Positions 1 to 64,000 of a stretch of 64,000 nucleotides of DNA are shown piece by piece. Under the pieces are notes generated by a model. The model had not been told where the DNA came from. It searched no databases and saw only the letters and a program-made list of their open reading frames with translations. Where the stretch lies: NCBI RefSeq assembly GCF_004799685.1, contig NZ_CP031311.1, positions 1,984,001 to 2,048,000 of the forward strand. Direction: 5' to 3'. Origin of the DNA: Halobellus limi (GTDB taxonomy: Archaea; Halobacteriota; Halobacteria; Halobacteriales; Haloferacaceae). Each line of letters opens with the position of its first letter. Within the stretch, counting starts at the first letter, position 1. The position numbers and the translations under genes were made by a program.

Positions 1-1
1 G

Positions 2-592
2 GACTACGACACGCCGATCGAACGGACGATGCGGACCCTCGACGACGCCGTGGACCGGGGGAAAGCGCGGTATCTGGGAGCGTCGTCGATGTGGGCCCAC
101 CAGTTCGCCGAGGCGCAGCACGTCGCCGAGCGGGAGGGATTGACGCCGTTCTCGACGATGCAGAACCACTACAACCTCCTCTACCGGGAGGAAGAGCGCG
201 AGATGCTGCCGCTGTGTGAGAAGCAGGGGGTCGGGGTCATCCCGTGGTCGCCGCTCGCTCGCGGGTGGCTCACCCGGCCGCACGAGGACTCGCGGTCGAC
301 GACGCGGGGCGAGACCGACGACCACGCCCACCAGCACCCGTATCTGGAGGGCGGCGGCCGCGAGGTCAACGAGCGCGTGCAGGAACTCGCCGAGGAGAAG
401 GGCGTGAAGATGGCGCAGATCGGCCTCGCGTGGCTGTTCGAGGACGATCGCGTCGACGCCCCGATCGTCGGGACCACGAGCGTCGAACACCTCGAAGACG
501 CGGTCGAGGCGCTGTCGATCGACCTCTCGGCGTCCGACATCGAGTATCTCGAAGCGCCCTACGAGCCGGTCCGCGTCTCCGGCCACGAGTAA
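2..592 (+). CDS. Aldo/keto reductase, C-terminal part (5' cut by window edge)
   Basis: The reading frame is open from base 2, so the gene starts outside the window; about 196 residues remain of a family that is usually 320-350 aa. NADPH-dependent reduction of aldehydes or ketones is the family role. The visible part has the second half of the TIM barrel: GVIPWSPLARGWL (cofactor-side loop after the Gln/Asn strand), AQIGLAWLF, and PIVGTTSVEHLEDAV, the typical NADP phosphate-binding loop. The catalytic Asp-Tyr-Lys-His residues lie in the missing part. The last 34 nt overlap tail-to-tail with the MFS gene on the other strand. Substrate cannot be judged. Confidence 0.9.
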   Translation, partial: DYDTPIERTMRTLDDAVDRGKARYLGASSMWAHQFAEAQHVAEREGLTPFSTMQNHYNLLYREEEREMLPLCEKQGVGVIPWSPLARGWLTRPHEDSRSTTRGETDDHAHQHPYLEGGGREVNERVQELAEEKGVKMAQIGLAWLFEDDRVDAPIVGTTSVEHLEDAVEALSIDLSASDIEYLEAPYEPVRVSGHE

Positions 593-1827
593 TCGGACTC
601 CGAGTCGGAGTCAGATCCCGAAATCCGCCAGACCGCTCGCGCGGCGACGGTCGCGATCGCCACCTCCGAGAGGCCGACGACGAGGAACGCGGCGAGATAG
701 CCCGCCGTCGACGTCGTCGTGCCACCCAGCAGAAAGCCCGCGAGGAACCCGAGGCTACCGAAGACGTTGAAGCCGCCGAGGGCCGCGCCGCGGGTCTCGA
801 CGGAGGCGACGTCGGTCACGAGCGCCATCGTCGCGGGCGCGACGAGCGCACCGAGGGCGCCGACGGCGACCATCGCCGCGATCGCGACCCACAGGACCGG
901 CGCGACGCCGACGGCGACGATCCCGAGCCCGTAGCAGATCGAGCCGACGATCACCGGGACGGCCCGCCCGACCCGGTCCGAGAGCACCCCCGCAGGGTAC
1001 TGCAACAGTGCGAACGGGACGAAGAAGGCGGCGAGCGCCAACCCCGCACCCGCGGCGTCCAGCCCGAACGACTCCCGAAAGTAGTAGACGCCCACGAGCG
1101 CGAAGAATCCCGCGGTCATCCGGTCGATGAACCCGAACGCGTAGGGGACGGCGAGCACCGGTCGCCGCCTGAGCCGACCGAGCACGTCGGCGACACGGAG
1201 GCGTTCGCCACTCGGGAGTTCCTCCGAAACCGTCGCGAACAGGACCGCGACCGCGACGAGCGTGGCGGCGGCCGCGTACAGGGGGTACAGGGGATCCGCG
1301 TCGGCGAGGCGGCCGCCGACGACCGAGCCGAGCGCCGCGCCGAGGCCGATCGCGATCCCCGCCGCGCCCATGTTCCGTCCGTTCCCCCCGGCGAGGTCCG
1401 CGAGCGCCGTGATGGCCAGAGAGAACGCGCCGATCGTCGCGGCGCCGCCGAGGAGACGGACGACGAGGACGCCCGCGAACGGGAGCCCGATAGTCGGCGC
1501 CGCCGCGAGGACGAGATACCCCGCCGCGCCGCCGAGCGCCCCCGCCGCGGCCAGCGGCATCCGCCGCCCGACGGCGTCGCTGGCGGCGCCCCACACGCTG
1601 GCGAAGGCGACGAAGGCGGCGAACTCGGCGACGAGGAACCACATCCCCGCGCGGATGGTCCCGCCGCCGCCGAGGGCGCCGACGATGTCCTCGACGCCGG
1701 GGTACAGAAAGACCTGCGAGACGAGGACCCCCCAGACCCCGACGGCGAGCCGAATGCGAGTCCCGCGGCGTGTCACGGGGTGCGATTCGCCCTCCGCACA
1801 AATATCCGCGTCGTTTCCGGAGCCCAT
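559..1827 (-). CDS. MFS transporter
   Basis: A 422-aa, strongly hydrophobic protein with about 12 predicted membrane spans and the major-facilitator loop 2-3 signature (SDAVGRRMPL), so a secondary carrier, probably for drug or metabolite efflux; substrate unknown. The ATG at 1827 gives 17 polar residues before a GTG at 1776 that opens directly onto the first helix (VTRRGTRIRLAVG). An AT-rich AAATATC lies about 27 nt before that GTG, the normal distance for a leaderless haloarchaeal transcript, so 1776 may be the true start. It is divergent from the Tat lipoprotein gene at 1864. Confidence 0.88.
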   Translation of the reverse strand: MGSGNDADICAEGESHPVTRRGTRIRLAVGVWGVLVSQVFLYPGVEDIVGALGGGGTIRAGMWFLVAEFAAFVAFASVWGAASDAVGRRMPLAAAGALGGAAGYLVLAAAPTIGLPFAGVLVVRLLGGAATIGAFSLAITALADLAGGNGRNMGAAGIAIGLGAALGSVVGGRLADADPLYPLYAAAATLVAVAVLFATVSEELPSGERLRVADVLGRLRRRPVLAVPYAFGFIDRMTAGFFALVGVYYFRESFGLDAAGAGLALAAFFVPFALLQYPAGVLSDRVGRAVPVIVGSICYGLGIVAVGVAPVLWVAIAAMVAVGALGALVAPATMALVTDVASVETRGAALGGFNVFGSLGFLAGFLLGGTTTSTAGYLAAFLVVGLSEVAIATVAARAVWRISGSDSDSESDYSWPETRTGS

Positions 1828-1863
1828 CCGAATTCACTTAGCCGTCCGCCGCGTACGTCGGGT

Positions 1864-3150
1864 ATGTTCGGCGGGGAAGACGAGACGAGCCGGCGGGCCG
1901 TCCTGAAGGGTGCCGTCGCCGTCGGCGGCGCGGCGGCGCTGTCGGCGTGTCTGGAGGAGACCGAGCCGGAACCGGTGCCGAGCGGTCCCGACGACCCGTC
2001 GTCGCTCCCGGCGCGTCAGCACGCCTGGAACGATCACGTTCGAACCGACGATCACGGTAACACCCTCCTTCCGCGCCACCAGTTGCTCCTGTATCTCACG
2101 CTGCCCGGCGACGGACCGCCCGACGCCGCCGCTAGACGGGACGTCGAGTCCGCGCTCCGGACGCTCGATCGGGCCTACGAGCGGAGCAGCGACGGCCTCC
2201 TGCACTCGATCGCCTACTCGCCGCGGTACTTCGGCCGCTTCGAGGCGGGTCTGCCCGACTCGGTCGACCTCCCCGAACCGCGGGCGCTCTCGCCGTTCGA
2301 GACGCCGGAGTTCGACCGACAGGACGCGCTGCTACACCTGGCGTCGGACCGCGCGGACGTCGTCCTCGCCGCCGAGGAGGCCCTCCGAGGGAACGAACCG
2401 ACGGTGAACGGGCGGGAGATGGAATCGACGCTGACCGACGTCTTCGAGGTCGCAGACCGTCGGAGCGGGTTCGTCGGTGCCGGGATGCCCGCCGAGCGGC
2501 AGGACGGGCTCGCGGGGATCCCGTCGTCGAACCCGGTCCCCGAGGAGTCGCCGCTGTTCATGGGTTTCATCGCCGGGTTTCGGGAGAATCAGGCGACCGA
2601 AGACCACGTCACGCTCTCGGAGGGCCCGTTCGCGGGCGGCACGACGAAGCACGTCTCGAACCTCCGGATGCGGCTCGAGGACTGGTACGGCGAGCAGTCC
2701 TTCGAGGAGCGCGTCGCGGAGCTGTTCTCTCCCGTCCACGCCGAGGAGGGACTGGTCGACGGCGTCGGCGAGGATCTCGGCGACGACAGCGGGATCACAC
2801 AGGAGATGATCGAGAACGTCAGATCGAACGCCCGGCAATTCGGGAGGGTCGGCCACGCACAGAAGGCCGCACGGGCGAACCGCGAGGAGGACGGCACGGT
2901 TCGAACGCTCCGGCGGCACTTCGAGTCGACGGACGACGACGAGGCGAGTCTCCACTTTCCGAGCCTCCAGCGACGGATCACGACGTTCGAGGAGGTTCGA
3001 GAGGCGATGAACGGAACCGACCTCGCGGACCTCCCGGCCATCCGACAGCGCGTGAACAACGGGATACTGGAGTACATCTTCGTGAAGCGACGCGGCAACT
3101 TCCTCGTCCCGCCGCGGTCGCTGCGGGCGCTCCCGACGCCCGAACGCTGA
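1864..3150 (+). CDS. DUF7405-like Tat lipoprotein, Dyp-peroxidase-like
   Basis: A 428-aa exported protein. The N-terminus has a twin-arginine motif (SRRAVLKG) and a lipobox ending in Cys (LSAC), so it should be anchored outside the membrane. The body resembles a haloarchaeal family (DUF7405) whose layout recalls dye-decolorising peroxidases: a ferredoxin-like LLLYLTLPGDG start, then GGTTKHVSNLRMRLEDWY and a GHAQKAAR segment with a conserved His that could be a haem ligand. The family match is from memory and the peroxidase reading is inference. It ends 2 nt from the convergent DsbA-like gene, another exported redox protein. ATG 1864 was chosen because the Tat signal begins right after it; the longer upstream frame is Arg-rich noise. 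Confidence 0.8.
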   Translation: MFGGEDETSRRAVLKGAVAVGGAAALSACLEETEPEPVPSGPDDPSSLPARQHAWNDHVRTDDHGNTLLPRHQLLLYLTLPGDGPPDAAARRDVESALRTLDRAYERSSDGLLHSIAYSPRYFGRFEAGLPDSVDLPEPRALSPFETPEFDRQDALLHLASDRADVVLAAEEALRGNEPTVNGREMESTLTDVFEVADRRSGFVGAGMPAERQDGLAGIPSSNPVPEESPLFMGFIAGFRENQATEDHVTLSEGPFAGGTTKHVSNLRMRLEDWYGEQSFEERVAELFSPVHAEEGLVDGVGEDLGDDSGITQEMIENVRSNARQFGRVGHAQKAARANREEDGTVRTLRRHFESTDDDEASLHFPSLQRRITTFEEVREAMNGTDLADLPAIRQRVNNGILEYIFVKRRGNFLVPPRSLRALPTPER

Positions 3151-3152
3151 GC

Positions 3153-3818
3153 CTACAGCTGACTGTCGATCGCGGAACGGACCGCGTCCCACCCGTAGTT
3201 GTCGAGCAGTTCCCCGTTCACGTAGACCGCCGGCGTCCCGGGAATGTCTCGTTCCGATCCGGTCTGTCGATCGGCCTCGACGACCTCGCGGTAGGGCTCC
3301 TGGTCGGCGGCCGCGGCGACGGCACAGCCGTCGACGCCGAGTTCGTCGGCGAGATCGTGGACGATCTGGTACCCGTTCGCGCTCAGGTCCCCCTGGTTCT
3401 CGTAGACGCCTTCGGTGAACGAAAAGAACGTCTCGTCGTCGGCGCGGTCCTGCACCGCGCGCGCGGCGGAGGCGGCCGCCCAGGACCACGTCTCGTCGAC
3501 GGGAATCGGGAAGTCGAAGAACCGATACCGGACGTCGCCGGCGTCGACGTAGTTCGACTTGATCTCCGGGTAGACCTCGGTCGTGAACGTCTGACAGTGC
3601 GGACACGCGAAGTCCTCGAACACCTCGACGGTCACGGGCGCGTCCTCGGGACCGAGCGTCGGACGGGGGAGCGACGAGACCGATTCCAGCGTGCCGACGT
3701 CGCAGCCGTCGGGCAGGTTGGCGCTTCCCGATCCCGAGCCGCCGAGACAACCGGCCGTCGCGCCGAGCGCTGCCGTTCCGCCGAGTCCAGCGAGGAAGGA
3801 CCGTCGTGTGGATCGCAT
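3153..3818 (-). CDS. DsbA-family thiol-disulfide oxidoreductase, Tat lipoprotein
   Basis: A 221-aa exported thioredoxin-fold protein. It has a Tat motif (TRRSFLAG), a lipobox TAGC with Cys24, and a Gly/Ser linker. The redox centre is CPHC at residues 72-75, the DsbA-type sequence, with a GTPAVYVNG cis-Pro loop near residue 195 and a helical insert between. Family role is formation or isomerisation of disulfides in exported proteins. A clear TATA box (3842-3848) sits 27 nt before the ATG, so transcription is probably leaderless. It is convergent with the DUF7405-like gene, which may be a client or partner. Confidence 0.9.
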   Translation of the reverse strand: MRSTRRSFLAGLGGTAALGATAGCLGGSGSGSANLPDGCDVGTLESVSSLPRPTLGPEDAPVTVEVFEDFACPHCQTFTTEVYPEIKSNYVDAGDVRYRFFDFPIPVDETWSWAAASAARAVQDRADDETFFSFTEGVYENQGDLSANGYQIVHDLADELGVDGCAVAAAADQEPYREVVEADRQTGSERDIPGTPAVYVNGELLDNYGWDAVRSAIDSQL

Positions 3819-3841
3819 ATCCGTGCGATGGGAGCGACGAC

Positions 3842-3848
3842 ATATATA
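3842..3848 (-). promoter_or_regulatory. TATA box of the DsbA-like gene
   Basis: ATATATA centred 27 nt upstream of the ATG at 3818, in otherwise GC-rich DNA; the usual position for a leaderless haloarchaeal transcript. Confidence 0.7.
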
Positions 3849-4051
3849 CCGTGGCGGTCTCGGACGAACCCATACCCGGCGTGCGGTCCCGGACGAACGC
3901 CCTTCAGTCGGAGCGGCGGCATCGCTCTCTGGGGGCGACGCCCCCCGCGTCGTCGCCGCGTCCGAGCGGCGAATCGCGTCTGCGTTCCTCAGACGCGTCG
4001 CGTCCGGTCGGAACCAGTCGACTTTTCACCGCCGCGGCTCCCTTCTCCGGT

Positions 4052-4252
4052 ATGGAGTTCGAAGAGGACGACAGCGTGGTACTGCACGACAAGCACAGCG
4101 AGTTCGACGGCGAGACCGGCACGATCACGCAGGTCGTCGAGACGATGTTCGGTGACGCCACCTACACCGTCAGCTTCGAGGACGGTCAGGAGGTCGGCAT
4201 CTCCGCCGATCAGCTCGACCCCGCCGACGAGGCCGACGACGACGAGGAGTAG
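4052..4252 (+). CDS. Small acidic SH3/KOW-like protein
   Basis: A 66-aa protein. Its pattern (VVLHDKHSEFDGETGTI, later YTVSFEDGQEVGI) looks like a small beta-barrel of SH3 or KOW type with the DG turns of DUF1918-like proteins, followed by an acidic tail rich in Asp and Glu. I recall similar short proteins in many haloarchaea, but their function is unknown. The ATG was chosen because the domain starts there; the longer frame upstream runs over the DsbA-like promoter. It lies 35 nt before the RNA-binding protein gene and may be co-transcribed. Confidence 0.75.
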   Translation: MEFEEDDSVVLHDKHSEFDGETGTITQVVETMFGDATYTVSFEDGQEVGISADQLDPADEADDDEE

Positions 4253-4287
4253 CGGAGTTTTTCCCCGTTCGACCCGAAGCGTCGCCA

Positions 4288-4740
4288 ATGCCCCGGATTC
4301 CGTTTCACTACGTCGATCTGCGGACCTTCTGCTACGAGACCGAAGACGAAAAGCGGGTCGAGAGCGCGCTGCGGACGTTTCTCCCCGAGGAGTTCGAGCT
4401 GACCCGAACCGAGAGCGCCGGCCACCACGGCGACCGGATCGTCGTCCTCTCCGCGCGCGTCGAGAACGCCGACGACGTCCGGCACGTCCTCGCCCGCCTG
4501 AGCGAACTCCCCGAGTTCGAGACGTTGCTCTCGGAACTCGACGAGCGCGTCACCGACAACACGGAACTGTTCCTGCGCCTCGACAAGCAAGCGGCGTTCC
4601 GCGGCGACGTCCGCCGCGGCGACGGCATCACTCTCCGCGCCAAGGTGGAAGCCTACCCCGCGACCAAGGACGCGGCCGTCGAGAACGCCCGCGAGGCGCT
4701 CGAACGGGCGGACGCGCTCGACTCCGACGCCGAATCGTAG
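4288..4740 (+). CDS. Predicted exosome-associated RNA-binding protein (COG1325)
   Basis: A 150-aa soluble protein of the archaeal COG1325 family (predicted exosome-subunit-like RNA-binding proteins). Supporting motifs are HYVDLRTFCYETEDEKRV at the start, GHHGDRIVVLSARVENADDV in the middle, and LFLRLDKQAAFRGDV, whose basic and aromatic residues fit an RNA-binding face. Length is normal for the family. The role in RNA processing is inferred from gene-neighbourhood studies of archaea rather than from this locus. Confidence 0.85.
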   Translation: MPRIPFHYVDLRTFCYETEDEKRVESALRTFLPEEFELTRTESAGHHGDRIVVLSARVENADDVRHVLARLSELPEFETLLSELDERVTDNTELFLRLDKQAAFRGDVRRGDGITLRAKVEAYPATKDAAVENAREALERADALDSDAES

Positions 4741-5078
4741 CGCAGTGACGAATAGCGGACAGGTAGCACGGTCGGGCGACGGCCGCAGGGCGCTGTGCTA
4801 CGCGACCGCGGTACGCCCCACGTCGGCGGTCAGTACACGGGATGGGTGGTCCTGCGATCGGTTATAAACATCCGGGCTCCGCCCGAGAGGCGATTGGTCG
4901 GTATGGGGTCTTCTAATGCTGTTCGTGATGTTATTGGAATCAAATTTGATAATAGGATTTCCACGAATTCTACCGCTATTTTTGGAGTATTACGGACCTT
5001 ATCCTGATTACTGCAGTATTGATAGCCCTGAATATTACACGTGAGAAGGTAAATGAGAATGTTGGGAACCCCCGGCGT
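4741..5078. other. Intergenic region with an AT-rich pocket
   Basis: This 338-base gap holds no convincing gene. A short frame at 4795-5007 has no recognisable protein pattern. Bases about 4905-5065 are unusually AT-rich for this chromosome and precede the binding-protein/transducer pair, so they probably contain its promoter, though I cannot single out one TATA box. Confidence 0.5.
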
Positions 5079-6038
5079 ATGCTGAAACGGCGCGATGTGT
5101 TACGGGCGGGCTGTACGATGGGGGCGGGTGCCATCGCCGGCTGTTCGGGATCGGGGAGCCAAAGCGGCTCTTCGGGCGGATCCTCGAACGAGATAGTCGT
5201 CGGATCGAAGACGTTCGCCGAGAACCGGATTCTCGGGTATATGGCCTACGAGGCGCTCTCGGAACTGACCGACCTGCGGGTCGTCGACGAGATCGGATAC
5301 GGTGCGACGTCGACGGCGTGGGAGGGACTGGTCGAGGGGCGGTTGGACCTCTACTGGGAGTATACCGGAACGCTGCGACTGACACATCCCCCGGCGCAGG
5401 AGTCCCTGATCGAGGATCCAGAAGAACAGGCCCGAGCGGCCAGAGAGAGCATCGAGTCCACTCACGACCTGGTCGTGCTGAGCCGTGCGCCGTTCAACAA
5501 TACCTACACCGTCGTCACGACGCCGGAGTGGATCGACGAGACGGGGATCAGCTCCCTGGGTGCGCTCGCAGACCACGTCAACGCGGGCAACACCGACCAG
5601 ACGATCGCGCTCGGACCGTCGTTCTACGACCGCGCCGACGGGTGGCCCGGACTCCTCGATCACTACGGGTTCGACCCGGCGGCCGTCGAGGAGTGGGACG
5701 AGAACGTCGAAGTGGTCTCGCTCGGTCTCACTTACGAGTTTCTCGACATCGGCCGAGCACAGCTCGGGATGGGGTTCCTCACCGACGGGCGGATCGACGT
5801 CGACGGATTGGAACCGCTAGCGGACGATGAGAGCTTCTGGCCGATCTATAGTCCGTGTCCGTGTCTCTCCGCGTCGGTCGCCGAAGCACATCCGGAGGCG
5901 CGAGACGCGCTCGACCGGATCGGTCCGAGCGTCGACGGCGCCGGAGATATACGGGAACTGAACGCGGCGGTGACGATCGATGGCCGCTCCGCGCAGAGCG
6001 TCGCGCGCGAGCACCTCGAGTCCGCGGGGGTGATCTGA
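5079..6038 (+). CDS. Betaine/choline-type substrate-binding lipoprotein (CosB/OpuAC-like)
   Basis: A 319-aa exported binding protein. It has a Tat-type start (KRRDVLRAG), a lipobox with Cys22 (AIAGC), a Gly/Ser linker, then an OpuAC-type domain: IVVGSKTFAENRILGYM, a YGATSTAWEGLVEGRLDLYWEYTG segment split across the hinge, and aromatic residues typical of quaternary-ammonium binding. No ABC permease or ATPase gene is nearby. Instead its stop codon is one base from the ATG of a methyl-accepting transducer. That is the arrangement of Halobacterium CosB/CosT and BasB/BasT, where the lipoprotein presents ligand to the receptor. ATG 5079 puts the Tat signal at the N-terminus; the upstream in-frame Met at 5019 does not. 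Confidence 0.9.
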   Translation: MLKRRDVLRAGCTMGAGAIAGCSGSGSQSGSSGGSSNEIVVGSKTFAENRILGYMAYEALSELTDLRVVDEIGYGATSTAWEGLVEGRLDLYWEYTGTLRLTHPPAQESLIEDPEEQARAARESIESTHDLVVLSRAPFNNTYTVVTTPEWIDETGISSLGALADHVNAGNTDQTIALGPSFYDRADGWPGLLDHYGFDPAAVEEWDENVEVVSLGLTYEFLDIGRAQLGMGFLTDGRIDVDGLEPLADDESFWPIYSPCPCLSASVAEAHPEARDALDRIGPSVDGAGDIRELNAAVTIDGRSAQSVAREHLESAGVI

Positions 6039-6039
6039 G

Positions 6040-8406
6040 ATGACAGGGCGGAGCGATCCGGGGCTCGTCACCCGACTGCTCCCCGAACGCGTCCGAGAGT
6101 CGTACCTGCTGAAGTTCGCGCTGGCGACGGGCGTCGTGCTCCTCGCGATCGGTCTCGTCGGGTACGGCGTCCAGGCGAAGACCTCCGAGACGCTCCGGGG
6201 AGACGTCAAGGAGTCGCTGACGCAGCAGACGGAGTCGGAGGCCGCGAGCCTCTCGGAGTTCATCGACAACCGGCGTGGCCCCGTTCGGTTCATCTCCGAC
6301 GACGACGTCTTTCGGGGAGGAACGCGCGATGAGATCCGCTCGTATCTCCTTTCGGAGCGGAACTCGAAACTCTCCGCCGACGCGCGGAACGTCCACTTCA
6401 TCGACACCCGCGAGCGACGCGTCATCACGAGTACGGACGCCGACCGTGCCGGGACAGACGTGAGCGACGCGCCGTGGTTCCGCTGGTACCAGTTCGGCGA
6501 CTTCGACGATGTCGTCGTGACCGATCCGTACGAGGGTTCCGACGGGACCGCGCGGACCGCGGTCATCAGCCCCGTCACCGGCGTTTTCAACGGTGCAGTC
6601 GTCGTGACGTACGACGTCGGCGGCGTCGAGAGCCAGTTCCAGAGTCACGTCAACGGGACGTTCACCCGCGTCGTCGACTCCGGTGGCACGGTCGTCTTCG
6701 CCGACGGCGGCGCGGAGACGCTCACGCCGTATCTCGACGACGAGAACGCGAGTTCCGCCGCCGTCACCGCCGGCAGCGAGGGTGAAAGCGGCTTCCTCGC
6801 GGATCCGGCGGTGTCCGAACAGCGAGACGGTGACTACGTGGTGGCGTTCGCACCCGTCGAGGGGACCGACTGGACGGTCGTGAAAGCCTCGCCGGCGGCA
6901 AACGCCTACGGGGTGGCACGGACCGTCGAGAACGGCGTTCTCCTACTTTTGGGGATCGCTCTCGTCGGCGTCGTCGCGCTCGGTGCGACGGTCGGACACA
7001 GCACGGCCAGATCGGTCCAACGGCTCTCCGACCGCGCGGCCGCCATCGAGTCCGGCGACTATGACGTCTCAGTCGGATCCGACCGCGAGGATGAGATCGG
7101 ACGGCTGTACGATTCGATCGCCGGAATGCGGGACGCGTTGGTCGACCGGATCCAGGAGGCCGATCAGGCGCAGGCGGAGGCGGAAGCGCTGACCGACCAG
7201 TTGGAGACGACTGCGAACGAGTACGGTGCAGTGATGTCCGAGTGCGCCGACGGGGATCTGACACGCCGACTCGATCCCGAGGTCGACAGCGACGCGATGC
7301 GTGCGGTGGCACGCTCGTTCAACGAGATGCTCGACGAGTGGGAGGAGACGGTCGTCTCCATCCAGACGTTCGCCGACTCCGTCGAGGCCACGAGCGCAGA
7401 GAGCGAGCGGAGCGTCGAGGAGATCGAGACCGCCAGCAGCGACGTGAGCGAGGCCGCACAGACGATCACCGACGCGACCCAGGAACAGCGCGAGCGGATC
7501 GCCGACGTGTCCGACGAGATGTCCGACCTCTCGGCGACCGTCGAGGAGATCACCTCGACCGCCGCGACCGTCGCTGCCACCGCGGACGAGACGGCGACCG
7601 CGGGAGAGGACGGCCGCGAGGCCGCGAGCGAGGCCGTGGCGGAACTCGAAGCGATCCGGGAACGGACCGATCGAGCGGTCGACGAGGTCGAGCGCCTGGA
7701 CGATCGGGTGACCGAGATCGGCGAGGTGGCCGAGATGATCGGCGACATCGCCGAGGAGACGAACGTGCTCGCGCTCAATGCGAACATCGAGGCCGCCCGC
7801 GCCACGGAGGGCGGGGACGGCGACGGCTTCGCCGTCGTGGCCGACGAAGTGAAGCAGCTCGCCGAGGAGACCAAGGAATCCGCCGAGGAGATCGAATCGC
7901 TCATCGGGGACGTCACCTCCCAGACCGAGGCGACGGTCGCCGAGATGCGCGAGGTCGGAGAACGCGTCGAGGACGGCACCGAGACGGTCTCAGAGGCGCT
8001 CGGCGCCCTCGACGACATCGCTGACAAGGCCGAGGACACTAACGCCGGAGTTCAGGAGATCCGCCGAGCCACGGACCAGCAGGCCGACGCCGCACAGGAG
8101 GTCTCCTCGACGACGGACCGGGTGGCCGAGATCGCAGAGGACACCACGCGCGAGACGGAGAACGTCGCCGCCGCCGCCGAGGAGCAGGCCGCACAGGTCG
8201 AGGAGATGTCCGATCGGATCGATGAACTCGCGGACCGCGTCACAGATCTCCGTGCGGAACTGGATGCCTTCGAGACCGACGAGACGCGCGTCGAGGGGTC
8301 GGGTTCCGGGTTGACATCCCGAAGCGGCGCAGAGTCTCCTGGACTCTCAGACCGGGCGGACCAGACGGCCGTAGACGGGGGGCGCGAGGGGTCGTTCGAC
8401 GGGTAA
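6040..8406 (+). CDS. Methyl-accepting chemotaxis transducer (CosT/BasT-like)
   Basis: A 788-aa membrane receptor. One TM helix lies near residues 24-45 (LKFALATGVVLLAIGLVGYG), followed by an extracellular Cache-like domain of about 250 aa, a second TM near 300-320, HAMP, and a long coiled-coil signalling domain. The highly conserved hairpin tip is present (IAEETNVLALNANIEAARA, then GFAVVADEVKQLAEE). A polar, acidic C-terminal tail ends the protein. It starts one base after the binding-protein stop, so the two are surely co-translated and functionally paired: the lipoprotein binds an osmolyte-like ligand and this receptor signals to CheA/CheW. Methylation sites are likely in the Glu-rich helices. 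Confidence 0.93.
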   Translation: MTGRSDPGLVTRLLPERVRESYLLKFALATGVVLLAIGLVGYGVQAKTSETLRGDVKESLTQQTESEAASLSEFIDNRRGPVRFISDDDVFRGGTRDEIRSYLLSERNSKLSADARNVHFIDTRERRVITSTDADRAGTDVSDAPWFRWYQFGDFDDVVVTDPYEGSDGTARTAVISPVTGVFNGAVVVTYDVGGVESQFQSHVNGTFTRVVDSGGTVVFADGGAETLTPYLDDENASSAAVTAGSEGESGFLADPAVSEQRDGDYVVAFAPVEGTDWTVVKASPAANAYGVARTVENGVLLLLGIALVGVVALGATVGHSTARSVQRLSDRAAAIESGDYDVSVGSDREDEIGRLYDSIAGMRDALVDRIQEADQAQAEAEALTDQLETTANEYGAVMSECADGDLTRRLDPEVDSDAMRAVARSFNEMLDEWEETVVSIQTFADSVEATSAESERSVEEIETASSDVSEAAQTITDATQEQRERIADVSDEMSDLSATVEEITSTAATVAATADETATAGEDGREAASEAVAELEAIRERTDRAVDEVERLDDRVTEIGEVAEMIGDIAEETNVLALNANIEAARATEGGDGDGFAVVADEVKQLAEETKESAEEIESLIGDVTSQTEATVAEMREVGERVEDGTETVSEALGALDDIADKAEDTNAGVQEIRRATDQQADAAQEVSSTTDRVAEIAEDTTRETENVAAAAEEQAAQVEEMSDRIDELADRVTDLRAELDAFETDETRVEGSGSGLTSRSGAESPGLSDRADQTAVDGGREGSFDG

Positions 8407-8505
8407 TCCCGACGGCAGACTCCGGATTCGGCGGGGGAGCCGACGGGACCCGGATGCGACAGACGCAACACCGGGTCGATGATGGGACGTCCGCTGGAAC
8501 GCATC

Positions 8506-9069
8506 TCAGTCCTCGATCCACTTGATCGAACAGCCCTGCGACGGCGTCTCCTCGACCGGGATCTCCTCGCCCGCGAGAAGCGCCTCGACGGCCTCGCGCA
8601 TCTCGTAGCGCTCCGGTTCCGCGTCGGGGTTCATCGCGTCGTCGATGCGGGAGTGGAAGGCCAGCCGGAAGGCGTCGCCGTCGCGTTCGAAGAGGAACGG
8701 ATCGGGCGTACAGACGGCGCCGTATTCGCGGGCGACGTCCTGGGACTCGTCGCGGAGATACGCCGTGTAGCGGATCTCGCCGGCCTCGACGCGCTCGCGC
8801 ATCCGCTCGAAGGAGTCGTCGGGGTACTCCTCGGCGTCGTTCGGGTTGATCCCGACGACCGCGAGGTCGTCGTAGGACTCGCTCAGGTGGTTGAGTTCGT
8901 CGACCTTCGCTTCGGCGTAGGGGCAGTGGTTACACGTGAAGACGACGAGCAGCGCCTCGTAGTCGGCGAAATCGGCGAGCGCGTACGTCTCGCCGTCCGC
9001 GGCGGGGAGCTCGAACGCCGGTGCCTCGTCGCCGCGCGTCAGTTCGGAGTCGGATTCGACCAGGACCAT
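8506..9069 (-). CDS. Thioredoxin-family (AhpC/TSA-like) protein
   Basis: A 187-aa cytosolic protein with a peroxiredoxin/thioredoxin fold: GDEAPAFELPAADGETYAL at the start, then FTCNHCPYAEAKV, a CxxC active site in the position used by the RESA/AhpC-like family, and VCTPDPFLFERDG as the cis-Pro loop. Haloarchaea and bacteria carry this family as a thioredoxin-like reductase of unknown partner. The ATG at 9069 directly precedes the domain; the frame continues upstream only as Arg-rich shadow. It is convergent with the chemoreceptor. Confidence 0.88.
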   Translation of the reverse strand: MVLVESDSELTRGDEAPAFELPAADGETYALADFADYEALLVVFTCNHCPYAEAKVDELNHLSESYDDLAVVGINPNDAEEYPDDSFERMRERVEAGEIRYTAYLRDESQDVAREYGAVCTPDPFLFERDGDAFRLAFHSRIDDAMNPDAEPERYEMREAVEALLAGEEIPVEETPSQGCSIKWIED

Positions 9070-9125
9070 ACCCGACGATTGGGGCCCGAGACAAAAGTCG
9101 TGTTCGTTCCGGGGGCTCGTAATGA

Positions 9126-9551
9126 TCACTCGACGCTGACGAGGTACACGGCGACGACGCCCAGACCGATCCCGAGCAGTTTCCGCGCGCTCACGGACTC
9201 GTTCAAGAACGCGATCCCGAGGATCGAGCTGAGGACGAGGAACATCCCGAAGATGGGCGAGACGACGCTGACGGGCCCGAGCGACAGCGCCCGGTAGTAC
9301 GCGAGGATCCCCACCGTCAGGCAGACGCCCGCGAGGACGACGTAGCCGACTTTCGGATGGGTCACGTACCCCAGCGCGTCCTCCCCGTTGTAGAGGACGA
9401 TGCCGGCGGTCAGGACGACCAGGATCGTGTTCGTCATCATCGTCGCGACGTTGCTCGGAATCTGCGCCGTGCCGGTCGTCGCGACCCGCATAAACGGGGC
9501 CACGAGTGAGTAGGCGACGAGCGCGAGGATCGCCCACGGGAGGTAACTCAT
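9126..9551 (-). CDS. EamA/DMT-family membrane protein (single-repeat)
   Basis: A 141-aa protein with about five TM helices. It looks like one EamA repeat, half of a usual drug/metabolite transporter, with the glycine-rich LSLGPVSVVSPIF helix and a terminal LGIGLGVVAVYLV helix. Such half-size EamA proteins work as dimers in other organisms (family knowledge). The start at 9551 (MSYLPW) opens straight onto the first helix. An in-frame ATG at 9644 would add 31 polar residues and is less likely. Substrate unknown. Confidence 0.82.
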   Translation of the reverse strand: MSYLPWAILALVAYSLVAPFMRVATTGTAQIPSNVATMMTNTILVVLTAGIVLYNGEDALGYVTHPKVGYVVLAGVCLTVGILAYYRALSLGPVSVVSPIFGMFLVLSSILGIAFLNESVSARKLLGIGLGVVAVYLVSVE

Positions 9552-9686
9552 ATCCGACTCTCGGTACAGCCGCGGATTCACCGTTTCGATCGCGGTCGGC
9601 GGTTCGCCGGTCCGCCGGTCCGCCGAGGCGGGCGCAGAAGTCACCGTCGGCTCGGACCCCGGTCGGTCGATCGGCGGAAAGCACGG

Positions 9687-10937
9687 TCAGTCGTCGGCGG
9701 TGACCGATGCTCCCGTCGCGGTCCGTTCCGCGTCGCGGACGATACGCCAGCCGAGCGCGAGCGAGCACGCGCCAAGCGCGGCGACGACGGCGAACGATCT
9801 GGCGAGGCCGACGGCGTCGATCAGATAGCCGAACACCGGCGGCGCGACCGCGCCGCCGAGCGAGATGCCGATCGTGACGAGCGCGAAGTTCTTCCCGAGG
9901 TCGGCCCGCGCCGAGAGCGCGTCCGCCAGCGACGACCGGGCCGGTCGGGAGAGGCTGATGCTGCCGCTGAAGAGGAGCACGACCCCGAGGGCGAGCGGCG
10001 GGAGCGCGAGCGTCGCGAGCAGCGCGGCGACGACGGTCAAGAGCGCGTAGCCGACGACGACGACCGGCCCGGTTCCGATCCGGTCGGTCAGCGCGCCGCC
10101 GACGAGGATGAGGCCCGAGCCGACGACGAGCATCGCGGCGGTGAGCGCGCTCGCGGACCCATCGGGCAGCCCGTACCCCGCCGCGAGGAGACTCGGCGTG
10201 TACGTCCGAATGGCCCACGCCGACGCCGAGGTGAGAAAGGCGAGTACCGTCAGTGCGAGGATGCCGCGCGAGGCCGCGAGCGTCCGGAGGAGCGACCGGA
10301 CCCGCCCCGGGACCGAACGGAGCGTCGGCCGCCGGTCGGGGCGCTCTGCGAGCCCCGGCCGCGTGATCTCGTCGTCGACGGCGCGGAAGCCGTACAGACA
10401 GTACGCCGCGTAGGCGGCTCCGAGCGCGGCCACGACGCCGACGGCGACGCGCCAGGAGAGCCCGAGCGCCGTCGTCGCGGCGACGACCGCGTAGGGCGCG
10501 GCGAGACCGACCGCGCCGCCGAAGGCGTGGGCGCTGTAGGCCCGCCCCCGATTCTCGGCGGTCGAGACCGCCGCCAGGAGCGGGTAGTGCGCCGGGTGGT
10601 GGCCTGCGACGCCGACGCCGAGGATCACCTGCGCGCCGAGCAGCCAGTAGTAGGAGGGCGAAAGCGCCGTGAGCACGGCGCCGAGGGTGCCCGTGACGAG
10701 CGAGATCCCGAGGACGAGCGTCCGGCTGTGGGCGTCAGAGAGGTAGCCGAAGGGGAGTTGGAGGGCGAGCACGACGGCGTTCTGGACGCCGATCGCGAGT
10801 CCGATCGCGGCGATACTGACGTCGAACCGCGCCGCGAGCACGGTCACGAGCGGGGCCAGCATCACGATGTAGGCGTGATTGACGAAGTGCGAGCCGGCGA
10901 CCAGGCCGACGACCCGGCGATCCTGCGCGTCGGTCAC
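9687..10937 (-). CDS. MFS transporter
   Basis: A 416-aa protein with 12 predicted membrane spans. The loop after TM2 has FGYLSDAHSRTLVLG, a degenerate MFS motif A, and the second half has the matching GALTDRIGTGPVVV. The sequence resembles the fosmidomycin-resistance-like branch of MFS carriers (HHPAHYPLLAA in helix 4), so efflux is a fair guess; substrate is unknown. It is monocistronic by position, with the EamA gene downstream on the same strand 135 nt away. Confidence 0.88.
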   Translation of the reverse strand: MTDAQDRRVVGLVAGSHFVNHAYIVMLAPLVTVLAARFDVSIAAIGLAIGVQNAVVLALQLPFGYLSDAHSRTLVLGISLVTGTLGAVLTALSPSYYWLLGAQVILGVGVAGHHPAHYPLLAAVSTAENRGRAYSAHAFGGAVGLAAPYAVVAATTALGLSWRVAVGVVAALGAAYAAYCLYGFRAVDDEITRPGLAERPDRRPTLRSVPGRVRSLLRTLAASRGILALTVLAFLTSASAWAIRTYTPSLLAAGYGLPDGSASALTAAMLVVGSGLILVGGALTDRIGTGPVVVVGYALLTVVAALLATLALPPLALGVVLLFSGSISLSRPARSSLADALSARADLGKNFALVTIGISLGGAVAPPVFGYLIDAVGLARSFAVVAALGACSLALGWRIVRDAERTATGASVTADD

Positions 10938-11023
10938 GTCCGAGCGTCACCGCCGGACGGAGATATAGTCGCCGAATCCGACCGGCGACCGCGCCGTATG
11001 AGGGTCGATCGTCGAAGCGTCGG

Positions 11024-11091
11024 CGCTCTCGGGACGTCGACGCTCTCGCGACCTCAGCACTCTCGCGACCTCAGCGCTCTCGGGACGTCCG
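11024..11091. repeat. Four 17-bp tandem repeats
   Basis: Exact 17-base period: 11024-11040, 11041-11057, 11058-11074 and 11075-11091. The unit is near CGCTCTCGCGACCTCAG, with 2-5 differences between copies. The array covers the stop codon and last codons of the DUF58 gene, so slippage here has probably changed its C-terminus. Confidence 0.75.
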
Positions 11092-11967
11092 AGAACTCGG
11101 GGCGTCTCGCGTCGCCCACACGGCGGCGAACGCGTCGAAGAAGTCCGCGTCGGTGTCGACGACGACGTGCTCGGCGCGGTACCGCCGCGCGCGCGCCTCG
11201 ACCTCGTCAACGTGGGCGGAGAGCCGCTCCCGGTAGGACTCGACGGTCGACCCCGCGAAGTACGCCCGCTGTGTCGCCCCCGTCTCGGGGTCCTCGAAGA
11301 CGGTGTCGCCGACGACGTCGGGGTCGCGCTCTTCGGGGGCGACGACGTGAACCAGGAGCACGTCGGTGTCGCCGAGGGCCGCGAGGCCGTCCTCGATCGC
11401 GTCGGGATCCTCCAGGAAGTCGCTCACGACGACGACGAGCGACCGCGAGCGGATCGTCCGGGCGTACGAGGAGAGCGACTCGACGAAGTCCGTTCTATCC
11501 TCCGGGTCGATCTCGTTGACGGAGTCGAGGAGGCCGAGCAGTTCGCCCCGGGTCGACCGACCGTGATCCAGCCGCTCGAAGCCGGTTCCGATCGTCGAAA
11601 AGCGGAACGAGTCGTGCCCCGAAGCCGCGACGTACGCGAACGCGAGGCCGACGCGGGCGGCGAACTCGAACTTGTTCTCGCTCCTGTCCCCGAAGTCCAT
11701 CGACGCGGAGGTATCGAGGAGGACGTGGACCGTGAGGTTCCGCTCGGCCTCGTACTGCTTGATGAAGTACTCGTCCGTCCGGGCGTAGACGCGCCAGTCG
11801 ATGAGTCTGACGTCGTCGCCGGGGGTGTACCGCCGGTAGTCGCTGAACGTCAGCCCCTCGCCGACGTTCGGCGACTGCTGTTGGCCCTGCCGCCGCGAGT
11901 CGGTCCGCTGCCGCAGCGACCGCTCCAGGCGGGCGAGTTCGTCGAAGAAGGAGGGCTCGATCGCCAT
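11071..11967 (-). CDS. DUF58 domain protein, last gene of MoxR operon
   Basis: A 298-aa cytosolic protein. The family hallmark TFSDYRRYTPGDDVRLIDW is at residues 39-57, followed by a von Willebrand A fold with a MIDAS-like DTSASM. The family always travels with MoxR AAA+ ATPases and is thought to help in metal-dependent assembly or activation of membrane or exported complexes. Its ATG is 2 nt after the MoxR stop, so the pair is co-translated. The C-terminus runs into a short tandem-repeat array (11024-11091). Confidence 0.92.
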   Translation of the reverse strand: MAIEPSFFDELARLERSLRQRTDSRRQGQQQSPNVGEGLTFSDYRRYTPGDDVRLIDWRVYARTDEYFIKQYEAERNLTVHVLLDTSASMDFGDRSENKFEFAARVGLAFAYVAASGHDSFRFSTIGTGFERLDHGRSTRGELLGLLDSVNEIDPEDRTDFVESLSSYARTIRSRSLVVVVSDFLEDPDAIEDGLAALGDTDVLLVHVVAPEERDPDVVGDTVFEDPETGATQRAYFAGSTVESYRERLSAHVDEVEARARRYRAEHVVVDTDADFFDAFAAVWATRDAPSSRTSRER

Positions 11968-11969
11968 CG

Positions 11970-12911
11970 TTACAGCAGGTTCGAGACGGCGTCGTCGGGC
12001 GTCACGCCCTCGCGTTCGGCCCGGAAGTCGACGATGATCCGGTGTCTGAGCACCGGATGGGCCATCGCCTCGACGTCCTCCCAGGAGACGTGCGCCCGGC
12101 CGTCGAGGAAGGCGCGGGCCTTCGCCGCGAGGACGAGCCCCATACTGGCCCGCGGGCTCGCGCCGAACTCGACGTCTTCGGCCGTCCGCGTCGCCCGGAC
12201 CAGATCGATCACGTCGTCGCGGACGTCGTCGGCGATGGGCACCTGCCGGGTCAACTGCTGGGCGCGCTGGAGGCCGTCGCGGGAGAGCACCCGGTCGACC
12301 GCGGGGTCGGGCGCGCCCGTCGTGTACCGGTCGACGATCTCGCGCTCCTCGTCGCGGGCCGGGTAGTCGACGAGGATCTTCAGGAGGAAGCGGTCGGTCT
12401 GGGCCTCCGGCAGGGGATAGGTCCCCTCCTGGTCGATCGGGTTCTGCGTCGCGAGCACGAAGAAGGGGCGCGGCAACTCGCGGGTCTCCCCGGCGGTCGT
12501 CACCTGCTTCTCCTGCATCGCCTCTAAGAGCGCCGCCTGCGTCTTCGGCGTCGCGCGGTTGATCTCGTCGGCGAGGACGAGGTTCGCGAACACCGGCCCG
12601 CGCTCGAAGACGAACTCCCGCTCTCCGTTCACCTCGCGGATGATCTCCGTCCCGGTGATGTCCGCCGGCATCAGGTCCGGCGTGTTCTGGATGCGCGAGA
12701 AGGAGAGGTCAGTCGCCTCCGCGACGGTCCTGACCAGCGTCGTCTTCCCGAGCCCGGGGTTGCTCTCGATGAGGGCGTTGCCGTCGCAGAGTAGGCAGAC
12801 GAGGAGCTGTTCGACGACGTCGGACTGGCCGACGATTCGCTTTCCGACCTCCTCGCGAAGGGCGGCGAGTCTGCGCTGGATCCGGTCGATCTCCTCGTTC
12901 GTTCCGTTCAT
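11970..12911 (-). CDS. MoxR-family AAA+ ATPase
   Basis: A 313-aa ATPase with Walker A SNPGLGKTTLV near residues 54-64, Walker B LVLADEINRATPK near 111-123, a sensor-1 FVLATQNPIDQEGTYPLPEAQ region (shown in part: ATQNPI), and the C-terminal lid. MoxR proteins act as chaperone-like remodelers for partner proteins carrying VWA/MIDAS domains, exactly the partners encoded before and after it here. Gene order BatA-like, VWA, coiled coil, DUF7502-like, MoxR, DUF58 is the classic haloarchaeal cluster. Confidence 0.95.
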   Translation of the reverse strand: MNGTNEEIDRIQRRLAALREEVGKRIVGQSDVVEQLLVCLLCDGNALIESNPGLGKTTLVRTVAEATDLSFSRIQNTPDLMPADITGTEIIREVNGEREFVFERGPVFANLVLADEINRATPKTQAALLEAMQEKQVTTAGETRELPRPFFVLATQNPIDQEGTYPLPEAQTDRFLLKILVDYPARDEEREIVDRYTTGAPDPAVDRVLSRDGLQRAQQLTRQVPIADDVRDDVIDLVRATRTAEDVEFGASPRASMGLVLAAKARAFLDGRAHVSWEDVEAMAHPVLRHRIIVDFRAEREGVTPDDAVSNLL

Positions 12912-12944
12912 AAGTTGGCGTGCATCGGTGAGTCTCTCCGTATA

Positions 12945-13922
12945 TCAGCCGTTCTCGGTCGTTCCGTCCGCGTCCTCGTCCTCGATCTCCCTGATCCGGA
13001 GGTTGTACTCGCGGACGAGCTCGGCGTCCTCGATCCGCTCCTCGCCGGCGAAGCCGGCCTGCTGGCTGTCGAACTCGCCGGTCCCGCCGCCCCCGCCGAA
13101 CCCGTCGCCCGGGCCGGTCGGGCCGTCGCCGCCGCCCTCGCCCGTCCCCGGGACCGAGATGTTCTCGAACTCGTCGCCGGCCTCGACGTCCTCGGGGTCG
13201 CCGAGGATTTCCTCGCCGTCCTGGAGTTCGTCCTCGTCCGGTCGGTCGACCGTCGGCTCGCCGCCGCCGACGCCCAGGATCCCCGCGAGGTCGGGGTCGA
13301 CGACGGCGACCTGGACGCTCGCGAGGCTCACGAGGACGACCAGCACGACGGTCACCGCCACGCGGCGCGTCTCGACGAGTTCGAGCGTCGACGTCCGGCC
13401 GAGCGTCTCGATCACGTCCCCGTAGAGCCGACGCGCCATCTCCGTGTCGGCGCCGTGGTCGACCGCGTCGCGGGCGGTCCGTAGCGCCTCGCGTATCTGA
13501 GGGTTCGCCGCCTCGAACTGCTCGACGAGCGGGCGGCGGAGCCTGAAGGCGTACTCGCCGGCGAACGCGACGACGCCGACCGCGACGGCGACGAGCGACG
13601 TCGCGCCGACCGCCCGGGGGGCGAAGTCGCCGACGAGCGGGATCGCTCCGAGCGCGTCGGCGAGGGCGGTCGGGAGACGGACGCCGACGGCGAGCCACGC
13701 GGGGTCGACCAGCGCGAGGACGAGATTCGCGAGGAGGGCGAGGAACGCGGCGTCGACCGCCGCGTGGACGACTGCGGCCTTGCGGACCTCGGTCCTGACC
13801 TCGTCGAGCGCTTCGCGGATCCGCGCCGTCGACCCGTCGGCCGCCGAGTCGGCGTCGGCTCCGGCGCTATCGTCCGCCTCAACTTCGGTTTCGGGGCCGC
13901 CGTCCCCCTCCCGATCAGACAT
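12945..13922 (-). CDS. DUF7502-like membrane protein of MoxR operon
   Basis: A 325-aa protein. After an acidic N-terminus there are two TM pairs near residues 45-75 and 90-110, a cytoplasmic helical part, another TM near residues 180-200 (VTVVLVVLVSLASVQVAVV), then a long acidic, Gly-rich tail. No enzyme motif is visible. It matches in position and build a haloarchaeal family I know as DUF7502. The ATG at 13922 overlaps the preceding gene by 8 nt; a GTG two codons earlier is an alternative. It probably works with MoxR and the VWA proteins in the membrane. Confidence 0.85.
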   Translation of the reverse strand: MSDREGDGGPETEVEADDSAGADADSAADGSTARIREALDEVRTEVRKAAVVHAAVDAAFLALLANLVLALVDPAWLAVGVRLPTALADALGAIPLVGDFAPRAVGATSLVAVAVGVVAFAGEYAFRLRRPLVEQFEAANPQIREALRTARDAVDHGADTEMARRLYGDVIETLGRTSTLELVETRRVAVTVVLVVLVSLASVQVAVVDPDLAGILGVGGGEPTVDRPDEDELQDGEEILGDPEDVEAGDEFENISVPGTGEGGGDGPTGPGDGFGGGGGTGEFDSQQAGFAGEERIEDAELVREYNLRIREIEDEDADGTTENG

Positions 13923-14271
13923 TCTCACACTCCTCCGGGACGCTGCCGTTCTCTTCGCGCAACTGCTCGCAGACCTCGGAGAGGCCCTCTCTGTACCCGT
14001 CGCGCTCGGACCGGACCGCAGAGAGCGTCTCGTTCGCGGCCGCCAGTTCCGACTCCAGGCCGCTCACCTGCGACTCCAGCGAGTCGATCCGGTCGCGAGC
14101 GGAGCGGAGGTCCTCGCGGAGCTGTTCGTTCTGTGACCGCAACTGCTCGTTCTGGGCCTCGACCTCGGAGACGCCGGACTGAAAGAGCACCGTGGCTCCG
14201 ACCGTCCCCGCGGCGAGGACGAGGAGGGCGGCGACGAGCGCGAGGTTCAGTCGGCGACCGACGTACGTCAC
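13915..14271 (-). CDS. Membrane-anchored coiled-coil protein of MoxR operon
   Basis: A 118-aa protein with a single N-terminal TM helix (LALVAALLVLAAGTVGATVLF) and then a heptad-rich coiled coil (EAQNEQLRSQNEQLREDL and so on) with a short acidic C-terminus containing two Cys. The GTG at 14271 is taken as the start because it overlaps the stop of the VWA gene as GTGA, a translational-coupling arrangement. Upstream in-frame residues belong to the other frame. Such small coiled-coil proteins may serve as scaffolds, but no function is known. Confidence 0.82.
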   Translation of the reverse strand: MTYVGRRLNLALVAALLVLAAGTVGATVLFQSGVSEVEAQNEQLRSQNEQLREDLRSARDRIDSLESQVSGLESELAAANETLSAVRSERDGYREGLSEVCEQLREENGSVPEECENV

Positions 14272-16700
14272 GGGAGGCCTCCGTCGGAGGTGGTCGTTCG
14301 GCGACGAACTTGAAGCCGCCGATAGCTCACTTCGGCCGTGAAGGCGAGCAGCCCGGTCAGGAGGAACAGCCACGTCCAGTCGGTCTTCACGGGCTCGACG
14401 CCGCGGGCGCGCTGGCTCGCGAACCGGGCGATTTCAGCGCCCTGCGCGGCGGTGAACTCCCGGCCGCCGGTGTCGTCGACGAGCGCGTCGAGCGCCGGAT
14501 CCGGTCCGAACGCGGCGTACTCCCGCGGGTAGTTCGCGGCGTAGGTGGCGCCGAGGACATCGTGGTAACCCGTCTCCTCGGGCGTCACCGTCGCCTGGAA
14601 CGTCTCCTCGCCGACCCGCCGGAACGATGCCCCTTCAGCCTCGGGCCGCTCCGTGCCCCGGTACGTCGCGGTCGTCGACTCGCCCACCCGGGTGTCGGGG
14701 ATGCCGGTGATCCCGGTCGCCTTCCGCTCGGGGTCGCCGACGGCGTAGTTCGTCGTCCGCGTCACGAGCAGCGAGTCGGGCTCGCGGAGCAGGCCGTCGA
14801 GCGTCCCGTCCTCGCCGTGGGCGGTGAGCGTCGCCACCCGGCCGAGCCCGTAGCGCCACGTCGCGAGCGCCGGCTGGCCGTTGCCGCCGGCGACGAGGAA
14901 GTCCGCGCCCTGCCGGACGGAGACGTCGTTGAACGCCCCCGGCGACGACGTCAGCGTGACGCCTCTGGTGACGAACGCCCGCCGGTCGAGGACGATCAGT
15001 TCGGACGCGCCGGCCGCGCCCGAGCCGCCGAAGAGGATGCCGAGCCGGGTGGTCTCGGTCGCGCGGAAGTAACTGCCGCTGCCCGCGCCGGCGATGGTCC
15101 GCAGCGTGCGCTCGTTGACGCGCTCGCCGGCCCCGACGGTGACGACGCGGACGCCGCGCTCGGACAACCGGGAGGCGACGCCGGCGGCCTCGTCGGGGCT
15201 GTCGTGACCGTCGCTGACGACGATGATCGCCCCCGGGCGGTCCCCGAGGAGTTCGCCCCCGCCGCGGACGCCCGCGGCGATGTCGGTCGCGCCGCCGGCG
15301 CGGAGCCTGCGGATCTTGTCCTCGAGTTGCCCGCGGTTCTCCGAGAGGGGTTCGACGTCGGCGACGCGGTAGGCCTGGAAGTTGAAGCCGACGATCCCGA
15401 CCTCGTTCTCGTCGCCCAACTGGTCGAGCACCGAGAGCGCCGCGGACTTCTGGATCGCCATCCCCTCCTGGGCGCTGCCCGACACGTCGACCGCGAGGAC
15501 GATGTTCGTCGCCCGGGCCTGTCCCTCGCCGGTCGTGACCGGGAGCATCGACGCGAGGTTCGAGCCCTCGTAGCCGCCGCTCTCGAAGGAGTTGGGGCCG
15601 CCGACGACGAACAGGCCGCCGCCGTCGATGACGAACCGCTGGAGGCGGTCGACGTTCCCCACCGAGTCGGCCGGCGCGTCCTGAACGACGACGGCGTAGT
15701 ACGGCGAGAGGTCCTCGGGCACCTCCTCGGCCGTGTCCACGTCGTAGAGGTCACCCAGGTAGTCGCGGAAGGGGTACTCGCCGGGCGAGACGTACAGGAT
15801 CTTCGGCCGTTCGACCACGCGGACGGTCTTCCGGAAGACGTCGTTCTCTCCGAACCGATCGGTCGCGTCGATCTCGGCGGTGATCGTGTGGCTCCCGGTC
15901 GACTCGAACGTGTGGTTGAACTCGGCCGTCCGCGGCGCGTCCTCGAAGGACCGTTCGAGCACCCGCTCGCCGTCGACGCGAACCGCGAGCGTCGTCGACG
16001 TGTTCGGACCGACGCCGTCGACGCGGGCCGCGAAGGCGTTCTCGACGCCGAGGCTCACCTTCTCGGGGCCGGCGACGGTGACGTACCGCTCGGTAGTCCG
16101 CGGTTCCGGCGAGACCACGGAGACCGTGGCGTTGACAGAGCGCGCGAGGGTCGCCGCCTCCGGCAGGGACTGACCGCTCGTCACCCGGCCGTCGCTGAGG
16201 AGCACCAGATTGCCGTCCTCCTGCACGTTCGCCCCGACGGCGTCGCCGACCGGCGAGGAGTCGTCCGTGCCGACGGGGACGCGCCGGACGGAGACCCCCT
16301 CGGCCTCGATCGACTCGGTGATCCGGTCGGCGACGTTCGGCGTCACCGCCGTGCTGTCGGACTCGTCGACGAGCAGCGTCACGCTGGGGTCGCCGGCGGT
16401 CAGTTCCGACTGGACGGTGTAGGGTCCGGCCGCCGAGAGGACGACCAGCGCGACGACGGCGACCCGGGCGGCGAGGAACCAGCGCCTGGAGCGCTCAGAC
16501 GCCGTCCCGTCGGCCTCGCGGAAGACGAGCGCCCAGAGCGCGAGGGCCGCGAGCGGCAACGCGAGGAGTAACAGCGGCCGTTCGAGGCCGACCGAGAGAG
16601 CCTCCGTGAGTTCGACGGAGACGGCGAGTGGGGAGAGAGACTGCGTCGAGAGCAGGGCCTCGGTATAAACCGATGGCGGCGATACGAAACCCCCCAGCAT
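14268..16700 (-). CDS. Large VWA-domain membrane protein of MoxR operon
   Basis: An 810-aa protein. Two N-terminal TM helices (residues about 40-60 and 70-95) and one C-terminal TM near residue 785 hold a large external or cytoplasmic body. The body has an N-terminal Rossmann/VWA-like region, a GATase-like segment (ILYVSPGEYPFRDYL, FVIDGGGLFVVGGP), and a true VWA domain with MIDAS DVSGSAQ near residues 405-412 and later TDIAAG and SDGHDSP. It is like the BatB/CglB group that partners MoxR. Its ATG shares one base with the upstream stop (TGATG), so it is coupled. Confidence 0.92.
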   Translation of the reverse strand: MLGGFVSPPSVYTEALLSTQSLSPLAVSVELTEALSVGLERPLLLLALPLAALALWALVFREADGTASERSRRWFLAARVAVVALVVLSAAGPYTVQSELTAGDPSVTLLVDESDSTAVTPNVADRITESIEAEGVSVRRVPVGTDDSSPVGDAVGANVQEDGNLVLLSDGRVTSGQSLPEAATLARSVNATVSVVSPEPRTTERYVTVAGPEKVSLGVENAFAARVDGVGPNTSTTLAVRVDGERVLERSFEDAPRTAEFNHTFESTGSHTITAEIDATDRFGENDVFRKTVRVVERPKILYVSPGEYPFRDYLGDLYDVDTAEEVPEDLSPYYAVVVQDAPADSVGNVDRLQRFVIDGGGLFVVGGPNSFESGGYEGSNLASMLPVTTGEGQARATNIVLAVDVSGSAQEGMAIQKSAALSVLDQLGDENEVGIVGFNFQAYRVADVEPLSENRGQLEDKIRRLRAGGATDIAAGVRGGGELLGDRPGAIIVVSDGHDSPDEAAGVASRLSERGVRVVTVGAGERVNERTLRTIAGAGSGSYFRATETTRLGILFGGSGAAGASELIVLDRRAFVTRGVTLTSSPGAFNDVSVRQGADFLVAGGNGQPALATWRYGLGRVATLTAHGEDGTLDGLLREPDSLLVTRTTNYAVGDPERKATGITGIPDTRVGESTTATYRGTERPEAEGASFRRVGEETFQATVTPEETGYHDVLGATYAANYPREYAAFGPDPALDALVDDTGGREFTAAQGAEIARFASQRARGVEPVKTDWTWLFLLTGLLAFTAEVSYRRLQVRRRTTTSDGGLP

Positions 16701-18511
16701 CACAGATCACCCCGCCGGCGGAGGAAGGCGACCTCGCCGAGCGCGACGGCGACGATCCCGAGAGCGACCCACTCGGTCAGCGGTCCCGGCACGGTCCGCT
16801 CCTCCTCTCTCGTCGTCGGGGCGCCGCCGGCGTCGGAGTCGACCGGCGCCGCCGACACGTCGGACTCGGCGGGATCGAGCAGCGACGCGCTGTACCGACT
16901 GCCGTCGGCGACGTAGAAGCCGGCGGCGGCGGCGTCGATCCGCGACGCCGTCACCTCGCCGCGCGGCGTCTCGATCGTCGTCTCGTTGCCGAAGGAGAGG
17001 CCCGCTCCCGTCTCGCGGTTCAGGTCCGAAAGCGACTCCCGATCCGCGAGCGCGTAGACGCTTCGCTTCCAGAAGATCGGGTACTCGAAGTCGTACTTGA
17101 ACGACGATCCCGACTCGACGTAGCCGTAATAGAGGATCCGGCCGCCGCCCCGACTCTCGGTCGCGACGATCGGCGTGCCGTCGTTCGTCGAGACGAGCGC
17201 CCGTCCCGATCGCAGGTCGCCGCGGACGTACCGCTCCGGCGGCGGGAACGTGATGTCACGCGTCAGTTCGTCCGCCGCGGGCGTCGCGAGCGTCGGGTTC
17301 GAGCCCATCCCGTCCGGAGCGATCAGGAGCAGGTCGCCGTATGCGTCGACCGGCATCGACCCGTCGGCCTGGACGCCGACGCCGCCGTCCGCGGCGAGGG
17401 CGTCGCGGCCGGCGGCGACGTGTGCGTCGCGGATCTCGTCGGCGTCGACGTTGCTGTAGAGCACGACGTCGTAGGTCTCCTCGGGCGGGTCGGGGATTGA
17501 GTCCGGCGGCTCGACGACCGTCAGTTCGACCGGATCGATCACCGACAGCGCCGTCGTCAGGTAGCGGTTCTCGTCGTTCGTCACGAGGAGCACGTCGACG
17601 GCGGCGTCCTCGGGCGCGGCCACGTAGGCGACGTCGTCGGTGGGAAAGGAGTCGCCGGGCGAGAGTCGGACCTCGCCGCCGCCGGCGGGGACCGGGAGGG
17701 TGACGCTGCGGACGTCGCCGGGCGCGAGCGAGACGGTCTCCTCGGCCTCGCCCAGCGAGACCCGACGGGTGACCTCCTCGCTTCCGGAGTTCTGTACCGA
17801 GACCGTCACTTCCTCGCCGGAGAAACTCCGGTCGACGATACCGACGTTGTCGTCGCCGCCGCCGTCGAACTGCCGGAGGTCGACCGTCAGCCCGCGGGCG
17901 CGGGCTGATTGCACGGCGGCCTCCCAGTCATCGTCGCCGGCGAAGTCGCTGAGGACGACGACGCGCGCGTTCTCGCCGGCGAGACTCGATCCGCGCGCGA
18001 TCGCCGTTCGGAGGTCTCCCGGAGCGTCGGTGGCGCGGAGGTCCGAGAGCGTCTCCGCCGCGTCGCCCGCGGTCCCGGCCCTGAGCGCGATCGAGGACTC
18101 CCCGTCGACGACGACCACGGAGGTCGTCGAGGTGGTCTCCTCGCGTGCGGCGGCGACGGCGCGGTCGAAGCGCGTCGTGCCACCAGTCTCGACGTTCATA
18201 CTCGCGCTGGCGTCGACGACGAGGACCGTCTCCTCGACGGTCTCAGATTCCGAGACCGGGACGTACGGCGCCGCGAGCGCCGTCGCGAAGAGGACGATCG
18301 CGAGCAGTTGGAGCAAGAGCAGGGCGCTGCGCTTCAGGCGTTCCAGCAGCGGTCTCGAAGACGACGTGCCGTCGGCGTCGGTCAGAAAGCGGACCGTGGG
18401 AAGGGTCACGCGCCGCGGATCCGGACGAACCAGATACAGGAGGACGACGGGAACCGCAGCGAGGAGGGCGGCGAGTCCGAGCGGGGAGAGGAAGGCGTCC
18501 GAGAGGGCCAT
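16700..18511 (-). CDS. BatA-like VWA membrane protein, first gene of MoxR operon
   Basis: A 603-aa protein. The N-terminus is a BatA domain: two TM helices (LGLAALLAAVPVVLLYLV and LLLLQLLAIVLFATALAA) around a PLLERLKRSALL loop. A VWA domain with DASASMN (MIDAS) follows at about residue 95, then beta-rich repeats, a GATase-like segment, and a final TM helix near residue 580. It heads the six-gene operon. The ATG at 18511 starts just before the first TM helix. Confidence 0.92.
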   Translation of the reverse strand: MALSDAFLSPLGLAALLAAVPVVLLYLVRPDPRRVTLPTVRFLTDADGTSSSRPLLERLKRSALLLLQLLAIVLFATALAAPYVPVSESETVEETVLVVDASASMNVETGGTTRFDRAVAAAREETTSTTSVVVVDGESSIALRAGTAGDAAETLSDLRATDAPGDLRTAIARGSSLAGENARVVVLSDFAGDDDWEAAVQSARARGLTVDLRQFDGGGDDNVGIVDRSFSGEEVTVSVQNSGSEEVTRRVSLGEAEETVSLAPGDVRSVTLPVPAGGGEVRLSPGDSFPTDDVAYVAAPEDAAVDVLLVTNDENRYLTTALSVIDPVELTVVEPPDSIPDPPEETYDVVLYSNVDADEIRDAHVAAGRDALAADGGVGVQADGSMPVDAYGDLLLIAPDGMGSNPTLATPAADELTRDITFPPPERYVRGDLRSGRALVSTNDGTPIVATESRGGGRILYYGYVESGSSFKYDFEYPIFWKRSVYALADRESLSDLNRETGAGLSFGNETTIETPRGEVTASRIDAAAAGFYVADGSRYSASLLDPAESDVSAAPVDSDAGGAPTTREEERTVPGPLTEWVALGIVAVALGEVAFLRRRGDL

Positions 18512-18638
18512 CGTGCGTGAGGCGGTCCCCCGGGGTATTGTGCCTTTCCCACCCGCGGCGAGGAAGCGGACCTCTCGTCCCGTTGCCGTCCCGGACGGGA
18601 GAGCAAACCCTTTCAATCGGGGCCGCTTCGGGTCGCGT

Positions 18639-19127
18639 ATGGAAGCGAAGCGGGAACTGCTCGACCTGTTGCTGAGCGACGCTCGACAGAGCACCGAGGA
18701 CATCGCGCGACAACTCGGCGTGGACGCAGCAACGGTCGAGAAACTGGTCGACGAACTGGAGTCCGAGGGGGCGGTCCGCGGCTACCAGGCGGTCGTCGAC
18801 TGGGACAGCGTGGACGAGGAACACGTCCGCGCGGAGGTCGAGTTGAACGTCGAACTCGACCGCGAGACCGGCTACGAGGAGATCGCGCGGCGCATCGCGA
18901 AGTTCCCCGAGGTGTCCTCGCTGCGGCTCATCTCCGGCAGTTACGACTTCGCCGTCGACGTCGAGGGCGAGTCGATGCACGACGTCTCGAACTTCGTCTC
19001 CGAGCAGATCGCGCCGATCCCGGAGGTCACCCAGACGGTGACGCACTTCGTGATGACGACGTACAAGGAGCGCGGCGTCTACTTCGGCGACGGCGACGAC
19101 GACGACCGCCTCGCCGTCTCGCCATGA
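18639..19127 (+). CDS. Lrp/AsnC-family transcriptional regulator
   Basis: A 162-aa regulator. It has an N-terminal winged helix (SDARQSTEDIARQLGVDAA) and a C-terminal RAM domain (EVSSLRLISGSYDFAVDVEG) for ligand binding and octamer formation. The stop overlaps the ATG of the aminotransferase gene (ATGA), so it probably controls and co-varies with that enzyme, sensing an amino acid. The pair is common in haloarchaea. ATG 18639 begins the helix-turn-helix domain. Confidence 0.93.
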   Translation: MEAKRELLDLLLSDARQSTEDIARQLGVDAATVEKLVDELESEGAVRGYQAVVDWDSVDEEHVRAEVELNVELDRETGYEEIARRIAKFPEVSSLRLISGSYDFAVDVEGESMHDVSNFVSEQIAPIPEVTQTVTHFVMTTYKERGVYFGDGDDDDRLAVSP

Positions 19128-20287
19128 CGGAGAACGCGGATCGGCTCTCCCGGCGGGCCAGGGAGACGCCGCCCTCGGGGATCAGGCGGTTCTTCGAACT
19201 CGCCGAGGAGATGGACGACCTCGTCTCCCTCGGCGTCGGTGAGCCCGACTTCTCCGCGCCGTGGGCGGCCCGAGCGGCGGCGATCGACTCCCTGGAGCGG
19301 GGGCGGACGTCCTACACGGCGAATCGGGGGCGACGGGACCTCCGCGAGCGGATCGCAGCCCACGTCACGCGATACGACCTCTCCTACGATCCCGACGACG
19401 AGATCCTCGTCAGCACGGGCGCGAGCGAGGCGGTCGACCTCGCAATGCGCGCGCTCATCGACCCCGGCGACGCCGTCGCGGTCCCGCAGCCCTCCTACAT
19501 CTCCTACGGGCCGACGGTGACGTTCTCCGGGGGCGAGGTCGTGCCGGTAGAGACCCACGCGGAGAACGACTTCGTCCTCACGTACGAGGACCTCGAACGC
19601 GCCGGCGCCGACGAGGCGTCGATCCTCGTGCTCTGTTACCCGAACAACCCCACGGGCGCGGTGATGACGCGCGAGGAACTCGCGGAAGTTGCGGAGTTCG
19701 TCCGCGAACACGATCTCTTCGTCCTCTCCGACGAGATCTACGCGGCGCTCCGCTACGAGGACGAGCACGTCTCGATCGCGACGCTACCGGGGATGCGCGA
19801 GCGGACCGTCGTGTTCAACGGCTTCTCGAAGGCGTACGCGATGACGGGGATGCGGCTCGGGTACGCGCTCGGTCCCTCCGAGGTGATCGACGCGATGAAC
19901 CGGATCCACCAGTACACGATGCTGTCGGCGCCGACGACCGCGCAGTTCGCCGCCATCGAAGCGCTCGACTCCTGCGACGGGGCCGTCGAGGAGATGCGCC
20001 GGGAGTTCGACCGCCGTCGACAGTTCGTCATCTCGCGGTTCAACGAGATCGGGATGGACTGCTTCGAGGCGAAGGGCGCGTTCTACGTCTTCCCGAAGTG
20101 CCCGCCCGGCTGGGAAGACGACGAGGCGTTCGCGGAGGCGCTCATCCGCGAGGAGCGCGTCGCGCTCGTCCCCGGCCGCGTCTTCGGCGACGGGGGCGCG
20201 GGACACCTCCGCGTGTCGTACGCGTCCAGTATGGGCGAGTTGAAGGAGGCGCTGAACCGGATCGAATCGTTCGTCGAGGATCGCTGA
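19124..20287 (+). CDS. Class I/II pyridoxal-phosphate aminotransferase
   Basis: A 387-aa PLP enzyme of the AspC-like group. Recognisable parts: SLGVGEPDFSAPWAA, STGASEAVDLAMRA, CYPNNPTGAVM (substrate carboxylate and PLP contacts), SDEIYAALRYE (PLP pyridine Asp), and the Schiff-base lysine in GFSKAYAMTGMRLGY. It ends with RVSYASSMGEL, which holds the carboxylate-binding Arg. It probably transfers amino groups between aspartate, alanine or aromatic amino acids and 2-oxoglutarate; the exact substrate is not readable. Translationally coupled to the Lrp regulator. Confidence 0.95.
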   Translation: MTENADRLSRRARETPPSGIRRFFELAEEMDDLVSLGVGEPDFSAPWAARAAAIDSLERGRTSYTANRGRRDLRERIAAHVTRYDLSYDPDDEILVSTGASEAVDLAMRALIDPGDAVAVPQPSYISYGPTVTFSGGEVVPVETHAENDFVLTYEDLERAGADEASILVLCYPNNPTGAVMTREELAEVAEFVREHDLFVLSDEIYAALRYEDEHVSIATLPGMRERTVVFNGFSKAYAMTGMRLGYALGPSEVIDAMNRIHQYTMLSAPTTAQFAAIEALDSCDGAVEEMRREFDRRRQFVISRFNEIGMDCFEAKGAFYVFPKCPPGWEDDEAFAEALIREERVALVPGRVFGDGGAGHLRVSYASSMGELKEALNRIESFVEDR

Positions 20288-20291
20288 GTTC

Positions 20292-20383
20292 GTCGTCGCG
20301 AGGGATTGAACCCCGTCGTCGCGGGGGGTTGACCCCTGTCGTTGCGAGGAATTTCCCCTCGTCGTCGTGAGGGCTCGCCTCTT
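20292..20383. repeat. Four 23-bp tandem repeats
   Basis: Exact 23-base period: 20292-20314, 20315-20337, 20338-20360, 20361-20383. Units share GTCGTCGCGAGG-like starts and CCCC-like ends, with several differences each. There are no spacers, so it is not a CRISPR array. The array begins 4 nt after the aminotransferase stop. Confidence 0.75.
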
Positions 20384-20486
20384 TCGTCGGGCACGACCGA
20401 CCTCGCGGCCGATTCGACGGACGCCGGCCGCGCAAACGTTTCGTATCACAAACTATTACTTCGGTCGATGCGTAGAGTTGCGACGA

Positions 20487-21308
20487 ATGCACACAGGTGG
20501 CGGTACCGACGGGAGCACCGTCGGTGCCACTGTGGGCGTCGCGACCGCCCTCGACGATCTGAAATCCCGCGGCAGCGCGCTCTTGGTCGTCGGAACCGTG
20601 CCCGAAGACGTCTACAACCGAGTCTCCGCGTGTCTCCTCGGCGGGGACGCCGACGCGGACCGCCGGCGACTCGTCGTCGAACGCGGGTCCGGATCGGAGA
20701 TCCGGTTCGACCGGATCGATCGCTGGACGCCGGAGTGGACGCGGATCCTCAGCGTCGACGTCGCCGCGCGAAGCTCGGCGGCGGACGCGTCGGGAGCGGC
20801 CGGTGACGGCGACCGGTTCGGCCCGGGCGCCTCGCCGGGCTACCCGTCGCCGACCGCCTCGCCGACTCCGACGTCCGACTCGACGTCGTTCGACGCGTAC
20901 GGCGGCGATCCGACCCCGGACGACGCGACGGTCACAGTCGAGGGGTCGATCGTCGACCTCGGCGTCGAGATCGGGACGGCGATCCGCGAGTTCGACGCCG
21001 TCGCGGGCGACCTCGACCCCGGCGAGTTACGCGTCGCGTTCGACTGCGTGGCCGCGTTGCTCTCGGAGTACGACAGACGGACGGTGTTTCGCTTCTTGCA
21101 CGTGCTCGCGAACGACGTCAGATCCGTCGAGGGGATGGGGCACGTCCGGGTTCCCGAACCGATCGATTCGGAGGTCGTGCGCCTCTTCGCCCCGCTCTTC
21201 GACGCGATCGTCGAGCTGCGACTCGACGGCAGAGAGCCACAGCAGCGCTGGCATCTCCGTGACGCCGATCTCACCTCGGAGTGGCTGCCGGTCGACGACG
21301 GGCGGTAG
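20487..21308 (+). CDS. DUF7504-like haloarchaeal protein, RecA-fold-like
   Basis: A 273-aa soluble protein with no enzyme signature. It begins with a RecA/KaiC-like first strand (GSALLVVGTVPEDVYNRV) but has no Walker A Lys-Ser/Thr, so it is a degenerate P-loop fold at best. A Ser/Thr/Pro/Asp-rich linker lies at about residues 95-150. The second half (LDPGELRVAFDCVAALLSEY, then VFRFLHVLANDVR) is the part I associate with DUF7504 proteins. It is 48 nt upstream of the CHAT-like gene on the same strand, and the two probably form one operon. Confidence 0.75.
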   Translation: MHTGGGTDGSTVGATVGVATALDDLKSRGSALLVVGTVPEDVYNRVSACLLGGDADADRRRLVVERGSGSEIRFDRIDRWTPEWTRILSVDVAARSSAADASGAAGDGDRFGPGASPGYPSPTASPTPTSDSTSFDAYGGDPTPDDATVTVEGSIVDLGVEIGTAIREFDAVAGDLDPGELRVAFDCVAALLSEYDRRTVFRFLHVLANDVRSVEGMGHVRVPEPIDSEVVRLFAPLFDAIVELRLDGREPQQRWHLRDADLTSEWLPVDDGR

Positions 21309-21356
21309 CACCGGCCACCAGTACGCTTTTTGCGGCGTAAGTGATGTATTGTCACG

Positions 21357-23543
21357 ATGGAAGGGCTCGGCGGCCGCACGACGCCAGGGGGGGAGCCGAC
21401 GGGGTCGACCGGTTCAGATCACCTCCAGGTCGAGTTCGATAGCTCGACCGGACGGACCGAACTCGAAGTCTCCGATCCGATCGAACGGAGTCAGTTCGTG
21501 CTCTCCTCGCCCGATCCGATGCGGATCAGATCGGCGGATCCGGACGCGTTCCGGTTTCCGGCCGACGGGGCGGTGAGCGTCCGAACCGACCGGTTAGACC
21601 TCGAGACGGTCGTGTCGGTCTGTGTTCGCGACGGCGAGGGGGACATGATCGCACAGGCCGAGCACTTCGCCGACGAGACGTTTCCGCGTGGGACCTACAG
21701 CGTCGAACTGTTCGCCCCGATCAAACTCTACCTCCGGGTCGACTCGTCGCTGCGCGTGGTCTCGGACGCGGCGCGGACGCGGGTGGAGTTCGGCGAGGAG
21801 ACCGACGTGCTCGTCGGGGCCCGATCCCACCACAAGCGCCCGGCGGCGACCATCCGGACGACGGACCGGCCGCGGGACGCGATGCGTGCGGTGTCGCTTC
21901 TGGGGTCGGCGCTGAAGACGACGAGCGTCGAGCGGTCGTATCCGACGCTTCGCGGGCATCCGCCGCTCATCGAGCGCGGGGACCGGTTCGAGGCGCCCGA
22001 CGGACTGGAGCCACCGGAGACGGACGTCACGATCGAACTGCCCGAGACGCGCGGACACGTCTACGCCGCCGCGCCGCTTGCGTACTACCTCGGTGCGACC
22101 GTCGTCCCCGGAGACGCCCCGCGGATCGTGACCGAAGGCGGATTCAGCCACGACCTCGACGGCGGAGGCGGGTTCGAGGCGTCCGTCGAGCGCGTGCTCA
22201 AGCAGACGTTCTTCCTGGACTGTCTCACCCGGACCGAAGGCTACTATCAGGTCGACCTCCACGAGCGGCGGACGCTCGAACCGACCCTCGGGCTGGACTT
22301 CGCGGACCTCTACGACCGCTCGATCGGCGAACAGCTCGAGGCGTATCTGGACGTCCCCTACGAGCTCGTCGAGTCCGAGGTTCCCGACTGGAAACTGACC
22401 GCGCACGTCGCGCCCTCGGCGTCGAACGTCGAGGTGCTGCCGTTCGTCGCGAACGACCTCGCCGTGGTGACGACGCCGCAGTCCGAACCGACAGCCGGGT
22501 CGGCGGTCCAGGCGAGTGCCGTCGAGGAGTTCGTCCGCGGCCCCCCGGAGCCGACGGCGACGCCGCCGAGGACCGGGGAGTTCACGCGGAGCGCGAGCAC
22601 GCGAAGCCGGGACGCCCGAACCGCCGGCATCGAGCGGACGTACGTCCAGCCGCCCGAGACGGACTCGCTGGAACAGGCGTGGCTCGGTCCGGGGATTCCG
22701 ATCGGCGCGAGCAAGGCGTCCCTGCAGGCGTATCGGAACCGGCTGACGCGAGAGCCGATCGAGGGCGACATCGGGATCACCGTCGTCTGCAACGACCCGC
22801 GGATGGCCGAGGAGCGCGACGCCGTCGAGGCCGTGTACGGGTCCCGCGAGGAGCTGCCGTTCGACATCCGGACGCACTACGAACTGACCGTCGAGGAGCT
22901 CCGAGCGGTGCTGGCGGACGAGACGGAGTTCCTCCACTACATCGGCCACATCGACGAGGACGGCTTCCAGTGTCCGGACGGCGCACTCGACGTGACGAGC
23001 ATCGAGACGGTCGGCGTGGACTCGTTTCTCCTCAACGCGTGTCAGTCCTACGAGCAGGGGATGGAACTCATCGAACGGGGGGCGATCGCCGGCATCGTCA
23101 CGCTCAGCGACGTCGTCAACAGCGGCGCGGTCGACATCGGCCGGAGCCTGGCTCGGCTGTTGAACTACGGGTTCCCGATCCGGATCTCGCTGGATCTGGC
23201 CTGTAAAGACAGCTACATCGGGAGCGACTACATCGTCGTCGGCGACGGGAGCTTCTCCGTGGCACAGGTCCAGGCGATGCTCCCGAATACGGGGATCATA
23301 ACGAGGGACGGCGAAGAGTATCTCCTCGAATACGTCACCTACCCCGCCGCGGAGTTCGGCCTGGGGAGCCTCGTCAGTCCGTACGTGTCCGGCAACGAGA
23401 GCCACTACCTGTCGTCGGGGACGATCGATACGTTCCGGTTGTCGCACGAGGAGCTCGCGGACTTCCTGGCGCTAGAGAATATACCCGTACTGATCAATGG
23501 GCGGCTCCGGTGGAGCGATACCGTCGATTTCGAGGATCTGTAA
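21357..23543 (+). CDS. Large protein with a C-terminal CHAT (caspase-like) protease-like domain
   Basis: A 728-aa soluble protein. Residues 1-430 are beta-rich and not recognisable. A Pro/Thr/Arg-rich linker runs from about residue 385 to 430. Residues about 475-640 look like a CHAT caspase-like protease: DIGITVVCNDPRM as strand 1, then FLHYIGHIDEDGF with His531 in the place of the catalytic His, and FLLNACQSYEQG with Cys562 in the place of the catalytic Cys, followed by GAIAGIVTLSDVV and the ARLLNYGFPI helix. Spacing and order match the family. No membrane span. It lies downstream of a DUF7504-like gene and converges on a 47-aa membrane peptide gene 6 nt away. Protease activity is inferred, not shown. 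Confidence 0.8.
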   Translation: MEGLGGRTTPGGEPTGSTGSDHLQVEFDSSTGRTELEVSDPIERSQFVLSSPDPMRIRSADPDAFRFPADGAVSVRTDRLDLETVVSVCVRDGEGDMIAQAEHFADETFPRGTYSVELFAPIKLYLRVDSSLRVVSDAARTRVEFGEETDVLVGARSHHKRPAATIRTTDRPRDAMRAVSLLGSALKTTSVERSYPTLRGHPPLIERGDRFEAPDGLEPPETDVTIELPETRGHVYAAAPLAYYLGATVVPGDAPRIVTEGGFSHDLDGGGGFEASVERVLKQTFFLDCLTRTEGYYQVDLHERRTLEPTLGLDFADLYDRSIGEQLEAYLDVPYELVESEVPDWKLTAHVAPSASNVEVLPFVANDLAVVTTPQSEPTAGSAVQASAVEEFVRGPPEPTATPPRTGEFTRSASTRSRDARTAGIERTYVQPPETDSLEQAWLGPGIPIGASKASLQAYRNRLTREPIEGDIGITVVCNDPRMAEERDAVEAVYGSREELPFDIRTHYELTVEELRAVLADETEFLHYIGHIDEDGFQCPDGALDVTSIETVGVDSFLLNACQSYEQGMELIERGAIAGIVTLSDVVNSGAVDIGRSLARLLNYGFPIRISLDLACKDSYIGSDYIVVGDGSFSVAQVQAMLPNTGIITRDGEEYLLEYVTYPAAEFGLGSLVSPYVSGNESHYLSSGTIDTFRLSHEELADFLALENIPVLINGRLRWSDTVDFEDL

Positions 23544-23549
23544 TCCGAT

Positions 23550-23693
23550 TCAGGGACCCGAGATCGCGGTGTGGTTCCCGGCGACCGCGGATCCGGCCTG
23601 CGAGAGCAGGAGCAGCGCAGTGAAGAGGACGCCCATCGCGCGGGGGTGGTCAGCGAGGTACTGTGCGACCGCGTTGGTGTCATTTTCGGACAT
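23550..23693 (-). CDS. Small single-span membrane protein (DUF7503-like)
   Basis: A 47-aa peptide with a polar start (MSENDTNAVAQYLADHP), one hydrophobic helix (GVLFTALLLLSQAGSAVAG) and a short polar tail ending NHTAISGP. I recall almost identical peptides in haloarchaea as family DUF7503, so it is real despite its size. The start at 23693 is backed by a TATA-like TTTAAAA (23716-23722) centred 26 nt upstream. It ends 6 nt from the stop of the convergent CHAT-like gene. The helix could also be a signal peptide (cleavage after AVA-G). Confidence 0.8.
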   Translation of the reverse strand: MSENDTNAVAQYLADHPRAMGVLFTALLLLSQAGSAVAGNHTAISGP

Positions 23694-23715
23694 GACGATT
23701 GGTACCTCGACGCGC

Positions 23716-23722
23716 TTTAAAA
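23716..23722 (-). promoter_or_regulatory. TATA box of the 47-aa membrane peptide gene
   Basis: TTTAAAA centred about 26 nt upstream of the ATG at 23693, at the edge of a strongly AT-rich stretch (about 23715-23790) that also precedes nothing else on the plus strand. Confidence 0.6.
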
Positions 23723-23880
23723 TAAAATTTTCTGACACTTTCTGATATAATATTATATTAATTTAGTTCCTATAGAACGATACAAAAAGATGTACGGCGC
23801 CGAGAGTGTCTCTCGAAGCCGGGTAGTTACTCGAAGCGACTCGATAGCCGTACTACGGGAGAACCGGAGCGGATCTGTCG

Positions 23881-24480
23881 TTACTCGGAACTGTCAGCGT
23901 CGACGTCGAGGTCGCCGCCGAGATCACGGTACATCGCGGTGAAGTCGTGTTCGTCGTCGAACGCGGTGAGCGTCTCGTCGAGCTCGGCCCGGAGGTTCTG
24001 AACGCGCTCTGTGAGCTCCTGGTACTCCGCGTGCTCTTCGAGGGTGGCCGCGTCCTTCTCCGATTCCAGGAGGGCCTTCTTCGAGGCGAGCGCGAACAGC
24101 TCCTGGATGCCGTCGTCGTAGCTGTTCCGGCGGAGCAGGTTCTCGACGGTGTCCTTCAGCGAATCCCGCGAGACCGGTTTGACGAGGTAGTCGTCGAAGC
24201 CCATCGCGACGATGTCGAAGTCGGGTTCGACGGCGGTGACCATCGCGACGCGACAGCCGACGTCGCGCTCGCGGATCGCCTCCAGCGCCTCGTCGCCCGA
24301 GAGGTCCGGCATCCGTCGATCGAGCAGGACTACGTCGACTTCCTCGTCGAGTTCTTCGAGTGCCTCGCGACCGCCGTAGGCGACGCGAACGCGATACTCG
24401 TCTCTCAGCCACGTTGCGTACAGGTCGGCGAGGTCCGGCTCGTCTTCGACGACGAGCACCATCGGCAGATCAGCACTCAT
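23881..24480 (-). CDS. HalX-type response regulator
   Basis: A 199-aa two-component output protein. The receiver domain has the acidic pocket VEDEPDLADL, phospho-acceptor Asp54 (VVLLDRRMPD) and conserved Lys101 (DDYLVKPV). The C-terminal 90 residues form the helical, charged HalX domain (about 110-190) found only in haloarchaeal regulators; its target is unknown and no DNA-binding domain is visible. No kinase gene is adjacent. It lies 187 nt from the DUF7503-like gene on the same strand, so it could belong to the same locus. Confidence 0.92.
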   Translation of the reverse strand: MSADLPMVLVVEDEPDLADLYATWLRDEYRVRVAYGGREALEELDEEVDVVLLDRRMPDLSGDEALEAIRERDVGCRVAMVTAVEPDFDIVAMGFDDYLVKPVSRDSLKDTVENLLRRNSYDDGIQELFALASKKALLESEKDAATLEEHAEYQELTERVQNLRAELDETLTAFDDEHDFTAMYRDLGGDLDVDADSSE

Positions 24481-24619
24481 TGGTTAGTCTGCGGTGTTCC
24501 GAGACACCGATACGAAGGCTTGGCTTCCGAGGGCATATCAAGATACCCCTTGTGAGCTCGTCGGGTGCGAATCGAGAAATCGCAGACGTGAACGGGTTAA
24601 TATCCGGTTAAATCCCGGA

Positions 24620-26122
24620 TCAGTTCCCGTCGGGGCTGTAGTTCGGCGCCTCGTCGGTGATCATCACGTCGTGGGGGTGACCCTCGGTCTGTCCGGCGCT
24701 GGAGACGCGGACGAACTCGGCGCGCTCTTTGAACTCGGGGATCGTTCCGGCACCGACGTAGCCCATCCCGGAGCGCATCCCGCCGACGAGCTGGTGGAGT
24801 TCCGAGGCGAGCGTGCCCTTGTACGGCGTCGCGGCCTCGACGCCCTCGGGGACGAACTCCTCGTCCTCCTCGTCGGTGTCCTTGAGGTAGCGTTCGCTCC
24901 CGCCGGACTTCATCGCGCCGACGGAGCCCATTCCTCGATACTGCTTGTACTTCTTGCCGTTCATCGTGATGACGCGCCCGGGCGCCTCCTCGGTCCCCGC
25001 GAAGTACGAACCGAGCATCACGGCGTCGGCGCCCGCGGCGATGGCCTTGATCGCGTCGCCGGAGTAGCGGATGCCGCCGTCGGCGATGACGGGAACGCCC
25101 TCGGGGGCGGCGACGTCGGCCACCTGTGCGACGGCGGTGATCTGCGGCATCCCCGCGCCGGAGACGACGCGCGTGGTACAGATCGATCCGGGCCCGATGC
25201 CGACCTTCAGGCCGTCGGCGAAGTCGACCGCCGCCTCGGCGGCCTCGCGGGTGCCGATGTTGCCGACGACGACGTCTGCGTCGACGGATCCCTTGATCTC
25301 GCGGGCGCTGTCGAGGACGTTGAGGTTGTGCGCGTGGGCGCAGTCGATGAAGATCACGTCGGCGCCGGCCTCGTCGGCGGCTTCCGCGCGGTCGGCGTCG
25401 AACGGCCCGACGGCGACGCCGACGCGCAGTCGGCCGCTCCCGTCGCGGGCGGCGTTCTCGTGCTCGCGCCGCTGGAGGATGCCCTGCATCGTGACGAGAC
25501 CGACGAGTCGGTCGTCGTCGTCGACGATCGGGACGCGCTCGATCTTGTGGTCGTACATCAGTTCGAGCGCCTCGCGCGCGCCGACGTCGCGCGGCGCGGT
25601 GACGACCTCGTCGGTCATCGCTTCCCGGACCTCGTCGGTCTCGCCGACCTCCAGGTACGGCCGGATGTCGGTGCCGGAGATGATTCCCAGTACCGTGTCG
25701 TCGTCGTCGACGACGGGCGCCCCGGAGACGCCCTCGCGCTCCATCATCGCGTCGACGTCGCGGACCGTCTGCGTCGGGCTCGCGGTGACGACGTTCTCCC
25801 GGCGGATCACCAGCTCGTCCGCGCGCTTGACGCGCTCGATCTCGGCGATCATCTGTTCGGTGTCCATGTTCTGATGGAGGACGCCGAGGCCGCCCTCCCG
25901 AGCCATCCCGATGGCCATCCGGCCCTCCGTGACGGTGTCCATCGCGGCCGAGAGGATCGGGATGTTCAGTTCGACGTTCCTCGAGACGTGCGTGGAGACG
26001 TCCGCCGAGTCGGGCTCGACGCGGCTCTCCATCGGCCGAAGCAGCACGTCGTCGAACGTCAACGCTTCCGGTACCCGAAGCTTCTCCGAGAATAACCCCT
26101 GTGTAGAACCGTCTTTCGCCAT
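24620..26122 (-). CDS. guaB: IMP dehydrogenase
   Basis: A 500-aa enzyme oxidising IMP to XMP with NAD+, the committed step of GMP synthesis. The N-terminal barrel half has [10 protein letters not shown]; two CBS domains follow (about residues 100-220; [27 protein letters not shown]). The catalytic loop [13 protein letters not shown] has Cys315, and the flap has [12 protein letters not shown] and ERYLKD. It ends with an extra acidic tail ([15 protein letters not shown]). ATG 26122 gives the conserved family start; longer frames reach into the intergenic region. Confidence 0.97.
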
Positions 26123-26431
26123 ATAAACGGTCCACAGCCGATCGACAAAAACATTGCGAGACGCCGTCGCTGTGCCGGCTGTTGGCATATCTTCGGCCCC
26201 GAACGGAACACAGTGACGTGTTTTCCTCGTCGATCCCGCAGAAGCGACCGGCGATCGGTGACGAACGACGCAAAAGTTGCCGTCAGAACACGTCGAAGAC
26301 GACGTTCTCGTGGATTCCGAACGTATTTCTCGAACATCGCGTAGTTCTCTACCGCTCTGCTGTAAGAGACCCAGAACCGTGAGCACCAGTCCCACACAAC
26401 GTTTAATATGCCACTCCGACTGATTTCAGGT
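26123..26431. other. Intergenic region between guaB and the next operon
   Basis: This 309-base divergent region shows no gene on either strand that I can support. It must hold the guaB promoter (none obvious) and, at its right edge, the TATA-like box for the small reading frame at 26432. Confidence 0.5.
26402..26408 (+). promoter_or_regulatory. TATA box ahead of 26432
   Basis: TTTAATA centred 27 nt before the ATG at 26432, the leaderless spacing. It supports transcription starting near 26431 into the small frame and the DUF5794 gene. Confidence 0.6.
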
Positions 26432-26644
26432 ATGGACTCCGAGTGTCCCTCTGCATCGCGCATCGCAGGTCAGCAGACCACGGAATTCGATGCGAACTTT
26501 ACATTTACAGCGATGCAGAACTTCAAACGCGGGAACTGGACGCTCCCCGCGCTCGATTCGCTCGGAGTGCTCGGGCAGGCCCACGGCGCCTCCGCGCCGG
26601 GCTTGCGCCCGTATCGCCGTCTGGCCGATGGTGACGGCCGTTAG
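26432..26644 (+). CDS. Possible 70-aa protein ahead of DUF5794 gene
   Basis: A 70-codon frame with no recognised domain. In its favour: a TATA-like box at the leaderless distance from its ATG, and a stop only 6 nt before the ATG of the DUF5794 gene, which lacks its own close promoter. Against it: an odd composition, with the second half rich in Arg, Gly and Pro, and no family I know. It might be a leader peptide or simply transcribed leader sequence. Confidence 0.4.
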   Translation: MDSECPSASRIAGQQTTEFDANFTFTAMQNFKRGNWTLPALDSLGVLGQAHGASAPGLRPYRRLADGDGR

Positions 26645-26650
26645 CCCCGA

Positions 26651-27628
26651 ATGAGCGTCTCTCGACACCCAGTCGCACTCCGCCTCGAGCAGCAGGTGGG
26701 CGGTGCGACCCGGCTCCTGGCGACGGTGATGGCGCTGCCGCTCGTCGACGGGATCTTCCCGGCACTCATCATCGCGGGTGCCCTCAGCAGCCCGCTCGGG
26801 ATCATCGAGACCGGGCTGTTGATCTTCGGCGGCTCCGCGACGGTCGCGGTCATCCTCGCGGAGATGGACGGCACCCGGCGCGAACAGGTGACGTCGGTGC
26901 TCCTCCTCGGCGCGCTCTTGCTCCCCGTCGCGGGGATCGAGGCCCTCTTCGCGGAGACGCTGAAGAGCGTGCTGAACTTCGAGGTCTTCCACCGGTTCGC
27001 GGGCCTGGTCATCCTCGCGGTGGCGGCGAAGACGGCCTCCGCGAAGGTCGGCGAGTACCTCCCCTCGCCGAGCGTCATCATCGGCTTCGGCCTGATCGCG
27101 AGCCTGGAGATCGGCGGCGCGACGCTCGTGATCAACCCCGACCCCGGGACGATCCTCCGGGCCGTCGCGGCCGCCGGCGTCGGCGTCGCCTTCGCGCTGG
27201 CGGTGGCGCTCTTCGCCCCGCGGCTCCGCGGCGCCGTCGACATCGACCGCTTCCGCTTCGGCAGTTCCGTCGCGCTCGGGATGCTCGCCGTCGACGTGCT
27301 GGGGCTGCTCCCCACGCAGGCACCCGTCGCACTGGCCGTGCTGGGCGTCACCGCCCTGTTCGCTTACGATCCCGACGCGAGCCTGGAGGGCGTCGAATCC
27401 GACGGCCCCGCGGAGGCGGCCGAGGGGACGGACCCCGACGTCGCTCCCGAACCCGACGCCGGTTCGGCGCTCTCCTCGCTGCGAGCCGCCGTCGCGGACG
27501 GCGGCGACCCCGGGGAGGACGGCGACGCCGACTCGCCCGACGAGCGGGACTCCGAGGAGAGCGGCGGCGACGTCGGATACGGCTACCCCGACTCCGACAG
27601 CTCCGGCTCCCGGGCGCCGTGGCTCTGA
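26651..27628 (+). CDS. DUF5794 family membrane protein
   Basis: A 325-aa protein with about seven hydrophobic spans in residues 20-235 (for example PLVDGIFPALIIAGALSS, SVIIGFGLIASLEIGG, ALGMLAVDVLGLLP) and a long acidic, disordered tail (residues about 240-325, rich in Asp, Glu, Gly, Ser and Pro) that should face the cytoplasm. It matches a conserved haloarchaeal family, DUF5794; no function is known. It is followed 93 nt later by DUF5795, its usual neighbour. Confidence 0.88.
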   Translation: MSVSRHPVALRLEQQVGGATRLLATVMALPLVDGIFPALIIAGALSSPLGIIETGLLIFGGSATVAVILAEMDGTRREQVTSVLLLGALLLPVAGIEALFAETLKSVLNFEVFHRFAGLVILAVAAKTASAKVGEYLPSPSVIIGFGLIASLEIGGATLVINPDPGTILRAVAAAGVGVAFALAVALFAPRLRGAVDIDRFRFGSSVALGMLAVDVLGLLPTQAPVALAVLGVTALFAYDPDASLEGVESDGPAEAAEGTDPDVAPEPDAGSALSSLRAAVADGGDPGEDGDADSPDERDSEESGGDVGYGYPDSDSSGSRAPWL

Positions 27629-27721
27629 CCTGAGCCCGTCGCCGAGTGTGGCGTCCCCGACGCGCCCGTACCCCCCGACACGGCACGACGGATTTACCAC
27701 GCTCCGCGTCGTCTTCGAGGT

Positions 27722-27943
27722 ATGAGCAACCGCGTCGTCGAGGGACGGATGGTCACGCCGAAACGGCTCGCCGAACTCGTCGAGGGCGAGGCCCCGCTGG
27801 AAGCGGAATCGATCGAAGACGCCGAGATGGACTGCCCCGAGTGCGGAGAGAACGTCATCTCCGTCGGGTACATGCCGAGCGTGACCGAGTTCGTGACGGC
27901 CTACAAGTGCCAGGAGTGCTCCTGGTCGGACACCGATCGGTGA
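27722..27943 (+). CDS. DUF5795 small zinc-ribbon protein
   Basis: A 73-aa protein with a single zinc ribbon in the C-terminal half: MDCPECGENV and YKCQECSWSD give four Cys as two CxxC knuckles separated by about 22 residues. The N-terminus is helical and charged. It is a conserved haloarchaeal family (DUF5795) of unknown role; a nucleic-acid or protein-binding adaptor is possible. It sits just ahead of the tRNA-Trp gene on the same strand. Confidence 0.88.
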   Translation: MSNRVVEGRMVTPKRLAELVEGEAPLEAESIEDAEMDCPECGENVISVGYMPSVTEFVTAYKCQECSWSDTDR

Positions 27944-27994
27944 GCGTCGATCGGCCCTCGATTCCCCGCCGACACGCCGACCGATCGTAATTCC

Positions 27995-28000
27995 TTTATG
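27995..28000 (+). promoter_or_regulatory. TATA-like box of the tRNA-Trp gene
   Basis: TTTATG about 34 nt before the first tRNA base at 28032, a normal distance for an archaeal tRNA transcript with a short leader. Confidence 0.55.
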
Positions 28001-28031
28001 CGGTATCGGCATACGGACGGATGCACACACA

Positions 28032-28211
28032 GGGGCCGTGGCCAAGCCCGGCATGGCGACTGACTCCAGAGGCTTGGCGCCCGGTGACGACACTCCAGAC
28101 TGATATACCGAGCGGCCGACTGATCATCGGCTCGCGATGACGACCCTCTGGAGTACCGAGGCGCGTACCGGAGATATCAGTCGATCGGGGGTTCAAATCC
28201 CTCCGGCCCCA
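28032..28211 (+). tRNA. trnW: tRNA-Trp(CCA) with a 106-nt intron carrying a C/D guide RNA
   Basis: The acceptor stem GGGGCCG (28032-28038) pairs with CGGCCCC (28204-28210), discriminator A at 28211; no encoded CCA. The D-arm (GGCC..GGC) and T-arm (GGGGGTTCAAATCCC) are canonical. The anticodon CCA is at 28066-28068, and the anticodon stem ACTGA/TCAGT is split by an intron after G37. Exons are 28032-28069 and 28176-28211; the intron is 28070-28175 (boundaries good to about one base), in the usual archaeal 37/38 position. As in other haloarchaea, the intron contains box C/D RNA elements that guide 2'-O-methylation of this tRNA. Confidence 0.95.
28070..28175 (+). ncRNA. Intronic box C/D RNA guiding methylation of tRNA-Trp C34 and U39
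   Basis: Boxes in order: C GTGACGA 28084-28090, D' CCGA 28108-28111, C' ATGACGA 28137-28143, D CCGA 28156-28159. The guide before D (28147-28154, TCTGGAGT) pairs with the anticodon loop ACTCCAGA, and the fifth base from box D faces C34. The guide before D' (28098-28106) pairs with the 3' exon, and the fifth base from D' faces U39. Both targets are the known ones for this haloarchaeal intron. All four boxes differ from the usual RTGATGA/CTGA by a T-to-C change at the facing positions. Confidence 0.8.
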
Positions 28212-28504
28212 TTCCTAATTTAAACCCTTCTTAACGTCAGGTAAATACGGAGCCAAAAATCTGCGAGTTCCGTGACCGCTAATTGTCGAGATCAACCAGC
28301 GCTGCCCGGCTCTTTCATACGGGAGGTGTCAGGAATGACGCCGCTGGACGTCGCCGCCAAACGCGACAGCAACGTCGACGGCCGGCGGGCGTCGGAGCCC
28401 GATGGGGTGAGGCTTTCAGCGCAGCTACGTCCGCGGTTTCACTCCTAAAACAGGACTCATTGTTGGGGCAGGAACCTTTTAGGACTGGTACCCAAGCGTC
28501 GGAT

Positions 28505-29293
28505 ATGGACATCGACCTCGGACTGGAGGACAACGTGGTGCTCGTCACCGGAAGTGCGACCGGACTCGGACACGCCTGTGCCGAAGCGTTCTCGCGGCAG
28601 GGGGCGAAGGTCGCCCTCGCTGCGCCGAACCTGGACGGCCTCGCGTACGCCAGCGACAGGCTCCACGCCCTCGGCGAGGGCGAGATCTTCGGTCTCGAAG
28701 TCGACGTGCGCAACCGCGACCACCTGGCGGCGCTGGTCGAGGAGACCGTCGACCAGTACGGCGGCATCGACCACCTCGTCACGGGACCGCGGCCGCTCGA
28801 ACCGGAGCGGTTCCTCGACGTCTCCGACGAGGACTGGTTCCGTGGGTTCGACCGGCTGTTCATGAGCGTCGTCTGGGCCATCCGCGAGTCCGCCGGCCAC
28901 CTCGAAGACTCCGATCAGGGGACAGTCGTCACCGTGGCCAACCCCTCCATCCCCGCGCTCGCAGACGAGCTGCCGATGGCGACCGCGTACGGGCGGGCGG
29001 TTCAGGGTCTCACCGAGAGCCAGGCGACGACGTTCGCGCCCGACGTCCGCGTGAACGCGGTCGTCCCGGGCCCCCACGAGACTGAGGACCTGGAAAGCCT
29101 CCTCGCCCGGCGGGTCGAAGCCGGCGAGTACCCCGACGTCGACTCGGCCTGGGAGGCCGTGCTCGCGGACTGTCCCTACGAGTCGCCGGGCGATCCGCTC
29201 GATCTGGGGAAGATGGTCACCTTCCTGTCCAGCCGGCACGCGAGCTTCGTCAACGGCGCGACCGTCCCGATCGACGGCGGATCCGGGCTCTGA
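28505..29293 (+). CDS. SDR-family protein lacking the catalytic lysine
   Basis: A 262-aa Rossmann protein. TGSATGLGHA is the cofactor loop and the C-terminal FVNGATVPIDGGSGL is the standard SDR ending, so the fold is sure. The active site is odd: the YxxxK motif reads AYGRAVQG, with Val where Lys should be, the usual NNAG is TGPRP, and the catalytic Ser strand is VANPSIPAL. It may bind a nucleotide without normal dehydrogenase chemistry, or use other residues. ATG 28505 starts right before the first strand; TTTTAG about 28 nt upstream could be its TATA box. Confidence 0.9.
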   Translation: MDIDLGLEDNVVLVTGSATGLGHACAEAFSRQGAKVALAAPNLDGLAYASDRLHALGEGEIFGLEVDVRNRDHLAALVEETVDQYGGIDHLVTGPRPLEPERFLDVSDEDWFRGFDRLFMSVVWAIRESAGHLEDSDQGTVVTVANPSIPALADELPMATAYGRAVQGLTESQATTFAPDVRVNAVVPGPHETEDLESLLARRVEAGEYPDVDSAWEAVLADCPYESPGDPLDLGKMVTFLSSRHASFVNGATVPIDGGSGL

Positions 29294-29413
29294 GAGTCCG
29301 AGCCGAAACGCTATTTCGACTATTCTACCGGCCTCGTTCTCCGTGACTCGCCCGTCGGGAGACGTGTCACAGCAACCGGGCGATTCACCGTCGTCGAAAC
29401 TGGGACTGTCGCG

Positions 29414-29495
29414 ATAGTAGCGTTTGCAAGTCTGCACTCACTCGATCGCACGACGGCGTGCGATCGGATGAGTAATCAGTTGCAAACGCTGCTAT
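29414..29495. repeat. 82-bp near-perfect palindrome, MITE-like
   Basis: The left arm 29414-29452 and right arm 29457-29495 are nearly reverse complements (about 39 bp with roughly 8 mismatches) around a 4-base centre. The arm starts ATAGTAGCGTTTGCAA and ends GATCGCACG near the loop. A related half copy (TAGTAGCGTTTGCGAG) occurs at about 63776-63803. No transposase is present, so it is a non-autonomous element or a strong hairpin of unknown kind. Confidence 0.7.
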
Positions 29496-29537
29496 ATTGC
29501 GCTGTGGGTTCCCGGTCGTCACGAGTCGCCGCACTAG

Positions 29538-29666
29538 TCGATACTCGCCGTCCTCGTCACCGTCCTCGTCGGCGTTCTGGTCGGCGTGGTCGCCGAGCTC
29601 TCCCCCGCGTGGCGGGGGGCGCGGGTCGATCCGATCGACGCGCTGCGGCACGGGTGGGGTCGGTAG
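29538..29666 (+). pseudogene. C-terminal remnant of a FtsX/MacB-type ABC transporter permease
   Basis: The frame from 29538 reads a hydrophobic helix (ILAVLVTVLVGVLVGVVAEL) followed by SPAWRGARVDPIDALRHG and a stop. That is the typical ending of FtsX-like permeases (last TM helix, then PAWRAAR.DP.EALR). A stop codon immediately upstream and the absence of the rest of the permease show that only the last 40 or so codons survive. It lies just right of the palindromic element, which may mark the deletion point. Confidence 0.7.
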
Positions 29667-29802
29667 GGAGAACCGCCTCCTCCGTCGCCGATTACCGCGA
29701 GGCGGAGGAGGGACTTCGACCCGTTTTTCGCTTCCTCGAGTACTAGTAGTAACCTGGTCACCATACGTAACTATTAGGTGGCTACCGGATCTACGCGGTC
29801 GT

Positions 29803-30180
29803 ATGTCGAACCACGACGAACCTTCCGATACCGACGTGAAACTGGAAGTATGGTGTGCGGGCGAGGAGTGGTGTCCGGTGACGACGACGTCCTCGCTCAT
29901 CGGAAAGAAGTGGCACCCGGTGATCATCCATCGGCTCTTGGAACACGGTCCCAGCGGATTCAACGAACTCAAGAAGAACGTCGACGGCATCTCCAGTAAG
30001 GTCCTCTCGGACAGCCTCGAAGACCTCGGCGAGAAGCAGCTCGTCGACAGGGAGATCGTCAGCGAGAAGCCGGTCAGGGTCCAGTACTCTCTCACGGGCC
30101 ACGGCCGCTCGCTCGAACCGGTGATCTACGCGATGCGGGACTGGGGGCTCGAACACCTCACGGAGCCCTCCGACGAGTAG
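29803..30180 (+). CDS. HxlR-family winged-helix regulator
   Basis: A 125-aa regulator with the HxlR pattern: WCPVTTTSSLIGKKWHPVII, then HGPSGFNELKKNVDGISSKVLSDSLEDL (recognition helix) and VQYSLTGHGRSLEPVI. Two Cys (18 and 24) near the N-terminus are in the place used by thiol-sensing HxlR members, so redox or electrophile sensing is possible. ATG 29803 is chosen because TAACTATTA lies about 30 nt upstream. Its target is unknown; it follows the debris region and is convergent with nnrE. Confidence 0.9.
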   Translation: MSNHDEPSDTDVKLEVWCAGEEWCPVTTTSSLIGKKWHPVIIHRLLEHGPSGFNELKKNVDGISSKVLSDSLEDLGEKQLVDREIVSEKPVRVQYSLTGHGRSLEPVIYAMRDWGLEHLTEPSDE

Positions 30181-30208
30181 GTGTCGTCCGAGGACGCGGC
30201 CGTGCGAA

Positions 30209-30928
30209 TCAAGACCGCAGCTCGACCCAGAACCCCCGCCCGAAGGGGTTCTCGTACTCGATGTCGAGCCGGTCGTAGACCGCCCGCGGGATCCCGATGT
30301 CCGCCAGGAAGAGCGGTTCGGCGCGACCCTCCAGACCTGTCTTCGGAAGCGCCAGCGTGACCGTGCGGTCGGGTCGGACGGCGTCGCCCAGCGTCTCTCC
30401 CGTCGTCGCGTCGATACCGGAGGGCACGTCGAGCGAGATCACGGGCGCGTCGTGTCGGTTCGTTTCCCGGATCAGTGCCTCGGCCGGTTCCCGGACCCGA
30501 CCCGCGAGTCCGTACCCGATGAGCGCGTCGACCACGACGTCGACCGGGCCGGTCTCGGAGACGGGCTCGGGCCCCACCTGTGATGATACGCCCATCTCGC
30601 GGAGGATGCGATGCTGCCGTGCGGCGGCACCGGTCAGTTCCTCGGGGGCGCGGTCCAACACGACCGACACGTCGACGTCGTGGTTCGCGAGGTGTCGCGC
30701 ACAGGCCAGTCCGCCGCCACCGTTGCCCCCGTTCCCGGCGACGACGAGGGCCGAACTGCCGCCGACGTCGAAGACGCGGGCGGCGAGGGTCCGCCCCGCG
30801 TTCTCCATCATCTGGAGGAGTTCGATTCCGACGTCGTCGACGGCGACGCGGTCGACGCGGCGCATCGTCTCCGCGGTCACTGCCGGGACGTCGACCCCGG
30901 CGGACGTGCGAAACCGCTCTGTGGTCAT
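30209..30928 (-). CDS. nnrE: NAD(P)H-hydrate epimerase (YjeF_N), stand-alone
   Basis: A 239-aa enzyme that epimerises damaged R-NAD(P)HX so the dehydratase can repair it. Motifs: MMENAGRTLA, GNGGNGGGG (the family has GNNGGDG, here Gly replaces the usual Asp), VVDALIGYGLAG and SLDVPSGIDATTG, which holds the catalytic Asp. In many archaea NnrE is fused to the dehydratase NnrD; here it is alone and no NnrD is in the window. ATG 30928 is used; a start at 30955 would add nine residues. Confidence 0.85.
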   Translation of the reverse strand: MTTERFRTSAGVDVPAVTAETMRRVDRVAVDDVGIELLQMMENAGRTLAARVFDVGGSSALVVAGNGGNGGGGLACARHLANHDVDVSVVLDRAPEELTGAAARQHRILREMGVSSQVGPEPVSETGPVDVVVDALIGYGLAGRVREPAEALIRETNRHDAPVISLDVPSGIDATTGETLGDAVRPDRTVTLALPKTGLEGRAEPLFLADIGIPRAVYDRLDIEYENPFGRGFWVELRS

Positions 30929-31048
30929 ACTCGTCGTTGCGGACGCGGTCGACAAAACGGTGTGTGCGTCGGGGACCGCCTCCGGACGCAGTCAGTCGCG
31001 GCGGAGGTCGGATCCGTCGTGAAACGACAGCCAGCACGGCACCGTCTC

Positions 31049-31108
31049 GGTCTCCGGCGGACGAATAGCGGCGGTCTCCGACGGGCGAATAGCGGCGGTC
31101 TTCGCGGG
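31049..31108. repeat. 24-bp tandem repeats, 2.5 copies
   Basis: Copies at 31049-31072 and 31073-31096, with a partial third to 31108; the unit is near GGTCTCCGACGGGCGAATAG followed by CGGC. They lie in the gap between nnrE and the 140-aa membrane protein gene. Confidence 0.7.
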
Positions 31109-31187
31109 ATCGAAACACTGTCGCCGCGAGCGAATCGCCAGCTCCGCGAACGAAACCTTCGTATGCGGGCGTGAGCGTATCGAGAAC

Positions 31188-31610
31188 GTGGATCTACGCG
31201 GACGTTCGATCGGCGTGGGGCTGCTGATCGTCGCGCTCGGTCAGCTTTCGGTTCGGGCGGTCCTCGGCGGGAGCGCGCTCCTCCTGGATCCCTCGGGATC
31301 GGTCGTCGGCCTCTCGGTCGGGACGCTCTCCGGGACGCCGTTCCGGAGCTTCCTCGTTCCGGGGGCGCTGCTCCTCGTCGTTTTCGGACTGGTCCCCGCC
31401 GCCGTCGCCGCCGCGCTCTACGAGGGACAGCGGTGGGGACGCCCCGCGGCGGTGACCGTCGCGGTCGCCCTGGTCGGGTGGGTCGCCGTCGAGGTCGCCG
31501 TCGGATTCGACCGCCCCACGGCGTATCTGAATCTCGCCACCGCCGCCGCGCTCGTCGCGCTCTCGGTTTACGCGCGACGTCCGGGAACCCGGGTTGAACG
31601 ACCGGAGTAG
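31188..31610 (+). CDS. Small four-helix membrane protein, unknown function
   Basis: A 140-aa hydrophobic protein with four likely TM helices (about residues 7-30, 53-78, 86-106 and 112-128) and almost no soluble part. GTG at 31188 is the only good start; no ATG is in frame upstream. Its stop is about 32 nt before the start of the membrane histidine kinase, but that gene has its own TATA box. I do not recognise the family. Confidence 0.7.
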   Translation: MDLRGRSIGVGLLIVALGQLSVRAVLGGSALLLDPSGSVVGLSVGTLSGTPFRSFLVPGALLLVVFGLVPAAVAAALYEGQRWGRPAAVTVAVALVGWVAVEVAVGFDRPTAYLNLATAAALVALSVYARRPGTRVERPE

Positions 31611-31612
31611 AA

Positions 31613-31619
31613 TTATATA
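31613..31619 (+). promoter_or_regulatory. TATA box of the membrane histidine kinase gene
   Basis: TTATATA centred 27 nt before the GTG at 31643; leaderless spacing, right after the stop of the preceding gene. Confidence 0.7.
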
Positions 31620-31642
31620 CACCCTGCGGGATACCTCCCACA

Positions 31643-33217
31643 GTGAGGTCACCCCAGCGCGTTCAGTACAGCGGCCTCGTGGTAGCGCTCTCCGGGTTCG
31701 GAATCACGCGCCTGTTCGTCGCCGAGACCGCCCGGGTCGACGCGGCGGTGCCGTTCCTGCTGGCCGGCGTACTGCCGCTCGTGGCGGGGCTCGCGCTGAC
31801 GGTGTACGGCGTCGCGCTCGCGATCGGTCCGTTCTCCGAGGAGTACGTGGACACGATCGCCCGCTGGCACGTGCTCGGCGTCGGTGGGATGGTCGTCGTC
31901 TTCGCCGTGACCGCCGCCGATCAGTTCGTCCGCAGCGGCGGCGTGGGATTCCTGTATCAGGCCCCGCTGCTGGTGGGAAACGTCCTCCTGGGCGGGGCCG
32001 TCGGCGGGACGCTGACCGGCGTCCGCTCGGGGCGGATGGTGCGGCAGCGACAGGAGATCCGCCGCTCGGCGAACCGCGCGCTCCTCGTGAACCGGCTGCT
32101 CAAACACGAGGTCCTCAACGCGATCACCATCATCGACGGGCACGCCGATCTCTTAGACGAGACAAGCGGTGGCCGATCGGAATCGCTGGGCGCGATCCGG
32201 CGGGCCGTGACGCGGATCAAATCGACGATCGGGGAGATCGGGACGATCGCCAGGGACGGGAGGGCGACGAGGCGACTCGATTTCGAGGAAGTCGTTCGGC
32301 GGGAGATCGACGGGATCGAGGCGCCGTCCGACGTCGACGTCGAACTCTCGGTTCTCACCGAAGACGCGGCGATCGACGCCGACGACCGGCTCGCGCTCGT
32401 GGTTAGAGAACTGCTCGAGAACGCCGTCGGTCACGGCGGTACCGACGTGAGCGTCGAGTTGGGCGGTTCTCCGCACACGGTTCGGCTGTCGATCGCGGAC
32501 GACGGCCCCGGACTCCCTGAGGGGCAGCGGTCGCTGCTGGAAGACGGCGCGTTCCCCGAGTACGACGATCCCGCCACGGGCTTCGGCAACCAGATCGCCC
32601 GCCTGTTCGTGGTGCAGTTCGGCGGGACGATCCGCGTCCGAGAGGGACGCGAGGCGACCCCCGCTGGCGACGACGGCGGAACCGGAGGCGATACCGGGGC
32701 CGGAACCGGGACCGAAATCACGGTGCTGCTCCCCCGAAGCGAGCGCCGGGGCGTGTCCGTGGAGACGGTCGGCCTCTCCGTTCGGAACCTCACCCAGGCG
32801 ATCGTCGGGGGGCTCCTCGGCGGTCTCGCTATGGGCGCGTTCGTCCAGCTAACGACCGGACTGCTCCCGGTCATCGGCTCACTGTACGGACTCCAGAACC
32901 CGCTGATCGGGTGGATAACCCACCTGTTCCACAGCGCGGTTTTCGGGCTGTTGTTCGCGGCGATCGCCACGGAACCGCGGATGGACCGGTTCGCGAGGGG
33001 ACCCCTCCGCTCCGGACTCCTGGGGTTGGGGTGGGGTACCGTCCTCTGGTTCGTGGCGGCGGGGATCGTGATGCCCGCGTGGCTGTCGCTCGTCGGGATC
33101 CCCGCGGCGATCCCGAACTTCTCGCCGACCGGCTTCGTCGGACACGCGCTCTGGGGGACGGTACTGGGAGTCACGTACCGTGAACTCGGCACGCTCGACG
33201 TGGTCGAACGCCTGTGA
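31643..33217 (+). CDS. Histidine kinase with membrane domains at both ends
   Basis: A 524-aa protein. Residues 10-130 form about four TM helices. A kinase core follows: the DHp helix has LLKHEVLNAITII with His155 as likely phospho-acceptor, the N box is ELLENAVGHGG (from 256), then DDGPGLP (G1) and TGFGNQIARLF (G2). After a Gly/Thr-rich stretch (residues about 345-365), a second membrane domain with four TM helices occupies 375-515 (GLLGGLAMGAFVQL, HLFHSAVFGLLFAAI, HALWGTVLGVTY). The C-terminal domain resembles in pattern the small protein at 43026. No response regulator gene is adjacent. GTG start supported by a TATA box at 31613. Confidence 0.88.
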   Translation: MRSPQRVQYSGLVVALSGFGITRLFVAETARVDAAVPFLLAGVLPLVAGLALTVYGVALAIGPFSEEYVDTIARWHVLGVGGMVVVFAVTAADQFVRSGGVGFLYQAPLLVGNVLLGGAVGGTLTGVRSGRMVRQRQEIRRSANRALLVNRLLKHEVLNAITIIDGHADLLDETSGGRSESLGAIRRAVTRIKSTIGEIGTIARDGRATRRLDFEEVVRREIDGIEAPSDVDVELSVLTEDAAIDADDRLALVVRELLENAVGHGGTDVSVELGGSPHTVRLSIADDGPGLPEGQRSLLEDGAFPEYDDPATGFGNQIARLFVVQFGGTIRVREGREATPAGDDGGTGGDTGAGTGTEITVLLPRSERRGVSVETVGLSVRNLTQAIVGGLLGGLAMGAFVQLTTGLLPVIGSLYGLQNPLIGWITHLFHSAVFGLLFAAIATEPRMDRFARGPLRSGLLGLGWGTVLWFVAAGIVMPAWLSLVGIPAAIPNFSPTGFVGHALWGTVLGVTYRELGTLDVVERL

Positions 33218-33256
33218 CGACGAGGGGCGATCTGCGTCTACGACCGGTCAGAGAGG

Positions 33257-33272
33257 GTTACCAATGGGTTAG
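33257..33272 (+). promoter_or_regulatory. GTTACC-N5-GTTAG motif, copy 1
   Basis: GGTTACC AATGG GTTAG, ending 6-7 nt before a TTTTGAC TATA-like box and 37 nt before the ATG of the DUF3179 lipoprotein at 33310. Four similar sites occur before other genes in the window. Confidence 0.55.
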
Positions 33273-33309
33273 GGAGCGCTTTTGACGTTTTGCGACGAAT
33301 ACGTGGGTA

Positions 33310-34482
33310 ATGGCGCGACTTCTCACTCGCCGTGCCGTCCTCGCCGGCGTCGGAGTCGCATCGCTCGCCGGCTGTCTCGGCGGGGGACGAACCGATAGAT
33401 CCGACGATTCCGGGGATGCGGGCGGCTCCGGCGACACCGGCGAACAGTCGGCGGCCGAATCCGGCGAAGGGGGAGCGACGGCGTCCGGGGAATCGGGCGG
33501 GGGAGGATCGGGGCCGCCGACGCGTGACGACCGGCTTCCGCTTCCGATGGAGCCGTCGGCCCTCCGGAGCGAAGCGGTGTCCGGCGGCCCGCCGAAGGAC
33601 GGCATCCCGGCGATCGAGAGTCCGAAATTCGTCTCGGCCGAGGCGGGATCGGCCGACCTCGATCCCGGCGATCCGGTGTTCGGGGTCGCGACGGGCGGCG
33701 AGCCGAAAGCGTATCCCCAGTCGATACTGGTGGCACACGAGATCTGTAACGACGTCGTCGACGGCACGCCCGTGAGCGTCACCTACTGCCCCCTGACGGG
33801 CACCGCGATGGGGGTCGAACGCGGCGAGACCACCTTCGGCGTCTCCGGGCGGCTGGTGAACAACAACCTGATTATGTACGACCGCGCCACGGAGACGTGG
33901 TGGCCGCAGGTGCTCTCGACGGCCATTCCGGGGCCGTGGAACGAGGATCCGGACGTCTGGTCGCTCCGGGAGTTCCGAGTCGTCTGGACGACGTGGGAGC
34001 GATGGCGGAACCGCTACCCCGACACGCGCGTGCTCTCGCGCGACACCGGGTTCGCGAAGAACTACGACCGGGACCCCTACGGGTCGTACAACCCCCGAGC
34101 GGGGTACTACGCGCCGAACTCCCAGCCGATGTTCGGATCGCTCTCCGAGGACGAGCGTCTCCAACCGAAACGGGTCGTGATCGGAGCGCGAGCCCCCGAC
34201 GGAGCGGCTGCCTTCGAGAAGGACCGGCTCAGGGAAGCGAAGCTCATCGAAGGCGAACTCGGCGGGGCGCCGGTCCTCGCGGTCTACGAACCGACCCTGG
34301 ATACGGGCTACGTCTTCCGGAACCCCGACGAAAGGCGGTTCGAGTACCGCGACGGTCGGGTCGTCGACGGCGCCGGCGACGCCCACGCGCCGGACGCGCT
34401 TCCTCTGGATCGAGTCATCGCGTTCGACGCGATGTGGTTCGCCTGGAGCGGGTTCTACCCGGAGACGACGCTGTATGCCTGA
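33310..34482 (+). CDS. DUF3179 lipoprotein
   Basis: A 390-aa exported protein. The start (LLTRRAVLAGVGVASLAGC) is a Tat or Sec lipoprotein signal with Cys22. A long Gly/Ser/Glu linker (23-70) precedes the DUF3179 domain, with HEICNDVVDGTPVSVTYCPL then TGTAMG, NNLIMYDRATETWWPQ, and a C-terminal VIAFDAMWFAW. The Cys in TYCPLTG is the family's most conserved feature; function is unknown, a metal or redox role is a guess. The stop overlaps the start of the next gene (ATGCCTGA). Its promoter carries the GGTTACC-N5-GTTAG motif. A second, unexported member is at 58068. Confidence 0.9.
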   Translation: MARLLTRRAVLAGVGVASLAGCLGGGRTDRSDDSGDAGGSGDTGEQSAAESGEGGATASGESGGGGSGPPTRDDRLPLPMEPSALRSEAVSGGPPKDGIPAIESPKFVSAEAGSADLDPGDPVFGVATGGEPKAYPQSILVAHEICNDVVDGTPVSVTYCPLTGTAMGVERGETTFGVSGRLVNNNLIMYDRATETWWPQVLSTAIPGPWNEDPDVWSLREFRVVWTTWERWRNRYPDTRVLSRDTGFAKNYDRDPYGSYNPRAGYYAPNSQPMFGSLSEDERLQPKRVVIGARAPDGAAAFEKDRLREAKLIEGELGGAPVLAVYEPTLDTGYVFRNPDERRFEYRDGRVVDGAGDAHAPDALPLDRVIAFDAMWFAWSGFYPETTLYA

Positions 34483-35098
34483 TACGGACCGCTCGCCCGC
34501 GGCAACGGACGAGGTCGGGACGCTCGCTCGGACGGCCGCCGCCCTCCGCGCCGCAGGGGGGCGGTGGGACTCCCGGCTGGTCTTCCTCGGGGCCGGCGGC
34601 GCCTACCTCGTCGTGTATCTGGTGACGGTGGGCGACCTCTCGTTCGCGAGCGGCGGGACGGGTGGGCTCGCGGTCCGGACCGTCGACGACCTCTCCCGCG
34701 CGTTCGCCAGCCTCGGGTTCTTCCGGTTCGACGCCGTCGCCGTCGTGTCGATCGGGCCGCTCACGTACCTGTTCTCGCCGCTCAACCTCCTGATTTCGAT
34801 CGTCCTGTCGGCCCTCGTGGGCGCGAACTTCGCGCTCTCGTACCTCGGAGTGATCCAGCCGCGGGCCTGCGGACTGGAGAGTTCGACCGGCGTCCTCGCG
34901 GGCGTCCCGGCCCTGTTGTCGGGCGCGGCCTGCTGCGGACCGACGATACTGCTCGTCGTCGGTGTTCAGGCGAGCGCCACCGTCATCACGGGCTTTCAGT
35001 TCCTGGTCCCGGTCGCGCTCGCGATGCTCGTCGGCGGCCTGCTGCTTATCGGCCGGCAGGTCGATCCTGAACTCCTGTCCGGCGGGATCGGGAGTTGA
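34475..35098 (+). CDS. Six-helix membrane protein with a CCGP motif
   Basis: A 207-aa protein with about five or six TM helices. The notable spot is SGAACCGPTILLVVGVQ: two adjacent Cys and a Pro at the start of a helix, as in mercury and other soft-metal transporters (MerT has CC in its first helix). The gene overlaps the DUF3179 lipoprotein gene by 8 nt and is surely co-translated with it; merA is 1.7 kb downstream. A role in moving a thiophilic metal is a reasonable but unproved inference. Confidence 0.8.
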   Translation: MPDTDRSPAATDEVGTLARTAAALRAAGGRWDSRLVFLGAGGAYLVVYLVTVGDLSFASGGTGGLAVRTVDDLSRAFASLGFFRFDAVAVVSIGPLTYLFSPLNLLISIVLSALVGANFALSYLGVIQPRACGLESSTGVLAGVPALLSGAACCGPTILLVVGVQASATVITGFQFLVPVALAMLVGGLLLIGRQVDPELLSGGIGS

Positions 35099-35155
35099 TC
35101 GGTTCCGACACGTCGCGGAGGGTCACACCCCCTCGTCAGATTCCCGACGTCCTCG

Positions 35156-35839
35156 TCAGACGTCCAGGGCGTCTGCCAGTTCGTGGAACGACTCGACTGT
35201 GAGATCCGGTTCGCCGTCGAAGGACTCCCACGGCGTCCCCTTGCGGTCGACCCAGACGCCCTGCATCCCGGCGTGCTTCGCGCCCATCACGTCGAACCAA
35301 CCCGCCGTGACGTGGGCGATCTCCCCGATCGGCGTCCCCGTCCGTCCGGCGGCGTGGCGGTAGATCTCGGCGTCGGGTTTGAAGGTCCGGACCTCCTCGG
35401 CGCTGATCGCGTCTTCGATCAGGTCGCCGATCCCGGCGTGTTCGACCATCGACGCCAGCATCTCGGGGTTGCCGTTCGAGACGACGTAGCAGTCGTACCC
35501 GCCCGAGCGGAGCCGTTCGATGCCGTCGCGGACGTCGTCGAAGACGTCGAGTTCGTGGTACACCGCCAGGATCTCGTCGCGCTCGTCCGTCGAGATCCCC
35601 TCGTCGTGGGCGTCCAGCGCGTACTGGAGCGCGTCGCGGTTCATCTCGTAGAACGGCTGGTAGGCGTCGACGTGGTTGGCGACGAACGTGTACTCGATCG
35701 ATCGCGAGCGCCAGAGCTTCGAGACGGGCTCGGGCGCGGCGACGCGGTCGGCCAGCGCCTTCTCGGCCGCGTCCACGTCGACGAGCGTGCTGTAGGAGTC
35801 GAACGTGACCGTCCTCACGCGGTCTGGGTCGAACGTCAT
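35156..35839 (-). CDS. Haloacid dehalogenase type II (HAD superfamily)
   Basis: A 227-aa HAD hydrolase close to L-2-haloacid dehalogenases. Nucleophile Asp in VTFDSYSTLVD, cap domain of helices (residues about 15-90), motif II VVSNGNPEML, motif III Lys in RTFKPDAEIY, and the typical AGWFDVMGAKHAGM near the end, which in dehalogenases carries substrate-pocket residues. It would hydrolyse 2-haloacids or a phosphate ester; the native substrate is uncertain. ATG 35839 chosen; a GTG at 35848 is possible. Convergent with the CCGP membrane protein. Confidence 0.92.
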   Translation of the reverse strand: MTFDPDRVRTVTFDSYSTLVDVDAAEKALADRVAAPEPVSKLWRSRSIEYTFVANHVDAYQPFYEMNRDALQYALDAHDEGISTDERDEILAVYHELDVFDDVRDGIERLRSGGYDCYVVSNGNPEMLASMVEHAGIGDLIEDAISAEEVRTFKPDAEIYRHAAGRTGTPIGEIAHVTAGWFDVMGAKHAGMQGVWVDRKGTPWESFDGEPDLTVESFHELADALDV

Positions 35840-35990
35840 CGTGCACACGACGGCGGGCGGAGTGATAGTATTCGGGATTTGGCGCCCGGGCGCTCGTCGC
35901 GCCGGGCCGGTTCGACACGCCGGATCGGTCGGGGCCGGGGACGCTCGCTCGTTTCACCCTCGGTCGGCTCTCTCGGGACGACGAACCGTC

Positions 35991-36251
35991 TCACCGTTCG
36001 GGGACGTCGAGCGAATACACCCGCTTTCGGGCGTCGATAAACGAGATCTCGGACGTCACGAGGCCGTTCTCTTCGAGCTGTGTCAGTCCGTACCGGACGG
36101 TTCGCGTGGGCAAGAGCGTCGACTCTGCGAGCTGGGACTGCGTGAGGTCGCCCTCGTACTCGAGCGTCTTCGCGACGAGCTTCGCGCTCGGGGGGAGATC
36201 GCCCAGCGCGACGGCGTTCTCGGCGGTCGTCAACGAGGAATGTGCGCTCAT
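35991..36251 (-). CDS. Small winged-helix regulator (MarR/TrmB-like)
   Basis: An 86-aa protein that is all winged helix: LPPSAKLVAKTLEYEG, then LTQSQLAESTLLPTRTVRYGL as the helix-turn-helix and NGLVTSEISFIDARKRVYSL as the wing. It is the short haloarchaeal type without ligand domain. No Cys. Position between the dehalogenase and the mer locus does not tell its target. Confidence 0.88.
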   Translation of the reverse strand: MSAHSSLTTAENAVALGDLPPSAKLVAKTLEYEGDLTQSQLAESTLLPTRTVRYGLTQLEENGLVTSEISFIDARKRVYSLDVPER

Positions 36252-36351
36252 CTGTCTCTACGTGTCCGGGGAGCGGTTTAACCGTACGTCGAGTATGCGG
36301 CTCCGTCGCACAAGCGGCGCGTGCGTTCCGTCGCGAACGCCCCGGCGGCGT

Positions 36352-36696
36352 TCACCGGTCGGTCGCCCACTCCAAGAGCGGCTCCAGACGGGTCCGCACC
36401 TCGTCGCCGTCCCGGGTCAGCGCGTACTCGACGCGCGGCGGGATCTCGTCGTACTGCGTCCGAGAGACCAACCCGGCGGCCTCGAACTCGTCCAGTCGGG
36501 TCGATATCGTGGACGTGCTCGCGCCGGGGAGGTGCTCCTCGATCTCGCCGAACCGGAGGGAGTCGTGCGCCCCGATGATGCTCACGAGCTGCATCGCATA
36601 CTTTTTGCTGAGCGTGTCGATGACGCCCGTCAGCGGACAGTAGCACGTTCCGTCCACGTCGCACGTCGGCCCCTGGCGTGTCGTCGAATCTCTCAT
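36352..36696 (-). CDS. HxlR-like regulator with Cys cluster, divergent from merA
   Basis: A 114-aa winged-helix protein of HxlR type (VIDTLSKKYAMQLVSIIG, FGEIEEHLPGASTSTISTRL, VEYALTRDGDEV). Its N-terminus carries three Cys, at 12, 18 and 20 (TCDVDGTCYCPL), instead of the usual single one, enough to bind a soft metal. It is divergent from merA with a 75-base shared control region, so it is the best candidate for the mercury sensor of this locus. Classical MerR is absent in the window. Confidence 0.88.
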   Translation of the reverse strand: MRDSTTRQGPTCDVDGTCYCPLTGVIDTLSKKYAMQLVSIIGAHDSLRFGEIEEHLPGASTSTISTRLDEFEAAGLVSRTQYDEIPPRVEYALTRDGDEVRTRLEPLLEWATDR

Positions 36697-36771
36697 AGCT
36701 TCGGTCTCTCGAACCCACTCCGAGGGTTTGGACTCTACAGTATAATTACTTCAGGTTTCAAAGCCGAAGCG

Positions 36772-38202
36772 ATGTCCGACCAACACTCCTACGACCTCGT
36801 CGTCCTCGGCGGTGGAGCCGCGGCGTTCGCCGCGGTCACCGAAGCCGGCCGGCGCGGGCTCTCGACGGCGATGGTGAACGCGGGCCTCCCGATCGGCGGG
36901 ACCTGCGTCAACGTCGGTTGCGTCCCCAGCAAACGGCTCCTCGCCGTCGCGGAGAGCGCCTTCGCGTCGCGGGAGAACCCCTTCGACGCGGTCCGCTACG
37001 GCGACGGCGAGCCCGCCGTCGACTGGGCCGCCGCGATAGACGGGACCGACGACCTCGTCGAGCGGTTCCGCCGGACCAACTACGTCGACGTCGCCGACCA
37101 CCACGGCACCGACGTCTACGAGGGCCGCGGGAGATTCGTGCGGGACACCACCATCGAGGTGGTCGACGGAACCGACGCGGGGGTACGCATCGCCGGCGAG
37201 AAGGCACTCGTCGCGACCGGGAGTTCGCCGTCGGCTCCGCCTATCGAGGGCCTCGACGAGGTGGACTATTACACGAGCGAAACGATCCTCCGAGAGCGCG
37301 ATCTCCCCGAGAGCGTCGTGGTGGTGGGGGGCGGCTACGTCGCGCTCGAATGGGGGCAGATCCTCCACCGCGTCGGCGTCGACGTGACCGTCCTCCAGCG
37401 CTCCGCCCGCGTGCTCTCGAGTATGGAGGGGCGGCTCGGCCGGGAGCTGCAACGTGTCTTCGAAGCGGAGGGGATCGAGATCGTCACCGGCAACGAATTC
37501 GAGCACGTCCGCGGGACGGGAGCCGACGCGATGGAGTCGGGCGTGGCCGTCGAGACGACCGTCGACGGCACCGAGCGGACGGTCACCGGCGAGGCGCTGT
37601 TCGTCGCGACGGGCGTCCGGCCCAACAGCGACGGGATCGGCGTCGAGACCGACGACGACGGTAGCGTCACCGTCGACGAGTACCTCCGGACGACGAACTC
37701 CGACGTCTACGCCGCCGGCGACGTGATCGGCGATCCCGAACTCGAGACGGTCGCCGCCAAGGAAGGGAACCACGCCGTCGGGAACGCCTTCGGCGGGGAG
37801 GGCGTCACGATCGATTACGGCTCGGTTCCCGCGGTCGTATTCACCAGTCCGGAGGTGGCCTCCGTCGGCACCACCGAACGCGAGTACGCGGCCGAGCACG
37901 GCACCTGTTCCTGTCGGACCGTCCGGATGGAAGACGTCCCCCGGGCGAGAGTACTCGAGGATACGGACGGCCTCGTGCAGGTCGTAAAACACCACGAGAC
38001 CGACGAGATCGTCGGCGTGCATATGGTCGGTCCCCGGGCGGCTGAGACGATCGGGGAAGCGACGCTGGCGGTGAAGTTCGGACTGACCGTCGACGACGTC
38101 ATCGACACCGTCCACCCCTTCCCGACGTTCTCGGAGGCGTTCAAACACGCCTGTCAGGCGTTCCGGCGCGACACGTCGACGATGAGTTGCTGCGTGGAGT
38201 AA
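36772..38202 (+). CDS. merA: Mercury(II) reductase
   Basis: A 476-aa flavoprotein that reduces Hg(II) to Hg(0) with NADPH. The FAD loop VVLGGGAAAFAA, redox pair Cys45/Cys50 in GGTCVNVGCVPSK, NADPH loop VVVGGGYVALEWGQ, second FAD site VYAAGDVIGDPELE, and C-terminal vicinal Cys473/Cys474 in MSCCVE, the mark of true MerA rather than other disulfide reductases. It lacks the N-terminal metal-binding (HMA) domain that many bacterial MerA proteins have. A TATA-like TATAATTA lies about 28 nt before the ATG. No separate merP or merT; see the CCGP protein nearby. Confidence 0.95.
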   Translation: MSDQHSYDLVVLGGGAAAFAAVTEAGRRGLSTAMVNAGLPIGGTCVNVGCVPSKRLLAVAESAFASRENPFDAVRYGDGEPAVDWAAAIDGTDDLVERFRRTNYVDVADHHGTDVYEGRGRFVRDTTIEVVDGTDAGVRIAGEKALVATGSSPSAPPIEGLDEVDYYTSETILRERDLPESVVVVGGGYVALEWGQILHRVGVDVTVLQRSARVLSSMEGRLGRELQRVFEAEGIEIVTGNEFEHVRGTGADAMESGVAVETTVDGTERTVTGEALFVATGVRPNSDGIGVETDDDGSVTVDEYLRTTNSDVYAAGDVIGDPELETVAAKEGNHAVGNAFGGEGVTIDYGSVPAVVFTSPEVASVGTTEREYAAEHGTCSCRTVRMEDVPRARVLEDTDGLVQVVKHHETDEIVGVHMVGPRAAETIGEATLAVKFGLTVDDVIDTVHPFPTFSEAFKHACQAFRRDTSTMSCCVE

Positions 38203-38322
38203 TTCCGTCGGAGATGCACAGCCGAGAGGGCGAAGCGACCGACGGTATCGGGCCGACGACGTACGGATCGTGGGGACTCGATTCTCGGATCAGGGGCTTC
38301 TCGGTGATCGATCCCGGACCGA

Positions 38323-39345
38323 TCACCGGTGTGTGACGCCGGTCCGCGCTTCGATGATCTGCTCTTGCATCTCGTCGATTTTGATGAGGTGACAGAGCGG
38401 ATTGCCGGGATACACGACCGGGTTCTCCAGCACGCCGACGAGCAGTCCCGTGAACGGTGCCTCCACGGTCGTTTCCTCCGTTTTGAACGGGTTCGTGATC
38501 CGACAGACCGTCTCGCCCTCGTGGACCAGATCGCCCCGGCCGTGGAGCATCTCGACGATGCCGCCGGCGTCGGCCCGCAACCACGTCTTCTCCTCCCACC
38601 CCTCGACGACGGTTCGCCACCCCGGCCAGCGGACGGTCTCCTGCTGGTAGATCCCGTATTCGGCGAACACGCTCCGCACGCCCTCCAGCGCGTGGTCGAT
38701 GAGCCGCCGTTCGAAGCGGTGCGCCTCGCCCATCTCGAGGGTGATGGTGGGGATCCCGTCCTCGGTCGCTTCGCGGCGAAGCATCCCGGAAGAGCCCTCG
38801 CCCGCGATGATGAGATTCGTCCCGAACGCCCGGGCCAGTCTGGCCGTGTCCGGCTCCGTCATATCGGCGCGGACGTGGAACATATTGGTTCGTCCGCGGG
38901 TGGACGTGTGGAAATCGAGACCGAAATCGCAGGGCTCGATGAAGTTCTGGTAGATCGCGTGCGCGATCCGGTTCGAACTCGTGCTGTGAGGCTTCCCCGG
39001 GAAGGCCCTGTTCAGGTCCCGTTCGTAGATCGGTAAGTACCGCTCTTGCGCCACGAACCCCTGTACGTTCAGTACGGGGAGACAGACGATGGTCCCGCAG
39101 ACCTCACTGTGCGTCCACTCTTGGGCGACCTCCCGCACGACTTCGATGCCGTTGAGTTCGTCCCCGTGAATCGCCGCCGAGAGAAACGCCGTGGGGCCGG
39201 GGCGCGGTCCGTTGATGATCGTGACGGGGATTCGGACCGGGTCCCCGAGGTACGTCTCGCTCACCGAATAGCGGAGTTCTTCGGTCTCGCCCGGTTCGAC
39301 CCGCCCACCGTCGAACGTGAACGTCTCGTCGTCCGTGTCGGTCAT
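38323..39345 (-). CDS. Succinylglutamate desuccinylase/aspartoacylase-family enzyme
   Basis: A 340-aa zinc hydrolase. SAAIHGDELNGIEVV is the family zinc motif (HxxE), with a second ligand in GLDFHTSTRGR, and TLEMGEAHRF holds the catalytic Glu region. The C-terminal 90 residues form a barrel-like domain ending in PLCHLIKID. Such proteins deacylate N-acyl amino acids or peptides. It is divergent from the RimK-RimB fusion gene, a pairing seen elsewhere for this family, so the two likely act in one modification pathway. ATG 39345 fits the family start. Confidence 0.9.
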   Translation of the reverse strand: MTDTDDETFTFDGGRVEPGETEELRYSVSETYLGDPVRIPVTIINGPRPGPTAFLSAAIHGDELNGIEVVREVAQEWTHSEVCGTIVCLPVLNVQGFVAQERYLPIYERDLNRAFPGKPHSTSSNRIAHAIYQNFIEPCDFGLDFHTSTRGRTNMFHVRADMTEPDTARLARAFGTNLIIAGEGSSGMLRREATEDGIPTITLEMGEAHRFERRLIDHALEGVRSVFAEYGIYQQETVRWPGWRTVVEGWEEKTWLRADAGGIVEMLHGRGDLVHEGETVCRITNPFKTEETTVEAPFTGLLVGVLENPVVYPGNPLCHLIKIDEMQEQIIEARTGVTHR

Positions 39346-39458
39346 CGAGATCCCAACGGTTTGGAAGCGGGTTAAATGAGTAATGCGCGTGTAACTGTTT
39401 TGCACGCTCACCGTGCGGATAATACGTTGTCCCGACAACACGATACAGAGAGGCCCCT

Positions 39459-40838
39459 ATGACCGCCCCTACTGATTCCGCAGCGCGGGAGGGAGCGACG
39501 GATCGGTATCACCCGGGGAGCGGTGAGCCGGGGGACGGAGCCGAGACACGACGAATCGGCGTGCTGAGTCTCCACAACAGCAAGGAGACCAAGGCGATCC
39601 TGAACGCCGTCCGAGCGCTGGGGCACGATCCGGTGTGGATCCGAGACGAGAACGTCACCTCGCAGATCCGTGACGGGCGCTTTCGGCTTTCGCCCCGCGT
39701 GGACGTTCTCGTCAACCGGATGCTGCTCACGAAAAGCGAGTCGCGGTTCGAGGACCTCCAGCTCGCGTCCCTCTACGAGGAGACGACTCCCGTCGTGAAC
39801 TCGCCGCGGGCAGTCGCGGATACGCTTCACAAGTACCGAGCCGCGGCGAAACTCGCCGCAGCGGGGCTCCCGGTGCCCGACGCGTACTTCGGACGGTCCC
39901 CCCGAACCTTCGAAGCGTGGCCCGAGCGCCTCCCCGGCGACGCGGTCCACAAGCACACGGTCGGAACGAACGGGCGGCAGATGTCGATCGTCTCGCCGGA
40001 CGAGCCGGTGGGCCCGATGATCGCCAACCGACACTCGTTCCTCCAGGAGTTCCTGAACGCGTCGGGCGACCGACCGTCCGACGTGCGGGTGTACGTCGTC
40101 GGCGACGCGGTCGTCGGGGCGATGCGCCGGCACGCTCCCGAGGGCGACTGGCGGACGAACGTCGCCCTCGGCGGGGACGTGGAAGACGTCACCGACAGCC
40201 TCGACCGGGAGGCCCGCGGCCTCGCGACGGAGGCGACGACCGTCCTCGGTCTGGACCTCGCCGGGGTCGACCTGATGTCCGTCGACGGCGACTGGTACGT
40301 TCTCGAACTCAACGCCACCGCCGGGTTCAAGGGGCTGTTCGATGCGACCGGCGTCTCGGTGGCACCTCACATCGCCCGGCTGGCGATCGAACGCGCCGGC
40401 GGGAGCGTCGACGCGGCGCGGGCGGAGGGGCTCGAATCGACGCTCGACGATTCGGTTCCCGACTGTAAACCGCCGCTCGTCGAGCGGGGCACGGACGGGG
40501 TCCTCGGATACACGACCCAGATCCGTATCAACGGTCACGGCGGAACCGAAGCGGTCGTCGCCAAGTCCGACACGGGGGCGAAACGGACGAGCATCGACAC
40601 CGACCTCGCCGGTCGGATCGGCGCCGGCCCCCTCGTGGGGACGACGCAGGTTCGGTCGGGCATCGGAAGCGGTTCCGAAACTCGCCCCCTCGTCGACGTC
40701 GATCTGCGTCTCAACGGACGGTGGCGCCCCGTCACGGTCAGCGTCACCGATCGATCGGAGATGCGGTACCCGGTGCTGCTCGGTCGCGACGTGCTGGGAT
40801 CGTACACGCTCGACGTGAGCCGAACGGTGGAGGAGTAG
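39459..40838 (+). CDS. ATP-grasp ligase (RimK-like) fused to a RimB-type protease domain
   Basis: A 459-aa two-domain protein. Residues about 32-315 are RimK/LysX-like ATP-grasp: RVDVLVNRMLLTK, VNSPRAVADTLHKYRA, HKHTVGTNGRQM, and LELNATAGFKGL with metal-binding Glu/Asn. Residues about 350-459 match the ATP-dependent zinc protease (RimB) family: AKSDTGAKRTSIDTD is the retropepsin-like DTGA loop, later RYPVLLGRDVL. RimK ligases add amino acids to a protein or peptide; RimB/SGD members remove or trim. The domains are usually separate genes. Divergent partner is an aspartoacylase-like enzyme. Confidence 0.9.
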   Translation: MTAPTDSAAREGATDRYHPGSGEPGDGAETRRIGVLSLHNSKETKAILNAVRALGHDPVWIRDENVTSQIRDGRFRLSPRVDVLVNRMLLTKSESRFEDLQLASLYEETTPVVNSPRAVADTLHKYRAAAKLAAAGLPVPDAYFGRSPRTFEAWPERLPGDAVHKHTVGTNGRQMSIVSPDEPVGPMIANRHSFLQEFLNASGDRPSDVRVYVVGDAVVGAMRRHAPEGDWRTNVALGGDVEDVTDSLDREARGLATEATTVLGLDLAGVDLMSVDGDWYVLELNATAGFKGLFDATGVSVAPHIARLAIERAGGSVDAARAEGLESTLDDSVPDCKPPLVERGTDGVLGYTTQIRINGHGGTEAVVAKSDTGAKRTSIDTDLAGRIGAGPLVGTTQVRSGIGSGSETRPLVDVDLRLNGRWRPVTVSVTDRSEMRYPVLLGRDVLGSYTLDVSRTVEE

Positions 40839-40973
40839 CCGTGGTGTACAGTCGTCGCCCCCCGCGCGGCAATCGGCCCTGTCGGTCGCTCGGGCCGGCG
40901 GCGACCGTCGGGAGCGCCCGATGACGTCGCGGTCGCGGGTGCGGATGCCACCGGAAAGAGACGGACGAGGGAC

Positions 40974-41243
40974 GTGTCCGCCCTGAGGCGGCGAGCCGTG
41001 CTGGAACGCCTCGCTGCGACGAGCGACGCCGAACGGCGGAGAACGACGACCGTTCGGGCGCTCGCGTCGTCGCTCGGTGCCGACGAGGGAGCGGTCGAGA
41101 CCCACCTGGACGCACTAGCGGCCTGTGGACTGGCCCGGAAGGACGCCGCGGGGCGAGCGCGAGTGACGATCACCGGGGAGGAGCTTCTGGAACTCAACCC
41201 CGGCGACGCGGTGGTCGTCGACGCCGACCCGACGGACTCGTGA
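40974..41243 (+). CDS. Small winged-helix protein
   Basis: An 89-aa protein. RRRAVLERLAATSDAERR, then ALASSLGADEGAVETHLDALAACGLARKD gives a helix-turn-helix with a following wing (ARVTITGEELLEL). The start is GTG 40974; no in-frame ATG is near. It has no sensor domain. It lies 135 nt after the RimK-RimB gene and 63 nt before another regulator. Target unknown. Confidence 0.72.
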   Translation: MSALRRRAVLERLAATSDAERRRTTTVRALASSLGADEGAVETHLDALAACGLARKDAAGRARVTITGEELLELNPGDAVVVDADPTDS

Positions 41244-41306
41244 AAAGAGGGGGTGGTTTTTACCCGAACCGCGCGTAGTCTGTAGCCAAATGGAACGGGA
41301 TCGCTG

Positions 41307-41903
41307 ATGTCGGGAAACGACGCCGACGAGTCGACGGAGGACGCCGAGGAAGTGCAGTACGACCCCACTTCCAGTCGGTACGATCTGTACGAGTGCCCCG
41401 ACTGCGACAACGTCGTCCTCGCGCTGGGACGGGACGAACCACCGATGGCCTGCCACGGGAACCCGATGGAGCGCGTGACCGACGTGGAGATGAGCGTCAA
41501 GCCGCCGGACGTGAAACAGGTCCTCCTGCAGGCGTTCGGGCTGCCGAAGGCGGGGCTGGACATCTGCCTGTGCGTCATCGGGGAGGGGCCGCTCTCGGCG
41601 AGGGAAGTCGCCGACTCCCTCGGGTACGATCGGAGCACGATCACCCGATACCTCAATAAGCTCGTGGATCTGGGCCTTCTCAGGCGGTCCGAGCTGAACC
41701 GCGAGGGTGGCGGAATCGTCAACGTGTACCACTCAGTCGACCTCGAACGGATGCGGCGAGAGACCCTGATCGGCTTCTACATCTGGGCCGGCGAGGCGGC
41801 CGCGCTCATCGAAGACGCGAACGTGACGAAACAGGACTACCTCGAGGAGAACCCCGACAGGGAGTTGCCCGACGTCTTCTGGGACTCGTTCCGCGACGAC
41901 TGA
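41307..41903 (+). CDS. Zinc-ribbon HTH regulator (haloarchaeal), beside a TauE exporter
   Basis: A 198-aa regulator. A short N-terminal ribbon has YECPDCDNVVLA and PMACHGNPM, giving three Cys and a His for metal binding. A TrmB/MarR-like winged helix follows (GPLSAREVADSLGYDRSTIT, LVDLGLLRRSELN), then a helical C-terminus. Cys in the ribbon could sense metal or sulfane sulfur. The convergent TauE/SafE exporter gene ends 50 nt away, and I recall this regulator type next to such exporters; a control link is plausible but inferred. Confidence 0.85.
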   Translation: MSGNDADESTEDAEEVQYDPTSSRYDLYECPDCDNVVLALGRDEPPMACHGNPMERVTDVEMSVKPPDVKQVLLQAFGLPKAGLDICLCVIGEGPLSAREVADSLGYDRSTITRYLNKLVDLGLLRRSELNREGGGIVNVYHSVDLERMRRETLIGFYIWAGEAAALIEDANVTKQDYLEENPDRELPDVFWDSFRDD

Positions 41904-41953
41904 TCGGTGCTTGTCCGGGAGTGGGTTCGGAGGGGAGTTCGCCGCCCGGGAGT

Positions 41954-42943
41954 TCAAACGAGGAGTTCGCTGCCCAGCACGATCACGCCCACGACGGCGA
42001 ACACGACGCCCAGAACGGGCTCCATGATCTCGCTCGGGACGTACTTGCCGACTCTCGTTCCGACGGTCCCGCCGATCAGGACGCCCGGAATCGACCACGC
42101 CACCACGTACCAGACCGGGGTGGCCGCCAGCGCGTGGACGGCGGCACCGGCGATGGCTGCGATCGCCAGCACGAACACGCTCGTCGCGACCGCGACGCAC
42201 GGCGGGAGTCGACACCTGACGATCAACTGCGTGGTCGTGATCTCGGGGAGCCCGGCGCTGATGAGCCCCGTTATGAAACCGCCGGCGGTCGCCAGGCCGA
42301 CCCCCGGCGGACGCCAACAGGTGTCGTAGGTGAACGTCTCGCCGTCGGTCGTCTCGACGGTGGTCTGCCCGCGACCGGTGTTCTTCCGCTCGAGGTACTC
42401 GCCTTCGCCCTCGCCGGGCACGCACTCGTCGGGCGGGTCGTAGTAGACGAGGAAGGCGCCGAGAACGAGGAGTCCGACCCCGAACGCGAGGGTGAGAAGC
42501 GTCGTCGGAACGTAGTGGGCCGCGAACGCGCCCGCGACGACGGCCGGGACCGCACCGAGGAGCAGCCACTTCGCGGTCGCGTAGTCGACGACCCGTTGCC
42601 GGACGTAGTTCAACAGCCCGTTCCCCATCCCGAACACCTCCGTCAGAAGCCCGGCGCCGATGGCCTGGGAGGGCGAGAGACCGACGACCAACATGAAGAA
42701 CGGGCTGAAGAACAGCGCCCCGGAGACGCCCGACGAGAGCGCGACGAGCGAGAACAGGATCGACACGGGAAACACCCACCAGTGGCCGAGGAACTGCTCG
42801 ACCGGAAAGCCGGCCACGAGCGGTACGGATTGCAGCACGGCCGCGACGGAGCCCAGCTCCGCGGATCCGGCCGCAGATACGAGCGCGAGCAGTCCGGCGG
42901 TAGAGGCGATTCCGCCGAATACGGCAGTTCGGTCCCCGATCAT
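41954..42943 (-). CDS. TauE/SafE sulfite or organosulfonate exporter
   Basis: A 329-aa protein with about nine TM helices and the two TauE repeats (SSGVSGALFFSPFFML and TAGGFITGLISAGLPEITTTQLIVR in two parts). A soluble loop of about 45 residues (PPDECVPGEGEGEYL, ending CWRPPG) divides the halves, with two Cys. Family members export sulfite, taurine products or related sulfur anions. Start 42941-42943 (ATG) is sure. A second TauE protein is at 62917. Confidence 0.9.
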   Translation of the reverse strand: MIGDRTAVFGGIASTAGLLALVSAAGSAELGSVAAVLQSVPLVAGFPVEQFLGHWWVFPVSILFSLVALSSGVSGALFFSPFFMLVVGLSPSQAIGAGLLTEVFGMGNGLLNYVRQRVVDYATAKWLLLGAVPAVVAGAFAAHYVPTTLLTLAFGVGLLVLGAFLVYYDPPDECVPGEGEGEYLERKNTGRGQTTVETTDGETFTYDTCWRPPGVGLATAGGFITGLISAGLPEITTTQLIVRCRLPPCVAVATSVFVLAIAAIAGAAVHALAATPVWYVVAWSIPGVLIGGTVGTRVGKYVPSEIMEPVLGVVFAVVGVIVLGSELLV

Positions 42944-43025
42944 TTATATCGTACTTCTAACATACTGTCGAGTGGTAAGTGCGCCCAGAATCCTTCGCGA
43001 CGCGCGGAGTCGGCGGACGGGCACC

Positions 43026-43451
43026 TCAGGCGAGGATCCCCGCTCCGAGGAATGCACCGAGGAGCACCCCGTAGACGACGTGGACCGTCCCGAACATCAC
43101 CATCGTGTCTCGGTCGGGTTCCATCCCCAGCACCATCCGCATCCAGAACATCATCCCGCCGATCATCAGGACGAGGCCATAGACGAGTCCGAGGACGACC
43201 GCGACGGCGATCGATCCGAGGCCGAGACCGAGGAGCGGGGCGCCGACGGCGAAGACCGCCCCGGCGACGACGCCGTAGATCACGTGCAACACCATCCCGG
43301 GCATCGCGTGATCCTCGGGTTCACCGCCCGCGAACTTCGCGACGAGTCCCGCCGTCGGCGGCGGTCCGCCGTCGCCCATCACCGTCATCACGATGGTCAT
43401 ACCGATCGTCGCGACGAGACCGCCCGCCAGCCCTGCGACAACTGATGCCAT
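43026..43451 (-). CDS. Four-helix membrane protein
   Basis: A 141-aa protein with four TM helices: LAGGLVATIGMTIVMTVMG, MVLHVIYGVVAGAVFAVG, VVLGLVYGLVLMIGGMMFW and TVHVVYGVLLGAFLGAG. Two HVxYG motifs (His in the membrane helix) and a Met-rich part (MMFWMRMVLGM) are notable. Pattern and spacing resemble the C-terminal membrane domain of the kinase at 31643. TTTAATA 27 nt before the ATG is a good promoter. Downstream of TauE's start on the same strand, perhaps independent. Confidence 0.8.
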   Translation of the reverse strand: MASVVAGLAGGLVATIGMTIVMTVMGDGGPPPTAGLVAKFAGGEPEDHAMPGMVLHVIYGVVAGAVFAVGAPLLGLGLGSIAVAVVLGLVYGLVLMIGGMMFWMRMVLGMEPDRDTMVMFGTVHVVYGVLLGAFLGAGILA

Positions 43452-43529
43452 AGTTCGGTCGTACGAACGCGGCACGTGTATTAAACGCCGCCGCGGTCGT
43501 GGAACGCCGTTACACACCCCCGAGGGGGT

Positions 43530-44735
43530 CTAAGCCGAGCGTTCCACGTCGACCTCCGGAGCGTCCAACTCCGTCCGACAGAGCGCGTGGAGGAAGCACG
43601 TCTGTTCCGACATCCGGAGAACGTCGCGGGCCGACGACGCCGACTCGTCGGCGTCGAGATACACGTGCGTCTCGACGGGTTCGGCCTCGCCGGGCGTCTC
43701 CCCGTTCTCTCCGGCTCCGAACGAGAAGTGAGTGTCCTGAACGATGCGGTAGGCGTCGAGGTCCTTGTTCACGATGTCGGCGTACCGGCCGATCTGGGTC
43801 ATAAAACAGAAGCCCAGGCCCGCCGCGACGTACGTCATCGCGGACGGTGCCCGGCCCGCACCGCCGCGTCCCGCCGGTTCGTCCGAGCGCAGCTCGAACA
43901 CCGTCCCGATGGGACTGAACAGCTTCACTTCCACGGTCTTCACGCCCTCGTCGTCGGAGGTACAGACGCCTCGGACGTGGAGCACGCGGTCTTGGTCCTC
44001 CTGGAGGCTCGACCCGCTGCCGCTCGTGTACTTCGCTTCGGCCTCCGGCAGGGGCTCGGTCGTCCGGCCGGTGCGGTGGATGATCGGTCGCGCCTGCTCG
44101 TCGGCGTCGTAAGTGAGATCGGCGAAGACGCCTGCGGGATCCGCTATCGGTCCGTCTCCGAAGTCGTCACCGTCGTCGAGCGGGACGGCCGTACCGTTCA
44201 ACCGGAGCGTGAACGAGCTGTTCTTGACCTCGGTCATCAACCCGTTGACGGGCGACGTCCGGGTCGCCGTCTCGACGAGGTCCCGAAGCGTCGACTCCTC
44301 CGCCTCGGAGGCCACCTGGACCGAGAGTTCGACGGGGAGGGCACCGCCCGTCATCGTCCCGCGGAGCGCCGACCCGTTCATCGTGTAGTAGTTGTCCTGG
44401 ACCAACGTGACGTCGTCGAGGTCGACGCCACGGTCCTCGGCCAGCGCCACGATCTCGTTCGCGAAGGAACTCACCATCCCGGTCGTCATAAACGCCAGCG
44501 GCGCCGGCGCGACGTCGTCGCCGTCGAGGTACTCCCCCTCGTCGCTGACGAGTCGCCACGTCTTCCCGGAGACGGAGTCGGTCACCAGCGCCTCCTTTTG
44601 CATTCCGGATATCGACCGTACGAGCGTGCGCTGGGACTGTCCGAGTCGCACCGAGGGCGGTTCCAACAGGGGCGAAACCGGGTCGTCGACTTCGAAACCG
44701 AGCGGGTATCCGAGCTCTTGGAGTGGCGAGGTCAT
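43530..44735 (-). CDS. Double OsmC-domain protein
   Basis: A 401-aa protein made of two OsmC-like halves. The first has DVAPAPLAFMTTGMVSSFANEI (OsmC helix, but no Cys) and the second APSAMTYVAAGLGFCFMTQI with Cys where OsmC peroxidases have their second redox Cys, plus EQTCFLHALCRTEL near the end. OsmC/Ohr proteins reduce organic hydroperoxides with thiols. The lack of the first Cys means activity is uncertain. Divergent from the thioredoxin gene at 44871, a plausible reductant. ATG 44735 is preferred to the TTG at 44768. Confidence 0.88.
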   Translation of the reverse strand: MTSPLQELGYPLGFEVDDPVSPLLEPPSVRLGQSQRTLVRSISGMQKEALVTDSVSGKTWRLVSDEGEYLDGDDVAPAPLAFMTTGMVSSFANEIVALAEDRGVDLDDVTLVQDNYYTMNGSALRGTMTGGALPVELSVQVASEAEESTLRDLVETATRTSPVNGLMTEVKNSSFTLRLNGTAVPLDDGDDFGDGPIADPAGVFADLTYDADEQARPIIHRTGRTTEPLPEAEAKYTSGSGSSLQEDQDRVLHVRGVCTSDDEGVKTVEVKLFSPIGTVFELRSDEPAGRGGAGRAPSAMTYVAAGLGFCFMTQIGRYADIVNKDLDAYRIVQDTHFSFGAGENGETPGEAEPVETHVYLDADESASSARDVLRMSEQTCFLHALCRTELDAPEVDVERSA

Positions 44736-44870
44736 TGGGAACGTGACTCGCGGATACTCGTCCGGCAAAACAGATAAAATCTCGTACCGGAACAGAGGGG
44801 TGAGCCCGGCGTTACCCGATTACGACGAGGTTCGCTAACAATTAACGCGGAAGCGGACGAAGTACGCGTT

Positions 44871-45215
44871 ATGAGTGGAGAACCCACCCGGCCGGCGGAG
44901 GAGTCGACCGCACCGGCGGAGCAGATCACCGACGAGGAGGCGTTCGATCGGTTGATCGCGTCCGAAGAGCGCGTCTTGGTCGACTTCTACGCCGACTGGT
45001 GCGGTCCCTGCCAGTTGATGGCCCCGACGGTGGACGAACTCGCCGCGGAGTGCGCCGTGCCCGTCGTCAAGGTCGACACCGAGGGGCTGCCACAGGTGGC
45101 TTACCGGTACGACGTGCAGTCGATCCCGACGTTTCTCGTCCTCGAAAACGGGGAGGCCACGGATCGGCTCGTGGGAATGCAGAACAAAGAGACGCTGTCC
45201 CGGCTTCTCGAGTGA
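44871..45215 (+). CDS. trxA: Thioredoxin
   Basis: A 114-aa thioredoxin with the classic site DWCGPCQLMAP and cis-Pro loop QSIPTFLVL. It has a 20-residue Pro/Glu/Thr-rich N-terminal extension. The role is to reduce protein disulfides; electrons might come from the thioredoxin-reductase-like protein at 59794 or a reductase elsewhere. Divergent from the OsmC-like gene with a 135-base control region holding GTTACC at 44811. Confidence 0.95.
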   Translation: MSGEPTRPAEESTAPAEQITDEEAFDRLIASEERVLVDFYADWCGPCQLMAPTVDELAAECAVPVVKVDTEGLPQVAYRYDVQSIPTFLVLENGEATDRLVGMQNKETLSRLLE

Positions 45216-45281
45216 CCGACCGACAGCCGCCCCGGACGACGGGGGACCCCAGCGCCCCGGTTCTTGTGCGCGTTCGTGAAG

Positions 45282-45297
45282 GTGAGCGATCGCTCAC
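45282..45297. promoter_or_regulatory. Perfect 16-bp palindrome
   Basis: GTGAGCGA/TCGCTCAC is a perfect dyad in the gap between trxA and the 294-aa membrane protein gene, 84 nt before the latter's start. It could be an operator or a terminator hairpin; there is no T-run directly after it. Confidence 0.4.
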
Positions 45298-45381
45298 TCC
45301 GGTGTTTTAGCCGTTGCGGGCCCGCCGTTCGAACACGATGGTGGAAACCGAAGACGGCAGGCCGGATCGCTCCCGGGAGCG

Positions 45382-46266
45382 ATGAGACCGGAGACGCCCC
45401 GCGGCCGGTTCGATCGTGTGATCGAACTCGGGAGGAGCCTTCGATCCGCGTCGGTCGACCTGCTCTCACAGGAGTTCTCTTACTCGACGGGGCACCTCAC
45501 CGCGGTCCTGAGCGGGTGTCTGTTCGCGCCGTCGCTTCTCACATTCTGGTTCGTCAACGGCCTGCTCGATTTCTCCACTGCCGTCGCCATCGGGGCGGTG
45601 GCCACGCCGGCCGGGCTCCAGGTGCGGTTGCTCGCGTACGTCCTCTTAGTCCCGACGTTCCTGCTCGCGAGGGCCGCGATCCACCTGCTCCACCCGGTTC
45701 ACCGGTCGCAGGTCCTCGACGGCTCGTGTCCGAACACGCGGCTCCTGAGCCTCGATTGGGTCAGTATGGGGATCCTCGCTACCGGACTCCCGCTGGCGCT
45801 ACAGAACTTCGGGCCGTGGTTCGGAATGAACGCCGTGTTCGCGTTCGGCGTGTTCGTCCTCCCGCGGGCGCTTCCGGATCGTCGTGCCGGGGGTATCAGA
45901 CTCGCCGCCCTCGTCGCCGGCGCCCTCGTGTTCCTCTACGCGAACTACGGGGGTGCAGTCGCCGCGTTACCGCACCCGTCGACCGTCCTCGGCCCGGTCG
46001 CGACGTTCTCGCTCGGGGACGCCGCGACCGAGCGGCTGTTCCGCCTCGCCAACAGCGTCGCCTTCGGCCCGCCGGTGGTCGGGCTGTTCGGGATCGCGAT
46101 GAACCACCTCCTGACGAGGCCGGAACTCGGCGAGATCCCGGTCGTACGTCACACTCTCCCACGGCGCGACCCCGACGCGGTCGTGGTGGCGAGCGCGGCG
46201 TTCGGAACCGCGTTCTATCTACTCGTCGTCGCGGTGGTGACCGGGGACCTGGTAGTGTTGCCGTAG
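45382..46266 (+). CDS. Seven-helix membrane protein, unknown
   Basis: A 294-aa protein with about seven TM helices and few charges. Stretch RAAIHLLHPVHRSQVLDG has three His between helices 2 and 3. No family is recognised. There is no TATA box at the leaderless distance; a 16-bp palindrome lies 84 nt upstream. The cupin gene follows 96 nt later with its own promoter. Confidence 0.72.
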   Translation: MRPETPRGRFDRVIELGRSLRSASVDLLSQEFSYSTGHLTAVLSGCLFAPSLLTFWFVNGLLDFSTAVAIGAVATPAGLQVRLLAYVLLVPTFLLARAAIHLLHPVHRSQVLDGSCPNTRLLSLDWVSMGILATGLPLALQNFGPWFGMNAVFAFGVFVLPRALPDRRAGGIRLAALVAGALVFLYANYGGAVAALPHPSTVLGPVATFSLGDAATERLFRLANSVAFGPPVVGLFGIAMNHLLTRPELGEIPVVRHTLPRRDPDAVVVASAAFGTAFYLLVVAVVTGDLVVLP

Positions 46267-46330
46267 CGGTCGCGGTCGAGGGGGCGATCGAGTCGGGGCT
46301 GTCACACCGATGCTCACAGCCGCCTCCGGG

Positions 46331-46338
46331 TTTTTATT
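46331..46338 (+). promoter_or_regulatory. TATA box of the cupin gene
   Basis: TTTTTATT centred 28 nt before the ATG at 46363, leaderless spacing. Confidence 0.6.
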
Positions 46339-46362
46339 GCCCGGACGGCCGATGCCACACCG

Positions 46363-46737
46363 ATGACCGACGGATACGAGATGGTCGACGTCGAGACGGC
46401 CGAACTGACGCTCTCGGAGAAATCCGGGACTCGGAACGTCGACCTGGGAGAGGCGCTCGGGTGCGAGAAGATGCGACCCCGGATCTGGTTCGTCGAGCCG
46501 GGTCACGAGCGCAAGCGGTACCACTCTCACGAGGAACAAGAGGAGTTCTACTACGTGCTCTCGGGGCCGGGTCGGATGCGGATCGCCGGCGAGACGCACA
46601 CGATACCGGAGGGAAACGCGGTCCGTATCTCGCCGGACACGCGTCGGAAGACGTTCAACGACACCGATCGCGAGCACGTCTGGTTGGTCGTCGGCGCACC
46701 CGCCGTCGAGGATCCCGGCATCGTCCACGAGGAGTGA
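46363..46737 (+). CDS. Cupin-domain protein
   Basis: A 124-aa single-cupin protein. The metal-binding motif 1 is KRYHSHEEQEEFYYVLSG (HxH, then E) and motif 2 is PDTRRKTFNDTDREHVW, where the second His is shifted. It is a small beta-barrel that may bind a metal and act as an isomerase, dioxygenase or sugar-binding protein; substrate unknown. Confidence 0.9.
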   Translation: MTDGYEMVDVETAELTLSEKSGTRNVDLGEALGCEKMRPRIWFVEPGHERKRYHSHEEQEEFYYVLSGPGRMRIAGETHTIPEGNAVRISPDTRRKTFNDTDREHVWLVVGAPAVEDPGIVHEE

Positions 46738-46873
46738 TACCGCCGGGGTCGACCACGGCGGGCGCTTCCGGACTCGATCGAACGACCACGGTCGGGTACT
46801 AACACCACCGCAGTTGGACGTGTTCGATGCACCGCCGGGCAGCGTACATACGTCTCGGCGGTGTATCGCGACC

Positions 46874-47179
46874 GTGATTGTACTCGATGCGGTCTTCCCG
46901 GTCGATCCCGAGAGGCGCGACGACGCGGTGGAACTGTTCCGAGCGGTCGCCGAGGAATCACGGGCCGAAGACGGGGTGCTCGACTACCGCGTCGCCGCGG
47001 GCGTCGACGACGGGAACCGGTTCCAGTTCTTCGAGCGGTACGAGGACGAGGCGGCCTTCGCCGCTCACGTCGGGTCCGAGCACGTCGACCGACTCGGCGA
47101 GCAGCTCCCGGAACTGCTGGCGGGAGAGCCCGAAGTGACTCGATTCGACGTCGACTCCGCGTCGACTGTCGAACTGTAA
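46874..47179 (+). CDS. Antibiotic-biosynthesis-monooxygenase-like (ABM) protein
   Basis: A 101-aa ferredoxin-like barrel protein. IVLDAVFPVDPERRDDAVELF, EDGVLDYRVAAGVDD and FQFFERYEDEAAFAAHVGSE (in parts) fit the ABM family, with the conserved His near HVGSEH. Members are haem-degrading or quinone-type oxygenases, or stress proteins. GTG 46874 is the start chosen because the first strand begins there. It precedes an MFS gene by 51 nt. Confidence 0.85.
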   Translation: MIVLDAVFPVDPERRDDAVELFRAVAEESRAEDGVLDYRVAAGVDDGNRFQFFERYEDEAAFAAHVGSEHVDRLGEQLPELLAGEPEVTRFDVDSASTVEL

Positions 47180-47230
47180 CCCGGCGACGGAATCGTTCGT
47201 GACTCCCCACGACCGGAGAACGTAGTCCGT

Positions 47231-48439
47231 ATGCAACGCCGGAAGCGTCGGGCCCTGTCGGTGATCGCCGCGGCCGAGCTGCTGGCGATGTCGCTGTGGT
47301 TCAGCGCGACCGCCGCCGCTCCGGAGTTAGCCGGTGAATGGGGGCTGACGGCCACCGAGACGGCCTGGCTCACGATCGCCGTGCAGTTGGGATTCGTCGC
47401 GGGCGCGTTCCTCTCCTCCGCGCTCACGCTGTCGGACGTGATCCGCCCGCGGTACCTCTTCGCCGGATCCGCTGTCGCCGGCGCGGCGTGTACGGCCGCG
47501 ATCGCGGGGTTCGTCGACGCGGCGACGCCGGCCATCGCGCTGCGCTTCCTGACCGGCGTCGCGCTCGCGGGCGTCTACCCGCCGGGGATGAAGATCCTGG
47601 CGGGTTGGTTCGAGGACGGGAGGGGGTTCGCGATCGGCGTGTTGGTCGGGGCGCTGACGGTCGGGTCGGCGCTCCCGCACCTCCTCCGCGCGCTCGGCGG
47701 GGTCGGTAGCCCGAGAGTCGTCCTCTACGGTGCCGCCCTGCTGGCGACGGTCGGCGGGCTGTTGGCGCTCGTGGTGGAACCGGGACCGCATCAGGCGCCG
47801 ACCGCGCCGTTCGATCCCGGCGCGATCGGTCGGATGCTGCGGGACCGCGGGACGATGCTAGCGAACGGCGGGTACTTCGGACACATATGGGAGCTGTACG
47901 CCGTCTGGACCTGGATTCCGTCGTATCTCCTCGCGAGTATCGCCGCCAACGGCGGCAGCGGTGGACCCGCGGTGGCGTCGCTGTTGGCGTTCGGGACGAT
48001 CGCGGTCGGCGGCGTCGGTGCCGTCTCGGCGGGCGCGGCCGCCGATCGGTTCGGGCGGACGAGCGTCACCAGCGCGAGTATGGGGGTCAGCGGCGTCGCC
48101 TGCGTCGCTGCGGGGTTCCTGTTCGGGTCCCCGATGTACCTCCTTGTCCCGTTCGTGCTGGTCTGGGGCGTCGCCGTCGTCGCCGACTCGGCGCAGTTCT
48201 CCGCGGCGGTCTCGGAACTGGCGGAGGGGCCCTACGTCGGGACCGCGCTCACGCTGCAGACCGCGGTCGGGTTCCTGCTCACCACGGTTTCCATTCAACT
48301 GATCCCTGTTCTGGTCGACTCGGTCGGATGGCGGTGGGCGTTCGCCCCCCTGGCGGTCGGTCCCGCGATCGGGACGCTCTCGATGCTCCGGCTCAGGGGG
48401 CTTCCCGCGGCGTCGAAACTGGCCGGAGGGCGACGGTGA
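47231..48439 (+). CDS. MFS transporter (nitrate/nitrite-porter-like branch)
   Basis: A 402-aa protein with 12 TM helices. Typical segments: ETAWLTIAVQLGFVAGAFLS, RFLTGVALAGVYPPGMKIL and GHIWELYAVWTWIPSYL. The overall shape is like a branch of MFS proteins near NarK and cyanate permeases, so an anion is a fair guess, but it is only a guess. The ABM gene is just upstream and may share its promoter. Confidence 0.9.
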   Translation: MQRRKRRALSVIAAAELLAMSLWFSATAAAPELAGEWGLTATETAWLTIAVQLGFVAGAFLSSALTLSDVIRPRYLFAGSAVAGAACTAAIAGFVDAATPAIALRFLTGVALAGVYPPGMKILAGWFEDGRGFAIGVLVGALTVGSALPHLLRALGGVGSPRVVLYGAALLATVGGLLALVVEPGPHQAPTAPFDPGAIGRMLRDRGTMLANGGYFGHIWELYAVWTWIPSYLLASIAANGGSGGPAVASLLAFGTIAVGGVGAVSAGAAADRFGRTSVTSASMGVSGVACVAAGFLFGSPMYLLVPFVLVWGVAVVADSAQFSAAVSELAEGPYVGTALTLQTAVGFLLTTVSIQLIPVLVDSVGWRWAFAPLAVGPAIGTLSMLRLRGLPAASKLAGGRR

Positions 48440-48556
48440 CGAGGGCGTTCTCCCGATTCGACCGACCGAACGCACCGCCCCCGGAGATCGCACTTGATTG
48501 CGACACGTTCGCACAGTCGCGCTATTTTCATTGTTCGGCTGAGAGTACGGGCACCG

Positions 48557-50620
48557 ATGACCGAACCCCCGACTGACTTCGCCGTTCCCAGCGACAAAGA
48601 CGCGATCACGAGCACGCCGGCGGGGCAGAGCCAGCACGTCCTCGTGACGGCGAACCGGTACGCGGACAACCCCCGCTACCCGTATCAGGGCGCACTGATC
48701 GAGGAGACCTCGGCGTTCCGGTCCGACGTCGAACTGTTCTACGACCTCCACTCGATGGTCTGGGACGCCGAACTGGCGGAGACTCACGACGTTCGCAACG
48801 ACGCGATCGAGAGCGACCTCGAATGGGCGTCCGCGACCGTCCCCGAACTGCGCCTCCGCAACGAGTTCGAGTTCGGCGACGGGTCGACGGGGAGCATCGA
48901 ACAGGGGCTCGTCGCGAGCTCGAACCAGTGTTCGCTGCTCGTGCGCAACCGCGCTCGGTTCGACGCCGCGCACGAGCGGACGCTCTTCACCGTGTTCAAC
49001 CTCGGCATCAAGGGCCACAGTCACGAGGACCCCAACGCGGTACAGGCCGCCCACGTCGTCCACGCCGACGACTGCGACGTCCTGACGGCGACCGACGGCA
49101 ACCGCCACGTCGCGTTCGCGCAGGCGCACGACGGATCGAGACGCTTCGACGGGCACCGGATCGGACACAGCGGCCGGCGGTCCGGTCCCGAGCGGAGCGC
49201 CTGGGCGGACGTCTACGAGGAGAACGACGGCTGGATCGAGGAGACCGAGAGCGGCAGCGGCGACCTCGACGCCGGGTTCGGCCTGTTCGTCGGCGACGAG
49301 GAGTCCGCCGAGTGGCTGACGGCGGTCGGCTTCGCGACCGAAAGCGAAGAGAAGGCGATCGCACACGCCCGCGACGCGCTGGATGCGGGGTACGAGTCCG
49401 AACGCGAGGCGTTCGCTCGCGCGTGGCGGGAGTGGCACGACGGGGTGGGCGAGAGACCGACCGGCGATTCGGTCGTCGGGGACCTCTACGAGCGTTCGCT
49501 GACCAGCCTGAAGTGCGCCGAAGATCACTGTCAGGCGATGATCGCCGGCGCGTTCAAGCCTGCGAACATGACGTACAAGTTCATCTGGCCCCGCGATCAG
49601 GTCGTCGTGATCCAGGCGCTGGCCGCCGCCGGGGCGTTCGACGAGGCCCGACAGGCCCTGGAGTGGCTCGACCGCGTCCAGATCACCGCCGGAGACGAGG
49701 AGACGTCCGACGACCGCGGGATCGACCGCCGCGGGACGTGGTGGCAGAACTACTACACGACAGGCGAACCGCACTGGCGGGCGCTCCAGTTGGACCAGGT
49801 CGGGGGGCCGATCTACGCCCACTGGCTGCTCTGGCGGGAGACGGGCGACGACGACGTGCTCGAAGAACACTACGAGATGAGCGAGCGGGCGGCGACGTTC
49901 CTCCTGGAGTGGGACAACGGCTACGGGTTCCCGCGGAAGCACCAGGATCCCTGGGAGGAGGTGTGGGGCCACTCGACGGAGGGGAGCGCCTCGGCGATCG
50001 CCGGACTCCGCTGTATGGCCGAGATGGCCGAGCGGACCGGCGACGAGGGGTTCGCGACCGAGTGCCGCGAGCGCGCCGCAACCTGGGCGGACAACCTCGA
50101 CACGTACTGCTTCCGCGAGGACACGCCCTACGGCGATCACTACGTCACCGCGGCCGACCCCGAGTACGGCGAACCCGCTCCGGACCAGCGACCGGACGCC
50201 GCGGCGTTCATGGCGTACTGGCCGTGGAACGTCCTCGACGCCGACGACGAGGGCCTCGTCTCGACCGTCGAACTCGCGGACGACCCGGTCTGGCGGGCGG
50301 ACGGCACCCCCTGCGTCGGTCGGTACCCCGGAGACACGTACACGCCGAGCGGGACCGCCGAGGACGGCGGGTGGCCGCTCTGTGAGGCGTACGCCGACGT
50401 CGTCCGGTGGCAGTCCGGGGTCGACCCGGACGCCGTGGCCGACTACGTCACCGAGCACGCCGTGGAGTGGACCACCTCCGCGGGGCTGCTCCCCGAGCGC
50501 GTCGACGGCGACGGCACCGTGAGCTGGAACGCGAACCTCCAGTGGAGTCAGGCGACGTACGTCCTGCTCGTCGAGAGCCACCTGCGCGGGGAGCCGTACG
50601 GACTCGCCCCGGGAGAGTGA
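48557..50620 (+). CDS. Glycoside hydrolase family 15 (glucoamylase-like)
   Basis: A 687-aa enzyme without signal peptide, so probably cytosolic. Residues 1-270 form the beta-rich N-terminal domain of prokaryotic glucoamylases; the (alpha/alpha)6 barrel follows, with FIWPRDQVVVIQALAAAGAF (substrate site), QDPWEEVWGHSTEGSAS with the acid Glu, and SWNANLQWSQATYVLL at the end. It would release glucose from alpha-1,4 or related glucans such as glycogen or trehalose-like sugars. CTATTTT about 32 nt upstream may be its TATA box. Confidence 0.93.
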   Translation: MTEPPTDFAVPSDKDAITSTPAGQSQHVLVTANRYADNPRYPYQGALIEETSAFRSDVELFYDLHSMVWDAELAETHDVRNDAIESDLEWASATVPELRLRNEFEFGDGSTGSIEQGLVASSNQCSLLVRNRARFDAAHERTLFTVFNLGIKGHSHEDPNAVQAAHVVHADDCDVLTATDGNRHVAFAQAHDGSRRFDGHRIGHSGRRSGPERSAWADVYEENDGWIEETESGSGDLDAGFGLFVGDEESAEWLTAVGFATESEEKAIAHARDALDAGYESEREAFARAWREWHDGVGERPTGDSVVGDLYERSLTSLKCAEDHCQAMIAGAFKPANMTYKFIWPRDQVVVIQALAAAGAFDEARQALEWLDRVQITAGDEETSDDRGIDRRGTWWQNYYTTGEPHWRALQLDQVGGPIYAHWLLWRETGDDDVLEEHYEMSERAATFLLEWDNGYGFPRKHQDPWEEVWGHSTEGSASAIAGLRCMAEMAERTGDEGFATECRERAATWADNLDTYCFREDTPYGDHYVTAADPEYGEPAPDQRPDAAAFMAYWPWNVLDADDEGLVSTVELADDPVWRADGTPCVGRYPGDTYTPSGTAEDGGWPLCEAYADVVRWQSGVDPDAVADYVTEHAVEWTTSAGLLPERVDGDGTVSWNANLQWSQATYVLLVESHLRGEPYGLAPGE

Positions 50621-50643
50621 CCGTCGGTGCGTAGCGGCGGGCG

Positions 50644-50662
50644 GCGGTTACCGCGGCGTTAG
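50644..50662 (+). promoter_or_regulatory. GTTACC-N5-GTTAG motif, copy 2
   Basis: GCGGTTACC GCGGC GTTAG. It ends 8 nt before a TCAATAC TATA-like box that is 30 nt from the glutaredoxin ATG (50704). Sixteen of 19 bases equal copy 3. Confidence 0.6.
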
Positions 50663-50703
50663 CGGGAGTTCAATACGACGGAGGTACTTCACACGACCAG
50701 AGA

Positions 50704-50943
50704 ATGCTCGAACTATACAGGCTTCGGGGGTGTCCGTACTGCGAGAAAGTCGAACGGAAACTCGACGAGCTCGGACTCGATTACGAGCGACACGACGTGC
50801 CCTCGTTCCGGTTCCTCCGATCGGAGGTGAAGGAAGTGAGCGGGCAGTCTGGGGTGCCGGTCCTCGTCGACACGGAGAACGGCGTCGACGGGATGGCAGA
50901 GAGCGACGACATCGTGGCGTATCTCGAACGCACCTACGGGTGA
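50704..50943 (+). CDS. Glutaredoxin-like protein
   Basis: A 79-aa minimal thioredoxin fold. CPYC at residues 10-13 (RGCPYCEKVERKL) is the glutaredoxin centre; GVPVLVDTENGVDGM is the cis-Pro loop, and MAESDDIVAYLERTYG is the GST/glutaredoxin ending. Haloarchaea lack glutathione and use gamma-glutamylcysteine, so that thiol is the probable reductant. Its promoter bears the shared motif. Confidence 0.93.
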   Translation: MLELYRLRGCPYCEKVERKLDELGLDYERHDVPSFRFLRSEVKEVSGQSGVPVLVDTENGVDGMAESDDIVAYLERTYG

Positions 50944-50987
50944 TCCGAGCCGCGGTCCGGCGGTCGCTGCGATCCTGGGAGACCGGA

Positions 50988-51653
50988 ATGACGCCCGCGA
51001 TGGTCGCCTCGACGTTCCCCTGGTTCGGCGTCGTCGGGGCGGCGTACGCGACCCGGCAGGCGGTCGCCCTACCGAGGCTTCTCGACCTGCTGTTTCGGCC
51101 GCCGGCGGCGTATCTCACGGTCGGTTCCGTCGTGGTGCTTCTGTGGGTCGCCGTCGACCGGGTTCGACCGGGAGCACAGGCCCCCGTCACGATCGCCGGC
51201 GGGCTCGCGCTCGACCTGTTCTCTCGCGGCAGCGAGGTCCTGCTGTGGAACGGCGTCGCGGTCGCATTCGCGCTCGGAGCGACCGCAGTCGTGTGGGGGG
51301 TCTACCGGTGGAGAGAGTCGGACGCCGTCTGGGTGGGACTCGGGAGCGGCGTCCTCTTCGCACACGTGCTCGACGCGGCCACGACCGGCGTCGGACTGGC
51401 GGCGCTCGGGACCGTCGAACGGAATCCGATCGCCGCGTCGATCATCGCGATCGGTGACACGGCGGCGCTCGCCCACTCGGGGATCGCCGCGTTCCTCGGC
51501 GTGAAAATCGCCGTGGCCCTCGCGACGGTGTCGATGCTCGCTGGATCGGCCGAGTCCGGGCGCGAAGAGGCCGCGCTACTCGTCGTCGCCGGCGGCGTCG
51601 GGTTGGCTCCCGCCGTTCACAACCTCGTCCTGTTTTCGCTCACCGTGTCGTGA
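50988..51653 (+). CDS. DUF63/DUF5658-like membrane protein
   Basis: A 221-aa protein with about six TM helices. The helix AHVLDAATTGVGLAALGTVE with HxLDA and the following NPI resemble the DUF63 pattern (H.LDA.TT.. then G..E..P), and HSGIAAFLGVKIAV fits the next helix. It starts with ATG 50988 just before the first helix; an earlier start would use the 44-base gap after glutaredoxin. Function unknown. Confidence 0.75.
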   Translation: MTPAMVASTFPWFGVVGAAYATRQAVALPRLLDLLFRPPAAYLTVGSVVVLLWVAVDRVRPGAQAPVTIAGGLALDLFSRGSEVLLWNGVAVAFALGATAVVWGVYRWRESDAVWVGLGSGVLFAHVLDAATTGVGLAALGTVERNPIAASIIAIGDTAALAHSGIAAFLGVKIAVALATVSMLAGSAESGREEAALLVVAGGVGLAPAVHNLVLFSLTVS

Positions 51654-51772
51654 CCGCCGGCGTCGTCGCCCCCGACGGCTCTCTGACCGGATCGGAAACC
51701 GGTCGACGCCGATCGATCGTGCGCACACTGTCGGACAGAAGTCCGTGGCTACGGTGGCTCTCTCCGGCGGTG

Positions 51773-52858
51773 TCAGGTTGTTTCCGACGCCACCGTCAGG
51801 CCCGTGAACTCGAATCGCGTCCCGCCGGCGTCGCTGTCGGTGACGGTGAGGTCCCACCCGTGGCCGTCGGCGATCCGTTCGACGATCGCCAGTCCGAACC
51901 CGGTACCGCGCTCCTCGGAGGTATATCCCCACTCGAACAGCCGCTCGGTCCGCTCGGGCTCGATACCCGGGCCGTCATCGGCGACGTAGAACCCGACCGC
52001 GTCCGGCGATTCGATGGGTCCGACAGTGAGATTCACACCGGACTCGCAGTGCTGGACCGCGTTCCGAAAGAGGTTCTCGAGCAACTCCTGCAGGCGGGAC
52101 GGGTCCGCCGCGAAGGTGAGATCCGTCTCACAGCGAAGCGTCGCCTCCCCCGCCGAGACGGACCGCCACGCGCGACGGCTCACGTCCTCCAGCGCGACCG
52201 ACTCCTGTGCCCCGACGGCGTCGCCCTCGCGCACCAACGCCAGCAGTTCGTCGACGAGTTCGTCCATCCGATCGACGGCGTCCTGCGCCGCCTCGAAGTG
52301 CTTCGGATCGCCCGTCTCGCGGGCGAGATCCAGGTGGCCGTCGACCACCGAGAGCGGGTTCCGGAGGTCGTGTGAGAGCACCTGTGCGAACCGTTCGAGC
52401 CTGTCGACCTTCTCTTCGAGTTGCCGCCGGTGTTCCACCCGCTCGGAGATGTCTCTGAGGATGGCGACCATCCGCGTCGGCGGTCCCGCGGTCCCGTCTT
52501 CGAGCACCGCGCCCGAGATCTCGGTGGGGACCCGCTCGCCGTCTCTGGTGAGACACGAGAGGTCGTCCGTCCACCCGGACCCGGACTCTCTGACCTCCGA
52601 GATGAACCGTTCTCGAACGCGGTCGATGTCGTCCGGGTGGATGTCCTCGGGGTGCATCCCGAGGAGCGCCTCCTCGGCGTACCCCAGCAACTCACACGAC
52701 GCGGGATTGACGTCCACGATCTCCTCGGCGTCGAAATCGACGATCATAATCGCGTCGTTGCTGTGTCGGAAGATCTTCCGGTATCGCTCCTCGACAGCGG
52801 TCTCCGACCGGTCGGCGGGGGCTGGCGTCGATTCGGATCGATCGGTGTCTCGTGGCAT
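51773..52858 (-). CDS. PAS-domain sensor histidine kinase
   Basis: A 361-aa soluble kinase. A PAS domain covers residues about 25-145 (FRHSNDAIMIVDFDAEEIV, LGMHPEDIHPDDID, with the PAC part RVPTEISGAVLEDG). The phospho-acceptor helix has QVLSHDLRNPLSVVDGH, and the ATPase has ELLENLFRNAVQHCESG, ADDGPGIEP and RGTGFGLAIVERI. No membrane span, so it senses an internal signal, possibly through a bound cofactor. No response regulator is adjacent. A BRE/TATA-like CGAAAAAAGTATATC lies 62-76 nt upstream. Confidence 0.93.
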   Translation of the reverse strand: MPRDTDRSESTPAPADRSETAVEERYRKIFRHSNDAIMIVDFDAEEIVDVNPASCELLGYAEEALLGMHPEDIHPDDIDRVRERFISEVRESGSGWTDDLSCLTRDGERVPTEISGAVLEDGTAGPPTRMVAILRDISERVEHRRQLEEKVDRLERFAQVLSHDLRNPLSVVDGHLDLARETGDPKHFEAAQDAVDRMDELVDELLALVREGDAVGAQESVALEDVSRRAWRSVSAGEATLRCETDLTFAADPSRLQELLENLFRNAVQHCESGVNLTVGPIESPDAVGFYVADDGPGIEPERTERLFEWGYTSEERGTGFGLAIVERIADGHGWDLTVTDSDAGGTRFEFTGLTVASETT

Positions 52859-52920
52859 TTTGTGTTCCGTTTCCGTCGGTCATCGAGGATCCGGAATGAG
52901 CGTATTCGGCGGTGGGTTAG

Positions 52921-52934
52921 ATATACTTTTTTCG
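52921..52934 (-). promoter_or_regulatory. Likely BRE/TATA of the PAS kinase gene
   Basis: On the minus strand the bases read GAAAAAAGTATATC, a purine-rich BRE followed by a TATA box. This would give a leader of about 35-40 nt before the ATG at 52858. Confidence 0.5.
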
Positions 52935-53140
52935 CCCGGGGAGGCAGAGACGGGGACGGAATCGGCTTCGGCGGTCTGGGGGGGAGTGACGCCGGTTGCC
53001 GATTCCATCCGATAGTTGTCCTCGACTCGTATAATCTCGCGGCAACCGCGGGGTAACGGAGTGAAGGGAGCGTAACCGCGGCGACCGGTACGGAGGGTGT
53101 CGTCAAAACGGGCGGTTAACAGTGCTCACGGGATAACCCG

Positions 53141-53159
53141 GCGGTTACCGCACAGTTAG
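53141..53159 (+). promoter_or_regulatory. GTTACC-N5-GTTAG motif, copy 3
   Basis: GCGGTTACC GCACA GTTAG, ending 26 nt before the ATG of the Rieske-TPP gene at 53186, closer than in the other copies and without a clear TATA box after it. GGTTAAC at 53113-53119 could be another half site. Confidence 0.55.
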
Positions 53160-53185
53160 GTGAACGGTCACGAATCGTGTGAAGG

Positions 53186-55174
53186 ATGGACGCAGACACA
53201 CCGACTGGCGGACCCGACACGGACGTACGGTGGTACAAGGCGCTCTCACACGACGAACTCCCGGAGGGACGGGTCAAAGCGGTCAGCTGTGGCGGCGAGA
53301 CCGTCGCGGTGACTCGCTACGACGGCGAGTACGCCGCGCTCGAAAACGACTGCCCGCATCAGGGCGGTCCGCTGGGAGAGGGATCGATCGAGGCCGGGTG
53401 TCTCCGCTGTCCCTGGCACGGCTGGGACTTCGACCCGCTTACGGGGGAGACGCCCGGCCCGCACGACGACCGGGTCGGGACGTACCCGGTCGAGGAGCGG
53501 GAGGACGGCATCTACGTCGGGTTCCCCGAAGAGGGGCCCCACGAACGTACGGTCTCGGACGTGATCGCCGAGACGCTCGTCAACTGGGGTGTCCGGCAGG
53601 TCTGGGGCATCGTCGGGCACTCGAACCTCGGCCTCGCCGACGCGCTGCGTCGAGAGGCCGACCGGGGGAACCTCTCGTACTACGGCGTCCGTCACGAGGG
53701 CGCCGGCGCGTTCGCCGCGTCGGCCTACGGGAAGCTCACCGGTCGCCCCGCCGCCTGTTTCTCCATCGCCGGCCCCGGCGCGACGAACATGCTCACGGGG
53801 CTGTGGGACGCGAACGTCGACCGGTCGCCGGCGATCGCGCTCACCGGCCAGGTGGACTCGCAGGTGCTCGGCACCGGGAACTTCCAGGAAATCGACCTCG
53901 AAGCCGCCTACGGCGACGTGGCCGAATTCGAGGCGACCGTCCTGCCGGACAGCCGACACGCCGAACTCGCGACGCGGGCGGCGAAGACGGCGATCCTCGA
54001 ACGGGGCGTCTCCCACCTGATCTTCCCCGACGAGATCCAGACCAAACCGGCAGTTGACGTCGAGGCCGGCGATCCGGAAGGTCGGATCGCCGACCGAGAC
54101 ATCACTCCCCCCGAAGACGCCCTCTCTGACGCGGTCGAACTGCTGGAGACCGCCGAGCGGCCGGTCGTCGTCGTCGGCCACGGGGCCCGATTCGAGATGG
54201 ACGGGATCGTCGAACTCGCCGAGCGGTTCGACTGTCCGGTACTGACGACGTTCAAGGCGAAGGGGCAGATCCCCGACTCGCACCCGCTGGCCGCCGGCGT
54301 CCTCGGGCGGAGCGGGACGCCGATCGCGAGCCACTTTATGAACGAGTCGGACCTCCTGGCGGTCTTCGGGGCGAGCTTCTCGAATCACACCGGCATCGCC
54401 GAGTACAAGCCGATCATCCACGTCGACTACGACGCGATGGCGCTCGGGAAGTTCCACGGCGTCGACGTCCCCGTGTGGGGGGAGATCGGCGTCACCGTCG
54501 AGGAACTCCGGGAGCGTCTCGGCGACGACGTGGACGCGGAGAGCCAGCGCGAGGAACTCGCCGATCGCTGGGAGATCTGGCGTGAGGAGAAGGCGACGCG
54601 CCGCGCGGGAACGCCCGAGCGGGGCGTCAACTACGCGACGGCCTTCGACGCGATGAGTCGGATCGTTCCCGACGACGCCATCGTCCCCGTCGACGTGGGG
54701 AACAACACCTACGCGTTCGGTCGGTACTTCGAACCGGCGGGGCAGTCGGTGTTGATGTCCGGTTACCTGGGCTCGATCGGGTTCGCGTTCCCGGCGGCGC
54801 TCGGCGCGTGGGCGGCCACGCGGGAACCCGAGTCGCGCTTTTCCGGCCGTCCGGTGGTCTCCGTCTCCAGCGACGGCGGATTCGGGCAGTATCTGAGCGA
54901 GTTCACGACCGCCGTGAAGTACGGGATGGACCTCACGCACGTCCTGCTCAACGACGACGAACTCGGCAAGATCAGCAAGGAACAGCGCACGGGCGGGTGG
55001 GACGTCTGGCAGACCGACCTCGTCAACCCGGACTTCGCGGCGTTCGCGGAGAACTGCGGCGGACACGGCGTCCGCGTCGAGGGCGAAGACAGCCTCGACG
55101 ACGCGCTCGAGGAAGCGATCGACTACGACGGCCCGGCGCTCGTCGAGATCCTCACCGACTCGGACCCGGTGTGA
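53186..55174 (+). CDS. Rieske [2Fe-2S] domain fused to a TPP-dependent enzyme
   Basis: A 662-aa fusion. Residues about 14-112 are a Rieske ferredoxin with full ligands: CPHQGGPLG and CPWHGW (Cys-His, Cys-His). The rest is a thiamine-diphosphate enzyme of the acetolactate synthase/pyruvate oxidase group: YGVRHEGAGAFAASAYGK with the catalytic Glu, SIAGPGATNMLTGLWDA, a middle domain with VLTTFKAKGQIPDSHPLAAG, and a TPP/Mg site VSVSSDGGFGQYLSEFTT (SDG for GDG). The best reading is a 2-oxoacid decarboxylase or oxidase that gives electrons to its own Rieske centre. I do not know this fusion as a characterised enzyme. A second Rieske fusion follows. Confidence 0.9.
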   Translation: MDADTPTGGPDTDVRWYKALSHDELPEGRVKAVSCGGETVAVTRYDGEYAALENDCPHQGGPLGEGSIEAGCLRCPWHGWDFDPLTGETPGPHDDRVGTYPVEEREDGIYVGFPEEGPHERTVSDVIAETLVNWGVRQVWGIVGHSNLGLADALRREADRGNLSYYGVRHEGAGAFAASAYGKLTGRPAACFSIAGPGATNMLTGLWDANVDRSPAIALTGQVDSQVLGTGNFQEIDLEAAYGDVAEFEATVLPDSRHAELATRAAKTAILERGVSHLIFPDEIQTKPAVDVEAGDPEGRIADRDITPPEDALSDAVELLETAERPVVVVGHGARFEMDGIVELAERFDCPVLTTFKAKGQIPDSHPLAAGVLGRSGTPIASHFMNESDLLAVFGASFSNHTGIAEYKPIIHVDYDAMALGKFHGVDVPVWGEIGVTVEELRERLGDDVDAESQREELADRWEIWREEKATRRAGTPERGVNYATAFDAMSRIVPDDAIVPVDVGNNTYAFGRYFEPAGQSVLMSGYLGSIGFAFPAALGAWAATREPESRFSGRPVVSVSSDGGFGQYLSEFTTAVKYGMDLTHVLLNDDELGKISKEQRTGGWDVWQTDLVNPDFAAFAENCGGHGVRVEGEDSLDDALEEAIDYDGPALVEILTDSDPV

Positions 55175-55448
55175 CGACGCCTCAGCGACGGCGTTGCAGA
55201 CGGGTTACACGGTCGCCGCGGCGTTTTGTCCGCCCGGTGCACCTCGTCTCGCGTGACCGGAACACGGACACGTTCGACCCGGGGCGCGGTCCGCCGTACC
55301 CGTCCGCGCTGCGGCGTCTGCGGTCCGGTGCGGCCGGGCGCACGAAAGTTATGACACGCGATCACGCCGATATCGACCAGGACCGACCGCGGGCGAACCG
55401 ACGATCAGTCGACGACCGACGCGGGAGCGTCGCCGTTCGGAGGGGGCG

Positions 55449-57098
55449 ATGAACCGGCCGGACGCGGGCGACCCTCGGCGCGTCGCGACGTGGAGCGACC
55501 TGACCGACCGGGAACCGGCACACGCGCGGGTCGAGGGCGTCGACCTCGTCGTCGTCCGGTACGACGGCGAGGTCTCGGTCCTCTACGGGCGGTGTCTCCA
55601 CCGCGGCGTGCTGCTCGGAGACGGCCGCGTCGACGGGCACAACCTCATCTGCGGCGTCCACGGCTGGGACTACCGGGTCGACACGGGCATCAGCGAGTAC
55701 GACAACTCGGAGGTGCTGGAGAAGTTCACCGCGTGGGTCGACGAGGGCGAGGACGCCGTGTTCGTCGACGCCGCCGAGGTCGCCGAGTGGGCGGAGGCCA
55801 ACCCGCAACCGTACGACGAGCCCGAGGCGGCCGACAGCGCGGCGAACCCCGAATTCTACGGCGACCTCGACGAAGACGCGGAGCCCCACACCCACTACAT
55901 CCAGAAACTCGCCCAGCGGGGCGCGGAGGGAATCGGCGAGCACGGGAGCGTCTCGGCGATGGGCGTCCCGCGGTCCGAACTGCCCAGTTGGGACGACCTG
56001 CAGATCCTGACGGCCCAGCTCGCCCGCACCCCGCTCGACGACGAGGCGCCCGTCGACACGGAACTGGTGATCGGCCCGAGCGCCGAGAACCCGCTGGCTC
56101 TCGACATCCCGATCTTCGTCAGCGACATGAGCTTCGGCGCGCTCAGCGAGGAGGCCAAGATCGCAATCTCGGAGGGCGCCGAACGGGCGGGGACCGGCGT
56201 CTGCTCCGGCGAGGGCGGGATGCTCCCCGAGGAACAGGCGGCCAACTCGCGGTACTTCTACGAGTACGCGACCGGGGAGTTCGGCTGGGACATCGACCTC
56301 GTCGAGCGCGTGCAGGCGTTCCACTTCAAGGCCGGACAGGGCGCGAAGACCGGGACCGGCGGCCACCTCCCCGGCGAGAAGGTGCAGGGGCGGATCGCGG
56401 AGGTCCGCGGTCTCGAACCCGGGACGGACGCGGTGAGTCCCTCGCGGTTCGACGACCTCAGAACGCCCGAAGACTTCGCCGCGATGGCCGACCGCGTCCG
56501 CGAGGTCGGCGGCGGGATTCCGATCGGGTTCAAGCTCTCCGCCCAGCACGTCGAGGACGACATCGACTTCGCGCTCGAGGCCGGCGCGGACTACGTCATC
56601 CTGGACGGCCGGGGCGGCGGGACCGGTGCGGCGCCGGACGTGTTCAAGAACAACATCTCCGTGCCGACGATGGCGGCGCTGGCTCGCGCCCGGCGGCACC
56701 TCGACGCGCGCGGTCGCTCCGACGTGACGCTCATCGCGACGGGCGGCCTCCGGACGGAGTCGGACTTCATCAAGGCGATGGCCCTCGGCGCCGACGGCGT
56801 CGCGGTCGCCAACTCCGCGATGCAGGCGATCGGCTGTCTCGGGATGCGTGCCTGCGACTCGAACAACTGCCCCGTCGGGATCGCGACGCAGCGGGAGGAC
56901 CTCCGGAGCCGGGTCGTGATCGATTCCGCCGCCGAGGGCCTGCAGAACTTCTTCGAGGCCACCGTCTCGCTGATGAAGGTGATGGCCAGAGCCTGCGGAC
57001 ACGACAGCCTCTCGGGGTTCGAGCGCCGCGATCTGACGACCTGGAAGGAAGAGATCGCCGACCTGACCGGCGTCGAGTACGCGGGGGTCGGCCGATGA
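55449..57098 (+). CDS. Rieske domain fused to an FMN glutamate-synthase-like domain
   Basis: A 549-aa fusion. Residues about 8-100 hold a Rieske centre (CLHRGVLLGDG and CGVHGWDY). Residues about 165-515 match the FMN/Fe-S domain of glutamate synthase large chain: SDMSFGALSEEAKIAI, KAGQGAKTGTGGHLPG with the FMN contact, and DGRGGGTGAAPDVFKN, plus the 3Fe-4S Cys triad in CLGMRACDSNNCPVG. The amidotransferase domain is missing, as in archaeal and related single-domain forms. It may take electrons from the Rieske centre to aminate or reduce a substrate. 274 nt separate it from the Rieske-TPP gene. Confidence 0.9.
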   Translation: MNRPDAGDPRRVATWSDLTDREPAHARVEGVDLVVVRYDGEVSVLYGRCLHRGVLLGDGRVDGHNLICGVHGWDYRVDTGISEYDNSEVLEKFTAWVDEGEDAVFVDAAEVAEWAEANPQPYDEPEAADSAANPEFYGDLDEDAEPHTHYIQKLAQRGAEGIGEHGSVSAMGVPRSELPSWDDLQILTAQLARTPLDDEAPVDTELVIGPSAENPLALDIPIFVSDMSFGALSEEAKIAISEGAERAGTGVCSGEGGMLPEEQAANSRYFYEYATGEFGWDIDLVERVQAFHFKAGQGAKTGTGGHLPGEKVQGRIAEVRGLEPGTDAVSPSRFDDLRTPEDFAAMADRVREVGGGIPIGFKLSAQHVEDDIDFALEAGADYVILDGRGGGTGAAPDVFKNNISVPTMAALARARRHLDARGRSDVTLIATGGLRTESDFIKAMALGADGVAVANSAMQAIGCLGMRACDSNNCPVGIATQREDLRSRVVIDSAAEGLQNFFEATVSLMKVMARACGHDSLSGFERRDLTTWKEEIADLTGVEYAGVGR

Positions 57099-57192
57099 GA
57101 CCGCTGCAGATGGTAAATAAAACTACCGCTCGCGTGTACGGCCGGAGGCGGCGCGCGATAGCACCATACTCGTTCGACGCGTTCTCTGCCCT

Positions 57193-57465
57193 ATGGAGAC
57201 GAGCACGACAGCACCGGACCCGACGCCGGAACGGACCGACGTCATCCCCGAATCCTACGCCGTGCACGTGGGCGCAGACCGCATCGACGTCTGGCAGTAC
57301 CGGATCACCATCTCCGAACCGGACGGGGCGTGGCACTTCGTCGAGACCCTGGATCGGGGCAACGACCCGAAACTCTCGATGGACCAGGCGTCGCCGATGC
57401 CGCCGACCGCGTCGGGGTACTGGATATACAGCCGAACGTACGACTGCGAACTGGACTGCGAGTAG
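57193..57465 (+). CDS. Small protein of unknown function
   Basis: A 90-aa protein with a Pro/Thr-rich start, then a beta-rich body (YAVHVGADRIDVWQYRITI, WHFVETLDRGNDPK) and a short Cys-bearing end, YDCELDCE. No family is recognised. The 3' end lies in a 30-bp tandem duplication, and the stop is inside the first copy. Start 57193 is the only ATG that gives this body. Confidence 0.65.
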   Translation: METSTTAPDPTPERTDVIPESYAVHVGADRIDVWQYRITISEPDGAWHFVETLDRGNDPKLSMDQASPMPPTASGYWIYSRTYDCELDCE

Positions 57466-57512
57466 CGGGAGCGACCGCTGTCGGACTGTGGGTAGCGGGA
57501 GCGACCGATCCC
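57453..57512. repeat. 30-bp tandem duplication at the 3' end of a gene
   Basis: Copies 57453-57482 and 57483-57512 (GGACTGCGAGTAGCGGGAGC and GGACTGTGGGTAGCGGGAGC starts) differ at a few bases. The first copy contains the stop codon of the 90-aa gene. Confidence 0.8.
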
Positions 57513-57614
57513 AGGCGAGCGTCGAGTGCGTCTCGGCGACGGGCGAGTCGGGGACCGCGCTCGGATCCGCGGCGTTGGGATGGGTCTTTAGGCCCGGGGA
57601 GCGTGCGTAGCGGT

Positions 57615-58043
57615 ATGATATCGAACACCAGACTCTACGGCGCGGCGATCGCCTTCGCCTCGGGCCTGTACTCGCTGTGGAGCGCGTCGATGGCGACGCG
57701 GATGACGACGAGCGGGTGGCTGATGGGCCTCCTCGGCGTCGTCGTGCTCGTCCACGGCGCGGTCCTGCTCACCGGCTACGCGGACAGGCTCGGCGACGCC
57801 AGCGGTCCGCTGATGATCGCCTACTCGCTCGTGATGCTCCTCAATCAGGCCCTCCTCGGGACCGGGATGATGAACGGCGGCGCGATGGACGGAAGCCCGA
57901 TGGGGATGAACGGCGGGATGGGCGGAAGCCCGATGACCGCCGGGATGGGGTGGGACGTCGGGATGGTCACCCTCGCCGCGCTGATGCTCGCGAGCGGCGT
58001 GATAATGACCCGGGGCGGGGGTTCCGATGCCGACGGAATGTGA
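57615..58043 (+). CDS. Met-rich four-helix membrane protein
   Basis: A 142-aa protein with four TM helices. Between helices 3 and 4 is a Met/Gly loop (GTGMMNGGAMDGSPMGMNGG and on) with about ten Met in 35 residues, as in copper-binding loops of exported proteins, though without His or Cys. No family recognised. Its stop is 24 nt before the DUF3179 gene, so the two may be co-transcribed. Confidence 0.75.
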   Translation: MISNTRLYGAAIAFASGLYSLWSASMATRMTTSGWLMGLLGVVVLVHGAVLLTGYADRLGDASGPLMIAYSLVMLLNQALLGTGMMNGGAMDGSPMGMNGGMGGSPMTAGMGWDVGMVTLAALMLASGVIMTRGGGSDADGM

Positions 58044-58067
58044 CCCGCAGCGACCGGAGACCGCGGT

Positions 58068-59063
58068 ATGAACGTCGACGCCGTCCTCCCGAGGGACGCG
58101 ATTCCGAGCGTCGACGACCCGTCGTTCGGTCGGGACTACGTCGGCGACCCCGATGACGAGGTCGTCGTCGTCGACGGGGCGGCCGTCGGCGGAACGGCCG
58201 GTGTGGACAGCGGAGACGGCGGGTCTGAGGAAGCGCCGCCTCCGGCGCGGGCGTACCCGATCCGGATCCTCAGCTACCACGAGATCGTCAACGACGCCGT
58301 CGGCGGACGACCGATCGCCGTGACCTGGTGTCCGATCTGCTGGAGTGCGGCGGTCTACGACCGGACCGTCGGCGGCCGGATGCTGACGTTCGGGACGTCG
58401 GGGAAGCTCGCCGACGACGCGCTGGTGATGTACGACCGGGCGACGGGCACGGAGTGGCGGCAGACGACCGGCAGGGCGATCTCCGGCGAACTGGAGGGAG
58501 AACGGTTGCGAACGCTCGCGGCGCCGGTCACGACCTGGAAGCGCTTCGCGGCGGAGCACCCCGACGGCGTGGTCCTCCAGCCGGTCCGCGGAGGCGAGTC
58601 GGGATCCGGCCGGTCCGCCCGGGACGCCTACGATATGAGGCCGTACGAGCGCTACGCCCGGAGCGGCGAGTTCGGCCTCTACGGGATGCGCGGCGAGGGG
58701 CGAAGGCGCACCTGGGACCGGGAGGACGTCGACGCGAAGGCGGTCGTTCTCGGTATCGAACGCGGCGACGAGGCGGCGGGCTACCCGGTCGACCACGTCG
58801 AGGCCGCCGGGGGCGTCGTCACCGACACGGTGGGCGGTCTCGACGTGGTGGTGTTCGCCGCGGACGGTCGCACCGGGGTCTTCGAGGATCCGGGGTTCGC
58901 GTTCGAGACCCGCGAGGGGACGGTCCGCGGCGACGGGGCGACGTGGGACCCGACAACGGGGCGGAGTTCCGACGGGCGGCGGCTGGACCGGGTCCCCGCG
59001 CGGCGGCTGTTCGCGTTCGCCTGGCAGGACGCACACGGCCCGGATTCGTTCGTCGGAACCTGA
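58068..59063 (+). CDS. DUF3179 protein, no signal peptide
   Basis: A 331-aa protein with the same domain as the lipoprotein at 33310: RILSYHEIVNDAVGGRPIAVTWCPICWSAAVY, given here in short as HEIVND and TWCPICWSA (two Cys rather than one), LVMYDRATGTEWRQ and RRLFAFAWQ at the end. Unlike the other copy it has no signal or lipobox, so it is likely cytosolic. The CPIC motif could bind a metal or cycle as a dithiol. Follows the Met-rich membrane protein gene. Confidence 0.9.
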   Translation: MNVDAVLPRDAIPSVDDPSFGRDYVGDPDDEVVVVDGAAVGGTAGVDSGDGGSEEAPPPARAYPIRILSYHEIVNDAVGGRPIAVTWCPICWSAAVYDRTVGGRMLTFGTSGKLADDALVMYDRATGTEWRQTTGRAISGELEGERLRTLAAPVTTWKRFAAEHPDGVVLQPVRGGESGSGRSARDAYDMRPYERYARSGEFGLYGMRGEGRRRTWDREDVDAKAVVLGIERGDEAAGYPVDHVEAAGGVVTDTVGGLDVVVFAADGRTGVFEDPGFAFETREGTVRGDGATWDPTTGRSSDGRRLDRVPARRLFAFAWQDAHGPDSFVGT

Positions 59064-59187
59064 GCCTGCCGTCTGGACGGGACCACCGGGCGAGTGCCGT
59101 CCGCCGGTCATAGGTCCGTCTCGACTGTGTGCGCGCGCTACAACAGCCGCGTACGTTCAAATACCGGAACGGAGACCACACGACGTA

Positions 59188-59682
59188 ATGGGCGCGACAG
59201 ACGGCGCGACACCGGCGGTGGCATCGGGCTCGGATTCGACGAGGTGGCTGTCCTACGGCGGCGCGGTGTGCACCGCGCTCGTCGCGGGCGTCCACCTGTT
59301 CCATCCCGACCACGGGATCCTCGGGCTGGCGAGCGCGCTGACCGCGAACCCGGCCGCCCTCGCGTTCGATCCCCGTCCCGTGGCGTTCGTGCTCTCGGCG
59401 ACGGGGCTGTTCGTCGGGCTCTCGTTGAGCCGGAACGCGCCGAACCGCCGACCCTACTACGCCGCCGGCGTCCTGCTCGCCGCGACGTACTTCCTCGGAT
59501 ACTTCGCCTGGCACTTCACCGGCCACGGCGGGTTCCTGCCCGGCCGCGAGCCCCTGCTGCACGGCCTCTCACCCGTCGAGAACGTCGTGGACCACGTCAC
59601 CGGTGACGCCTGGGCCGCGGCCTCGAAACTCGCAGAGGCGGGAATGATCCTGACGTTGGGGCTGCTGTACCGGCGGGGATAG
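59188..59682 (+). CDS. Four-helix membrane protein with conserved His
   Basis: A 164-aa protein with four TM helices. His residues lie at helix ends (GVHLFHPDHG, YFAWHFTGHGG, LLHGLSP), which would suit haem or metal binding, but no known motif is present. TTCAAATA about 29 nt before the ATG is a good promoter. It is monocistronic by position. Function unknown. Confidence 0.75.
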   Translation: MGATDGATPAVASGSDSTRWLSYGGAVCTALVAGVHLFHPDHGILGLASALTANPAALAFDPRPVAFVLSATGLFVGLSLSRNAPNRRPYYAAGVLLAATYFLGYFAWHFTGHGGFLPGREPLLHGLSPVENVVDHVTGDAWAAASKLAEAGMILTLGLLYRRG

Positions 59683-59793
59683 CCGAGGGCGAGGCCCGGC
59701 TTCCGTCACCCGTCGCTACGCGTTCGGACCGGGTGTGGAAGACGGTTGCCGAGCCGGGGTACGTTTTTCAAGACCGGCGCGGTCTGCTGTCGT

Positions 59794-60813
59794 ATGTCTG
59801 AGGACCTCCCTACCGAGGAGTACGAAGTCGTCGTCGTCGGCGGTGGGCCGGCCGGACAGACCGCGGCGCTCTACAGCACCCGTCTCGGCCACCAGACGGC
59901 GCTGGTCGACCGCGGCGGCGGACGCGCCGCGATGATGCAGGAGGTGCACAACCTCATCGGCGTTCGAGAGGAGACGAGCGGGAACGAGTTCTTAGGCGTC
60001 GGCAAAGAGCAACTGGAAGAGTACGGCTGTGACCTCCACCGGGACATGCTCACCTCCTGTCACCGGACCGAGGACGGCTCGGTCGAGCTGTGCGGAAACA
60101 GCGCGAACTACCGGGCGGCGTACGTCGTGCTCGCGACCGGCTTCAACGACGTCCGGCCCGATCCGCCGCTCCCGCGGACCGGCCGCGGGCTCCACTACTG
60201 CCTCCACTGCGACGCGCACATGTTCGTCGACGAGTCGGTGTACGTGATGGGCCACTCCGAGAGCGCGGCCCACGTCGCCGCGATTATGCTGAACTTCACC
60301 GACGAGGTCGACCTCCTCACCCGCGGGGAGAACCCCGAGTGGAGCGACGAGACGGATCAGATGTTGGAGGACCACCCCATCGACGTGGTTCACGAGGACG
60401 TCGCCGGCGTTCAGAACGGCGGGGACGGCTGGTTGAAGGCCCTGGAGTTCGACGACGGATCGATCCGCGAGTACAAGGGCGGGTTCGCGATGTACGGCGC
60501 GGAGTACAACAACGGCCTCGCCCGGGAACTCGGCTGCGACCTCAACGACGACGGCACCGTCGCCGTCGACGACCACGGACAGACCTCCGTCGGGGAGGTG
60601 TACGCGGTCGGCGACCTGACGCCCGGACACAACCAGGTCCCCATCGCGCTGGCGGACGGAGCGAAGGCCGGCATCTCGATCCACTTCGGGCTCCGGGACT
60701 TCCCCCGGGACCCAGACGCCGTCGAGGCGGCGGGGCCGGTCCGCTCCGAGGAGGTCCCGGGAATCCCCGACGACCTGATCGAACAGGCGGTCGACTTCCA
60801 CACCTACGACTGA
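59794..60813 (+). CDS. Thioredoxin-reductase-like flavoprotein
   Basis: A 339-aa FAD/NAD(P) protein. VVVVGGGPAGQTAALYSTRLG is the FAD loop (here cut: VVGGGPAGQTAA), YCLHCDAHMF is the redox CxxC in place of the usual CATCDG, VYVMGHSESAAHVA is a changed NADPH loop (GHSES for GGGDS/A), and VYAVGDLTPGHNQVP is the second FAD motif. The altered NADPH loop means the electron donor may differ, for example ferredoxin or F420 types in related proteins. ATG 59794 gives the normal start. A weak form of the shared motif, GGTTGCC, lies before it. Confidence 0.9.
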   Translation: MSEDLPTEEYEVVVVGGGPAGQTAALYSTRLGHQTALVDRGGGRAAMMQEVHNLIGVREETSGNEFLGVGKEQLEEYGCDLHRDMLTSCHRTEDGSVELCGNSANYRAAYVVLATGFNDVRPDPPLPRTGRGLHYCLHCDAHMFVDESVYVMGHSESAAHVAAIMLNFTDEVDLLTRGENPEWSDETDQMLEDHPIDVVHEDVAGVQNGGDGWLKALEFDDGSIREYKGGFAMYGAEYNNGLARELGCDLNDDGTVAVDDHGQTSVGEVYAVGDLTPGHNQVPIALADGAKAGISIHFGLRDFPRDPDAVEAAGPVRSEEVPGIPDDLIEQAVDFHTYD

Positions 60814-60871
60814 TGCACGGTCGGCCGTGAACTCGCGCCCCCGACGCACGGCGGTTCGATCACCGAACCGG

Positions 60872-60887
60872 ATTACCGCCGGGTAGC
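60872..60887 (+). promoter_or_regulatory. Variant of the GTTACC-N5-GTTAG motif, copy 4
   Basis: GATTACC GCCGG GTAGC, ending 8 nt before an ATTCATTA TATA-like box and 37 nt before the flavoprotein ATG (60925); same geometry as copies 1 and 2 but a weaker match. Confidence 0.4.
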
Positions 60888-60924
60888 TTCCCCATTCATT
60901 ACCCGGCGCACCGAGTGTATCGGT

Positions 60925-62361
60925 ATGCGAGAGTTCGACTTCCTGGTCATCGGTTCCGGTTCCGGACTCGACGTGGCGAACGTCGCGGCCAACCGGGGAC
61001 AGTCCGTCGCCGTCGTCGAGAAGGGGCCGCTCGGCGGGACGTGTCTCAACCGGGGATGCATCCCCTCGAAGCACCTGTTGTACCACGCGGACGTCCTCGA
61101 GACGATCGAGCGCGCCGACGAGTTCCACATCGACGCGACCGTCGACGGCGTCGACTTCGCCGACATCGTCCGCGAGGTGAACGAGGAGGTCGAGGCCGAC
61201 TCCGAGTCCATCCGCAGCGGCCTGCGCTCGTCGTCGCGCCACGAACTGTTCGAGGGGGAGGGTCGGTTCGTCGACGACCGGACCGTCGAGGTGTCGGGCG
61301 GGGAGGACGACGGGGCGCGCCTCCGCGCGGACACCGTCCTGATCGCCGCCGGGACCCGTCCGTCGGTGCCGCCGATCGACGGCATCGACGACGTGGACTA
61401 CCTGACGAGCACCGAGGCGCTGCAACTGGAGACGCCGCCGGAGCACCTGGTGATCGTCGGCGGCGGGTACATCGCGGCCGAACTCGGGCACTTCTTCGGG
61501 GCGTTCGGGAGCGAGGTGACGATCGTCGGCCGGCGTCCGAACCTCCTTCCCGAGGCCGACGAGGAGGTCGCCGAGGCGTTCACCGACCGCTACGCCGAGC
61601 GGTTCACCGTGCACACGGGCCACGCCGCCACCGCCGTCCGGGCGGAGGGCGAGTCGGTGACCGTGGAGGCGCGGCCGTACGAGTACGGCGGCGAGGGCGG
61701 CATCGTCGACGGCGCCGATTCCGTGACGGTGACCGGCGACGAACTGCTCGTCGCCGCGGGGCGGGTGCCCAACACCGACGCGCTGAACCTCGACGCGACC
61801 GGCGTCGAGACGGACGCGGCGGGGTTCGTCGAGACCGACGAGTACCTGGAGACGACCGCCGACGACGTGTGGGCCCTCGGCGACATCGTCGGCGAGTACC
61901 TGCTGAAACACAGCGCCAACCACGAGGCGCGGGCCGTCGCGCGGAACGTCTTCGGCGACGAGCCGGAACCGGTCGATTACAGCGCGATGCCGTTCGCCGT
62001 CTTCGCCTCGCCGGAGGTCGCGGGCGTCGGCGCCTCGGAGAGCGACCTCCGCGCCGCCGAGCGCGAGTACGCGACGAACACCTACCGCTACGGGGACACC
62101 GCCCGCGGCGACGCGATGAAGGCCGAGGGGTTCGTGAAGGTGCTGATCGACCTTGAAGGGGAGATCCTGGGCTGTCACATCGTCGGGCCGGAGGCGTCGT
62201 CGCTGATCCAGGAGGTCGTCGTCGCGATGAAGTCCGGATCGGGGACCGTTCGGGACGTCCGCGAGGCCGTTCACATCCACCCGGCGCTGCCGGAAGTCGT
62301 CCAGCGGGCCTTCTCCGGGCAGTTCACTCGCGGTGGCGGCGGACACCAACACCACCACTGA
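60925..62361 (+). CDS. Pyridine-nucleotide disulfide oxidoreductase (glutathione-reductase type)
   Basis: A 478-aa flavoprotein with the full family set: IGSGSGLDVANVAANRG, GGTCLNRGCIPSKHLLYH with the redox Cys pair, VIVGGGYIAAELGHFF for NADPH, VWALGDIVGEYLLKH, and HIHPALPEVVQ with the catalytic His-Glu pair. It resembles mycothione/dihydrolipoamide-type reductases; in haloarchaea the low-molecular thiol is gamma-glutamylcysteine, so bis-gamma-glutamylcystine reductase is a good candidate role. It lacks the CC tail of merA. The C-terminus ends in HQHHH, an unusual His tail. Confidence 0.93.
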   Translation: MREFDFLVIGSGSGLDVANVAANRGQSVAVVEKGPLGGTCLNRGCIPSKHLLYHADVLETIERADEFHIDATVDGVDFADIVREVNEEVEADSESIRSGLRSSSRHELFEGEGRFVDDRTVEVSGGEDDGARLRADTVLIAAGTRPSVPPIDGIDDVDYLTSTEALQLETPPEHLVIVGGGYIAAELGHFFGAFGSEVTIVGRRPNLLPEADEEVAEAFTDRYAERFTVHTGHAATAVRAEGESVTVEARPYEYGGEGGIVDGADSVTVTGDELLVAAGRVPNTDALNLDATGVETDAAGFVETDEYLETTADDVWALGDIVGEYLLKHSANHEARAVARNVFGDEPEPVDYSAMPFAVFASPEVAGVGASESDLRAAEREYATNTYRYGDTARGDAMKAEGFVKVLIDLEGEILGCHIVGPEASSLIQEVVVAMKSGSGTVRDVREAVHIHPALPEVVQRAFSGQFTRGGGGHQHHH

Positions 62362-62395
62362 TCGCGCTCCCGGCCAGTGACACGCGTGTAACTCC

Positions 62396-62411
62396 GTTAC
62401 CGGATCGTTCG
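62396..62411 (+). promoter_or_regulatory. Variant of the GTTACC-N5-GTTAG motif, copy 5
   Basis: GTTACC GGATC GTTCG, then AGCTTTTGATG: the TATA-like box is 7 nt later and 28 nt before the ATG of the DsrE gene (62450). The flank closely mirrors copy 1. Confidence 0.5.
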
Positions 62412-62449
62412 CGTGAGCTTTTGATGCTCCCGAGAGTACCGGAGAGTGG

Positions 62450-62806
62450 ATGACGAAAGCAGCCATCGTAATTCTGGCAGGAACGGACGGACACGCGAAC
62501 GTCGGCCGAGTCGTGAACGGACTCGAAACGGCCAAGGAGTTCGCCGAGACAGACGGCGACGAGGTCGAACTCATCTTCGACGGCGCGGGGACCCAGTGGA
62601 TCCCGGAACTCGAAGACGAGGACAGCGACTACCACGAACTCTACCAGGCCGTCCGCGAGAACGCCTCGGCCTGCGACTTCTGTTCGGGCGCGTTCGGCGT
62701 CGCCGACGCCGTCGCCGACGCCGGCGTCGTGACGCTCGACGACCACGAGGGGCACCCGAGCATCCGCTCGCTGGTCGACGACGACTACGAGATCATCACG
62801 TTCTAA
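62450..62806 (+). CDS. DsrE-family protein
   Basis: A 118-aa DsrE/TusD-like protein. VILAGTDGHANVGRVVNGLE is the nucleotide-fold start, ELIFDGAGTQWIPEL the second strand, and NASACDFCSGAFGV carries two Cys where sulfur-carrier DsrE proteins have theirs. Members pass or sense sulfane sulfur. It lies between the disulfide reductase and a TauE exporter, which supports a sulfur-handling role. Confidence 0.9.
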   Translation: MTKAAIVILAGTDGHANVGRVVNGLETAKEFAETDGDEVELIFDGAGTQWIPELEDEDSDYHELYQAVRENASACDFCSGAFGVADAVADAGVVTLDDHEGHPSIRSLVDDDYEIITF

Positions 62807-62916
62807 CCCGGTCCGGACGTCCCGACGCGAGCGGAACCGCTATTCTCGACCACCCCCTACGGACGGGCAGCCCCGTTCGGCGACCCGAACGGGCGAACGG
62901 AGGACGCCGACGAAAG

Positions 62917-63702
62917 ATGACGCCGACACTCACGTTGACGCTAGTCGCGGCGGTGACGCTCGTCGTTGTCGTCGCCGGCGCCACGAACGGCCTCGCCGGG
63001 TTCGGGTTCGCCGTCGTCGGGACGATGGCGCTCGCGACCGTGATCGACCCGGCGACGGCCGTCGTGTTCATGATCGTCCCGATCCTCGCGGTGAACGTCT
63101 CACTGGTGCGCGACCTCTCGTCCGAGGAGCTACGCACCTGCAGCCGACGCTTCTGGCCGCTGATCGCCGCCGCGCTGGTGGGCACCGTGGTCGGGATGGC
63201 CGCCCTCGACAGCGTGCCCGAGGCGCCGCTCAGAGTCGGTCTCGGGCTCCTCTCGCTCGGGTTCGTGCTCACCGCGCAGCGGCGGTTCCCGCTCCCACCG
63301 TGGCTGGCCGTCGGCGACAGCGACGCCGGACGGACGCCGCTTTCGATGGCCGGCGTCGGCGCCGTTTCGGGCCTCCTGTTCGGCGGCACCAACGTCGGCG
63401 TGCAGCTGATCGCGTACCTCCGGAGCTTCGATCTCTCCCACGGGCTGTTCGTCGGCGTCGTCGCGTTGGTGTTCCTGGGTCTGAACGGGATCCGGGTGAT
63501 TCTCGCGGCTGCCCTCGGCCTCTATCCGAGTGCGACCGTGGCCGGGGCCTCGGTCGTCGCGGTCGTGCCTGCCGTCGCCGGCGTCGCCATCGGCAAGCGC
63601 CTCCGCTCCGCGGTCGGCGAGCGGCCTCGACGGGTCCTGGTCCTCGGCCTCCTGACTCTCGTGGGCGTCCGACTGGTGACCGGCGGACTCGGCATCGCGT
63701 GA
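62917..63702 (+). CDS. TauE/SafE exporter
   Basis: A 261-aa protein with about eight TM helices and TauE repeats: NGLAGFGFAVVGTMAL in the first half and GAVSGLLFGGTNVGVQLIAY in the second. It lacks the Cys-bearing central loop of the copy at 41954. Family role is export of sulfite or related sulfur anions. ATG 62917 opens onto the first helix. Downstream of dsrE by 110 nt, possibly one transcription unit. Confidence 0.9.
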   Translation: MTPTLTLTLVAAVTLVVVVAGATNGLAGFGFAVVGTMALATVIDPATAVVFMIVPILAVNVSLVRDLSSEELRTCSRRFWPLIAAALVGTVVGMAALDSVPEAPLRVGLGLLSLGFVLTAQRRFPLPPWLAVGDSDAGRTPLSMAGVGAVSGLLFGGTNVGVQLIAYLRSFDLSHGLFVGVVALVFLGLNGIRVILAAALGLYPSATVAGASVVAVVPAVAGVAIGKRLRSAVGERPRRVLVLGLLTLVGVRLVTGGLGIA

Positions 63703-63775
63703 CTCGTCCGGCCCCGATCGCCGTGATTCGAGACGTTCACGCGACCGACCGTCGACGGCGTCCGTCGGAGCAACC

Positions 63776-63803
63776 TAGTAGCGTTTGCGAGCCTTCGATC
63801 ACT
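63776..63803. repeat. Half copy of the 29414 palindromic element
   Basis: TAGTAGCGTTTGCGAG, then CCTTCGATCACT, matches the left arm of the palindrome at 29414 at about 22 of 28 bases. It overlaps the stop codon of the ASCH-like gene; no second arm is seen here. Confidence 0.55.
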
Positions 63804-64000
63804 CCCGGCGCTCGAACCGGTAGGTCAGGACCTCGTCGCTGTCGTCCCACTCGAAGCTACCGGGATGGACCCGCTTCATCCGTTCTTTGTACGCCGCCAG
63901 CGACTCCGATCCCTCCCGCTGTGCGTCGGCGTCGGTGAACTCACCGAGCGTTCGGCGTTCGACGCTCGTCACCACGAACGTCTCGCCATCGATCTCGAAG
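63799..64000 (-). CDS. ASCH-domain-like protein, C-terminal part (5' cut by window edge)
   Basis: The minus-strand frame is open from base 64000 to a TGA at 63801-63799, giving 66 residues of the C-terminus. TFVVTSVERRTLGEFTDADA, then REGSESLAAYKERM and LTYRFERRE, matches the end of small ASCH proteins (strand VFVV.DVR...L, then 'E.L..F', last strand V..F). ASCH folds bind RNA or nucleosides. The rest of the gene is beyond the window. The stop lies within a half copy of the palindromic element. Confidence 0.75.
   Translation of the reverse strand, partial: FEIDGETFVVTSVERRTLGEFTDADAQREGSESLAAYKERMKRVHPGSFEWDDSDEVLTYRFERRE

Follow-up and report, generated by a model that had tools for sequence, protein, structure and literature searches.

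The locus analysed here raises two questions: whether a 728-aa haloarchaeal protein is a caspase-type protease, and what the tiny gene converging on its 3' end does beside it. A preliminary description of the window, the whole 64,000-nt stretch of Halobellus limi DNA that was analysed, had proposed a CHAT-protease system made up of a degenerate RecA-like protein, the CHAT-like protein, a 47-aa membrane peptide and a HalX regulator, with the peptide as a suggested membrane target of the protease. All four reading frames were present as claimed in the ORF list and in the Pfam results (Table 1), and the stop codon of the tiny gene lies 6 nt past that of the protease gene. The proposed fold and dyad, the fold of the upstream protein and the tiny partner gene all held up, whereas the membrane-pore target did not.

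Table 1. Coordinates of the features of the locus within the 64,000-nt window
Feature	Position	Strand	Basis
DUF7504 protein, 273 aa, KaiC/RecA-like without Walker A, optional partner	20487-21308	+	PF24336, 167 bits; AlphaFold2; Foldseek
CHAT-like (clan CD) putative cysteine protease, 728 aa, core gene	21357-23543	+	ORF; 49-row alignment; AlphaFold2; Foldseek
N-terminal beta-rich region, residues 26-160	21432-21836	+	AlphaFold2 secondary structure; no family match
Middle alpha/beta region, residues 165-390	21849-22526	+	AlphaFold2
Predicted catalytic caspase-type region, residues ~428-719	22638-23513	+	Secondary structure order of AlphaFold2 model; profile
His531 codon, candidate catalytic, in LHYIGHID	22947-22949	+	Invariant, 49/49
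Cys562 codon, candidate catalytic, in LLNACQS	23040-23042	+	Invariant, 49/49
Tiny protein DUF7503, 47 aa, convergent partner gene	23550-23693	-	PF24335, 76.7 bits
C-terminal tail GNHTAISGP of DUF7503	23553-23579	-	GP in 94/103 relatives
Hydrophobic segment of DUF7503, residues 19-38, closing with signal-peptidase-like [AVS]xA	23580-23639	-	[AVS]xA here in 100/103
AT-rich promoter region of DUF7503 gene	23694-23753	-	Upstream AT profile, 103 relatives
HalX response regulator, neighbour	23881-24480	-	PF00072 and PF08663

Scans of the 728-aa protein against Pfam, NCBIfam and PADLOC gave no significant match, its sequence profile found no match in the PDB, and a CHAT family search of its own genome was also empty; assignment of the fold therefore rests on structure and on relatives. 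The AlphaFold2 model (pLDDT 85.6, pTM 0.86) was compared with solved structures using Foldseek, in which SAVED-CHAT was the best match (E = 1e-7), followed by gingipain (1e-6), separase (3e-6) and Craspase (5e-4), a CHAT protease acting in type III CRISPR defence (PMC9729208). These caspase-type neighbours bear out the domain that the preliminary description had read from motif order and spacing. The gingipain matches extend over about 460 columns of the model, and the middle region (residues 165-390) may correspond to the pseudo-caspase half known from gingipain or separase. PF12770 (CHAT) was matched by 13 of the 49 homologues scanned (best E = 4e-5), and a single homologue, G064:C7, exceeded the Pfam cut-off (28.1 vs 24 bits). 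A profile of residues 430-662 aligned FLLNACQS with FVLNACQS of bona fide CHAT proteins, and the order of the dyad motifs (His in xGH, Cys in xAC) is also that of the bona fide proteins. His531 and Cys562 are invariant in the 49-row alignment; the pair is retained in all 15 type I and type II paralogues examined (type I being the DUF7503-type protease gene) and lost in all five of type III. Together, the C-terminal part of the protein is predicted to have a caspase-type (clan CD, CHAT-like) fold, and the protein is a putative cysteine protease with His531 and Cys562 as its candidate catalytic dyad.

Protease homologues were found in 268 of 293 genomes of the order and, given also the invariance of both candidate catalytic residues, the protease and its dyad cannot be put down to chance. 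CHAT proteases take part in defence through type III CRISPR and gasdermin systems, which, with the location of additional copies on large plasmids, might suggest an effector of anti-virus defence or abortive infection. Such a role is improbable given near-universal presence in the order, the absence of any PADLOC match for the protease, DUF7503 or DUF7504, the absence of a relative in the phage records and viral contigs searched, and the chromosomal surroundings of the window copy, with household genes for an aminotransferase and IMP dehydrogenase. The known CRISPR-associated proteins SAVED-CHAT and TPR-CHAT/Craspase share with the haloarchaeal protein the caspase-type catalytic fold and the His/Cys motif order. 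They differ from it in that the haloarchaeal protein has no SAVED or TPR match and no adjoining CRISPR genes, is near-core in distribution and is accompanied by a tiny GP-tailed peptide; SAVED, TPR or CRISPR components were found neither by family matches in the window and the 49 homologues nor as a conserved neighbour. Public plasmid records mostly annotate the protease as hypothetical.

The protein encoded upstream passes the PF24336 (DUF7504) cut-off (167 vs 27 bits), and its AlphaFold2 model (pLDDT 85) matches KaiC CI (E = 3e-7). In the alignment the Walker A nucleotide-binding motif is absent and a GTVPEDVY-type sequence stands in its place, in agreement with the degenerate RecA-like protein first proposed. 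DUF7504 lies upstream of 35 of 59 type I protease genes and is an optional partner of the protease module. HalX, which had been counted as a member of the system, occurs at only 18 of the 59 loci and was rejected as a core part, being a lineage-specific neighbour. Beyond the module, no conserved neighbour is common to several families.

A much tighter association was found for the tiny gene, whose product passes the PF24335 (DUF7503) cut-off in the window (76.7 vs 27 bits). Across 50 genomes surveyed, with linkage defined as convergent orientation and a distance of no more than 500 nt, every DUF7503 gene (47/47) was tail-to-tail with a protease gene and 46 of 53 type I protease genes had a DUF7503 partner, mostly with gaps of 2-15 nt between the coding sequences. 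Where no intact type I protease gene exists (18 genomes), DUF7503 is absent as well, without exception. In Halobellus salinus (L058), a disrupted protease gene coincides with the loss of DUF7503, although DUF7504 and HalX persist. The co-occurrence envisaged at the outset is thus strict for DUF7503 and looser for DUF7504, and a partnership between tiny gene and protease, formerly a guess, is now strongly supported by the linkage and co-absence; the two proteins probably act together. That the pairing reflects only shared 3' ends or gene order, with no functional partner encoded, is extremely unlikely. Very tight convergent stops could serve transcription termination, but gene order is otherwise unconserved across families, DUF7503 is lost together with the protease gene, and selection acts on the protein: the closing Gly-Pro is fixed (pN 0.00-0.03 vs pS 0.54-0.69) while its codons use all four third bases and all three stops occur. 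The tiny gene also has its own AT-rich promoter, with a TATA-like element about 25-40 nt ahead of the ATG in the upstream profile of 103 relatives. A site of the TATCAGA..CRRAAA type occurs once in the 64-kb window.

Among these 103 relatives, the tail closes with Gly-Pro in 94, the distance from the xPR motif to the C-terminus is held at 30-33 residues, which fixes the length of the tail, and the tails are nearly uncharged (18 charged residues of 1209). Apart from the GP end the tail sequence is variable, with about 9% of tails closing otherwise, five of them with TID in a few genera. The hydrophobic segment, usually present, is dispensable. In Haloplanus the span has been lost and replaced by a soluble chain carrying the tail in tandem (2, 7 or 13 copies), and in a Halococcus paralogue by a soluble carrier closing with CTYSGP; in the protease tree, both carrier swaps fall inside the DUF7503 clade. 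Because GP is internal in the tandem arrays, a free C-terminus is not strictly required. Judged from these sequences, the constant element of the tiny protein is its fixed-length, uncharged, Gly-Pro-ended C-terminal tail and not the hydrophobic span. Among distant paralogous proteases, some have unrelated convergent small ORFs with a GP end, for example RVSTYGGP (13/131 against a background of 1.2%, P = 7e-9). Many type II loci have no recognisable peptide, and relatives outside Halobacteria (L091-L094) have no neighbour with a GP tail.

The persistence of the tail where the span is lost bears directly on the design first proposed, in which the CHAT protease would cut the tiny membrane peptide to release a pore-forming, gasdermin-like effector. 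The usual presence of the span, the perfect linkage of the two genes and a basic residue conserved ahead of the span (PR or PK), a conceivable cleavage site, would suit such a design, and bacterial gasdermin-CHAT pairs likewise place a CHAT-like protease beside a small, usually hydrophobic partner. However, two lineages have lost the span yet kept, or even repeated, the tail, and a suicide effector would not usually be near-universal in an order. A 47-aa single-span protein is unlike a gasdermin and too small for its fold, the haloarchaeal genes are convergent, and no gasdermin-fold pore protein was found at the locus, where DUF7503 is the partner and no other neighbour is conserved. The membrane-pore design is unsupported since the span is not the constant part of the protein, and it is highly improbable.

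Alternatively, DUF7503 could be a pheromone precursor, in which a Sec-type signal peptide precedes 8-9 residues that, once released as a peptide, re-enter the cell and control the CHAT protein, the Haloplanus carriers being multi-copy precursors with peptide copies in tandem. The layout is that of a textbook precursor (R/K, a hydrophobic core, G at -5, [AVS]xA in 100 of 103 relatives and a variable tail of fixed length), tail identity drops to background even at 80% identity over the 19 residues that open the conserved part (from xPR), and the tiny antiparallel gene adjoins that of a large intracellular partner. Rap and Rgg are regulated in this way by Phr and SHP peptides, and those systems likewise pair the gene of a large intracellular protein with a tiny gene, whose product is a signal-peptide-like precursor with a short C-terminal peptide; the haloarchaeal receptor, however, would be a protease, some carriers have no export signal and the organisms belong to another domain of life. 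Against a pheromone, the core is kept residue by residue (PR.xGxLF..LLL.QAG), beyond the needs of a plain signal peptide, and no export signal is evident in the carriers of Haloplanus and Halococcus. Tails of paralogues within one genome show no extra divergence in a matched comparison (P = 0.60), and positive selection on the tail was not found, pN/pS remaining below 1 (0.3-0.86, with saturation). A pheromone is possible but rather unlikely.

The reading favoured here, with a probability of about one half, is a two-gene module in which a CHAT protease has a short peptide ligand of its own as its gate. The protease would be an intracellular caspase-fold cysteine protease encoded tail-to-tail with a dedicated tiny protein, whose working part would be the short neutral tail with its Gly-Pro end. 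We infer that this tail most likely docks on the protease and gates it, whether by inhibiting it or by serving as its pseudosubstrate or substrate. The carrier would be a hydrophobic helix with one tail in most lineages and a soluble chain with 2-13 tail copies in Haloplanus; DUF7504, where present, probably adds sensory or scaffold input, and the module may serve stress response or housekeeping rather than defence against phages. A comparable logic operates in separase, which is restrained by a dedicated pseudosubstrate partner (securin). Separase and gingipain, both of clan CD, are structural neighbours of the haloarchaeal protease with no detectable sequence relation to it, and the haloarchaeal counterpart of securin would be a short Gly-Pro-ended tail.

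Several observations count against gating. The [AVS]xA motif preceding the tail and a probable N-in orientation would place the tail possibly outside the cell in most lineages, away from a cytosolic protease. In addition, there are the tails without GP, the internal GP of the arrays and the type II loci without a peptide.

In the literature searched, neither DUF7503 nor DUF7504 was mentioned, nor was any CHAT domain from haloarchaea. Haloferax volcanii has a strong caspase-like activity, described as housekeeping and stress linked, for which the responsible protein was never found and whose identification the authors called for (PMC3615174). That activity is haloarchaeal and caspase-like, as the protease is predicted to be, but is tied to no gene. 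The CHAT-like protease family may account for it. Haloferax volcanii carries DUF7503 and DUF7504, which served as positive controls of the genome searches, and is genetically tractable, so the link could be tested by gene deletion. It is unlikely, although it would also explain the orphan activity, that the caspase-like protease is under the control of archaeal peptide signals, short peptides released from GP-tailed precursors (single-copy behind a signal peptide, or multi-copy in tandem in Haloplanus) and acting as a density- or kin-dependent switch for proteolysis or death.

A predicted caspase-fold protease, obligately paired with a tiny protein, is present in most haloarchaea. The retention of the Gly-Pro tail while its carrier was swapped or multiplied points to a compact protease recognition code, or to an archaeal peptide signal.

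The four genes of the preliminary description all lie where it had placed them (Table), flanked by genes for an aminotransferase and IMP dehydrogenase on a contig that is chromosomal and of a Halobellus-type genome. The 728-aa protein alone returned no match in family scans (Pfam, NCBIfam, PADLOC). Its homologues occur in 268 of the 293 genomes of the order, cover 78 of 87 genera and are frequently present in several copies, and the CHAT profile PF12770 matched 13 of 49 homologues (best E 4e-5), with one passing Pfam's own cut-off. The AlphaFold2 model (pLDDT 85.6) matched the solved structures of SAVED-CHAT (1e-7), gingipain, separase and Craspase, and in a profile of residues 430–662 FLLNACQS aligned to FVLNACQS of accepted CHAT proteins. 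On this evidence from sequence and predicted structure, assignment to CHAT/clan CD is sound, and the CHAT-like fold with a His531/Cys562 dyad suggested earlier was borne out, as H531 and C562 are invariant in the 49-row alignment together with H527, G530, N560 and S564. The N-terminal half comprises a beta-rich region (26–160) and an alpha/beta region (165–390), the latter possibly a pseudo-caspase half given that the gingipain matches span ~460 columns.

Features of the window and of tail-bearing convergent genes at loci of relatives in other genomes
Feature	Position or locus	Strand or orientation	Remark
DUF7504 (PF24336) gene	20487–21308	+	Pfam match far over cut-off
728-aa protein gene	21357–23543	+	No Pfam match of its own
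47-aa DUF7503 (PF24335) gene	23550–23693	-	6 nt past stop of 728-aa gene; Pfam match far over cut-off
Promoter-like element of tiny gene, TATCAGA..TCAGAAAATTTTATTTTAAA	23694–23753		Upstream of DUF7503 gene
HalX response regulator gene	23881–24480	-	Pfam match far over cut-off
13 copies of GNSGGISGP	Haloplanus L010	Opposite strand	Just past protease gene 3' end (3582)
7 copies of GNGSGISGP	Haloplanus L013	Opposite strand	Just past protease gene 3' end (3582)
2 copies of GNGGAVSGP	Haloplanus L038	Opposite strand	Just past protease gene 3' end (3744)
Small ORF ending RVSTYGGP or RISTYRGP	L059, L062, L096, L110	Convergent	Beside type II protease genes

The protease family forms three paralogue groups, with the dyad kept in types I and II (49/49 alignment rows and 15/15 further paralogues) and lost in all five type III paralogues examined, so that pseudoproteases appear to have arisen. 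These type III paralogues (L068–L072) retain the N-terminal half without the dyad His and Cys and are a predicted family of pseudoproteases. At two further loci protease paralogues are arrayed head to tail, two of them at L099 and three at L100, with no recognisable tiny gene. Distant homologues (about 210–240 bits; L091–L094) occur in one family outside Halobacteria in the same phylum, and no GP-tailed neighbour was found at these loci.

Linkage was counted by PF24335 search of a fixed sample of 50 genomes. All 47 DUF7503 genes found are convergent to a protease gene within 500 nt of its 3' end, with a gap between sense ends of typically 2–15 nt; DUF7503 accompanies 46 of 53 type I protease genes and 1 of 44 lower-scoring matches. 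A falsification set consisted of 18 genomes with the type I protease gene absent, broken or swapped for a distant paralogue (status from earlier searches, most re-checked; a few also in the 50-genome sample), and DUF7503 was found in none of the 18. The proposed protease and tiny gene partnership is upheld by both counts. The wider four-part system was sustained for the tiny gene, in part for DUF7504 (upstream at 35/59 type I loci) and not for HalX (near 18/59), and no further neighbour common to type I loci across families was found. The module core is the protease and the tiny gene. Halobellus salinus (L058:5186-7553) represents a natural experiment on the module, with the protease gene broken, DUF7503 lost, and DUF7504 and HalX intact. 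The DUF7504 model (pLDDT 85) resembles KaiC CI in fold (Foldseek 3e-7), and alignment revealed no Walker A. DUF7504 is multi-copy (six in the window's genome) and adjoins the protease in some cases only, so assigning it a sensory or scaffold function is guesswork.

Across 103 relatives the tiny protein consists of an acidic N-terminus, [HN]P[RK], a hydrophobic core conserved at identity level (LF, LLL, QAG), [AVS]xA (100/103) and a tail of fixed length. The tail ends in Gly-Pro (GP) in 94 relatives, TID in five and single deviations in four. The TID variants (L118, L126, L128, L152 and L155, from a few genera) again differ only in the tail. The six residues preceding Gly-Pro are the protein's most variable (2.7–3.1 bits) and nearly charge-free. 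The Gly and Pro codons each use all four third bases, the stops vary (TAA, TGA, TAG) and Gly-Pro shows pN of 0.00–0.03 against pS of 0.54–0.69, indicating that the signature is held at the protein level. The pN/pS comparison gave no sign of adaptive evolution of the tail, and paralogues within one genome, when tested, showed no surplus divergence of their tails. The tiny gene is preceded by an AT-rich, TATA-like region of its own, whose combined pattern occurs once in the 64-kb window; since comparable upstream elements are also seen in Haloferax and Haloplanus, these genes may share a regulator.

The convergent gene of Haloplanus, under the same promoter type, lacks the hydrophobic span, which has been lost, and encodes a tandem array of 13-residue units, each closing with the tail (the window's own tail is GNHTAISGP). 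These arrays occupy the place of DUF7503, with tail copy number varying by species and synonymous codons varied among units. A Halococcus paralogue has a soluble carrier peptide of another kind, with CTYSGP at its end. Both cases nest within the DUF7503 clade of the protease tree, which indicates from sequence at least two losses of the span with the tail retained. Yet other convergent ORFs with a GP ending accompany some type II proteases, among them ORFs with RVSTYGGP (three genomes) and RISTYRGP (one more genome); at many type II loci none was found. Of the small convergent ORFs at paralogous-protease loci, 13 of 131 have a GP ending, compared with 1.2% in the background (P 7e-9), and the excess persists after removal of DUF7503-profile matches (P 2e-5).

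The sole constants of the module are a predicted, active-looking caspase-fold protease and the short tail. Most simply, the tail would be a ligand of the protease, whether inhibitor, pseudosubstrate or substrate, shown once on a hydrophobic helix or several times along a soluble chain. A docked tail ligand gating the protease is ranked first, at a probability of about 0.5. Release of a short peptide signal by the tiny protein is ranked second and considered rather unlikely: [AVS]xA, G at -5 and R/K before the core resemble a Sec signal peptide, a layout suggesting release of an 8–9-residue peptide, but the core is conserved residue by residue and export-less carriers exist, both of which oppose plain secretion and place the gating ligand higher.

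In the literature searched there was no mention of DUF7503 or DUF7504, nor of a CHAT domain from haloarchaea or Haloferax, and plasmid records label most homologues hypothetical and only rarely name them CHAT or caspase family protein. The near-core distribution, the lack of PADLOC matches for protease, DUF7503 or DUF7504, and the lack of viral relatives in phage records and viral contigs speak against an ordinary defence role. Haloferax volcanii, which has DUF7503 and DUF7504 (a control in the profile searches), shows high caspase-like activity termed housekeeping and stress linked, the protein behind which was not identified in that study (PMC3615174). This activity may stem from the protease family described here.
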